This document shows positions 1 through 39,054 of a stretch of 39,054 bases of DNA, one piece after another. The position numbers and the translations under genes were made by a program. The notes below the pieces were generated by a model. That model was given only the letters and a program-made list of their open reading frames with translations, was not told where the DNA came from and made no database searches. Position 1 is the stretch's first letter. Every line of letters starts with the position of its first letter. The stretch is from Fimbriiglobus sp. (GTDB lineage: Bacteria; Planctomycetota; Planctomycetia; Gemmatales; Gemmataceae): assembly GCA_025351325.1 (NCBI GenBank), contig JANXWE010000177.1, forward strand, positions 1-39,054, read 5' to 3'.

Positions 1-48
1 CGCTCACTTTTAATGAGCGGGTCGTGGGTTCGATCCCCACCGTCCTCA
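1..48 (+). tRNA. tRNA-Lys (UUU anticodon), 3' part only
   Basis: The window begins inside a tRNA. The anticodon stem is GCTCA (2-6) paired with TGAGC (14-18), enclosing the loop CTTTTAA, so the anticodon is TTT at 9-11 (lysine). A short variable region follows. The T arm is GTGGG / CCCAC around TTCGATC (24-40). The 3' acceptor strand CGTCCTC is at 41-47 and the discriminator A is at 48. No CCA is encoded, so it must be added after transcription. The D arm and 5' acceptor strand lie outside the window. Confidence 0.9.
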
Positions 49-185
49 CTTGTATTTTTGGATGACCATCGACGCACATCTCATTTCCGCAACTCAACCA
101 CACGACCTAGGCCAGCAAAGTCACCGAAACGGTGATGCAGATTGCAGCCTAATACCTACACTTCAGCCAAAGCACCGCGCAGCAT

Positions 186-220
186 GAAAAGCGTTTGCAG
201 GCTCTCTCCTGGAAACGCTT
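186..220 (-). terminator. Rho-independent terminator of rpsU
   Basis: AAGCGTTT (189-196) pairs with AAACGCTT (213-220), and CAGG (198-201) pairs with CCTG (208-211). One G/G mismatch separates the two helices and the loop is six bases. Read on the minus strand, the stem ends in a short run of T (CTTTTC). It starts 25 bases after the rpsU stop, so it is well placed to end that transcript. The U tract is short, so termination efficiency is uncertain. Confidence 0.6.
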
Positions 221-244
221 GAATCTTGCTAGAACTGCATCCGA

Positions 245-466
245 TCAATTCGTACGTGTGTCCACACGTTCCGGTTTGCCCAACAGCGCTTTCTTGATGG
301 CGCGGATGCGGCTCATCTTTTTGCGGCTGCGGATTTCGCAGGGCTTCTCGTAATACTCGTGGGCGCGGAGTTCTTTTTTCATACCGCTACGCTCGATCAG
401 CTTCTTGAACCGGCGCAAAGCCGCTGCGATCGGCTCCCGGTCGTGCATCCGCATCCGCAAACCCAT
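245..466 (-). CDS. rpsU: 30S ribosomal protein S21
   Basis: This 73-residue basic protein has the S21 pattern: REPIAAALRRFKK near the N-terminus, then a helix of alternating Lys/Arg and RAHEYYEKPCEIRSRKK. S21 is a small-subunit protein near the mRNA/anti-Shine-Dalgarno region of the 30S particle. The ATG at 466 is preceded by AGGAG at a good distance, which fixes the start. The gene is monocistronic, with a hairpin terminator just downstream. The length is normal for the family. Confidence 0.93.
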   Translation of the reverse strand: MGLRMRMHDREPIAAALRRFKKLIERSGMKKELRAHEYYEKPCEIRSRKKMSRIRAIKKALLGKPERVDTRTN

Positions 467-529
467 ACCGTCTCCTAAATGATTTGGCGTCCGCCCACAG
501 ACGGCGCCGTTTGAGAGTCCGCTATTGTA

Positions 530-847
530 CTAACTTTCGGCCAACTGTGAATCCGGAACGGGTCGGCTTGTGCCCTCGATTTCCGATTCCGGCAATCCCG
601 GGATCGGACGCACGGGCACCCGCGTCGGCTTCACCGGTTTCGGTGGGGCAGGGGGTTGGAGCGTCCGGGCCAAGCGTTCGGCTTCCCCTTCGTTGTCGAT
701 CTGTTCGCGGATCAGGGCCAGTTTGCCCGGCCGCGCTAAATCGAGCGAGCTCCATTCCCCCTGCGTGCAGATCGCGTTGATGCTCGGCATCTTCCCCACG
801 GCCAAGATCGTATACACGACCCAAGCCGTCGGTTCCTCGGTTCTCAT
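530..847 (-). CDS. Small hypothetical protein, Pro-rich C-terminus
   Basis: This is a 105-residue protein of unknown function. The N-terminal part includes WVVYTILAVG, a short hydrophobic run. The middle is charged and helical (LIREQIDNEGEAERLART). The tail is proline-rich (PPAPPKPVKP). The ATG at 847 is preceded by GGGAG with eight bases between, the best start signal. The frame stays open upstream through NRFWYDTGFLKYPGEF, which also reads like protein, so a non-ATG start near 890 is possible. It lies 95 bases downstream of the next gene on the same strand and may be co-transcribed with it. Confidence 0.55.
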   Translation of the reverse strand: MRTEEPTAWVVYTILAVGKMPSINAICTQGEWSSLDLARPGKLALIREQIDNEGEAERLARTLQPPAPPKPVKPTRVPVRPIPGLPESEIEGTSRPVPDSQLAES

Positions 848-942
848 CGCGAATTCTCCCGGGTACTTTAGGAACCCGGTATCGTACCAGAAACGGTTCG
901 CCAGGAGACGACAATTCTCCGGATCGGGACAGTTTCCCTTTC

Positions 943-1500
943 TCAGCGGATCTCGTTGAATCGCCAGGTCGGCACGTTCGGCGGCAATTGCCCTAGGGTG
1001 TAAGCCTCTTCGCCGATCGAGTCCTTCAGTTTTTTGAGGGCGGCCCGACGCACCGTGACGTAATAAAAGTCGCAGCGGGCATCGCGGACCGAATCCCAAA
1101 CTTTGTAGAGACGATCCGTTTCGTGGAGGGCCACGTCGTATTGTTCCGAGCGGTCGCGATCCAGCGACAATTTCTCGGACAAGTGTTTGCGGTAGCCCCG
1201 GTTGAATTGGATCAACTCGTTCACCGTGGCCCGTTCGGGCAAGCGTTGGCACTCGGCGATCCGGGGGGCTTCTTTGAATTCGCAGTACCGACGGCGCAGG
1301 ATGTTGATGTCGATCGAGAATTCCGCACGCTTCGCCAGTAAGTAGGCACTTTCGCGCGGGTCGAGGATTTCCCACTCGATGGCGGTTTTCTGAATCGCTT
1401 CGCGAAGGGCGGGCCAGTTCGTTTCGGACGGCGGCGTTTCCGCGAGGCCGGGCGGGGTGGTCAGCAGCATGAATGCCAAGAAGAGTTCGTTTCCAGACAT
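943..1500 (-). CDS. Secreted hypothetical protein (planctomycete type)
   Basis: This 185-residue protein has a short hydrophobic N-terminus ending near GLAETPP, consistent with a signal peptide. The mature part is alpha-helical and charged, with the segments FNRGYRKHLSEKL, LHETDRLYKVWDSVRDARCDFYYV and IGEEAYTLGQLPPNVPTW. I recall similar segments in uncharacterised Gemmata-type proteins, but no function is known to me. An AAGGGGG stretch lies upstream of the ATG. The gene is followed on the same strand by the small protein at 530-847. Confidence 0.7.
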   Translation of the reverse strand: MSGNELFLAFMLLTTPPGLAETPPSETNWPALREAIQKTAIEWEILDPRESAYLLAKRAEFSIDINILRRRYCEFKEAPRIAECQRLPERATVNELIQFNRGYRKHLSEKLSLDRDRSEQYDVALHETDRLYKVWDSVRDARCDFYYVTVRRAALKKLKDSIGEEAYTLGQLPPNVPTWRFNEIR

Positions 1501-2085
1501 GGCCAGGTACCCCCTTTATGGGACGCCTGCGATCAACGCAGGGCGTGAGGTTCCGGCCCGGCGGCAAACCCGTCGGGTCGAGAGCAGAAATAGAAATTGA
1601 GAGTCTGCGAGTGAACGCAAACGGACGGAGTGGCGCGGGCGGGTCGGGGAGGAACGGGGCGGCGACGGCCGGAAGAGAATTACCGTCGTGGAGCGCCCTC
1701 GGCGATCCGAATCACATTGGCAGTTAGTCTTCGAGAAGAAACCCACCTATCAGAGTCAGCTCGATTATGCAATACGAATTCGTGGGTGTCGGTTGATCGT
1801 TTCGCAAATTCGCAAACCGAGCCTGACCGGCGTTCGGTATTCGACCCAATTGCTGCAATCCTATCACTTAACCTCAAATATCACTTTGAAGGCACAGCTA
1901 TTAAGCAAAGGTGCCGTATTATTGTGCTTTCGATTCTTTCTACGGAATGTTTCGTTGGACTATCTTCCCGGAAATGTGCAGATTACGGCACATTTTGCCA
2001 AATTATCGGGCACGGTGTGCTTGCGGTATTCGATTTGCTCACCCCGCTGGCACGCACCGACTTTTCCTAAGCAGGGTACCTCTTC
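1501..2085. other. Intergenic region upstream of amt
   Basis: This is a divergent spacer between the secreted protein (start 1500) and amt (start 2086). The first 220 bases are GC-rich; from about 1720 to 2080 the sequence becomes clearly AT-richer than its surroundings. ORFs reading through it lack coding character. It should contain the promoters of both genes. I could not identify a convincing sigma-70 or sigma-54 promoter by eye. Confidence 0.5.
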
Positions 2086-4014
2086 ATGTCCCTCGTTCGA
2101 CCTCTCATTCTGCTCGGCTTGTTTGCCGGAGTACTGCTATTTACGGCGACGTCTTCCGTTTACGCAGAAGAGCCGCCTGCTGCCCCCGCTGCCGTGGTCG
2201 CACCACCCGTTGCACCGGCACCAGCCACTGTGAAAGATGTCAGCGACGCGAAAGACGGAGCCATCGCCACCGCAGACATTGCCTGGGTTTTGGTCTCGAC
2301 CGCTTTGGTGATGTTCATGCTTCCAGGCCTTGCCCTATTCTATGGTGGCATGGTGCGTCGAAAAAATGTCCTCGGGACGATGATGCACACCATGGCGGCC
2401 CTCGGGATCGTCGGCGTGCAGTGGGTCGCCTGCGGCTACATGCTCTCGTTCGGGGAAACAAAAGATCTCCCGATTGTGGGCAAAGGTGTCATCGGTTGGA
2501 GTCCGGAATTGATCGGCCTCGGTTCTTCGGCAGCCGTCGGCACCGATTTGAAAACAGAACTGACCGCGACCGGCAAAGACCCTGAGAAAGCCACCGACTC
2601 GGAGAAGGAAGAGGCCCAAAAGTCGGTTGACCACAAGAACCGTTTCAAGACATTCCCGAATACCAAGCTGCCCCTGTACTTGCACGTCATGTTCCAAGGG
2701 ATGTTCGCGATCATTACGGTCGCCCTCATCAGTGGGGCTTTTGCGGAACGGGTGAAATTCGGCTCGTACTGCCTCTTCATCTTGCTCTGGACGACGATCG
2801 TTTACGATCCGCTGGCACACTGGGTCTGGTCGTTCAATTGGGAGAAGACCAACCCGTCCGATCCAGCCACGGCTGCGGCGGGCTGGTTGGGTGCTAAAGG
2901 GGCCATCGACTTCGCCGGCGGTACGGTCGTTCACATTGCTGCCGGGGTCTCGGGCTTGGCGGCGGTGCTGTTTCTGAAGAAACGAGCGGGCTACCTGAAG
3001 CAGACGTTCCACCCGAACAGCATGGTGTTCACTCTTCTCGGTGCCGGGATGCTCTGGTTCGGCTGGTTCGGCTTCAACGGCGGTTCGGCCTTGGCCAGCA
3101 ACGCTCAAGCGGTCTCAGCCTTCACGGTGACGCAAATCGCCGCCGCCGCCGCCAGCCTCGGCTGGATGTGCGTGGAGTGGATCCACCGCGGCAAACCGAC
3201 GGCCCTCGGGTTCGCGTCGGGACTCGTCGCCGGACTGGTGGCGATCACGCCGGCCAGCGGGTTCGTGACCCCGGGCGGGGCAATCCTCATCGGCATTTTG
3301 TCGGGCGTCGTCTGCTACTGGGCCGTGACTCTCAAGACGGTGTTCGGCTACGACGACTCGCTCGACGCCTTCGGCATCCACGGGGTCGGCGGGATTCTCG
3401 GGGCGGTGCTCACCGGGGCACTCGTGAGCCTGCCGCTGTGGGTCTATGGCTCGGGTTTGGCTGCCGACACGTTCCCAGGCAAACTGACCGAAGCCAAGAC
3501 GGGGATCGATTTCTCCGCTCAGATTCAGGTGCAGTTGCTCGCGGTCGCGTCGGCGGCAGCCTACGCGTTCGTGGTCACGTCGATTCTGGTCGTGCTGATC
3601 GACAACACCATCGGCTTCTCGCTGAAAGCCGACGCCGAAGCGACCGGGTTGGACTTGAGCCAGCACAACGAAATGGGGATGGACATCGGGCCGGACGTCG
3701 ATGCTGGTGCCGTGGTGCAGATGCCGAAGGCGGCGAACAACCCACCGGCGATGACCAACGGTCACTCCAAGCGGTTCACCGTAGTGATCGAAGGGGTGGC
3801 GGCGAAGGATCTGCACAAGGCCTGGGAAGAGCTTTGCAAACCGAAGGACGATGGCCCGAGCAAAGAGTTCAAAGCCATCTACCCATACTTGACTACGGTG
3901 AAGGGGAACCTGTTCCGCTTCCGCGGTGGCGATCCTGTCACGATCAAAGAGACGATGAAGTCGCTGTTCGAGAACGCACTCGACACCACGGTGCAAACGC
4001 ACGTCGAACATTAA
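2086..4014 (+). CDS. amt: Ammonium transporter (Amt/MEP/Rh) with extra C-terminal domain
   Basis: This 642-residue inner-membrane ammonium channel has a signal peptide (about 1-27) and a Pro/Ala-rich linker before the first membrane helix. Family motifs include ALFYGGMVRRKN, GIVGVQWVACGY, QGMFAIITVALISGAFAER, DFAGGTVVHIAAG, WFGWFGFNGGS and AFGIHGVGGILGA. The last two histidine-containing motifs carry the twin pore histidines. There is a charged insertion (about 160-195) between the early helices. After the last helix and the usual short tail, about 80 residues form an extra soluble domain (KRFTVVIEGVAAKDLHKAW to the end). It reads as beta-alpha-beta-beta-alpha and I do not recognise it. A P-II gene follows 72 bases downstream, the classic amtB-glnK order. 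Confidence 0.93.
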   Translation: MSLVRPLILLGLFAGVLLFTATSSVYAEEPPAAPAAVVAPPVAPAPATVKDVSDAKDGAIATADIAWVLVSTALVMFMLPGLALFYGGMVRRKNVLGTMMHTMAALGIVGVQWVACGYMLSFGETKDLPIVGKGVIGWSPELIGLGSSAAVGTDLKTELTATGKDPEKATDSEKEEAQKSVDHKNRFKTFPNTKLPLYLHVMFQGMFAIITVALISGAFAERVKFGSYCLFILLWTTIVYDPLAHWVWSFNWEKTNPSDPATAAAGWLGAKGAIDFAGGTVVHIAAGVSGLAAVLFLKKRAGYLKQTFHPNSMVFTLLGAGMLWFGWFGFNGGSALASNAQAVSAFTVTQIAAAAASLGWMCVEWIHRGKPTALGFASGLVAGLVAITPASGFVTPGGAILIGILSGVVCYWAVTLKTVFGYDDSLDAFGIHGVGGILGAVLTGALVSLPLWVYGSGLAADTFPGKLTEAKTGIDFSAQIQVQLLAVASAAAYAFVVTSILVVLIDNTIGFSLKADAEATGLDLSQHNEMGMDIGPDVDAGAVVQMPKAANNPPAMTNGHSKRFTVVIEGVAAKDLHKAWEELCKPKDDGPSKEFKAIYPYLTTVKGNLFRFRGGDPVTIKETMKSLFENALDTTVQTHVEH

Positions 4015-4027
4015 TCGCCGCCACAGA

Positions 4028-4051
4028 ACCCGCCGCACTCGAGCGGCGGGT
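4028..4051 (+). other. 9-bp hairpin between amt and the P-II gene
   Basis: ACCCGCCGC (4028-4036) pairs perfectly with GCGGCGGGT (4043-4051) around a six-base loop. It lies 14 bases after the amt stop. No T run follows, so it is not a canonical terminator. It could lower read-through into, or stabilise, one half of a bicistronic mRNA. Confidence 0.5.
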
Positions 4052-4086
4052 CGATTCCCCAAACTCTTCCCCAACGTTGAACCACC

Positions 4087-4440
4087 ATGAAAATGATCGT
4101 CGCCATCATCCGCCCGGAAAAGCTCGACGAGGTGCAGTTGGCACTCGCCGAACGCGATGTGTACCTGATGACCGTCACCGACGTGCGTGGGTGCGGCCGG
4201 CAGCGTGGCTACACAGAAGTCTACCGCGGTCAAGAAGTCCAAACGCGGTTGATCCCCAAACTGAAAATCGAAATCGCGGTCAACGAAGCGTTCGTCGAAG
4301 CGACCGTGGAAGCGATCATCCACGCGGCTCGTACCGGCGACACCGGCTCCATCGGCGACGGCAAAATCTTCGTGCTGGCCCTGGAAGACTCGTTCCGCAT
4401 CCGCACCGGCGAAAGCGGCCCCGCCGCCATCGGGCCATGA
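4087..4440 (+). CDS. glnK: P-II family nitrogen regulatory protein (GlnK-like)
   Basis: This 117-residue trimeric signalling protein would bind ATP/ADP and 2-oxoglutarate and plug the Amt channel. MKMIVAIIRPEKLDEV, GCGRQRGYTEVYRG (T-loop base with Gly37 and Gln39), KLKIEI, IGDGKIFV and RIRTGESG match the family. Position 51, where E. coli GlnB/GlnK has the uridylylated tyrosine, is valine here (GQEVQTR). Position 49, the cyanobacterial phosphoserine, is Gln. Tyr46 is kept. A three-residue insertion (GDTGS) precedes IGDGKI. The gene directly follows amt, which supports a GlnK role, but control by tyrosine uridylylation looks impossible. Confidence 0.92.
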   Translation: MKMIVAIIRPEKLDEVQLALAERDVYLMTVTDVRGCGRQRGYTEVYRGQEVQTRLIPKLKIEIAVNEAFVEATVEAIIHAARTGDTGSIGDGKIFVLALEDSFRIRTGESGPAAIGP

Positions 4441-4445
4441 TTGAA

Positions 4446-5789
4446 TCAGTCGGTCGGCTTCAGGTTGCGGGTACTCCAGGCTAACAGCCCGGCACCGATG
4501 ACCGCAGCGATGGCCGAACCCGCGATGATCCCGATCTTCGCAGCGTCTTGTAGCTCTGGCGGGGCCGGGAAGGCCAACCCCGCGATGAACAGCGACATGG
4601 TGAAGCCGATCCCGCCGAGCACTCCGGCGGCGAGAAGCATCCGCCAAGTCACTCCACGCGGGAGATTCGCCAAACCGAGTTTCACCGCGAGGTAGCTGAA
4701 CCCGACGATGCCGACGGTCTTGCCAAGCACTAAACCCGCCATGATCGCCAAAGCCACGGGGTCGAGGATCGCGGCGGGCTTTACTTCGACGCCGGCATTC
4801 GCCAACGCAAACACCGGCATGATCACGAATCCGACCCACGGGTGCAGCCGATCTTCGATCCGTTGCAGCGGGGCTACGGCTTCGCGCGCGGCATAGCGTA
4901 AAATTGCCACATCGTCGGGGCGAAGCTCCACAACTGGGGACGTATCGTCGAGCTGGCCGGACACCTCCGTGAGTGCCAGTCGCAGCGTTTCCCGGGTCAA
5001 CCACGGGGTCGAGGGGGTGAGCAATCCCAGGAGGACGCCCGCGACGGTCGGGTGAATTCCCGCCTTATACACCGTGAGCCAAATGAAGGCTCCGACGACG
5101 ACATAAATACTCACGGTGCGAACGCCGAGCCGATTCAGCAGTACCAGGGCACCGAAGCCCGCGCCGGCGAGTGCCAACATGTACAGATTCAATTGTTCGG
5201 TGTAAGCGACCGCAATCACCAGCACGGCACCCATGTCGTCAGCGATGGCCAAGGAGAGGAGAAAAATCTTCAACCCGAAGGGGACACGCGGGCCAAACGC
5301 AGCCATCAAACCGACAACGAAGGCGATATCGGTGGCCATCGGCACGCCCCAACCGCGTTCTGCAGGGCCATCGTGGTTGAACGCGAGGTAGATACCAGCG
5401 GGCACCAGCATTCCACCAAGTGCCGCGATCACCGGGAGCGCCGCTTTCTTGGGCGAGCTTAACTCCCCCCCGACGATTTCACGCTTGATTTCGAGGCCGA
5501 CTACGAAGAAGAAGATCGCCATCAGCAGATCGTTCACCCAGAAATGCAGTGGCTTGTCGAGTTCCCATGTCCCCGCACCCAGTCGCAAGCTCGTCTCCCA
5601 GAAATCGTGGACGGGCTTAGCCCACGCGGAATTCGCCAGCAGCAACGCGACGACCGTGCAGACCAGGAGGACGGCGCCGCTGGCCGCTTCGATGTGCAAG
5701 AACCGCCGGATCGGAGCGGTGAGACGGCGGATCGGCGTCGAACGCCGGTAGGTGCTGCTGCGGTTGGAATCGCGACGCGGAGCCGTCAT
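4446..5789 (-). CDS. nhaA: Na+/H+ antiporter NhaA
   Basis: This 447-residue, roughly 12-helix inner-membrane antiporter exchanges sodium for protons. Diagnostic segments are FFFVVGLEIKREIVGGEL, GWGVPMATDIAFVVG, LLSLAIADDMGAVLVIA (the paired Asp of the ion site) and GLVLGKTVGI (the family lysine). The end of the protein keeps GIGFTMSLFIAGLAF. The N-terminus has a basic tail of about 30 residues not seen in the E. coli protein. The ATG at 5789 is the last plausible start; upstream the frame runs into the neighbouring gene's promoter region. It converges on the P-II gene with only five bases between the stops. Confidence 0.93.
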   Translation of the reverse strand: MTAPRRDSNRSSTYRRSTPIRRLTAPIRRFLHIEAASGAVLLVCTVVALLLANSAWAKPVHDFWETSLRLGAGTWELDKPLHFWVNDLLMAIFFFVVGLEIKREIVGGELSSPKKAALPVIAALGGMLVPAGIYLAFNHDGPAERGWGVPMATDIAFVVGLMAAFGPRVPFGLKIFLLSLAIADDMGAVLVIAVAYTEQLNLYMLALAGAGFGALVLLNRLGVRTVSIYVVVGAFIWLTVYKAGIHPTVAGVLLGLLTPSTPWLTRETLRLALTEVSGQLDDTSPVVELRPDDVAILRYAAREAVAPLQRIEDRLHPWVGFVIMPVFALANAGVEVKPAAILDPVALAIMAGLVLGKTVGIVGFSYLAVKLGLANLPRGVTWRMLLAAGVLGGIGFTMSLFIAGLAFPAPPELQDAAKIGIIAGSAIAAVIGAGLLAWSTRNLKPTD

Positions 5790-5922
5790 AGTCTTCAGTA
5801 CCTGTAAGTCGTGACATCCTGCCGCGTAGGACGCTTCCCAATCCGGATGGTGCGCCGCAAGACGCTCGGTTAAGATAGTACGGGTAGCATGATTTTTCCG
5901 CGTTCTAGGAAAGGGACTTGTG

Positions 5923-7242
5923 ATGACGATTCTGCAATGGCGGATACTTTCTGCGACGTGGTTCGCGGTGCTGGTGTTTGGCAGTTCGGTGGTCGGTGCC
6001 CCCGTGCCCGCTCTACCGAGCGATAGCCAACTCAAGGAAACGGCTCTCAAGCTGAATGACTTGGCGACCACCGAGGCGATGCAAAATCAACTGACGACGA
6101 TCCTCAAAGACCGGGCGGCCACCAAACGCCTCGTGACTCTGGCTGCCAAGCTGCAAGCGGATGCAAAGGAAAAAGAGACCCCGTTCAAGTTCAACGGGGC
6201 TTTCGTCTTGGCCAAGCTGGCCCACAACGTCAAAGATTACACCTCGGCCGAACTCTTCTACAAGTTCTGCAAGGCCAACGCACTCAAGATCGAAAGCGGC
6301 AAAAAACTGAGCGAAGCCTACGACGGCCTTATCGACCTGTATTGGGAGCAGAAAAAATTCTTGGAAGTCGAAGAACTCTGCGCGGAGTTGCTGAACAGCG
6401 AAAACGAGAGCGACGATATCCAAGGGGCTCGCGGCAGTGCCATCGAAAAAATGATCCAATCCAAAGCGCGTCGGGGCGACCACGACGAGGCGTTGAACAT
6501 GGTCGACGCGATCATCGCTTCCGACAAAAACGGTGGCAATTGGTACGCCTTGAAACTGAAATCGGACGTCCTTCGCGAGTCCGGCAAAATCGACAAAGCC
6601 ATCGAAATCTACCCCGAAATCATGAAGAAACTCAAAGCGGATAAAGGTCTGAAAAAAGAGCCGAAGGAAAACCTCACGCGGAACCTTCGCTATGCGCTCA
6701 CCGGGTTGTATGTCGAGAATAAAGAGATCGACAAAGCCGCAAAAATTCTCGAGGCGCTCGTGAAGGAAATACCAGAGAACGCCGTCTACAAGAACGACTT
6801 AGGCTTCATTTGGGCCGACAACGATCAGAACCTGGAAGAATCGGAGAAGCTCATCCGGGAAGCACTCGCACTGGATGCGAAAGCTCGTGAAAAAGCATTG
6901 AAAGATGAGAAAATCGACGCCGAGATGGCCAAGAAAGTGAATGCGGGCTATCAGGATAGTCTCGGCTGGGTGCTCTACAAAAATAAGAAGTACGACGAGG
7001 CCATCAAACTGCTCACGGAAGCGAGTGCGGACGAAGACGACGGCCAACATATGGAAATTTGGGATCACCTCGCGGACGCCCACTTCGCCAACAAAGACAC
7101 GAAGAAGGCCGTCGAGATTTGGACCAAAGCGTTGAAATTCGACGACGTGTCCAAGCGTGATATTGAACGCCGCAAGACCATCGGTGAGAAGATCGCCAAA
7201 GCGAAAGCGGCGATCATTGAGAAGCGAAATTTGGAAAAGTAG
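5923..7242 (+). CDS. Secreted TPR-repeat protein
   Basis: This 439-residue protein has a signal peptide (hydrophobic stretch, then VVGAPVPALP) followed by an all-helical, Lys/Glu-rich body. Several tetratricopeptide-like units are visible: AELFYKFCKANALK, KIDKAIEIYPEIMKK, KEIDKAAKILEALVKEIPEN, YQDSLGWVLYKNKKYDEAIKLL and DTKKAVEIWTKALKF. TPR arrays are scaffolds for protein-protein contacts; no catalytic motif is visible. The ATG at 5923 is directly preceded by an in-frame GTG at 5920, and an AGGAAAGGGA sequence could serve either. It diverges from nhaA over a 130-base spacer that should hold both promoters. Confidence 0.8.
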   Translation: MTILQWRILSATWFAVLVFGSSVVGAPVPALPSDSQLKETALKLNDLATTEAMQNQLTTILKDRAATKRLVTLAAKLQADAKEKETPFKFNGAFVLAKLAHNVKDYTSAELFYKFCKANALKIESGKKLSEAYDGLIDLYWEQKKFLEVEELCAELLNSENESDDIQGARGSAIEKMIQSKARRGDHDEALNMVDAIIASDKNGGNWYALKLKSDVLRESGKIDKAIEIYPEIMKKLKADKGLKKEPKENLTRNLRYALTGLYVENKEIDKAAKILEALVKEIPENAVYKNDLGFIWADNDQNLEESEKLIREALALDAKAREKALKDEKIDAEMAKKVNAGYQDSLGWVLYKNKKYDEAIKLLTEASADEDDGQHMEIWDHLADAHFANKDTKKAVEIWTKALKFDDVSKRDIERRKTIGEKIAKAKAAIIEKRNLEK

Positions 7243-7275
7243 GGGCGAGCCGAATCGGTGCCCCCACTGGTACTA

Positions 7276-8349
7276 CTATCGGCGACCGCCCGGCGGTGGG
7301 CCGGACGGTTTGCCGGTTTGCAAGACATCGGCGGCGCGGCGTTGGAACTTCGAGAGTTGATCTCGGAGGGCCACGTCGCCGCGCTGCATCAGGTCGAGTT
7401 CGTGTTGAATCTCGGCGCTCAATCGTTTCAATTCGCTTTCTTGGCGGGCCATCAGTGCCCGCTCGCGGGCCATCGACACTTCCATTTGCCGCATTTGCGT
7501 TTCGAGCGACTCTTCGTCATCGCGGAGTTGCTTGCGCTCGTCTTCGATCTTGCGCCGCTCTTGGGTCAGTTTCGAATTCTCTTTCTCAAGGTCGTCTGCC
7601 CATTCGTCGAGTTCACTGCGTGTCTTCGGGACGGCAGGTGCCGGAGCCAACGCCCCACTGGCGACCTGATCTTCAATGGCCTGCATCTGCTCGGTGAGTT
7701 CGTCCAGTTGCCGCTGCTTGATCTGCATTTGGCCAAGCAAATCTTGTTCGCGAACGGTCGTCTTCTGCTCGTTTTCGCTCGCTTCTTGAAGCAGCGTCTT
7801 CATTTCTTCAAGCAGCTTGCGGAGTTCACGGTTCTCGTGCCGAACCCGTTTGTAATCTTCGGCCGTGGGGTTCGCACTGCTACTGGCACCACTCGTCGCC
7901 GGTGGAATTTGAATCAGCCGGGAACCACCCAGATCGTTGGAAGGCATCCCCGTCGTCGGCAAGTTCGGAGCCGGGTATTTGTTGGCGACGACGCCGAGCG
8001 TGCTACCGGTGATCCCAGCGATCGCCATGGAGGCGGGGTCGAGGGCGCCAGAAGCTCGGGAGCGGTAGCCGGGTGGTGGCTGTGGGCCACCCTGGGTTGT
8101 AGGAATGGTGATCGGTGGCAGCGAGGCGGCCGCCACGGGGCCATTGGTGCCCGGCATGGTGAGGCGGATGATTCCACTGGTGCGCGGTGGCCCCGCTTGA
8201 GCCGCCTCCGACTGGGCCGCCATCGCATCGAAATCGAGCGTATCGCTGGAGGCCGATGTCGGTGGGGGTGTCGAGGACAGTAAACGACGTCGCAATTCCG
8301 CCGCCGAGATCGACGGAGGTGGATCGGACAAGAGATCCGGATGAGCCAT
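7276..8349 (-). CDS. Hypothetical coiled-coil protein
   Basis: This 357-residue protein has two parts. Residues 1 to about 180 are low-complexity, rich in Pro, Ser, Thr and Ala. Residues from about 185 to 345 form a long, highly charged coiled coil (for example YKRVRHENRELRKLLEEMK and LTQERRKIEDERKQLRD). The tail ends PSGPPPGGRR. The function is unknown; such proteins are often structural or scaffold proteins. The frame is open to 8493, but the ATG at 8349 (MAHPDLLSDPPPSISAAELRRRL) gives the most protein-like start, with GGAG upstream. It converges with the TPR gene, and a short GC hairpin (7242-7264) lies between them. Confidence 0.65.
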   Translation of the reverse strand: MAHPDLLSDPPPSISAAELRRRLLSSTPPPTSASSDTLDFDAMAAQSEAAQAGPPRTSGIIRLTMPGTNGPVAAASLPPITIPTTQGGPQPPPGYRSRASGALDPASMAIAGITGSTLGVVANKYPAPNLPTTGMPSNDLGGSRLIQIPPATSGASSSANPTAEDYKRVRHENRELRKLLEEMKTLLQEASENEQKTTVREQDLLGQMQIKQRQLDELTEQMQAIEDQVASGALAPAPAVPKTRSELDEWADDLEKENSKLTQERRKIEDERKQLRDDEESLETQMRQMEVSMARERALMARQESELKRLSAEIQHELDLMQRGDVALRDQLSKFQRRAADVLQTGKPSGPPPGGRR

Positions 8350-8551
8350 TGAGGGGGTGACTCCTACACGCAGGGTGGCCGGCTGCGGGTGCACCGTTTC
8401 GGCAACGCCGAACGAGCAAACAATTGAGATTACTACTGGGGGGAAACGCTTTACCGGCCTGCCAGAAGTTAGGGCGCCGCAGCAACGAGTCAAATGAAAA
8501 TGATCGGGCCGGGCCTGAATTCGGTGCGCCGGACTCGTTTCTCCAAAAATC

Positions 8552-9535
8552 TCATCGTCGAATCCGCAATCCTTGCCCCGCGAGTACCGCTTCGACTTCT
8601 TCCAAACTGATCAATGGCAAGTCGCCGGGAATGGAATGCTTGAGGGCACCCATCGCCGCTCCGTAGGCCAAACCCCTGGCGAAGTCGCCGTCTAGCAAAC
8701 CGTGAATCAGTCCGGCGGCAAACGCATCGCCGGCGCCGAGGCGATCCACGATCTCGACTTCGTACGTGGGTGTTTCGTGGAATTGACCAGCAGAATAGCC
8801 GACGGCCCCAAAGCGGTTGCGCCAGACCAGTGGCGTCTCGCGGACGACCCCGGCGACGAATTTCACGCCGTATCGGTCGGTAAATTGATGCGCCACCTCG
8901 GCGAAGGTCGACCCGCGAATCTCGAACAGTTGTTCGGCGTCGGCCATACTGGCAATGAGCAGGTCGACGTGCGGCAAAAGTTCCCCCAAGGTCCGCCCGG
9001 CGTCGGCCACGCTCCAGAGTTTGCTCCGGTAGTTCAAATCGAGGCTCGTTCCAAGCCCTCCCTGGCGCGCGGCTTGCAATCCCTCGAGTACCAGTTCGGC
9101 GCAACCATTGCTCAACGCGGCCGTGATCCCGGTGACGTGGAACCAACGTGCTCCCTGGAACAATGCCGGCCAATGGAAATCACCCGGCTTCGCCAGTGCC
9201 ATGCTCGAATTGGTGCGATCGTACACAATTGACCCCGCACGGGGGGCCGCACCGAATTCCAAAAAATAAAGACCACACCGTCCTTCGGCGACGAAGCGAA
9301 CACCCTCGGTTCCGACGCCAAATTCCCGGACGCGATTCCGCGCCGCTTCGCCGAGCGGGTTCGCCGGAAGGGCACTGATCCATTCCACGGAACGCCCCAA
9401 TCGCACCAGGCCAACGGCGGTGTTGAGTTCCGCCCCGCCGATCTCGACGTCGAAGGAACGGGCTTGTTCGATCCGTTGGAAGTGCGGAGGCGCCAGCCGC
9501 ATCATCGCTTCGCCAAAGGCCACGACATCGGGCAT
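8552..9535 (-). CDS. kdgK: PfkB-family sugar kinase, probably 2-dehydro-3-deoxygluconokinase
   Basis: This 327-residue ribokinase-fold cytoplasmic enzyme probably phosphorylates 2-keto-3-deoxygluconate to KDPG in the Entner-Doudoroff or uronate pathway. Visible are the N-terminal GGAELNTAVGLVRLG substrate/Gly-Gly motif and the C-terminal PfkB signature DRLGAGDAFAAGLIHG, with Asp270 as catalytic base. The segments GLYFLEFG and YDRTNSSM resemble the KdgK sugar-binding region. Family membership is clear. The exact sugar is inferred, and other 2-keto sugars or fructose remain possible. No sugar catabolic neighbours lie next to it. Confidence 0.8.
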   Translation of the reverse strand: MPDVVAFGEAMMRLAPPHFQRIEQARSFDVEIGGAELNTAVGLVRLGRSVEWISALPANPLGEAARNRVREFGVGTEGVRFVAEGRCGLYFLEFGAAPRAGSIVYDRTNSSMALAKPGDFHWPALFQGARWFHVTGITAALSNGCAELVLEGLQAARQGGLGTSLDLNYRSKLWSVADAGRTLGELLPHVDLLIASMADAEQLFEIRGSTFAEVAHQFTDRYGVKFVAGVVRETPLVWRNRFGAVGYSAGQFHETPTYEVEIVDRLGAGDAFAAGLIHGLLDGDFARGLAYGAAMGALKHSIPGDLPLISLEEVEAVLAGQGLRIRR

Positions 9536-9639
9536 GAGGAGACCATCCGAGAGCCAGGAAGAGTTTCAAATTGTTGTATCATTCGGGAATTGTGCTTCTA
9601 TCGTCGAGTGACCGACTATTCTTGGAGTCTTTAAAACTC

Positions 9640-9751
9640 AAGAGGAACGCGGATGACGCGGATGAGACCCAGATTGAAGAGGATCGGAAAGAAATCGATT
9701 TTTTCCGATCCTCTGACATCCTGTTTTTTCCGCGTCATCCGCGTTCCTCTT
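9640..9751. repeat. Nested palindromic intergenic repeat, copy 1
   Basis: The outer arms are a perfect 23-base inverted repeat at 9640-9662 and 9729-9751 (core GAGGAACGCGGATGACGCGG). Inside is a second perfect 13-bp hairpin, 9678-9690 with 9702-9714 (core GGATCGGAAA). A related copy lies at 27721-27815. It sits between two divergently oriented genes, in the 344-base spacer 9536-9879, so it is upstream of both. The short ORFs reading through it are artefacts of the repeat. Confidence 0.85.
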
Positions 9752-9879
9752 CATTTGGGCCTGGCGACGTTGTGATTGGTACAACCTCCAAGAATGGTCG
9801 GTATATCCGGGCGAACGAGGCATATGATTTGCGTGTCTGTTTCTGACATCGTCCTGGAAGTCCGCGAGCAAAAATCATC

Positions 9880-10314
9880 ATGGCTGAACTCGAACCTGTC
9901 GAAGCCGATTCGCGTTTCCCCAGCGGCAATTGGCTCGGTTTCTTTTTGGATCAACGCATGCCCGGCAAGCACTCCATGGAGTTGCTGCTCACATTCCGGG
10001 CGGGCACCATCACCGGGGAAGGTCGTGATCGCGTCGGCCCTTTTTTCGTGAATGGAACCTACGATCTCGGCAGCGGTGCCTGCCAGTTTCGCAAGGCGTA
10101 TTCGAAAGCGCACGTGCTGCTGTATGCCGGTTACAACGAGGGCAAAGGCATATGGGGCACGTGGGACTTGGAAGGCATCAAAGGCGGGTTTCACATTTGG
10201 CCCGAAGAAATGGGCGATCCGACCCGCCAAGTGTTGCACGAAGAAGCGCCCATGGAGTTCGAGGAACCGACCGAACGGATTGAAGAGCCGGAACTGCTTC
10301 CGATTGGCGGCTGA
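9880..10314 (+). CDS. Small conserved hypothetical protein
   Basis: This 144-residue soluble protein has no signal peptide. The core is rich in beta-strand patterns and conserved-looking aromatic/glycine motifs: SGNWLGFFLDQRMPGKHSMEL, FRAGTITGEGRDRVGPFFVNGTYD, HVLLYAGYNEGKGIWGTW and GGFHIWPEEMGD. The alternating strands suggest a small beta barrel or sandwich (inference). The tail is acidic (EEPTERIEEPE). I do not recognise a named family. It has its own transcription unit, bounded by the repeat upstream and a strong bidirectional terminator downstream. Confidence 0.75.
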   Translation: MAELEPVEADSRFPSGNWLGFFLDQRMPGKHSMELLLTFRAGTITGEGRDRVGPFFVNGTYDLGSGACQFRKAYSKAHVLLYAGYNEGKGIWGTWDLEGIKGGFHIWPEEMGDPTRQVLHEEAPMEFEEPTERIEEPELLPIGG

Positions 10315-10331
10315 GTGAATTACCGCGCACG

Positions 10332-10363
10332 AAAAAGCCCAGCCGATTTCGGCTGGGCTTTTT
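10332..10363. terminator. Bidirectional Rho-independent terminator
   Basis: A perfect 15-bp inverted repeat, 10332-10346 with 10349-10363, has GC core GCCCAGCCGA / TCGGCTGGGC flanked by A5 on one side and T5 on the other. It works in either direction. It lies between the convergent gene at 9880-10314 and the end of pnp at 10371, and fits both. Confidence 0.92.
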
Positions 10364-10370
10364 GCGGTTT

Positions 10371-12605
10371 CTAGTCTCGGCGTTCGCGGCGCGGGCCACG
10401 GCCGCCGCGGTCACCACCACCCCGTTCGCCACCCCGGTCACCGCCACCGCGTTCTTCGCGGAAACCACCATTACCACCGCCTGGAGGTGGGCCGCCTGTA
10501 CCCTCTTCGCCTTCCGGTTTCGGTGCGAGCAGGGCCTTGCGTGACAGTTTCACCCGGTCTTGGTCGTCGATGGCGATCACTTTCACCTGAATCTTGTCGC
10601 CGACCTTGACCACGTCGGACGGGTGCTGCACGTAACCGTGGTCGAGTTCGCTGATGTGGCACAAACCGTCACGGCCCGGGCTGATTTCCACGAACGCACC
10701 GAATTCTTTGATGCTCGACACTTTGCCGTCGTAGATCGCGCCGACTTTGATTTCGGCACAGAGGGCTTCGACCTTGCCCTTGGCGGCCATCGCCGCGGCC
10801 ATGTCGTTGGCGGCCACCGTGACGGTGCCGTCTTCTTCGATGTCGAGTTTCGCGCCGGTTTCGTCTTGGATGGCGCGGATCGTCTTGCCGCCCGGCCCGA
10901 TGAGCAGGCCGATCTTGTCCGGGTTGATCTTCACTTGGAACAGTCGCGGGGCCGAGGCAGCGATGTCGTTGCGCGGGGCCGTCAGCGCTTGCAGCATCGA
11001 CTTCAAGATCTTGATGCGGGCGCCGCGGGCTTGTTCGAGTGCCCCGCGGATGATGTCTTCGGTCACGCCTTCGAGTTTGATATCGAGCTGAAGCCCGGTG
11101 ATGCCCTTCTGCGTCCCGGCGACTTTGAAGTCCATGTCGCCGTAATGGTCTTCGTCGCCCTGGATGTCGGTGAGGAGCACGTACTCATCGCCCCGGGTGC
11201 AGAGGCCGATGCTGATGCCGGCGACGGGCCGCTTGATCGGCACGCCCGCGTCCATGAGAGCCAAGGTGCCACCGCAGACGGAGGCCATCGACGACGAACC
11301 GTTCGATTCGAGAATTTCCGAAACGAGGCGGATCGTGTAGGGGAACTTCGCGGAGGCGGGGAGCACCGCTTTGAGCGAGCGTTCCGCCAACATTCCGTGG
11401 CCAATTTCCCGCCGACCGGGGGCACGGATCGGCTTGCACTCGCCGACGCTGAACGGAGGGAAGTTGTAGTCGAGGAAAAACTTCTTCGAGATTTCGTCTT
11501 GCAGACCGTCGACCTTTTGCTCGTCTTGGCCGGTACCGAGGGTGACGACCACAAGGGCTTGGGTTTCACCGCGTTGGAACAGGGCCGAACCGTGGACGCG
11601 TGGCAAGAGCGACACTTCCGACGAAATGGCCCGAACCTGATCGAGGGCACGGCCGTCAATCCGGGTGCCGGTCATCGTGATCTCTTGGAAGAGATTCTCT
11701 TTCAGGGTGCTGAAGCCGGCGGAGAACTGCTCCGGGGTGTATTTCCCGGCCGCGGCGCCCTCGGGGAAGTAGTGCTTCTTGGTTTTATCTTTGAGTTCGT
11801 TGATTGCGGTGTAGCGGTGGATCTTCCCTTCCGCGAGGTAGGCCTTCTTGAGATCGGCCCCGATTTTGGATTGCAGTTCGGCCACCATCGGGTTTTCGGC
11901 CGGGACCGGTGGATATTCTTTGGCCCCGTGGCCGGCTTTGGTGCGCAGCTCTTCGATCGCGTCGATCACCGTGATGATGTGGCCGTGCGCGAAGACGATG
12001 GCGTTGGCCATGATGTCTTCGGGGAGTTCGCGGGCGAACCCTTCGATCATGCAGACGGCGTCGCGGGTCGCGGCGACGACGAGATCGAGGTCGCTCTCTT
12101 CCATCTGGGTGTGCGTCGGCATCAAGATGAATTCTTCGCCGATGCGACCGACGCGGACGGCGCCGATCGGCTTCGTGAACGGGATCGGCGACAGGTGCAA
12201 GGCGGCGCTGGCGCCGATGATCCCAAGGATGTCCGGGTCGTTCTCTTTGTCGGACGCCATGACCGTGGCCATGACTTGGACTTCGTTCAAGTAGCCGACG
12301 GGAAAGAGCGGGCGAATCGGCCGGTCGATGAACCGGGAGACGAGGGTCTCCTTGGTGCTCATCCGCGTTTCGCGCTTGATGAAGCCACCGGGGAACTTAC
12401 CGGCGGCGTAGGTGCGCTCGCGGTATTCCACTTGAAGGGGGAAGAAATCGCGGCCGGGAATCGCACCACCCGAGGTGGCGGCGGTGAGGACGAGCGTTTC
12501 GCCCAGTTGGACGACGACGGAACCGTGGGCCTGCTTGGCGAGCTTGCCGGTTTCGAGAACCAGCGTGGACGAGCCAAACGGACGTTCAATACGGGTGACA
12601 GGCAC
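10371..12605 (-). CDS. pnp: Polyribonucleotide nucleotidyltransferase (PNPase)
   Basis: This 744-residue phosphorolytic 3'-5' exoribonuclease would act in mRNA decay. Domain order: first RNase PH domain (about 1-225, with FFPLQVEYRERTYAAGKFPGGF), helical linker, second RNase PH domain (about 310-550, with QALVVVTLGTG and ATVCGGTLALMDAGVPI-like segments). Then comes a KH domain (IGLLIGPGGKTIRAIQDET) and an S1 domain (YDGKVSSIKEFGAFVEI). The last 45 residues are a Gly/Arg/Glu tail with GGDRGG repeats, resembling RGG RNA-binding tails and absent from E. coli PNPase. It follows rpsO on the same strand (98-base gap), the widespread rpsO-pnp order. Confidence 0.96.
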   Translation of the reverse strand: MPVTRIERPFGSSTLVLETGKLAKQAHGSVVVQLGETLVLTAATSGGAIPGRDFFPLQVEYRERTYAAGKFPGGFIKRETRMSTKETLVSRFIDRPIRPLFPVGYLNEVQVMATVMASDKENDPDILGIIGASAALHLSPIPFTKPIGAVRVGRIGEEFILMPTHTQMEESDLDLVVAATRDAVCMIEGFARELPEDIMANAIVFAHGHIITVIDAIEELRTKAGHGAKEYPPVPAENPMVAELQSKIGADLKKAYLAEGKIHRYTAINELKDKTKKHYFPEGAAAGKYTPEQFSAGFSTLKENLFQEITMTGTRIDGRALDQVRAISSEVSLLPRVHGSALFQRGETQALVVVTLGTGQDEQKVDGLQDEISKKFFLDYNFPPFSVGECKPIRAPGRREIGHGMLAERSLKAVLPASAKFPYTIRLVSEILESNGSSSMASVCGGTLALMDAGVPIKRPVAGISIGLCTRGDEYVLLTDIQGDEDHYGDMDFKVAGTQKGITGLQLDIKLEGVTEDIIRGALEQARGARIKILKSMLQALTAPRNDIAASAPRLFQVKINPDKIGLLIGPGGKTIRAIQDETGAKLDIEEDGTVTVAANDMAAAMAAKGKVEALCAEIKVGAIYDGKVSSIKEFGAFVEISPGRDGLCHISELDHGYVQHPSDVVKVGDKIQVKVIAIDDQDRVKLSRKALLAPKPEGEEGTGGPPPGGGNGGFREERGGGDRGGERGGGDRGGRGPRRERRD

Positions 12606-12703
12606 TTCTAGAAACCCCTTCGCAATGTTGCGGCGGGGTGGACAGCAAGCCAGCCGGCCCGAAAGTGGGCGGAGCTGGCGTTCGACATTCGGAGGGGTCG
12701 AGG

Positions 12704-12973
12704 TTACTTACGCAAGCCGAGCTTGGCGATCACTTCCATGTACTTGGGGCGATCCGTCTGTCGCAGATACTGGAGCAGGCCCGCCCGTTGACTGACCATT
12801 TTCAGCAAACCCCGCCGACTCGAAAAGTCTTTTTTGTGGGTTCGCATGTGATCGGTCATGTAGATGATCCGAGCGGTCAGCAGTGCGATTTGGACGGGCG
12901 GTGAGCCGGTATCGTTTTCGTCCTGCTTGAATTGCTGAATCAGCCCGAGCTTCTGTTCCTTGTTCGTCGCCAT
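12704..12973 (-). CDS. rpsO: 30S ribosomal protein S15
   Basis: This 89-residue primary 16S rRNA-binding protein of the 30S platform has the normal family length. Typical segments are GSPPVQIALLTARI, HMRTHKKDFSSRRGLLKMVSQRAGLLQYL and YMEVIAKLGLRK. The ATG at 12973 (MATNKEQK) gives the canonical S15 N-terminus; a longer reading frame to 13123 is open but is not needed. The gene heads the rpsO-pnp unit. Confidence 0.96.
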   Translation of the reverse strand: MATNKEQKLGLIQQFKQDENDTGSPPVQIALLTARIIYMTDHMRTHKKDFSSRRGLLKMVSQRAGLLQYLRQTDRPKYMEVIAKLGLRK

Positions 12974-13465
12974 GTCCCGCTCATCCTCGTAAAATCTCGG
13001 GCCAACGAGCCGCAGCCGATTGGTCGAGCATCCCTCCGTTGTTTCCGCCGTACACCGACGCCAACGGTTGTGTTTAGCCATTTTGAGATAAGGTGAATCT
13101 ATCGAAACGCGGGGCGTCGGCAAGTGATGGATCGGTAGAAATCAGTGTCGTCGGGCCGTTTAGCAAGTGTCCGTGGTAAAAAAAATCGGCAAAATTCTCA
13201 CTTATTTTGCTTGTGACATGGATTGGGCGGCCACACTACCTTCAGTGCCTTTCTTGGATCAAAATCGCTTAAATCCTAGGCAATCATCGTTTTAGACCAC
13301 CCCGATGAGTTCCGGTTGCCCAATCCCCCATTCAAACAATCGTGTCGGGATCAGCTTCGACAGCTTGACTCGGGAAAGTGCCCAGCTTTACAGTATTCCG
13401 TGAGAAGAATTTCCGCGTAATTGGACTTGCGTTGAATCTTCGACCGCATCCAAGGCTCGACACCC
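12974..13465. other. Divergent regulatory region between rpsO and csrA
   Basis: This 492-base non-coding spacer sits between two divergent genes. It is AT-rich around 13170-13215, including a run of A at 13179-13185. It must carry the rpsO-pnp promoter and leader on one side and the csrA promoter on the other. Only the csrA-proximal promoter candidate (13365-13394) could be read with any confidence. Confidence 0.5.
13365..13394 (+). promoter_or_regulatory. Candidate sigma-70-type promoter for csrA
   Basis: TTGACT (13365-13370) matches the -35 consensus at five of six bases. TACAGT (13389-13394) matches the -10 at four of six. The spacer is 18 bases. Transcription would begin near 13400, giving a leader of about 65 bases before the csrA ATG. 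Planctomycete promoters are less well defined than those of E. coli, so this is tentative. Confidence 0.4.
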
Positions 13466-13669
13466 ATGTTGGTTTTGTCTCGCAAGAACAACGAATCGAT
13501 CGTCATCAACGATGACATTGTCATCACCATCGTGGAAATCCGCGGCGACAAAGTTCGCCTCGGAATCGTCGCGCCGAAGGATGTCCCCGTCCACCGCCAA
13601 GAAGTGTACGAAGCGATCCACGGGGTGAAGATGCCATCCGGCATCCCCGCGGGTGAAGCGGCGGGTTGA
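13466..13669 (+). CDS. csrA: Carbon storage regulator CsrA
   Basis: This 67-residue RNA-binding translational regulator forms a dimer that binds GGA motifs in mRNA leaders. The N-terminus [20 protein letters not shown], the strand [11 protein letters not shown] and the motif [10 protein letters not shown] match CsrA, including the RNA-contact Leu4 and the VHR arginine. The C-terminal tail is a few residues longer and Gly/Ala-rich. It stands alone, diverging from rpsO. No flagellar genes, its common neighbours elsewhere, are nearby. Confidence 0.95.
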
Positions 13670-13733
13670 GCCTCAACACATATTCCGAGCACTTTGGACA
13701 TTTCTGAAAGTTTTGCTTTCCTGACACTGCTCA

Positions 13734-14801
13734 TTAATTCTTCGGACCACCGGGGCGACCACCGCGAGATCCACCCATGTTTCCACCGGCGCTCGGTGCG
13801 CCGGGGCCACCTTTCCCTTTGGATTCACCACCGGCGACAGCGGACTTCGTGCCGCGCAGCCACTCTTCGGCGGTCAAGAACCCATCGCCGTTGAGATCGC
13901 GTTCTTGAAACTCGTCAATCGATTTCCCGGCGGTTCGCCATTCGTACAAACTCACTTGGCCGTCTTCGTCTTTGTCGAGTGCCGCATAAGGGAACTCTTT
14001 GGGAAGTTTGCCGAACCGGTAGACGACGGGCCGGGCTTCTTCTTGGTCTTCGCGCTTCGGATCGCCACCTCCAGGGAACGCTCCCGGGAAGCCACCACCA
14101 CCGGGGCTGGCGCCCGATTGCGTGGCGGCGAACACTTTCAATTCGTTGAGGTCGATGCCACCGTCGCCGTTGGTGTCGATCTGGTCGAAGTACGGCAGGA
14201 GCATTTGCGTTTCATCACGTGTGATCTTGCCGTCACCGTTGCGGTCGGCACGTCGGAACAATCCTTCAGGATCGCCCCACAAATTCCCGCCCCGGCCTCC
14301 ACCACCGCCGCCACGTGGATCACCACCGCCGCCACGTGGATCACCACCGTTCCAGTTGCCACCAGGGCCGCCCGGTGCCGGATTGACCATCACCGGTTTG
14401 CCATCGTCGCCAGTGATTGCGATCACCATCGGAACCCCGTTGCCCGGCACGGGCACCGGGGCCGCACCGGGAGTTGCCACGGCGGGGCCAGCCGCTCCAC
14501 GTTGAGCCGCCCGTTGGGCCATCCCCGATGCGTAGGCTGCCTTCGTGAGGATCCCATCGGCCGGCACCGCGGCCCCGCTCATCTGCACCAGGAATTTGGC
14601 CTGCGGATTCTTATTGATGTCGATGCTGTCGGCCCCGTTGCTCATCCGTTGCCAGAGCGCTTCGGGATCCATTTGCCGGCCACCACCTCCGCCACCACCG
14701 CGTGAAAAACCACTACCGCCACCACCGGGTTGGGCGAACAGCAGCGACGGCGTGACGACGGAGCCAAGCAGAGTCAGGGACAGCCAAATTTTGAGTCGCA
14801 T
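13734..14801 (-). CDS. Secreted EF-hand protein with Gly-rich regions
   Basis: This 355-residue protein has a clear signal peptide ending at LLFAQ. Four EF-hand loops are readable: RADRNGDGKITRDE, QIDTNGDGGIDLNE, ALDKDEDGQVSLYEW and ERDLNGDGFLTAEEW, suggesting extracytoplasmic calcium binding. The stretches between and around them are extremely Gly/Pro-rich, with a duplicated DPRGGGG unit. EF-hand proteins of this type are common in planctomycetes; the specific role is unknown. It converges with csrA, with about 64 bases between. Confidence 0.82.
   Translation of the reverse strand: MRLKIWLSLTLLGSVVTPSLLFAQPGGGGSGFSRGGGGGGGRQMDPEALWQRMSNGADSIDINKNPQAKFLVQMSGAAVPADGILTKAAYASGMAQRAAQRGAAGPAVATPGAAPVPVPGNGVPMVIAITGDDGKPVMVNPAPGGPGGNWNGGDPRGGGGDPRGGGGGGRGGNLWGDPEGLFRRADRNGDGKITRDETQMLLPYFDQIDTNGDGGIDLNELKVFAATQSGASPGGGGFPGAFPGGGDPKREDQEEARPVVYRFGKLPKEFPYAALDKDEDGQVSLYEWRTAGKSIDEFQERDLNGDGFLTAEEWLRGTKSAVAGGESKGKGGPGAPSAGGNMGGSRGGRPGGPKN
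14300..14341. repeat. 21-bp tandem duplication inside the EF-hand gene
   Basis: Two identical adjacent 21-bp units (14300-14320 and 14321-14341), plus an eight-base partial third, encode the DPRGGGG repeat. The unit length is a multiple of three, so copy changes keep the reading frame. Confidence 0.9.
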
Positions 14802-14904
14802 GGAAAATCACCCGGAGGTGTTCTGACCTAACAAGTGGAAATGATATCGGAAGGATCGATTCCCCGCACGCACAACTGGAGAAGTCTCATTTGCTTCTCA
14901 TGGC

Positions 14905-16368
14905 TCATTTCGCCGGTGGTTCCGCCGTCGCTTCGTCGTCGGCTGACTTGCGACGGACGGCCCGTGACAACCCATAGCCGGCGCCGATGGCGAATAAGAC
15001 TCCGAGCGAACCGATGCCGAGCATGGCGAAATCGCGGCGGTTCAATTCCCAAGGGGAACGCGGTTCCTCGTCCTCGGGGAATGCCACCAGCTCGACGTTG
15101 ACCTCTTCGGGCTTTGGCGGGGCGACGGGAGCCGGGGGAACGATTCTCGGTTTCACGGGCAGTGGCTTCACGTCCGTCGCACTCTTCGGCTTCACCGCTT
15201 GAATCGCCGCCCGGACATCGTTGGGAAGTTCGAATGCGCTCTCGGATTCCAGCCACTGTTGGTATTCCGGCAGCACCGGCATTTTGACGGCGGTCGCGGC
15301 CTTGTCCGGCAAAAACGGCTTGAGCAAGTCGGCCGCGTCCTTCGGCGTCTGCGGGCGATTCTCCGGTTTCTTCTCCAAAAGTTTGTTCACGACCGCGCTC
15401 AACCCCGGCGAGACACCGGGAACCAGATCCGATAACCGCGGTGGTGGCTCGGTGGCGTGTTTCACCATCTGGGCCATCACGTTCTTGTCTTGGAACGGAG
15501 GCCGGCCGGCGATCAGGTGGAACAACACGCAGCCGAGGCTGTAGATGTCCGCGCGGACATCGGCGCTGCGGGCATCGCGGGCCTGTTCCGGAGCGAGGTA
15601 ATCGGGTGTGCCGAGCAAGGCCCCCTCGCTGGTGAGTTGCAAATCTTGCGTCTCGGGGGAATCGTCGTCGAACGTCTCGCGGCCCAAGCCGATATCGAGA
15701 ATCTTGATGGTGCCATCCAAGGTGGAATTGCCACTCGGCGGGGTCACCATCAAATTCGCCGGTTTCAAGTCGCGGTGAACCATCCGCTTGTCGCTCAGGT
15801 GCTGCAAACCGAGCAGCGCCTGATGGATCACCCGCACCGCTTCCGGTGCCGGGAGTTTCTTGCGCCGCGCCAGAACATTGTCGAGAGTCTCCCCGTCGAT
15901 ATGCTCCATGACGATGTAATGGGTGCCACCGACCTGCCCGAGTTGATAGGCCCGCACGACGTTCGGATGATCGAGTTGCGTCAGCAATCGGCCTTCGCGT
16001 TGGAAGCGACCGAGGACGTTCTGCTCGCGGGCTTTACTACCGGGGAGCACCTTCAACGCCACGACTTGCCCCGACGTGTGTACCGCCTTGTAAACACCGG
16101 CCGTCTGCCCGCTGCCGATGCGATCGAGGATGACGTAGCCACCGAAATGGAAGCCGTCGGAGCGCCCGCGTTGAATGAGCGCAGCTTGGTAGACGGTGAG
16201 GTATTGCGTCTTGACGAGGAACTTGCGGAACGACTCCACATCGGCATCGCCGCCGCGCGATTCGCTCTCCCAGGCGGTGCGAATCGCGGGCAGTTCGTCC
16301 TCGCGGACGAGTTTGCTCTTGCCGAGCGCAGCACAGTATTCGGTCACGGTCGAGGTGGGCGTGGCCAT
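14905..16368 (-). CDS. Serine/threonine protein kinase, membrane-anchored
   Basis: This 487-residue Hanks-type kinase has an N-terminal helical segment of about 75 residues before the kinase domain (about 78-355). It shows a glycine loop GSGQTAGVYKA, the ATP-lysine in VVALK (Lys106), Glu125, catalytic loop HRDLKPANL (Asp200) and APE near 259-261. The magnesium-binding motif is DIG (Asp225) instead of DFG. A Pro-rich linker leads to one membrane helix near the C-terminus (FAMLGIGSLGVLFAIGAGYG) and a short tail. The kinase domain is therefore probably cytoplasmic with almost no extracellular sensor, unlike PASTA or WD40 types. Confidence 0.9.
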   Translation of the reverse strand: MATPTSTVTEYCAALGKSKLVREDELPAIRTAWESESRGGDADVESFRKFLVKTQYLTVYQAALIQRGRSDGFHFGGYVILDRIGSGQTAGVYKAVHTSGQVVALKVLPGSKAREQNVLGRFQREGRLLTQLDHPNVVRAYQLGQVGGTHYIVMEHIDGETLDNVLARRKKLPAPEAVRVIHQALLGLQHLSDKRMVHRDLKPANLMVTPPSGNSTLDGTIKILDIGLGRETFDDDSPETQDLQLTSEGALLGTPDYLAPEQARDARSADVRADIYSLGCVLFHLIAGRPPFQDKNVMAQMVKHATEPPPRLSDLVPGVSPGLSAVVNKLLEKKPENRPQTPKDAADLLKPFLPDKAATAVKMPVLPEYQQWLESESAFELPNDVRAAIQAVKPKSATDVKPLPVKPRIVPPAPVAPPKPEEVNVELVAFPEDEEPRSPWELNRRDFAMLGIGSLGVLFAIGAGYGLSRAVRRKSADDEATAEPPAK

Positions 16369-16400
16369 GATGAGGGGCGGCTCCGAAGGTACCGATTCTT

Positions 16401-16541
16401 TACCCCGAAGGGGTTACATCCCACAGCCCAGGGTCGCGCTTCGCGCACCCTGGGACTGAGATGGCGCGACTCCGACCGTGCCGACCCAGGGTGCTCCCGA
16501 AACGGGCGACCCCTGGCTGTGGGATGTAACCCCTTCGAGGT
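16401..16541. repeat. Long imperfect inverted repeat with inner hairpins
   Basis: A perfect 23-base inverted repeat (16406-16428 with 16515-16537, core GGGGTTACATCCCACAGCC) extends with a few mismatches and one-base bulges on both sides. Between the arms are two related smaller palindromes: CCCAGGGT..ACCCTGGG (16427-16454) and CCCAGGGTGCTCCCG facing CGGGCGACCCCTGG (about 16484-16515). It fills the spacer between the kinase start and the end of the DUF3467 gene. It has the look of a dispersed planctomycete intergenic repeat. Confidence 0.85.
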
Positions 16542-16559
16542 AAAAACGAATGGGCCGGC

Positions 16560-16904
16560 TCACCCTTGGCGACGCAGACGCTTCTGCGGATCGACTTCCA
16601 AAACACCGAAGGCTTGTTCGTGACGCACGACGATCTGCCGGAGCGATTCGATCAACCGCTTGGCGACAAACGGATTCATGACCAGCCGGTGCGTGAGGTG
16701 GATCGGCTCCATGCCGCCGGGGATCATGATGCCGGTGTGCAGACCCACGTCCATCAAGATTTCTTCGGTGCTGCTGCTGAGGCTGAGGCGGAAGAAATTG
16801 CAGTACACCGGCTGCATTTTGGAAACGTCGACCTGCACCGCCACTTGCATCGGCTGGCCGGCGGCAGGGGGGGCTGCGGTCAGCGGGGTCACTTCATCGG
16901 CCAT
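16560..16904 (-). CDS. DUF3467 family protein
   Basis: This 114-residue soluble protein has a Pro/Ala-rich N-terminus, then VYCNFFRLSLSSSTEEILMDVG, THRLVMNPFVAKRLIESLRQIV and a helix ending near FGVLEVD, as in DUF3467 proteins. Their function is unknown. The start is well supported: AGGAG lies seven bases before the ATG at 16904. It may share a transcript with the downstream kinase, but the inverted repeat between them makes this uncertain. Confidence 0.82.
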   Translation of the reverse strand: MADEVTPLTAAPPAAGQPMQVAVQVDVSKMQPVYCNFFRLSLSSSTEEILMDVGLHTGIMIPGGMEPIHLTHRLVMNPFVAKRLIESLRQIVVRHEQAFGVLEVDPQKRLRRQG

Positions 16905-17304
16905 CGATAAACTCCTGAAACGGTGCGAAGTTCATTCGCACGGGGTTCTTGTGCTCCGGCGAAGCCCGCCGCTTGGCGTGGCCCACTTCCGGGATGGGTT
17001 GGTTAGGGTCGGCTGCGCACCAAGTCGCACCCGAAGTATTCACTTCAATCTACGAACTCGGCGCCCGGCGTTTTGCCCAACCGATGATTCCGCGATGAAA
17101 TAGGGAAATTTCGACCGCACGGTCGTCACTCTGTCCGACACACTTGTTTCCATTGGTTCCGCAGGAGGGAGGGGGTACATCTCTGCGGAAACAAGTACAA
17201 GTGTCATTGTGTCCGAAACAGACGATGCGAAATCCCATTCCGAATCGGGCACTTGAACAATATCATTGTTGACGATGGTCATCAGTACGAATCGAGGATC
17301 AACC
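16905..17304. other. Intergenic region with mutually exclusive hairpins
   Basis: This 400-base spacer separates the divergent DUF3467 and DUF1501 genes. ACTTGTTTCC (17142-17151) can pair with GGAAACAAGT (17187-17196). TTCCGCAG (17157-17164) can pair with CTGCGGAA (17183-17190). The two right arms overlap, so only one hairpin can form at a time. No gene is evident; ORFs here are shadows. Confidence 0.5.
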
Positions 17305-18702
17305 ATGTTCCCCCATTCCCGCCGTGATTTCCTCCACCTTACTGGCGGCGGACTCGGTGGCATTGCCCTGAACTGGCTCGAGGCGCGGGCGAGCGGGCCG
17401 ATCAATCCTCTGGCGGCGAAGCTGCCACATTTTGCAGCGAAGGCCAAGAGTGTCATTTTTATGTTCATGGTCGGTGGCCCATCGCAGATGGATCTGTTCG
17501 ACCCCAAACCGACGCTGACCAAACTCCACGGCCAACCGCTGCCGGCTTCGACTGGGAAACCCAAGAGCCAGTTCACCAGCGGCGGCGAGACGATTCTCGC
17601 CAGCACCCGGAAGTTCGCCCAACATGGCAAATCCGGGCAGTGGGTGTCCGACTTGCTGCCGAATTTCGCCGAGTGCGTCGACGATGTTTGCTTCTTGAAA
17701 TCGTGCCATTGCAGCAACACGATTCACGCCCCCGCGATGTACGAACTGCACACGGGCCGCACGCTGATGGGCCATCCGAGCATTGGCAGTTGGGTGACTT
17801 ACGGCCTCGGCAGTACCTCGGAGAATTTGCCGGCCTACTGCGTGATGACCCAACCCGAGGGGGTTCCCGAAGGAGGTGCACCCTGTTGGAGTGCCTCGTA
17901 TTTACCGGCAATTTACCAGGGGACTTTGCTCCGCAAGGGGACGAACCCGATCTTGAATTTGAAGCCACCGGCGGGGATCGGCGCGGAGCAGAATCGCCGG
18001 ACGTTCGACCTCGTGAAACAGCTCAACGAAAAGAATCTGACACCGGGCGACACCGATCTCGAAGCCCGCATCAGCACATACGAACTCGCCTTCAAAATGC
18101 AGACGCACGCCCCGGACGCCGTCGACCTGACCCAGGAATCGAAGGAGACCAAAACTCTGTACGGGCTGGATCGCAAAGAGACCACCGACTTCGGAACACG
18201 GTTGTTATTGGCCCGACGGCTGGTCGAACGCGGTGTGCGCTTCGTGCAGGTTTACAGCGGCGGTGGCCCGTTGAGTATGCAATGGGACGCCCACGACGAT
18301 GTGAACCAGAATCATGAAAAGATGTGCGGGCACGTCGATAAACCGATTGCGGGATTGCTCCAAGATTTGAAACGCAAAGGGCTACTCAACGAAACACTCG
18401 TCGTCTGGTGCAGCGAGTTCGGTCGGACGCCCAACAGCCAGGGGAGCTTGGGCCGCGATCACAACCCGCTCGGCTACACGATGTGGCTGGCGGGCGGCGG
18501 CAGCAAGGGCGGCACCAGCGTTGGAAAAACGGATGAATTCGGTCTGTACGCGATTCAAGATAAAATTGCCGTGCCCGACTTCCACGCCACGATCCTGCAC
18601 CTTCTGGGGATGGATCATGAAAAGCTCACCATCCGCCACAGCGGCCGGGATGAACGCTTGACGGACATCGCCGGGGAAGTGATTGCCGGCGCCGTCGCGT
18701 GA
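17305..18702 (+). CDS. DUF1501 domain protein with Tat-type signal
   Basis: This 465-residue protein carries a twin-arginine start ([12 protein letters not shown], Arg6-Arg7), so folded export is likely. DUF1501 proteins belong to the alkaline-phosphatase/sulfatase-like superfamily and are very abundant in planctomycetes. Readable segments are [63 protein letters not shown] and [17 protein letters not shown]. The start is set by GAGGA six bases before the ATG. The usual partner, a DUF1549/DUF1553 cytochrome-like protein, is not adjacent. Confidence 0.9.
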
Positions 18703-18819
18703 GTTCGGCCAGCGCGGTCGCCAAATTTGATCCGCCAACCGTCGGTTTCCCATTGCCCTTCCGAAATCGAGGTGAGATAACAACTGTCCCCTCCCGCGCC
18801 GAACTCCGCGAGTGCCTTC

Positions 18820-20151
18820 ATGCCGCAAGATCCCCATATTCTCAGTCTGATTCTGGGCGGTGGCCGAGGGAGCCGACTCTTCCCGCTCACGAAAGATCGT
18901 GCGAAGCCGGCCGTACCGGTCGCCGGAAAGTACCGCCTCATCGACATCCCGATTTCCAACTGCCTCAACAGCGGCTTGCGGAACATCTACGTCCTGACGC
19001 AGTTCCTCAGCGTCAGTTTGCACCGGCACATCGCCAATACTTACAAATTTGACATGTTCAGCAGCGGCTTCGTGGAGATCCTCGCGGCCCAGCAATCGTA
19101 CGAAGACCACATCGGTTGGTACCAGGGCACGGCCGACGCGGTGCGCCAGAACCTGGCGTACATCGAGCGTGAAGAGGCCGATGAAATCCTAATTCTGTCC
19201 GGCGATCAGTTGTACCGGATGGACTACCGCCGCATGATCGAGACGCACCGCCAGAGCGGGGCCGACGTGACGATCGCGTGCATCCCCGTGCGGGAAGATC
19301 AGACCGACGGCTTCGGGCTGATGCAGATCGACGACCACGGCCGGGTGCAATCGTTCGTCGAAAAACCGAAGACCGATGCGAGCCGCAAGCCGTACTACAC
19401 GCCGAAGGAATGGATCGAAGGCAAAGGGATTCCGTGCCAAGGCCGGCACTACCTCGCCAACATGGGCATCTACTTGTTCAAGACGGACAAGCTCATCGAG
19501 ATGCTCAACTTCCCGGTGCTCGACACGCTGCACAACCAGATGCGGCCGCCCCACGACTTCGGCTCGAATCTGTTCCCGAACCACGTCGGTGCCCGGCACA
19601 TCCACGCCCACCTCTTCGATGGCTTCTGGGAAGACCTCGGTACCATCAAGAGCTACCACGAGTGCAGCTTAGCGCTCGGCGAAGAAGTGCCCCCATTCGA
19701 TTTCTTCCAGACCGACGAAGTGATCTTCACGCGGATGCGGAACCTGCCGGCGAGCCGCTTCGGCGGGGCCAAACTCACCGATTGCCTGATCGCCGACGGC
19801 TGCCGGGTCGGTTCCGACAGCGTCATCGATCACTGCATGCTCGGCGTCCGTTCGCGCATCGGGAAGCACTGCCACTTGAAGGATACCGTCGTCATCGGCT
19901 CCGACGGATTTGAAACGGACGCGGAAATCGCGGAGAATCGGAAACTGAAGCGTCCGGACATGAACGTCGGCAACAACACGATTATTCGGGGCGCGATCCT
20001 CGATAAAGACTGCCGCATCGGTTCCGGGGTGCAGATGCTCAACCAGGCCGGGGTGAAGGAAGCCGATGGCCCCGACGGTATGTGGCACATCCGCGACGGC
20101 ATCATTTGCGTCCCACGCGGTGGAGTCGTTCCAGACGGTACCTTGATTTGA
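18820..20151 (+). CDS. glgC: Glucose-1-phosphate adenylyltransferase
   Basis: This 443-residue cytoplasmic enzyme makes ADP-glucose from glucose-1-phosphate and ATP, the committed step of glycogen synthesis. The nucleotidyltransferase domain shows LGGGRGSRLFPLTKDRAKPAVP, YRLIDIPISNCLNSG, WYQGTADAVRQN, LSGDQLYRMDY, FVEKPK and FWEDLGTIKSYHE. The C-terminal part is a left-handed beta-helix (CLIADGCRVGSDSVIDHC and NNTIIRGAILDKDCRIG). The length and motifs resemble the plant/cyanobacterial branch. No other glycogen gene is in the window. Confidence 0.95.
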   Translation: MPQDPHILSLILGGGRGSRLFPLTKDRAKPAVPVAGKYRLIDIPISNCLNSGLRNIYVLTQFLSVSLHRHIANTYKFDMFSSGFVEILAAQQSYEDHIGWYQGTADAVRQNLAYIEREEADEILILSGDQLYRMDYRRMIETHRQSGADVTIACIPVREDQTDGFGLMQIDDHGRVQSFVEKPKTDASRKPYYTPKEWIEGKGIPCQGRHYLANMGIYLFKTDKLIEMLNFPVLDTLHNQMRPPHDFGSNLFPNHVGARHIHAHLFDGFWEDLGTIKSYHECSLALGEEVPPFDFFQTDEVIFTRMRNLPASRFGGAKLTDCLIADGCRVGSDSVIDHCMLGVRSRIGKHCHLKDTVVIGSDGFETDAEIAENRKLKRPDMNVGNNTIIRGAILDKDCRIGSGVQMLNQAGVKEADGPDGMWHIRDGIICVPRGGVVPDGTLI

Positions 20152-20164
20152 AAATGGGGTTCCC

Positions 20165-21802
20165 ATGTCGAAACTATGCCAATTCCTGACGACGGTCATT
20201 CTGCTACTCATTCCGGCGTCGAATTTCGCCGCCGAGAAGACATTCCCGGCCGGCTTCGCGGGCGTTCAAGGCGACGGCTTCGCCATGATTTCGGTGAACG
20301 TCGCCCAGCTCTGGGACGAACCCGTGTTGAAGCCGCTGCGCGACGGGCTATTGAAAATACAAAAACCCCTCAAGGAACTGGAAAAACATTCCGGCATGAA
20401 GAACGAAGAACTTGAGCGGATAACACTCTACTGGCCAATGGATTCCTTCAACGATCATATATCCAAGCCGTTCGCCATCTACACTGCCCGCAGGCCGTTC
20501 GACCGCGCCGAGGTGGCGAAGAAACTGGGTGCCGAACCGGTGGGAGACATGTGGCCGGGCGTCTCGGGCAAAAACGTATTCGTCGTCAAAGAGGGTGCTT
20601 TGATCTTCGCAGATGATCGAACGCACGTGACCTACCCGAGGACACGCATCGACACGACGCATGTCGCGGACTTCCTCAAAGTGCTCAGCGGGATCACGGC
20701 CCGGGTCGCCGAAGGAACGCTCGCGGACGGGATGCTCGCCGCTCAGAAACAGTCCGTGGTCGCTGCCGTCGACTTCGCTCCGATTCGGAAGTTGCTGAGC
20801 AATGGAATGAAACAACCCGATGAACTCCAACCGTTCGTGGCCATGGCCCAAGCCGAACGCGGGCTGTTCACGGTCGATGTCGGCCCGACGCTGAAAGTCG
20901 AATCCAAGCTCACCTTCTTCAATGCGGACAACGCGAAGAAAGCCGATACGGATGCCAAGGCCATTCTCAGACTCGCATTGACCATCCTGGAGAAGTTCCG
21001 CAACGACAAGAAACGTGACCAAGACGCCAATGATGTACTCTTGCCGTTGCTCGACTTCGCCAAAACCGCCCTCGATAAAGCCGAGCGGAAGGTGGACGGG
21101 CAAACCCTCCGCGTGGCCGCCAGCGGCGAGATCGACACAGCAATGAAGAAGGCGTTGGCCGCGCTGCCCGAATGGATTGCAGCGGAAAGTGAGCGAACGA
21201 CGGCGGTCAACAACCTGAAACAGATTGGTTTGGGATTCTGCGCTTACGAAAGTACTTATGCGTACTTCCCTCAAGACATCACCGACAAAAATGGCAAAGC
21301 GATTCTGAGCTGGCGGGTGCATATGCTACCATTCATCGAGCAAACGCCTCTTTGGAAGCAGCTCGACCTCACCAAGCCATGGGACGATGCAGCCAACAGC
21401 AAATTCGTCGAACGGATGCCGGACGTGTTCCAGTTCCCCAGCCGCGAACCGACGGAGAAAGGGTTCACCTACTTCCAATCGTTCACGGCGCCCAAACTCG
21501 TGAAAGCGGGCAACCCATTTATGGTGACCGGTCGCAAATTGGAGATTGTCAAGATCACCGATGGCACTTCGAACACGCTGATGATCGTCGATGGGGAAAC
21601 GGCGGTGAACTGGCTCAAACCGGGCGATTTGCCCTACGATCCGAAGAAGTTGCCCAAGATCGGCAACCCGAAGACCGGCAAGTTCCTCGGCTGCTTCGGC
21701 GACGTTTCTGTACGGACTTTCGATCTCAAGAAGCTCGGCGAGAAGAATCTGCACGCCCTCATCACCATCGATGGCGGCGAAGTCGTGAAGTTCGATGAGT
21801 GA
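20165..21802 (+). CDS. Secreted DUF1559-like protein
   Basis: This 545-residue protein has a signal peptide (MSKLCQFLTTVILLLIPASNFAAE). The N-terminal 330 residues are a helical/beta region I do not recognise. From about residue 345 it contains the DUF1559 pattern: NNLKQIGLGFCAYESTYAYFP, ILSWRVHMLPFIEQTPLWKQLD, and near the end KITDGTSNTLMIVDG and FGDVSVRTFDLKK. Ordinary DUF1559 proteins begin with a pilin-like methylation motif; here that is replaced by the cleavable signal and the large N-terminal domain. It starts 13 bases after glgC and overlaps cdd by eight bases, so co-transcription is likely. Confidence 0.8.
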   Translation: MSKLCQFLTTVILLLIPASNFAAEKTFPAGFAGVQGDGFAMISVNVAQLWDEPVLKPLRDGLLKIQKPLKELEKHSGMKNEELERITLYWPMDSFNDHISKPFAIYTARRPFDRAEVAKKLGAEPVGDMWPGVSGKNVFVVKEGALIFADDRTHVTYPRTRIDTTHVADFLKVLSGITARVAEGTLADGMLAAQKQSVVAAVDFAPIRKLLSNGMKQPDELQPFVAMAQAERGLFTVDVGPTLKVESKLTFFNADNAKKADTDAKAILRLALTILEKFRNDKKRDQDANDVLLPLLDFAKTALDKAERKVDGQTLRVAASGEIDTAMKKALAALPEWIAAESERTTAVNNLKQIGLGFCAYESTYAYFPQDITDKNGKAILSWRVHMLPFIEQTPLWKQLDLTKPWDDAANSKFVERMPDVFQFPSREPTEKGFTYFQSFTAPKLVKAGNPFMVTGRKLEIVKITDGTSNTLMIVDGETAVNWLKPGDLPYDPKKLPKIGNPKTGKFLGCFGDVSVRTFDLKKLGEKNLHALITIDGGEVVKFDE

Positions 21803-22184
21803 CCCGCTGATCCTCGCCGCCACCGAAGCCCGCACCCGGGCTTTCGCACCTTACTCGGGCTTCCGAGTCGGTGCGGCGCTACTCGCCGAGAACGGCACCG
21901 TGATCACGGGGTGCAACGTCGAGAGCGCCAGCTACGGCCTGACCATCTGCGCCGAGCGGGTGGCCCTCGTGAAGGCCGTTTCCGAGGGGCACGTTCGTTT
22001 CACCGCTGTGGCCGTGGTCGCGGATACCGAGCGACTCACACCGCCGTGCGGCGCCTGCCGACAGTTGCTCTGGGAGTTCGCCCCGGATGCCACCGTGACG
22101 CTTGCCGACTTGCACGGGCGGACGGCACAGCACACGGTGCGCGAACTGCTGCCTAACGGTTTCGATGCGTCGTTGTTGGGTTAA
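21795..22184 (+). CDS. cdd: Cytidine deaminase
   Basis: This 129-residue homotetrameric-type enzyme deaminates cytidine and deoxycytidine in pyrimidine salvage. Family features are PYSGFRVGAALL, GCNVESASYGLTICAERVA (Cys52, catalytic Glu54) and PPCGACRQLLWEF (Cys85 and Cys88). The three cysteines bind zinc. The start overlaps the end of the DUF1559-like gene by eight bases, suggesting translational coupling. Its stop shares TTAA with the stop of bpt on the other strand. Confidence 0.95.
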   Translation: MSDPLILAATEARTRAFAPYSGFRVGAALLAENGTVITGCNVESASYGLTICAERVALVKAVSEGHVRFTAVAVVADTERLTPPCGACRQLLWEFAPDATVTLADLHGRTAQHTVRELLPNGFDASLLG

Positions 22185-22894
22185 CGAAAGGGCACCCAAT
22201 TCCCGGTCGCCGGGTCGCGCACTTCGTTCGGCCCGAAGCGGGCCTTGTACTCCAGCGAAGCGCAGCCCTCCACGTAGTAGCCTAAATAGACACGCGGTAG
22301 ACCGCGTTTCTGCGCTTCCGCGAGGATGCTCAACACATTGAACGTCCCCAAGGAACGGTCGCGCTCTTCGGGGTCGTAAAAGAAATAGATCGCGCTCAAG
22401 CCCGCCGGCACCGGGTCGACGTAGCCGACGCCGATGAGGCGATCCCCGAGCCGGTAGCACCATTCTTCGGTCGGAAACGGGTTGTCCACGAAGCTGTCGA
22501 CGTACGAAGCGCTGTTCTTCGGGCCGTGCTCGGGCCAACCTTTGGCGTCGGCTTGATACGCATGGAATTTGTCGTGCAGTTCGAGTTTCGCCGGGCCGAC
22601 ACTCGGCGCACCGATCGTCAGGGACACCGTGTTGACATTGGCTTTCCAGGCCCGCTTCTGGCTGCGATCCGGTTTGAAAGTGGACAAGGGGACGCGGATC
22701 GACTGGCAGCGCTGGCACGACGCGCATTCCGGCCGGAAGATCGCCGGGCCGAAGCGACGCCAACCCGATTGCAATTTCTCGCCGTACTCGGCCGCACTCA
22801 TTGACCGCACCACTTCGTAGCGCAGGCTCCATCGCTGGTCCGGCAGGTAGCCGCACGGCCCCGGCGGGCTGACGAACGTGTATTGAACTTCCAT
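22181..22894 (-). CDS. bpt: Aspartate/glutamate leucyltransferase (Bpt/Ate family)
   Basis: This 237-residue aminoacyl-tRNA-protein transferase adds Leu (Bpt) or Arg (Ate) to N-terminal acidic residues and marks proteins for Clp degradation. The N-terminal domain shows GPCGYLPDQRWSLRYEVV and CASCQRCQSIRVPLSTF, with the cysteines typical of the ATE N-domain. The C-terminal acyltransferase-like domain shows LGDRLIGVGYVDPVPAGLSAIYFFYDP, RSLGTFNVLSILAEA and VYLGYYVEGCASLEYKARF. The ATG at 22894 gives the normal N-terminus. Bpt versus Ate specificity cannot be read directly; Bpt is the usual call in bacteria. Confidence 0.9.
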   Translation of the reverse strand: MEVQYTFVSPPGPCGYLPDQRWSLRYEVVRSMSAAEYGEKLQSGWRRFGPAIFRPECASCQRCQSIRVPLSTFKPDRSQKRAWKANVNTVSLTIGAPSVGPAKLELHDKFHAYQADAKGWPEHGPKNSASYVDSFVDNPFPTEEWCYRLGDRLIGVGYVDPVPAGLSAIYFFYDPEERDRSLGTFNVLSILAEAQKRGLPRVYLGYYVEGCASLEYKARFGPNEVRDPATGNWVPFR

Positions 22895-23054
22895 GCGTCC
22901 GATCCTGCGGAATAGCAACGCTGACCCTATGTCATTTTAGCAGACCGATTCGAAATCTTCGCCCCGCAGATGGCCGAACGTGACTGGCCGCGAATCCCGA
23001 TTGCGATTACCGTACCATACTCAAATGCAGCCCCCACGACGTTCGAGGCCGTTC

Positions 23055-24020
23055 ATGATTGCGATCACCGGTGCGGCGGGTTTCATCGGCTCGAACCTCG
23101 CGCTGCGCCTGGCCCACGAGGGGCACGACCTGCTGCTCGTCGATCACCCACTGCGGGCCGCCAAAGTCCCGAATTGGGTCGGGCTGAGTGGCTTTCAATT
23201 CCTCGATCACGACCGGTTCTTAACGGCCCTCGAATCGGACACCTTTACGCCCGATGCCATCTTCCATCTCGGGGCGTGCAGTTCCACCACCGAGACCGAC
23301 TGGGACTACCTCCGGCGGAACAACATCGACTACACCCGCACGTTGTGGGACTGGTGCGCGGCCCACGAACGCCCTTTGCTATATGCCTCCAGCGCAGCCA
23401 CCTACGGAGATGGTGCCCTCGGTTTCGACGATCGCACTGCACCAGTCGAACTGCTACCGTTGAACCTGTACGGGAAGAGCAAGAACGACTTTGACGCCTG
23501 GGCTTTGGCGGAGGTGGCTGCCGGTCGACCCGCACCGCCCCAGTGGGCTGGGTTGAAGTTCTTCAATGTTTACGGCCCGCGCGAGATCCACAAAGTCCGC
23601 ATGGCGAGCGTGGTCTATCAAGCGTGGCGCCAACTGAAAGAAAACGGCACGGTGAAGCTGTTCCGCTCCACCGTGCCCGACGCGCCGGACGGCGGTCAAC
23701 AGCGCGACTTTGTCTTCGTCGGCGATTGCGTCGATCACCTGCATGCGCTGTGGCAAAACCCGGTTCCGAGCGGGCTGTACAACTCCGGCACCGGCACAGC
23801 GCGGACGTTCCTCGATCTGGCCCGCGCCGTCTTCGCCGCCCTCGGCCGGGAACCGGATATCCAGTTCATCGACATGCCGACCGACTTGGCGGGACGGTAC
23901 CAGAGCTTCACCCAGGCCGAGATGACCAAGCTCCGTGAGACCGGCTACGGAAGCGAATCGACCGCCTTGGAAGATGGTGTCCGGGTGACCGTGCAATGGC
24001 TCGAGGAGAACGGCCGATGA
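23055..24020 (+). CDS. hldD: ADP-L-glycero-D-manno-heptose 6-epimerase
   Basis: This 321-residue short-chain dehydrogenase epimerises ADP-D-glycero- to ADP-L-glycero-heptose, the last step of LPS heptose precursor synthesis. It has a Rossmann start ITGAAGFIGSNLALRLA and the HldD-specific segments HLGACSSTTETDWDYL and FNVYGPREIHKVRMASV. The catalytic YGKSK follows SSAATYGD. The start at 23055 is preceded by GAGG six bases upstream; an in-frame ATG 30 bases earlier is less likely. It overlaps the next gene by ATGA, so the two are translationally coupled. Its presence implies a heptose-containing LPS or a related glycan. Confidence 0.93.
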   Translation: MIAITGAAGFIGSNLALRLAHEGHDLLLVDHPLRAAKVPNWVGLSGFQFLDHDRFLTALESDTFTPDAIFHLGACSSTTETDWDYLRRNNIDYTRTLWDWCAAHERPLLYASSAATYGDGALGFDDRTAPVELLPLNLYGKSKNDFDAWALAEVAAGRPAPPQWAGLKFFNVYGPREIHKVRMASVVYQAWRQLKENGTVKLFRSTVPDAPDGGQQRDFVFVGDCVDHLHALWQNPVPSGLYNSGTGTARTFLDLARAVFAALGREPDIQFIDMPTDLAGRYQSFTQAEMTKLRETGYGSESTALEDGVRVTVQWLEENGR

Positions 24021-25135
24021 CCGTCTCCCCGCTCGACCTCGGCCGGCTCCGCGTCTTCCCACTTGCTGAGCGCACGAGTTTGACACGGGCCGACGACATC
24101 CTGATCGATCCCGACTCCGCGCCTCCGGTCTGCTCCGAATTCAATGCGCGGTTGATCCGAGCTTGTGCGACGAGCATCGTCGGCGCCCGCCGGCGCGGGG
24201 CGAGCATCCTGCTCATTTATGGGGCGCACCTGCTCCGCAACGGGACCGCCCGCATCCTCGAACGGATGATGGCGCGCGGTTGGCTCAGCCACTTGGCCAC
24301 CAACGGCGCCGGGACGATCCACGATTGGGAATACGCTTGGTTCGGCGCCAGCACCGAGAGCGTCGAAGTCGGCGTGGTGAACGGTCAGTTCGGCACCTGG
24401 CACGAAACCGCCACCAACATTCACCTGGCCCTGATGGCCGGCGCCTTGGATCATCTCGGCTACGGTCGGGCACTCGGGCGATTCATCGCCGAGGACGGTG
24501 CAACGCTGCCCACGGCCAACGAGTTGACTGCCGCCATCGTGACCGACCCCGGAAATGAACTCACCGCCGCCCGCGCCGATCTGCTGGGGGCGATCCGCAC
24601 GCAACAGTGGCCCACGGGCCGCATCGCCGTCAAACACCGCTGGAAGCAAGCGTCGATTTTGGGTTCCGCCTGGCGGCACGCCATTCCCGTCACCGTCCAT
24701 CCGGGCATCGGCTACGACATCATTTCGAACCACCCGGTTTTCAACGGCGCGGTAATCGGCCGGGCCGGCGAATGGGACTTCAAACTGTTCGGCGGATCGG
24801 TCGAGCAGTTGGACGGCGGCGTCGTACTGTCCGTCGGCTCGGCGATCATGGGCCCGCAGGTGTTCGAGAAGAGCCTGAGCTGCGTCAACAATATCCGCCT
24901 CCAAGAGGGCCGCGAGATCGTCCGGGATCACACCATTTACGTGGTCGATCTTCAAGACGGTGGCGGTTGGGACTGGAGCATCGGCGAACCGCCGAAGACC
25001 AACCCGGCCTATTATTTGCGGTTTTGCAAAAGCTATTCGCGGATGGGAGGAGCCATGCACTACCTGCCGTGCGACAATGCCGCGTTCATTCACAACCTGT
25101 TTCACGAATTGAACCGGCAGGCGTCGCGGGCGTGA
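24017..25135 (+). CDS. Deoxyhypusine-synthase-like protein of unknown substrate
   Basis: This 372-residue soluble protein is coupled to hldD by an ATGA overlap, with GGAGAA just upstream. Readable segments are GASILLIYGAHLLRNGTARILERMM, LATNGAGTIHDWEYAWFG, GQFGTWHETATNIHLAL, AIPVTVHPGIGYDIISNHPVFNG and GGVVLSVGSAIMGPQVFEKSLSCVNNI. The Gly-rich turn with acidic residues and the order of segments recall the NAD-binding fold of deoxyhypusine synthase. Bacteria with this type usually lack the eIF5A substrate, so a different reaction is likely. The tight link to hldD hints at a role in sugar-nucleotide or envelope metabolism (inference). Family assignment is from memory and tentative. Confidence 0.6.
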   Translation: MTVSPLDLGRLRVFPLAERTSLTRADDILIDPDSAPPVCSEFNARLIRACATSIVGARRRGASILLIYGAHLLRNGTARILERMMARGWLSHLATNGAGTIHDWEYAWFGASTESVEVGVVNGQFGTWHETATNIHLALMAGALDHLGYGRALGRFIAEDGATLPTANELTAAIVTDPGNELTAARADLLGAIRTQQWPTGRIAVKHRWKQASILGSAWRHAIPVTVHPGIGYDIISNHPVFNGAVIGRAGEWDFKLFGGSVEQLDGGVVLSVGSAIMGPQVFEKSLSCVNNIRLQEGREIVRDHTIYVVDLQDGGGWDWSIGEPPKTNPAYYLRFCKSYSRMGGAMHYLPCDNAAFIHNLFHELNRQASRA

Positions 25136-25219
25136 GCAAATGACTTCTGAGTGAAGCCGACTTCGGCGGAAACGAGGGCTCGTCCCTCCGTTTCCCCGCG
25201 CTTCGGCTACAATTCTTTA

Positions 25220-27715
25220 ATGAAACCTCGCTGCACCGATGACCGTCCTGAACTGCTCGCCCCCGCTGGGGATTGGGAGGCGATGCGGGCCGCCGTGTCG
25301 AATGGGGCCGACGCGGTCTATTTCGGACTATCGGCATTCAACGCCCGCGCCCGCGCCGCCAACTTCACGCTGGCGGAACTTCCCGAAGTCATGGCCCATC
25401 TGCACGCCCACAACGTGCGTGGCTTCGTCGCCCTCAACATCTTGATTTTCACCGACGAACTCCCGGACGTCGTCGAGTTCATCAAAGCCATCGCCGCCGC
25501 CGGTGTCGATGCGGTGATCGTCCAAGATCTCGGCTTGGTCACGCTGATCCACCGGATGGTACCGACATTGGCGATTCACGGTTCGACTCAGATGACGTTG
25601 ACGGAACCGCGTGGCATCGCCTTTGTGAACCAACTCGGCGTCGAGCGGGTCGTGTTGGCCCGCGAGTTGGCGCTCGACGACATTCGCAAAGTTACTGCTG
25701 GCACGACGGTGCCCGTCGAAGTGTTCATCCACGGCGCACTCTGCGTCGCCTACAGCGGCCAGTGCCTGACGAGCGAAGCTCTCGGGGGCCGCAGTGCGAA
25801 CCGCGGGCAGTGCGCCCAAGCGTGCCGGATGACCTACGAGATGCTCGTCGACGGCCAGCCGCGTGACCTCGGCGATAAAGCCTACCTCCTCAGCCCGCAA
25901 GACTTGGCGGCCTACGATCTCATCGCCCCGCTCATCGGCGCCGGCGTCATCAGTTTCAAAATCGAAGGTCGGCTGAAGGGTGGCCCCTACGTCGCGGCGA
26001 CGACGAACACGTACCGCAAGGCCATCGATGCGGCCCTGGAACAACGGGAATTCCACCTGAACCGCCGCGAAGAACTCGACCTGGCCCAGACATTCAGCCG
26101 GGGGTTGACGACCGGCTTCCTCGATGGGGTGAATCACCAGAAACTCGTGCGCGGCCGCGTGCCGAAGAGCCGGGGAATTCTGCTGGGGAAAGTCGTGAGC
26201 CACATCGGCTCGACGGTGCGGGTGGAACTCGCCGAGCGGGTGCCGGACATGGTGAAGGCGGGCGACGGCGTGATGTTCGACCTCGGCCGGCCCGAAGAAA
26301 AAGAGCCGGGGGGCCGCGTCTGGGAAGTGGTTCAACAGGGCCAGTTCGTCGGTTTGAAATTCGAACCCAACGCACTCGATTTATCACGGGTGGCCATCGG
26401 TTGCGAAGTTTGGAAAACGGATGACCCGGCGCTGCGGAAGCGGTTGGAACAGACCTATTCGCAAGACCACGTCGTGCGGCGGGCGAGAGTCGATGCCACT
26501 CTTTCGGGAGTCATCGGCGGGGCAATGAGTTTAATCCTGACCGATCTGAACGGGGCGGCAGCGAGTGCGAATTGGCCCGGCCCGTTGCAGATCGCCCAGA
26601 AGCAACCGACGACCCCCGAAGTGATCCGCGAACAACTCGGGCGACTCGGCGAGACCCCGTTCGCACTCGGAACATGCACGGTGGACGTACCGACGAATGC
26701 GATGGTGCCGAAGTCGGTGCTGAACGATTTGCGCCGGCAAGCGACAGCGGAATTGACGGTGAAGCGCACGGCGGGTCGGGTGCATGCGGTGGCGGATGGG
26801 GATGCTCTCGTGTCACTGCGATCCGATGCGCAGACCTCACCCCCTCGCGCCCTTTCCGAAGCGGACCCGACAGCCCGACTCACCGTCCTCGTCCGCAATC
26901 GTGCCCAGCTCGATGCGGTGCTCCCGTTCAAACCAGCACGGGTCTACGCCGACTTCGAGGACCTCCGTCAGTATGCTCCGGCCGTGGAGGCGGCGCGGGC
27001 GGCGGGGGTGAAGATCGGCTTGGCGACCGTGCGGATTTGGAAACCGGGCGAAGACGGATTGCAAGCACTGGTAGCCCGCGCGAAACCGGACGCGGTACTG
27101 GTGCGGAACCTGGCGTCCATCGACTATTTCCGCGACGCACTGCCCGAAGCCGAATTGATCGGGGACTTCAGTTTGAACGTCGCCAACGATCTCACTGCCG
27201 ACCTGCTGCTCCGAGCTGGGTTGACACGGTTGGTACCGAGCTTCGACCTGAATTGGGATCAGTTCACGGCCTTGTTGAACGAGTCCGATCCGCTGAAGTT
27301 CGAGGCGGTGGTACATCAGCACATGCCGATGTTTCACATGGAGCATTGCGTCTTTGCGGCGTTCCTCAGCACGGGTAAAGATCACCGCGATTGCGGCCGG
27401 CCCTGCGACACGCACAGGGTCGAACTGAAAGATCGCACGGGGGCCAAGTTCCCGGTACTTCCCGACACGGGTTGCCGAAACACGGTGTTCAACAGCGTGG
27501 CCCAATCGGCGGCCGAGTATATCGACCGCATGAAAGGGCACGGCTTGCGTTGGTTCCGGATCGACCTGCTCCGCGAGACGCCCGAACAAGTTGGCCCGCT
27601 GTTGGAACAGTATCGCCGAGTACTTGCGGGTGACGACGACGGCCGAGCCACCTGGAAGAATTTGAAAGTGCTCAATCAACTCGGCGTGACCCGCGGGACG
27701 TTGCAAATGGTTTGA
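25220..27715 (+). CDS. Tandem U32 family protein with DUF3656 region (RlhA-like)
   Basis: This 831-residue protein is longer than E. coli RlhA (about 650). Residues 1 to about 300 are a U32 domain (ELLAPAGDWEAMRAAVSNGADAVYFG) with a cysteine set Cys175, Cys182, Cys198, Cys202 in GALCVAYSGQC and GQCAQACR, as in the iron-sulfur U32 proteins that hydroxylate RNA (RlhA, TrhP). A DUF3656-like middle follows (about 370-560). The last 270 residues look like a second U32-type barrel with its own cysteines: Cys710, Cys725, Cys729, Cys752. RNA hydroxylation (23S rRNA or tRNA) is the best guess; older annotations call these collagenase-like peptidases. The ATG at 25220 has no clear ribosome binding site. 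Confidence 0.85.
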   Translation: MKPRCTDDRPELLAPAGDWEAMRAAVSNGADAVYFGLSAFNARARAANFTLAELPEVMAHLHAHNVRGFVALNILIFTDELPDVVEFIKAIAAAGVDAVIVQDLGLVTLIHRMVPTLAIHGSTQMTLTEPRGIAFVNQLGVERVVLARELALDDIRKVTAGTTVPVEVFIHGALCVAYSGQCLTSEALGGRSANRGQCAQACRMTYEMLVDGQPRDLGDKAYLLSPQDLAAYDLIAPLIGAGVISFKIEGRLKGGPYVAATTNTYRKAIDAALEQREFHLNRREELDLAQTFSRGLTTGFLDGVNHQKLVRGRVPKSRGILLGKVVSHIGSTVRVELAERVPDMVKAGDGVMFDLGRPEEKEPGGRVWEVVQQGQFVGLKFEPNALDLSRVAIGCEVWKTDDPALRKRLEQTYSQDHVVRRARVDATLSGVIGGAMSLILTDLNGAAASANWPGPLQIAQKQPTTPEVIREQLGRLGETPFALGTCTVDVPTNAMVPKSVLNDLRRQATAELTVKRTAGRVHAVADGDALVSLRSDAQTSPPRALSEADPTARLTVLVRNRAQLDAVLPFKPARVYADFEDLRQYAPAVEAARAAGVKIGLATVRIWKPGEDGLQALVARAKPDAVLVRNLASIDYFRDALPEAELIGDFSLNVANDLTADLLLRAGLTRLVPSFDLNWDQFTALLNESDPLKFEAVVHQHMPMFHMEHCVFAAFLSTGKDHRDCGRPCDTHRVELKDRTGAKFPVLPDTGCRNTVFNSVAQSAAEYIDRMKGHGLRWFRIDLLRETPEQVGPLLEQYRRVLAGDDDGRATWKNLKVLNQLGVTRGTLQMV

Positions 27716-27720
27716 AGAGT

Positions 27721-27815
27721 TAAGAGGAACGCGGATCAAGAGGATCTGAAAAAGATCTTTTTCTTTCAGATCCGTTTTTATCCTGCCTTTTTCCGCGTCA
27801 TCCGCGTCCTTCTTA
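27721..27815. repeat. Nested palindromic intergenic repeat, copy 2
   Basis: This is a relative of the element at 9640-9751. The outer arms 27721-27736 and 27800-27815 pair at 14 of 16 positions. The inner stem GGATCTGAAA (27742-27751) pairs with TTTCAGATCC (27764-27773). The segment GAAAAAGATCTTTTTC (27748-27763) is itself a perfect palindrome. It lies between the stop of the U32 gene (27715) and dxr (27853). Compared with copy 1, the left arm has lost the GACGCGG half, while the right arm keeps CCGCGTCATCCGCGT. Confidence 0.82.
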
Positions 27816-27852
27816 TTCCTTTAAACTCGCACTCGAACCATACAATTACCCG

Positions 27853-29061
27853 ATGAACCGAAGTCCCGAACCATTGACGCCCCCCTCTTCGCCGAAGGCG
27901 AAGCGCGTGGTGGTACTCGGTTCGACCGGTTCGATTGGAACCAGCACACTCGATGTCGCGGCGGCACTCCCGGAGCGGATCACCATCGTCGGGTTGATGG
28001 CCCATATCAAGTGGCGCGAACTCGCCGAACAGTGCCAGCGGTTCCGGCCTGCCATCGCCGTGCTCACCGATCGGTCGGCGTTCGACCAAGTGGATCGCTC
28101 CGCGTTCCCCGTGGGCACCGAATTGAAATTCGGAACCGATGCGGCCTGTGCCTTGGCCCAAGAATCGGATGTCGATGTCGTGGTGTCGGCGGTGGTCGGT
28201 GCGGCCGGGCTGCACGGCACCTGGGCAGCGGTGGAAGCGGGCAAGATCGTGGCACTGGCGAACAAGGAAACACTCGTCGTGGCCGGGGCACTCATCACGG
28301 AACTGGCGGCGCGGCGGAATGCCAAACTGCTCCCCGTGGACAGCGAACACTCCGCGATCTTTCAAGCTCTGGCTCACCACCCGCTGGCGGAAGTCGAGCG
28401 GGTCGTCCTCACGGCCAGTGGCGGGCCGTTCCGGGGCCGGACAACCGCCGAACTGGAGCGGGTGACCCCCGAAGAGGCGCTCAAACATCCCACCTGGGTG
28501 ATGGGGCCGAAGATCACCATCGATTCCGCGACATTGATGAACAAAGCACTCGAGGTGATCGAAGCTCGCTGGCTGTTCGGCTTGACGGCCGAGCAGATCG
28601 ACGTGATTGTTCATCCGGAATCGGTGATCCACTCGTTCGTGGAATTCGTCGATGGGTCGGTTTTGGCGCAACTGTCGCCACCGGATATGCGTCTGCCGAT
28701 TCAATACGCCCTGACGTATCCACACCGGGTGCCCGGCCCGACGAAGCGATTGAACTGGCGAGCGCTCAGCCAGTTTCGGTTTGAACCGGTGGATCGAGAA
28801 ACGTTCCCCGCGCTCGACCTCGGCATGGAGGTCGCCCGGCGTGGCGGCAGTTGCGGGGCGGTGCTCAACGGGGCGAATGAAGCGGCCGTGGCCCGGTTCT
28901 TGAATCACGAGTTCGGTTTCTTAGAGATCGCCCGCTGCGTGCGGGCCGTCTTGCAATCTCACCATTACGACCCGACCCCGACGCTGGAGGGCCTTCTCGC
29001 CCTCGACCGTTGGGCACGCCAGGAGGTAGGCCGTTGGACTCCAAGCCCATTGAACCGATAG
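27853..29061 (+). CDS. dxr: 1-deoxy-D-xylulose 5-phosphate reductoisomerase
   Basis: This 402-residue NADPH-dependent enzyme makes 2-C-methyl-D-erythritol 4-phosphate in the non-mevalonate isoprenoid pathway and is the fosmidomycin target. The NADPH-binding start is [17 protein letters not shown]. Catalytic segments are [49 protein letters not shown] and [21 protein letters not shown]. The C-terminal helical domain is complete. It overlaps the protease gene downstream by 28 bases; dxr-rseP is a common neighbourhood in bacteria. Confidence 0.96.
29021..29027 (+). promoter_or_regulatory. Strong Shine-Dalgarno fixing a TTG start for rseP
   Basis: A perfect AGGAGGT lies inside the end of dxr, six bases before TTG at 29034. 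No ATG or GTG in the rseP frame has a comparable signal, so the gene most likely starts with TTG. Confidence 0.75.
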
Positions 29062-31421
29062 CGGTTGTTCCGAATACGCTCAGCACGTGGTTCCGCACCA
29101 ATGGCGTCAAGCTCGCCATCCTCGTGGTGGTGATTGCCGTCGTCTGCTCGTTCTACTACCCGATGGATGTGCTCCTCGCCGGGATGGGGTTGAGCCTGAT
29201 CATTTTCATCCACGAACTCGGTCACTTCCTCGCCGCGAAGTTCTGCGATGTCCACGTCAAGACGTTCAGCATCGGGTTCGGGCCACCGCTGCCGTTCTGC
29301 TCCGTCAAGCGCGGCGAAACGACTTACAAGATCGGCATGATCCCACTCGGCGGCTACGTGGCGATGATCGGCGAAGGAGACGCTCGCAACGATTCCGTGA
29401 TCGAAGACGGTGGTGGCATCGCTGACCCCGATCCGACGTACGGCCCCGAGAGCGAGCCGAACTACCCACGCAGCTTCAAGAATAAATCGGTACCGCAACG
29501 GATGCTGATCATCTCGGCCGGCGTGGTCATGAACATCCTGCTGGCGGGCACGGCGTTCGTCGTGGCCTACCTGAACGGTGTGGAAGAGCAGCCGGCCATC
29601 GTGCAGTCGGTCGACCCCGGTTCGGCCGCCTGGCGGGTCGGGGTGCGGCCCGGCTCGGAACTCGTGAAGTTGAACTCGGTCGACAAGCCGTGGTTCGACG
29701 ACATCCGGCCGTCCGTGAACTCGACCCGCAAGGGCGAAACCGTCGATGTGATTTTCGACTACAAGGGGCAGGCGGAATCGTACGCCGTGGAACCGTTGAA
29801 GTTAGAAGGGGCGTTGTTCCCGCAACTCGGGATTTCGCCTCCGCAGAGCATGACGCTGTTGAAGACGCGGCGCGATTCGATGCCGCCATTCGACTTCGCC
29901 AGCGCTGCGGCCAACGCCAAAGCCGCCGATGGTTCCGGATTCCAAGCGGGCGACCGTATCGTGGCGATGACCGACCCGGCCAAGGCGAAGAGCGTCACCC
30001 CGCTGGAAGCGAACCGCGACGGACTCCCGGGGGCGCAGTTCGACTTCCGCCGGCGATTGATGCAACTCGCCGGGGAAGAGGTCAAAATCCATGTCCTGCG
30101 AAAAGGCGAGCCGGATACGGCGGCACCCACGGAGTTGTCCGTGCCGGCCGTGTTTCGCAAAGACACCGGTCTGCGGATGAAGATGGGGCCGATCGCAGCA
30201 ATCCGGTTGAACTCCGCAGCCGCTAAGGCCGCGCTGAAAGCACGCGACGTGGACGGCGACAACGAACGTGAGTCGGGTGATACTATCGCCGCCGTGGAGG
30301 TACTCGATGTTTCCGGGAAGCGTCTGCGGTACAGCATCGATCCAAATGAAACGACTGTCGACCCCAACACGACCGTGGAACTACTTGATCCATTGAAACT
30401 GCCACTCCTTCTGAATAATTGGGCCGACCGCTGGACGGCCCAGGCGAATCCGAACCGCAAGGTGACCATTTCGGTACCGCGCACCATCGATCATCGTTCG
30501 CAACCGGTGACACTCGAACTGACTTGGGATCCGGACTACCGGGAAGACTTCGGAGGGCTGAGTCTGCCGGGGACACCGGTGCCCCTCGGTGGGTTGGGGT
30601 TGGCCTACCGCGTATCAGCGGAGGTGAATTTCGTGAAGCCGAACAGCCCGGCCAAGGACGCGGGAATTTTGGCCGGCGACGTCATCACCCAAGTGCGTTT
30701 GAAAAGCCCTCCGGCGCAACCGATCACCGGCGTCCTCCCCAAATTCTTCCAGTGGGTTCGCGACCTCAGTGGGAAGAAAGAAGATGGCAAATACGAGGAT
30801 GTCGAACGCAATCCGACCGAAGACAGCAGCAAACCGAAATACTTCCGCTGGGCCTTTGTCGATTACAAGTTGCAGATGCAAACGCCCCATGCGTTCGATC
30901 TCAAAGTGCATCGCAACGGGGAAGAAAAAGAGTTCCTCAACATCGCCGCAAAAGACGACGCCAGTTGGCCCGTCGCCGCAGACGGTTGGTACTTCGGCAA
31001 GGAGCTGCGCGTCCAGAAGGCCGAGTCCGTCGGCGAAGCGTTGCAGATGGGGTTCCACCGGACGACTCGGGCCATCCGCAGTATTTACCAAGGGCTGTAC
31101 GGGATGGTCATCGGTCGCATCTCGGTGACGACCATGAGCGGGCCGATCACGTTGGCGCGGGCGTCGTACATCCTCGCCGGCGAAGACACGTGGAAACTGG
31201 TTCTGCTCATCGGCCTTATCAGCGTCAACTTGGCGGTGGTCAACTTCTTGCCGATCCCGGTCCTCGACGGCGGCCACATGGTCTTCCTGATTTATGAGCT
31301 GATCCGTCGCAAACCGGCCCCGGAATCGGTTCAAGTGATCCTCACTTGGATCGGCCTGGCCATGGTGCTCTGCTTGATGATCTTCACGATCGGCTTGGAT
31401 ATCTGGCGATTGATCGTGTAA
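29034..31421 (+). CDS. rseP: Site-2 (RseP-type) intramembrane metalloprotease, very long
   Basis: This 795-residue inner-membrane zinc protease would cut transmembrane substrates such as anti-sigma factors or signal-peptide remnants. The active site HELGH is at residues 60-64 in the first core helix, followed by FSIGFGPPL and [12 protein letters not shown]. The second zinc-ligand region [12 protein letters not shown] is near residue 745, followed by the last helix. Between them is an extracytoplasmic region of more than 450 residues with at least three PDZ-like segments ([32 protein letters not shown] and [19 protein letters not shown]). E. coli RseP has about 450 residues and two PDZ domains. 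It overlaps dxr, so translation is probably coupled. Confidence 0.92.
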
Positions 31422-31432
31422 AGTCGGCCCCA

Positions 31433-31477
31433 GTGGAGTACGGGCGGTGTTCAAATCGAACGGCGCCCGTACTCCAC
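31433..31477 (+). other. Long perfect hairpin between rseP and the MFS gene
   Basis: GTGGAGTACGGGCG (31433-31446) pairs perfectly with CGCCCGTACTCCAC (31464-31477). A further GTTC / GAAC helix closes a five-base loop inside. It starts 11 bases after the rseP stop and ends 19 bases before the next ATG. No T tract follows, so it is not a classical terminator. It may act as a Rho-dependent or processing site, or cover part of the downstream leader. Confidence 0.7.
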
Positions 31478-31496
31478 CGGCCCTGCCAGAGTACCC

Positions 31497-32792
31497 ATGA
31501 ATCCGGATCCCGCCGCCCGACCCACCCGCGTCCGATTTCTCATCGTGGCCGTCACCTGCATCGCCGCGATGTTCATGTACATCGACCGGGCCTGTCTCTC
31601 GCAAGTGCAAATCAAAGCCGATGTGCAGCGCGATTTGAACCTCGAAGACTGGCAGATGGAGTGGATCTTCAGTGCCTTCTTCTGGTCGTACGCCCTCACG
31701 CAAGTCCCGTCCGGGTTCCTCGGCCCCGCGCTCGGTTTGCGTCGTACCCTCACTATTCTGCTGTTCACGTGGTCGCTCTGCACCGCCGTGTGCGGGCTGA
31801 CGACCGGCTTCTTCGGCCTCTTTGCAGCCCGGCTTGCCGTGGGAATTTCCGAAGCGGGTGCCTACCCTACGGCGGCCGCACTGGTGAAAGGGTGGTTCCC
31901 ACTCTCGGCACGGGGACGGGCAAATGGCATTGTCTCCGTCGGGGGCCGCGTCGGATGGGCGGTCTCGTACTTCCTCACGCCCCTGCTCTTGAGTCTGACG
32001 TTCGATTGGCGCGGCGTGCTGATCATCTACGGCGCCGTCGGGATGATTTGGGCCTTGGTGTTCTGGTGGATCGCACGGGATACCCCACGCTTACACCCCT
32101 GGAGCAATGCCGCGGAAGCGGACTACCCCGGCCCGATGCCACTGCCCACCCCACCCGGCCAAGGGTGGGCCGATACCCAGATGGCCTTCTCCGCCCTGGC
32201 CACGAGCCGCAATATGTGGCTCGTCGGGGTGACGCTTTTCGGCATCAATATCGGTTGGGCTTTCTTGATCACCAAGTTGCCGACGGTGCTCAAAGAACGA
32301 TTCCACGCGGTCGGTTCGGACAACGACACCATCGCGTCGATCCCCGCTTGGGCCGGCATTATTGGCATGTTTGCGGGTGGGTTCCTGGGTGATGCTTGCG
32401 TCCGCCGCTTCGGGCTGCGCCGGGGGCGGGCTTGGCCCATCGGTTCGATGCTCATCGTCGCCAGTTTGGCCTACTTGGCGTGCACCCAATTCGAGAATCC
32501 GTGGTCGGTTGCCGTGGCACTCGGGATCATGGCACTGGCCAGCGATATCGCCATCCCGTCGATCTGGGCCTTCGCCCAAGATGTCGGCGGACGCTACACC
32601 GGGGCCACCATCGGCTTCGGGAACATGATCGGCAACTTCGGCGCGGCCGCGTCGCCGATCTTGCTCGGGTACATCCAGAGAACCCATGGCTGGAATGCCA
32701 TGTTTGTGAGCTGTTCCGTCTGCTTCGCACTCGCCGCAGTCGCCGCACTGAATTTGAATGCCACAAAACCAGTGATCCGGGACGATCATTGA
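31497..32792 (+). CDS. MFS transporter, anion:cation symporter type
   Basis: This 431-residue permease has 12 predicted membrane helices. The start FLIVAVTCIAAMFMYIDRACLS, the segment QMEWIFSAFFWSYALTQVPSGFL and RLAVGISEAGAYPTAAALVKGWFP are typical of the ACS family, whose members carry hexuronates, glucarate and related organic anions. The central loop (about 195-220) is Pro-rich. The second half contains a helix with GRYTGATIGFGNMIGNFGAAASPI. The substrate cannot be read from sequence. The PfkB-type kinase some 22 kb away might share a sugar-acid pathway, but that is speculation. Confidence 0.85.
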   Translation: MNPDPAARPTRVRFLIVAVTCIAAMFMYIDRACLSQVQIKADVQRDLNLEDWQMEWIFSAFFWSYALTQVPSGFLGPALGLRRTLTILLFTWSLCTAVCGLTTGFFGLFAARLAVGISEAGAYPTAAALVKGWFPLSARGRANGIVSVGGRVGWAVSYFLTPLLLSLTFDWRGVLIIYGAVGMIWALVFWWIARDTPRLHPWSNAAEADYPGPMPLPTPPGQGWADTQMAFSALATSRNMWLVGVTLFGINIGWAFLITKLPTVLKERFHAVGSDNDTIASIPAWAGIIGMFAGGFLGDACVRRFGLRRGRAWPIGSMLIVASLAYLACTQFENPWSVAVALGIMALASDIAIPSIWAFAQDVGGRYTGATIGFGNMIGNFGAAASPILLGYIQRTHGWNAMFVSCSVCFALAAVAALNLNATKPVIRDDH

Positions 32793-32814
32793 ATCAGTGA
32801 ACCGGGTGGGGTCG

Positions 32815-32843
32815 TCGATCAAACTGCGTGCCCGCACGGTGAA
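32815..32843 (+). repeat. 29-bp direct repeat, left copy
   Basis: This matches 34099-34127 at 24 of 29 positions in the same orientation (core CTGCGTGCCCGCACGGTGAA here). A GTGAGCTGC segment follows in both copies, 40-50 bases further on. The two copies bracket a 1.3-kb stretch with unrecognised ORFs. Confidence 0.6.
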
Positions 32844-32905
32844 AACGGGTCGGGCCTCCTGCGGTCTGGCGGGCGCGCCGGTGAGCTGCGGTCACGAACA
32901 ACGAG

Positions 32906-33229
32906 TCATGCCCCGACGGCGGCTGTAACGCCCGGTTCGGCGTCGCCCGCGGCAACGTCGTACTGCGATTCCCGCTCACAGTCGTCTTGCGGGCTGACCC
33001 ACTGCAAGACGCGGACCAGCACTCCGGCGTCTGCCAGCGCCTCGAAGTCGCGCCACCCCCAGCCGTCCGGGCACGTCAGGGACACGTCCCCGCCGGCGAC
33101 CGTGACCCAGTGGTATTGACCGAACGGCAGGTAGCCCAGATACTCCGTGCGGTAGACGACCCGCCGACCACCGGCGTTCGCAGCCGCGCGCTTGAGGCTC
33201 CGAGCGAGTTCCTGCTGCAACGGCGTCAC
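32906..33229 (-). CDS. Hypothetical protein in accessory stretch
   Basis: This 107-residue protein starts with GTG at 33229, with AGAGGG a little upstream. The N-terminus is a basic helix (TPLQQELARSLKRAAANAGG). The middle alternates strands with aromatic residues (YLGYLPFGQYHWVTVAGGDVSL and CPDGWGWRDFEALADAGVLVRVL). No membrane segment and no motif I recognise. It follows the ORF at 33262-33954 after 32 bases on the same strand. The composition reads like real protein, but I have no family for it. Confidence 0.5.
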   Translation of the reverse strand: MTPLQQELARSLKRAAANAGGRRVVYRTEYLGYLPFGQYHWVTVAGGDVSLTCPDGWGWRDFEALADAGVLVRVLQWVSPQDDCERESQYDVAAGDAEPGVTAAVGA

Positions 33230-33261
33230 CCCGCAAGCCCTCTGCCGCTGAATGACCCAGC

Positions 33262-33954
33262 TCAGCAGCGGCGGGGGCCGAGTGAGCTACACGTCACGAA
33301 AAGCCTACATGCCCCCGCCGTATCCCCTGCGGCGCGTGGTTCGGCGTCCTGGGCTGCACCCAACCACGCCAGCGCCGCCCGCCAGTACTCCAAGTCAACG
33401 GCGATCGGGCGGGCCCCGGCCAGCCCGTAGTACACCCCGAACTCCCGCACTGTGTCGGCCCACTCGGCCAGTCGCGGTTGTGTGGGCTGCCCGGTCGGGC
33501 TCGGCAGGCCGTTGACGACCATGCTCTGTAGTGTGTCGATGGCGTCGAACAGCTTGGTCGGGATTAACCGCCCCTCGCACCTCGGCATGTCGACCGTGTC
33601 GAGGATGGCGTGCATCCGCACGCAGATGCTCCGCAGGTCTGCGTCGGTCAACCGGGCCGGGTCGAGTGGACCCGCCACCACTACACCATTCGCGACTATG
33701 GGTCGGGCCAGCCACTCCACGCCGTTCTCCTGCCGCCGAGCTTGGAATTCGACAGAATCAATTCTGCCCAATACCGCTGTGATTCTGTCTAAATCCAGAT
33801 TGCACCGGTCGGCGAGAGTGACTACCTGCCATTTGACGCGGTGAATTGTCTTCGCCTTCGCAGCGGGTGTCAATCGAAAAGTGTCTGCAATTCCGACGAG
33901 TTCCCCGAACTTCACAATCGCCGGAATTGCTCGATCAACGTCACTCCCCTTCAC
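33262..33954 (-). CDS. Hypothetical protein, start uncertain
   Basis: The protein-like part begins around AIPAIVKFGELVGIADTFRL and continues through HRVKWQVVTLADRCNLDLDRITAVLG, LTDADLRSICVRMHAILDTVD, IPTKLFDAIDTLQSMVV and LEYWRAALAWLG: alternating amphipathic helices without a membrane segment. The frame stays open to 34224, but the N-terminal 90 residues of that longer version run through a repeat hairpin and across a gene relic in another frame, so I reject them. GTG at 33954 or 33915 are candidate starts, neither with a good ribosome binding site. Some codons (AGA, ATT, TTA) look less GC-biased than in neighbouring genes. Function unknown. Confidence 0.4.
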   Translation of the reverse strand: MKGSDVDRAIPAIVKFGELVGIADTFRLTPAAKAKTIHRVKWQVVTLADRCNLDLDRITAVLGRIDSVEFQARRQENGVEWLARPIVANGVVVAGPLDPARLTDADLRSICVRMHAILDTVDMPRCEGRLIPTKLFDAIDTLQSMVVNGLPSPTGQPTQPRLAEWADTVREFGVYYGLAGARPIAVDLEYWRAALAWLGAAQDAEPRAAGDTAGACRLFVTCSSLGPRRC

Positions 33955-34042
33955 ACCCGAGCAAATCTCGCAACGCGAATTCCAACTCCGGAAAGCGGAA
34001 CGCGAACCCGGCGGCCAAGGCTTTGGCGGGATGGCCCAGCTC
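33941..34042 (-). pseudogene. C-terminal relic of a TIGR01777/DUF1731-type SDR protein
   Basis: In a frame different from the overlapping long ORF, the minus strand reads ELGHPAKALAAGFAFRFPEL followed by EFALRDLLG, a charged tail and a TGA stop at 33941-33943. This resembles the C-terminal signature of YfcH-like epimerases (PARALAAGFRFRFP..LEAALRDLL). Only about 33 codons remain; just upstream the frame is closed by a TGA and no Rossmann domain is present. It looks like the tail of a gene cut off by an insertion or deletion. The assignment is from remembered family consensus. Confidence 0.5.
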
Positions 34043-34098
34043 AGGGCCGGTAATTCGTCAGTTTCGCACCGACGGCTCACGTCAGTCGGCTTGCCTTT

Positions 34099-34127
34099 TC
34101 GATGAATCTGCATGCTCGCACGGTAAA
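34099..34127 (+). repeat. 29-bp direct repeat, right copy
   Basis: This is the partner of 32815-32843 (five substitutions, no gaps; core CTGCATGCTCGCACGGTAAA). It is immediately followed by the hairpin at 34147-34201, so it may be one end of a larger repeat unit. Confidence 0.6.
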
Positions 34128-34146
34128 CCGGAGTGAGGCGAGCCGG

Positions 34147-34201
34147 CCAGCGTGAGCTGCCGGATTCTGTAAGCGTAAAAGAATCCGGCAGCTCACGCTG
34201 G
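34147..34201. repeat. 22-bp perfect hairpin overlapping the symporter stop
   Basis: The left arm 34147-34168 (core GTGAGCTGCCGGATTCT) pairs perfectly with 34180-34201 around an 11-base loop. The symporter's stop codon (34193-34195) lies in the right arm, so its last residues are encoded by the repeat. It could terminate or protect that transcript. The left direct-repeat region near 32880 has a weaker GTGAGCTGC copy, suggesting a dispersed family. Confidence 0.8.
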
Positions 34202-35941
34202 ACCGGATCGCCACGTCCTCCCACTGACCAGCGACACCAGTACCAGCACAGCGAAACTCAGCGGGATCGTCACGATGCCCGGCTGGCTGAACGGCACCGG
34301 CGACTGCTCCGCCGGCAGGCCGTACACGTCTTTGAAGGTATCGCCACTGAGCAAAATCCACGCCAGCGACGTGAGCATCCCCACCACGATCGAGGCGATG
34401 ATTCCCGTTGCGGTGGTGCGCTTCCAGAAGAGCAACATCACCAGCGCCGGCAGGTTGGCCGACGCCGCGACGCTGAAGGCCCAGCCGACCAAGAAGTTCA
34501 CGTTCATCTTTTCGAAGACGATGCCGAGTACGACCGCGATCAGGCCGACGCCGATGGAGGCGAACTTGCCGATGCGTACCTTGGCACCGTCGGTGAGAGT
34601 CATTTTCAGCGTGCCCCCGAGCAAGTCGTGGACGATGGCCCCGCTGGCCGCGACGATCAATCCGCTCACGGTGCCCAGCACGGTGGTGAAGGCCACCGCC
34701 GAGATCAGGGCGAACGGCCAGGTACCGAAGCTCTTGGCGAGCAGCGGTGCGGCCATGTTGGAGTTGGTGACATCGAGCATACCGCCGGTCATGGCACCCA
34801 AGCCGAGGAAGAGTGTGAGAATGTAGAATCCGCCGATGGTAGCGATACCGACGACGGTGCTTTTCCGCGCTGCTGCGGCGTCCTTGACCGTGTAATAGCG
34901 AATCAAAATGTGCGGCAAGCTGGCGGTACCGCAGAAGAGGGCCAGCATCAGCGAAACGAAGTTCAATTTTGCCGGCAGCGAGTCCCCTTGAATGCCCTTG
35001 AAGGTCGGGCTGTTCCCCGGTCGCAAGACGTCGGCTCCGGCGGTCGGTTTCGGGGTGTAAGTCGTCGTCTTGGTACCGTCGTCGGCGGTGGTGGTTTTCG
35101 CAGTCCAGAGTACGACTTCACTGTCACGCAGGGCGCCCAGAAACTCGACCGGGTTCAGCGGGCCTGTTTCCGATTGGCCCCCCGGCAACTTCGAGATGTG
35201 CCCGACGGGCCGCAAGTCGGTTTCCCCTTCGCCCCGGCCCTGCGGTAGGCCATTCACCAGTTTGGTGCCGTCGGGTTGGATAGTCACCGTCTGCGGTAGC
35301 AAACTTTCAGCACTGGCGTCGGCTTTGAAGCCACGTTGCAGAATCAACACTGTCAACCCGGCGGCGAACAGGACCAGCAACCCCCCTTTGATAAACTGCA
35401 CCCAAGTCGTGCTGGCCATCCCCGCCGTGGCGACAATGAGGGTGACGACCGCCCCGACGATGCAGACCCCGGCCCAGTGCGGGAAGCCGAGTAACGGGCG
35501 AATCAGCACCCCGGCGCCGACCATTTGGGGGATCAGGTAGAAGACGCTGACTACCAGCGTGCTGATGGCCGCCGCGAGCTTGATCCCCCGTGAGTTGAAG
35601 GCTTTATCGAGAGCATCGGCAAAGGTGTATTTGCCGAGCCGTTTGAGCGGTTCGGCGATCACCAGCAGTGCCACGACCCAACCACCGAGGTAACCGATGG
35701 AGTACAGAAACCCATCGTAGCCGTAGACGGAAATCATGCCGCAGATGCCGAGGAACGACGCCGCCGAGAGGTAATCGCCAGCGAAGGCCACGCCGTTGAC
35801 AAACCACGGCACGCCGCCCCCGGCCGTGTAGTAACCGGCGGCGCTGCGCGTTTTGCGACCGAGGTAGAAGCTGAGGGCGAGTGTGAACAGCACGAAAGTC
35901 AGGAAGACGATCACGGCGAGCGTCGAAGGGTCGTGGATCAT
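34193..35941 (-). CDS. Sodium:solute symporter (ActP-like)
   Basis: This 582-residue SSS-family transporter has about 13 membrane helices, probably a monocarboxylate/acetate:Na+ symporter. Family segments are YYTAGGGVPWFVNGVAFAGD, YLSAASFLGICGMI, GYLGGWVVALLVIAEPLKRLGKYTFAD and LPHILIRYYTVKDAAAARKS. An extra hydrophilic insertion of roughly 100 residues (about 240-345, with a Thr-rich part TTTADDGTKTTTYTPKP) separates two membrane blocks. It overlaps the DUF485 gene by four bases (ATGA), matching the yjcH-actP arrangement of E. coli. Acetate is the likely substrate by analogy only. Confidence 0.88.
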   Translation of the reverse strand: MIHDPSTLAVIVFLTFVLFTLALSFYLGRKTRSAAGYYTAGGGVPWFVNGVAFAGDYLSAASFLGICGMISVYGYDGFLYSIGYLGGWVVALLVIAEPLKRLGKYTFADALDKAFNSRGIKLAAAISTLVVSVFYLIPQMVGAGVLIRPLLGFPHWAGVCIVGAVVTLIVATAGMASTTWVQFIKGGLLVLFAAGLTVLILQRGFKADASAESLLPQTVTIQPDGTKLVNGLPQGRGEGETDLRPVGHISKLPGGQSETGPLNPVEFLGALRDSEVVLWTAKTTTADDGTKTTTYTPKPTAGADVLRPGNSPTFKGIQGDSLPAKLNFVSLMLALFCGTASLPHILIRYYTVKDAAAARKSTVVGIATIGGFYILTLFLGLGAMTGGMLDVTNSNMAAPLLAKSFGTWPFALISAVAFTTVLGTVSGLIVAASGAIVHDLLGGTLKMTLTDGAKVRIGKFASIGVGLIAVVLGIVFEKMNVNFLVGWAFSVAASANLPALVMLLFWKRTTATGIIASIVVGMLTSLAWILLSGDTFKDVYGLPAEQSPVPFSQPGIVTIPLSFAVLVLVSLVSGRTWRSGPA

Positions 35942-36213
35942 CGCGCTGCTCCGTGCGGCTTGCGGCACAGGTACGCGTACACCAGAGCCAGAATCGCCGC
36001 ACCTAGGATCAGTGCGAACCCACTCACGACGGCCACATTCAAGCCGCCGGCCAGCACCGTGTCCATCACAGACGGTGCGAAAGCATTGACCGAAACGAAG
36101 CCGAGATAGAACGCCAAATAGACCCAAAAGAGTCGCAAGCCGACCCGAGCGTTGCGCTGTTCGGTACCGGGGTCGCGGGGTTCTTCCGCAACGGCAATGT
36201 GATGGGAGGGCAT
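35938..36213 (-). CDS. DUF485 family membrane protein
   Basis: This 91-residue protein has two membrane helices (LFWVYLAFYLGFVSVNAF and VAVVSGFALILGAAILALVYAYL), the usual DUF485 (YjcH) layout. Such proteins accompany ActP-type symporters, and the ATGA overlap with the downstream symporter supports coupled synthesis. The N-terminal 25 residues are hydrophilic. The 252-base spacer to the divergent oxidoreductase gene must contain its promoter. Confidence 0.88.
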   Translation of the reverse strand: MPSHHIAVAEEPRDPGTEQRNARVGLRLFWVYLAFYLGFVSVNAFAPSVMDTVLAGGLNVAVVSGFALILGAAILALVYAYLCRKPHGAAR

Positions 36214-36465
36214 CGTATTCGGTCATCCATCCGGATGGGGAGGTAGAGAGAAGACGATACCGAACGGCTCGCACGAAAACAACCGACTACCACGTTGCAG
36301 TGTTTGAATAGCCCCTGGCCTTTTTCTGGTCGTACCTCGACAGAGTCACCCGGGCGCCCTACCGGCGCGGCTCTGGGGAAATAGGATAATTGTGTGTGGC
36401 TCTCCCGCGTGGTTGCGACCCGCTCACCCCCCACACTTTATCCTCCGTCGTTCGCCGAGGTTCCG

Positions 36466-38412
36466 ATGACCCCTCCTGCCGGGCTTGATGCCCCGCCGCT
36501 CGCCCCGTCCGCCAACGGCAAACATACCTACCAAGAAGTCGAGAGCATCACGATCCGCTTCGCCGGCGACTCCGGCGACGGCATGCAGCTCGCCGGGACG
36601 CAGTTCACGAACACGTCGGCTCTCGTCGGCAACGACATCGCCACGTTCCCCGACTTCCCCGCCGAAATCCGCGCCCCCGCCGGTACCCTCGCCGGTGTCT
36701 CCGGGTACCAGCTGCACTTCAGCAGTACCCGTATTTACACCCCCGGCGACGTGCTCGACGCCCTCGTCGTCATGAATCCGGCCGCCCTCAAGACCAACCT
36801 GCGCGACCTGAAAAAAGGCGGCATTCTTGTCATCAATACCGACGCATTCGGCCAGAACGACCTCGACAAAGCCAAGTACAAAGTGAACCCGCTCGACGAT
36901 GGTTCCCTCACCGGCTATCGTCAGATTCGGGTGTCGGTTTCCAAGCTCACCCGCGAAGCGGTGAAGGAATGCGGGCTGTCGCCACGGGAACAAGACCGCT
37001 GCAAGAACTTCTTCGCTCTGGGCCTCGTGTACTGGATGTACGAGCGGCCGCTGGAAGCCACCATCAAGTGGATCAAAGAAAAGTTCGGCCGCAAAGCGGA
37101 ACTCATGCCGGTGATGGACGCGAACACCCGGGCACTGAAGGCGGGGTACAACTACGGCGACACCGTCGAAGTGATGCCGGTGCAGTACACCGTCGGCAAG
37201 GCGAAAATTGAACCGGGCGTCTACCGGAAGATCACCGGCAACGAGGCCATCGCCATCGGACTGGTCGCGGCGGCCCACAGTGCGAATAAGACGCTCGTTT
37301 ATTCGGGTTACCCGATTACCCCGGCCAGTTCTGTCCTCGAAGATCTGTGCAGCGTCGAGATGCGCCGCCACGGGGTCAAGACCCTTCAAGCCGAGGACGA
37401 AATCGCCGCTTGCGGAATCGCCATCGGCGCCAGTTTCGGCGGGGCCATCGGCGTCACGGGTACCAGCGGTCCCGGCATCTGCTTGAAGTCCGAAGCCATC
37501 GGCTTGGCCGTGATGACGGAACTCCCGCTCGTGATCATCGACGTGCAACGCGGTGGGCCGAGCACCGGTTTGCCGACCAAAACCGAGCAGGCCGACCTGC
37601 TCCAAGCGATGTTCGGCCGCAACGGCGAAAGCCCCGTGGCCATCATCGCCCCGCAATCGCCGGTCGATTGTTTCGACATCGCTTACGAGGCGGTGCGGAT
37701 CGCCACGCAGTTCATGTGCCCCGTCTTCCTGCTGTCCGACGGCTATTTGGCGAACGGGTCCGAGCCGTGGAAGCTGCCCGATTCTGCGACACTGCCGAAG
37801 ATTGAGATCACCCACCCCACCGGCCCGAACAGCGATGGCTGGAACGGCCCCGGCCACGAGGTCGGCGAAGGTGCGGCGAGCAAGTACCTGCCGTACAAAC
37901 GAGACCAGCATTTGTCGCGGCCTTGGGCCATCCCCGGTACGCCCGGCCTCGAGCACCGCATCGGTGGTATCGAGAAGCAAGATGTGACCGGGAACATCAA
38001 TTATGAACCGGCGAACCACGAGCACATGGTTCACACCCGATGGCAGAAGATCGAGAACATCGCCCTGACGATCCCCGATCTCGAAGTCACCGGCCCGGAC
38101 AACGCGGAACTGCTCCTCATCGGTTGGGGTGGCACGTTCGGGAGCATTTTCACGGCGGTCGAGCGGGCCCAGCGCAAAGGGTTGAAGGTGGCGAGTGCCC
38201 ACCTGCGGTATTTGAACCCGATGCCGAAGAACACCGAGGCCGTGCTGAAACGGTTCAAGAAGGTACTCGTACCAGAATTGAATACCGGGCAGTTGTGCTG
38301 GCTGCTGCGTGCCAAGTATTTGGTGGACGCCAAGGGGTTGAACAAAGTGCAGGGGCGTCCTTTCTTGATCAGCGAGATCGAAGAAGGAATTGTGCAGGCG
38401 TTGAAGGGATAG
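36466..38412 (+). CDS. korA: 2-oxoacid:acceptor oxidoreductase, alpha subunit (gamma-alpha fusion)
   Basis: This 648-residue subunit is of the 2-oxoglutarate:ferredoxin oxidoreductase type. The N-terminal gamma domain (about 28-200) shows RFAGDSGDGMQLAGTQF and FPDFPAEIRAPAGTLAGVSG. The alpha domain follows: SGYPITPASSVLEDLCSVE, EDEIAACGIAIGASFGGAIGVTGTSGPG and VQRGGPSTGLPTKTEQADL. A transketolase-C-like end follows (LLIGWGGTFGSIFTAVE). GAGG five bases before ATG 36466 fixes the start. The thiamine-diphosphate-binding beta subunit (korB), normally next, is not downstream here: the next ORFs are on the other strand. Confidence 0.92.
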   Translation: MTPPAGLDAPPLAPSANGKHTYQEVESITIRFAGDSGDGMQLAGTQFTNTSALVGNDIATFPDFPAEIRAPAGTLAGVSGYQLHFSSTRIYTPGDVLDALVVMNPAALKTNLRDLKKGGILVINTDAFGQNDLDKAKYKVNPLDDGSLTGYRQIRVSVSKLTREAVKECGLSPREQDRCKNFFALGLVYWMYERPLEATIKWIKEKFGRKAELMPVMDANTRALKAGYNYGDTVEVMPVQYTVGKAKIEPGVYRKITGNEAIAIGLVAAAHSANKTLVYSGYPITPASSVLEDLCSVEMRRHGVKTLQAEDEIAACGIAIGASFGGAIGVTGTSGPGICLKSEAIGLAVMTELPLVIIDVQRGGPSTGLPTKTEQADLLQAMFGRNGESPVAIIAPQSPVDCFDIAYEAVRIATQFMCPVFLLSDGYLANGSEPWKLPDSATLPKIEITHPTGPNSDGWNGPGHEVGEGAASKYLPYKRDQHLSRPWAIPGTPGLEHRIGGIEKQDVTGNINYEPANHEHMVHTRWQKIENIALTIPDLEVTGPDNAELLLIGWGGTFGSIFTAVERAQRKGLKVASAHLRYLNPMPKNTEAVLKRFKKVLVPELNTGQLCWLLRAKYLVDAKGLNKVQGRPFLISEIEEGIVQALKG

Positions 38413-38419
38413 CCCATCA

Positions 38420-38623
38420 TTACCCCGAGGTCCAGAGGATTTCCGCGCTCTGCGGCAGGTTCACCGGTCGCAGAGCCAACGGTGCGCCCATGGGGTTCGA
38501 TTCTGCCTGTGTAAATTGTCGGGAACAAGTGCATTCTAGTTGGTAGTCGCCACACTCCTCGGTTTCCAATGCCCAACGGATGGGATCAAGAAATGCGGTA
38601 CTGGAGTAGATTAAAACTTTCAC
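38420..38623 (-). CDS. Small hypothetical protein
   Basis: This 67-residue reading frame starts with GTG at 38623, inside the stop of the upstream 39-residue ORF (GTGA overlap). It begins KVLIYSSTAFLDPIRWALE and contains three Cys in ECGDYQLECTCSRQF, then a Pro-rich end. No family recognised and no clear Shine-Dalgarno of its own; coupling to the upstream ORF would explain that. It lies seven bases after the korA stop, convergent. Confidence 0.4.
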   Translation of the reverse strand: MKVLIYSSTAFLDPIRWALETEECGDYQLECTCSRQFTQAESNPMGAPLALRPVNLPQSAEILWTSG

Positions 38624-38739
38624 AATAGGGAATTCTTGTCGCCTTCTTGAGTTTCCACGTCCGAGTCACAGCCTATTTGCACCCGCCGGATCAAACCAAA
38701 ATTGGGATTGGCCAGCTTGATCGTGTAGGATAGCGGCAT
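38620..38739 (-). CDS. Very small ORF upstream of the 67-residue protein
   Basis: This 39-residue ORF (MPLSYTIKLANPNFGLIRRV then an acidic tail) overlaps the following gene by GTGA. Its ATG overlaps by two bases the ATG of the nucleotidyltransferase-like gene on the other strand, leaving no room for a promoter outside that gene. The overlap pattern favours a real two-gene unit; the missing promoter space argues against it. Confidence 0.3.
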   Translation of the reverse strand: MPLSYTIKLANPNFGLIRRVQIGCDSDVETQEGDKNSLL

Positions 38740-39054
38740 GATTGCTTTCGGCCCTGAAGTTTGGGATAGAATGGTGTCCGCCGTGGAAGCAGTCCGAGAC
38801 CGATTGCGTCGATCCACAGCCGCACTCGAAGCGGCCGGCATCGACTATGCTGTCATCGGCGGCAATGCCGTTGCGGCCTGGGTAGCCCGGATCGACCCCG
38901 CCGCGGTGCGGAATACCCAAGACGTACACATCCTGCTGAGGCGGGAAGACATGCCCGCCGCCAAAGTGGCCATGGAAGCGGTCGGCTTCGTCTACCGCCA
39001 TGCGGCGAGCATCGTCATGTTCCTGGACGGGCCGAGCAAGAAAGCCCGCGACGC
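38738..39054 (+). CDS. Nucleotidyltransferase-like protein, 3' end beyond window
   Basis: The reading frame is open to the window end (105 codons seen). The ATG at 38738 has AGGA seven bases upstream. After a helical start (EVWDRMVSAVEAVRDRLRRS) comes AGIDYAVIGGNAVAAWVARI and VRNTQDVHILLRREDMPAAK, then VGFVYRHAASIVMFLDGP. The Gly-Gly turn and the acidic strand match minimal nucleotidyltransferase (pol-beta-like) proteins. Relatives usually read DVDIL at the metal site; here it is DVHIL. Whether it pairs with an antitoxin or HEPN partner cannot be seen. Confidence 0.7.
   Translation, partial: MIAFGPEVWDRMVSAVEAVRDRLRRSTAALEAAGIDYAVIGGNAVAAWVARIDPAAVRNTQDVHILLRREDMPAAKVAMEAVGFVYRHAASIVMFLDGPSKKARD

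Follow-up and report, generated by a model that had tools for sequence, protein, structure and literature searches.

A conserved, uncatalogued C-terminal domain on the ammonium transporters of Gemmataceae, a probable built-in control element of nitrogen uptake

In Escherichia coli the association of GlnK with the ammonium transporter AmtB follows nitrogen status even where Tyr51 is not modifiable, and the modification affects the dynamics of the association (PMC4274968). In Methanosarcina mazei, an organism without GlnD, GlnK1 was seen to bind AmtB1 only in the presence of sP36, a protein of 61 amino acids; homologues of sP36 have been reported in Isosphaeraceae, another planctomycete family, and how P-II governs ammonium uptake in the many organisms that have no GlnD has been raised as a question (PMC10714827). 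A different arrangement is known from the planctomycete Kuenenia stuttgartiensis, where in Ks-Amt5 an Amt is fused to a 269-residue histidine kinase and transport has been lost (PMC5764959).

We report on an Amt gene of Fimbriiglobus sp., located in a stretch of 39,054 nucleotides (assembly GCA_025351325.1, contig JANXWE010000177.1; hereafter "the window"), the product of which carries a C-terminal domain, here called the tail, that is discrete, conserved and a member of an uncatalogued family. Amts with fused signalling domains are already known; the tail domain itself matches no catalogued family, and our literature searches, with most subscription papers outside their reach, returned no description of it. 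Given that the tail belongs to no catalogued family, occurs only on Amts and is present on several Amt lineages, it probably acts as a built-in control element of nitrogen uptake.

The Amt gene and its C-terminal tail

The features of the locus are given in Table 1. The window Amt matched PF00909 with an E-value of 5.7e-115 (384.7 bits against a cut-off of 23.2) and also exceeded the cut-off of TIGR00836 (NCBIfam), and PF00909 was the sole match in the Pfam scan, with no second domain and no kinase. The pore motifs DFAGGTVVHI and FGIHGVGG (twin His, conserved Asp) are present and were aligned to Af-Amt1 and AmtB; the alignment of the core to A. fulgidus Amt-1 and E. coli AmtB extends through the C-terminal region motif GLDLSQHNEMG.

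Table 1. Position of the Amt gene, its parts and the adjacent P-II gene in the window
Feature	Position	Strand	Evidence
Amt ammonium transporter ORF, 642 aa, with N-terminal signal-like segment	2086..4014	+	ORF, PF00909, TIGR00836
Amt membrane core, residues 66-531	2281..3678	+	PF00909; alignment to Af-Amt1 and AmtB
C-terminal region motif GLDLSQHNEMGMD, residues 521-533, common to ordinary Amts	3646..3684	+	Alignment to 2b2f and 2ns1
Pro-rich linker, residues 534-561 (28 residues)	3685..3768	+	59-row alignment; low pLDDT in model
Linker motif P-[RK]-x-A-x-x-P-P, residues 547-554	3724-3747	+	59-row alignment
Uncatalogued C-terminal domain (tail), residues 562-642, predicted ferredoxin-like fold	3769..4011	+	Alignments, AlphaFold2, distribution
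P-II (GlnK-type) gene, 117 aa, Arg47, Val at position 51	4087..4440	+	PF00543 (E 1.2e-27); T-loop reading

An extra soluble domain after the Amt core had been noted in the initial annotation, and it is indeed present as a discrete tail of 81 residues, which begins KRFTVVIEGVAAKDLHKAW and lies past PF00909, the C-terminal region and the linker. The start given there, position 3740, falls inside the linker and out of frame and has been replaced by that in Table 1. In the alignment of 59 tail rows, a few of which are the same gene fetched twice, the linker motif is conserved more strictly than most of the tail domain, and may itself serve as a binding motif; it is missing in one tailed Amt (G565).

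Across 35 relatives the tail is 30-77% identical to the window copy; 21 relatives could be aligned readily, and 36 when the domain alone was used. Trp580 and Phe610 are invariant in the 59-row alignment, and Cys584, Tyr599, Thr603, Gly607 and Gly615 almost so. In close pairs dN of the tail was lower than dS and within the range of the membrane core; the tail is under purifying selection. A chance read-through is ruled out by this dN to dS relation, by the range of identities and by the presence of the tail in 83 of the 95 Gemmataceae genomes (profile search).

The Amts of some relatives (G436, L071:6020-8530; G013, L078:5049-7646) have a Lys/Glu/Ala-rich, coiled-coil-like insert of more than 100 residues between the last two transmembrane helices, together with a similar Lys/Glu/Ala-rich N-terminal stretch. 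Going by Amt topology, both additions would be periplasmic. The window Amt does not have the long insert.

Predicted fold and family searches

AlphaFold2, run on the domain alignment, gave a mean pLDDT of 95.9 and a pTM of 0.84, with the secondary structure E3-9, H13-24, H33-41, E42-46, E49-53, H57-72 and E77-81 (E, strand; H, helix). The tail is confidently predicted to be an autonomous domain with a ferredoxin-like fold. This bears out the resemblance pointed to in the initial annotation, and the structure predicted for the tail alone had designed ferredoxin folds among its Foldseek matches; the beta-alpha-beta-beta-alpha order suggested at the same time was incomplete, the model having one more helix and one more strand, beta-alpha-(alpha)-beta-beta-alpha-beta.

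Foldseek matched the predicted tail to common folds only, the best hit (E 0.011) being a designed protein. The best VIA-align match was HAH1, with Z 5.9 and an rmsd of 2.5 over 63 residues, where a Z under 8 does not speak for kinship and, by the note of the tool itself, may mean only a common arrangement. Searches of Pfam, NCBIfam and PHROGs with the tail and its relatives gave no convincing match, nor had a family been recognised in the initial annotation, and a PDB profile search with the tail gave only chance-level matches. The tail did not match any described Amt-associated domain, and relatives have it in conserved and ordered form.

Several candidate identities were tried and rejected. 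The tail is not a degenerate P-II: the hhalign probability was 0.1%, PF00543 (P-II) did not match it, and the T-loop is absent from the model, where the second and third strands (42-46 and 49-53) are joined by a two-residue turn. P-II-like structures appeared only weakly among the Foldseek matches (3dfe, probability 0.28), and they were absent among the 50 VIA matches listed, an absence that excludes nothing. A metal chaperone was rejected as the tail has no CxxC (there is a single Cys in the window tail), a redox role for the conserved Cys was rejected as Trp or Phe stands at the site in 2 of 59 rows, and a similarity to glycerate kinase (2b8n, E 0.19) was too weak for use.

Distribution of the tail and the Amt lineages that carry it

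The 83 Gemmataceae genomes with the tail are the same 83 that have PF00909, while the 12 tail-less genomes of the family have no PF00909, i.e. no Amt. In Gemmataceae all 88 tail copies are directly preceded by an Amt core that shares their contig and strand. Outside the family, an Amt-fused tail was found in one further genome of the order Gemmatales (G031) and, in another planctomycete class, in 3 of 198 genomes (G361, G565 and G636), again always fused to an Amt. No free-standing tail was found in the planctomycete genomes searched, all copies being Amt-fused; the Planctomycetota-wide survey was limited to scoring 12 candidates in each genome, and some copies may have escaped it. The 28 Planctomycetia Amts from outside Gemmatales with readable ends have no tail and come to an end 13-50 residues after the C-terminal motif begins. 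The closest named copy, with 78% identity, is from a Fimbriiglobus MAG and was one of three loci obtained in a search with the single protein; it puts the window within or close to Gemmataceae. A mobile or viral origin of the tail was considered and rejected, as plasmids, phages and viral contigs yielded no relatives.

Phylogenetic trees were built on the Amt core alone, with the tail removed. The core trees have two deep Amt clades with full support, and tailed Amts are present in both. Specifically, clade 1 holds most of the Gemmataceae tailed Amts, plus G361 with G636, and clade 2 holds two Gemmataceae groups (G020, G458, G455 and G480; G015, G459 and G460), plus G565. Well-supported branches force at least five changes between tail and no tail, which places the tail on at least five Amt lineages; no firm order can be given to the gains and losses, and some of the core trees bring long branches together. 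With at least five lineages in two deep clades, including members of another class, the tail behaves as a portable Amt module. In genomes with two tailed Amts, the two tails are only 37-49% identical and therefore not the product of recent copying. G015 and G460 yielded a single Amt each, which is tailed and belongs to clade 2. A second Amt of G021 (L072:3142-5058) likewise belongs to clade 2 and has a P-II of its own; it retains the linker motif as EPKPATAP but is without a tail, apparently as a result of secondary loss.

P-II context and possible role of the tail

The gene next to the window Amt, 72 nucleotides downstream, encodes P-II, in agreement with the initial annotation. Among 49 tail loci with at least 600 nucleotides of downstream sequence each, a P-II gene lies downstream of the tailed Amt in 40 (32 of 35 in the first set and 8 of 14 further distinct loci), and in nine no P-II gene is present in the downstream sequence read; tail-less Amts elsewhere also adjoin P-II. 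The window genome contains a single Amt gene and three genes for P-II (G000:C239, C10 and C15), and only the P-II gene of the window adjoins the Amt. An ORF for an NhaA-type Na+/H+ antiporter (4446-6071, minus strand; PF06965, E 2e-145) converges with the P-II gene, and its start was probably placed too far upstream in the mechanical call.

All 31 readable P-IIs at tail loci have Arg47, the residue that in the solved complexes GlnK of E. coli inserts into the AmtB pore. Of these proteins, 29 carry I, V, F or L at position 51 and 2 carry Y, and the P-II of G636 retains Tyr at this position; among 21 P-IIs next to tail-less Amts of the class, 16 have Y51 and 5 have F51. The window P-II and most relatives also show three additional residues ahead of the IGDGK nucleotide loop (e.g. 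ARTGDTGSIGDGK), which are missing from the P-II of G011 and from many P-IIs beside tail-less Amts.

With TIGR01693 over its cut-off as the measure, GlnD was found in none of the 22 tail-bearing genomes tested, a total that includes the window genome and 12 selected tail-bearing genomes, three of them from the other class (the GlnD survey in the class of G361 covered its three tail-bearing genomes). GlnD is present in 30 of 59 genomes of the window's class, all of them from families f4-f9, i.e. every f4-f9 genome sampled, and these are tail-less relatives; it was found in none of the 15 Gemmatales and none of the 14 f3 genomes. The sampled f3 Amts are tail-less although f3 is without GlnD, so a genome that has lost GlnD need not have the tail. 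The relation between the tail and the absence of GlnD is one-way at best, and the correlations with GlnD and Y51 rest on few independent lineages or events. The tail and P-II co-diverge (partial Mantel r 0.38, P 0.0005); the control partial correlations for tail and core and for core and P-II are equal to this (0.37 and 0.39), so the co-divergence may reflect only shared ancestry, and mirror-tree support for a contact between tail and P-II was rejected since the controls are no weaker.

The C-terminus of Amts is cytoplasmic. By this general topology the tail would be in the cytoplasm, three per trimer, beside the face where P-II docks, and the first suggestion made for it, a sensor or a P-II docking platform, is plausible and consistent with the evidence. 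We propose that a ferredoxin-like domain of about 80 residues hangs by a Pro-rich tether on the cytoplasmic end of each Amt protomer, in cells that apparently would be unable to time P-II docking on Amt by GlnD-dependent uridylylation of Tyr51. The tail would touch P-II at the docking face as a built-in adaptor or modulator, a role we infer because uridylylation is apparently unavailable, and it would alter docking by aiding the binding or release of P-II according to the ATP, ADP and 2-oxoglutarate state. In function it would resemble the separate sP36, on which the binding of GlnK1 to AmtB1 depends in M. mazei. The results on unmodifiable Tyr51 (PMC4274968) and on sP36 (PMC10714827) favour such a tethered adaptor. 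That the tail is an adaptor or regulator tuning P-II docking without uridylylation is held tentatively, at a little short of an even chance. The wider proposition, in which an undescribed Amt-only domain family spreads among Amt lineages in planctomycetes without GlnD and replaces uridylylation in the control of P-II docking, as a covalent counterpart of sP36, is somewhat unlikely.

Alternatively, the tail could be a ligand sensor that binds a small nitrogen-status metabolite (amino acid, nucleotide or 2-oxoglutarate), in the manner of ACT and similar ferredoxin-like domains, and gates the Amt directly, without P-II. The predicted fold is of the ACT/Lrp-type effector-domain kind (structural Z about 5, and 5.1-5.6 to ACT proteins), and those tailed Amts that have no P-II gene alongside would fit; however, these values are below 8 and no evidence of kinship, no ACT match was obtained in Pfam, the ACT families being diverse, and no ligand site was recognised in the tail. 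We consider direct gating of this kind unlikely.

A structural or membrane-anchoring role, also improbable in our view, would fit the charge pattern of the tail. The 59-row alignment has a basic consensus at the alternating strand positions 3, 49, 51, 53, 77 and 79 of the domain, which, if strand alternation is a guide, would all lie on the open face of the sheet, and most tails have a positive net charge; this face could bind acidic lipid headgroups or the neighbouring protomer and thereby stabilise or place the trimer. On the other hand, positions 49, 77 and 79 are Leu, Gln and His in the window copy, and Amt trimers of other organisms are stable without such a domain. Finally, a docking site for another assimilation enzyme (e.g. 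glutamine synthetase), coupling ammonium entry to use instead of serving P-II control, would suit a portable module that occurs on Amts only, has a linker motif under strict conservation and is not universally adjacent to P-II; we regard it as very unlikely.

Returning to the tethered adaptor, the adjacent P-II is the obvious first partner, and the tail is a small soluble target for study that is genetically separable (81 codons). It concerns a whole bacterial family, as every Amt-bearing Gemmataceae genome has at least one tailed Amt.

Among known proteins, the heavy-metal-associated domains (HAH1/ATOX1) include the best structural match to the tail, which differs from them in having no CxxC metal-binding motif. 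Compared with AmtB-GlnK (glnK-amtB operon), the window locus has the same Amt core, the conserved C-terminal region and an adjacent P-II with Arg47, whereas AmtB has no domain past the C-terminal region, the window P-II has Val at position 51 and the window genome is without a full GlnD. With sP36 of M. mazei (PMC10714827), compared by description only, the tail would share the position of a small protein part at the Amt/P-II interface, and both have a host without GlnD; sP36 is a free protein of 61 amino acids that forms hexamers, while the tail has 81 and is covalently fused. Ks-Amt5 (PMC5764959) is likewise a planctomycete Amt with a soluble domain on its cytoplasmic end; the window tail, unlike that domain, has only about 80 residues and no kinase match, and nothing suggests that transport has been lost. 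The tail adds an uncatalogued domain family to these known Amt architectures.
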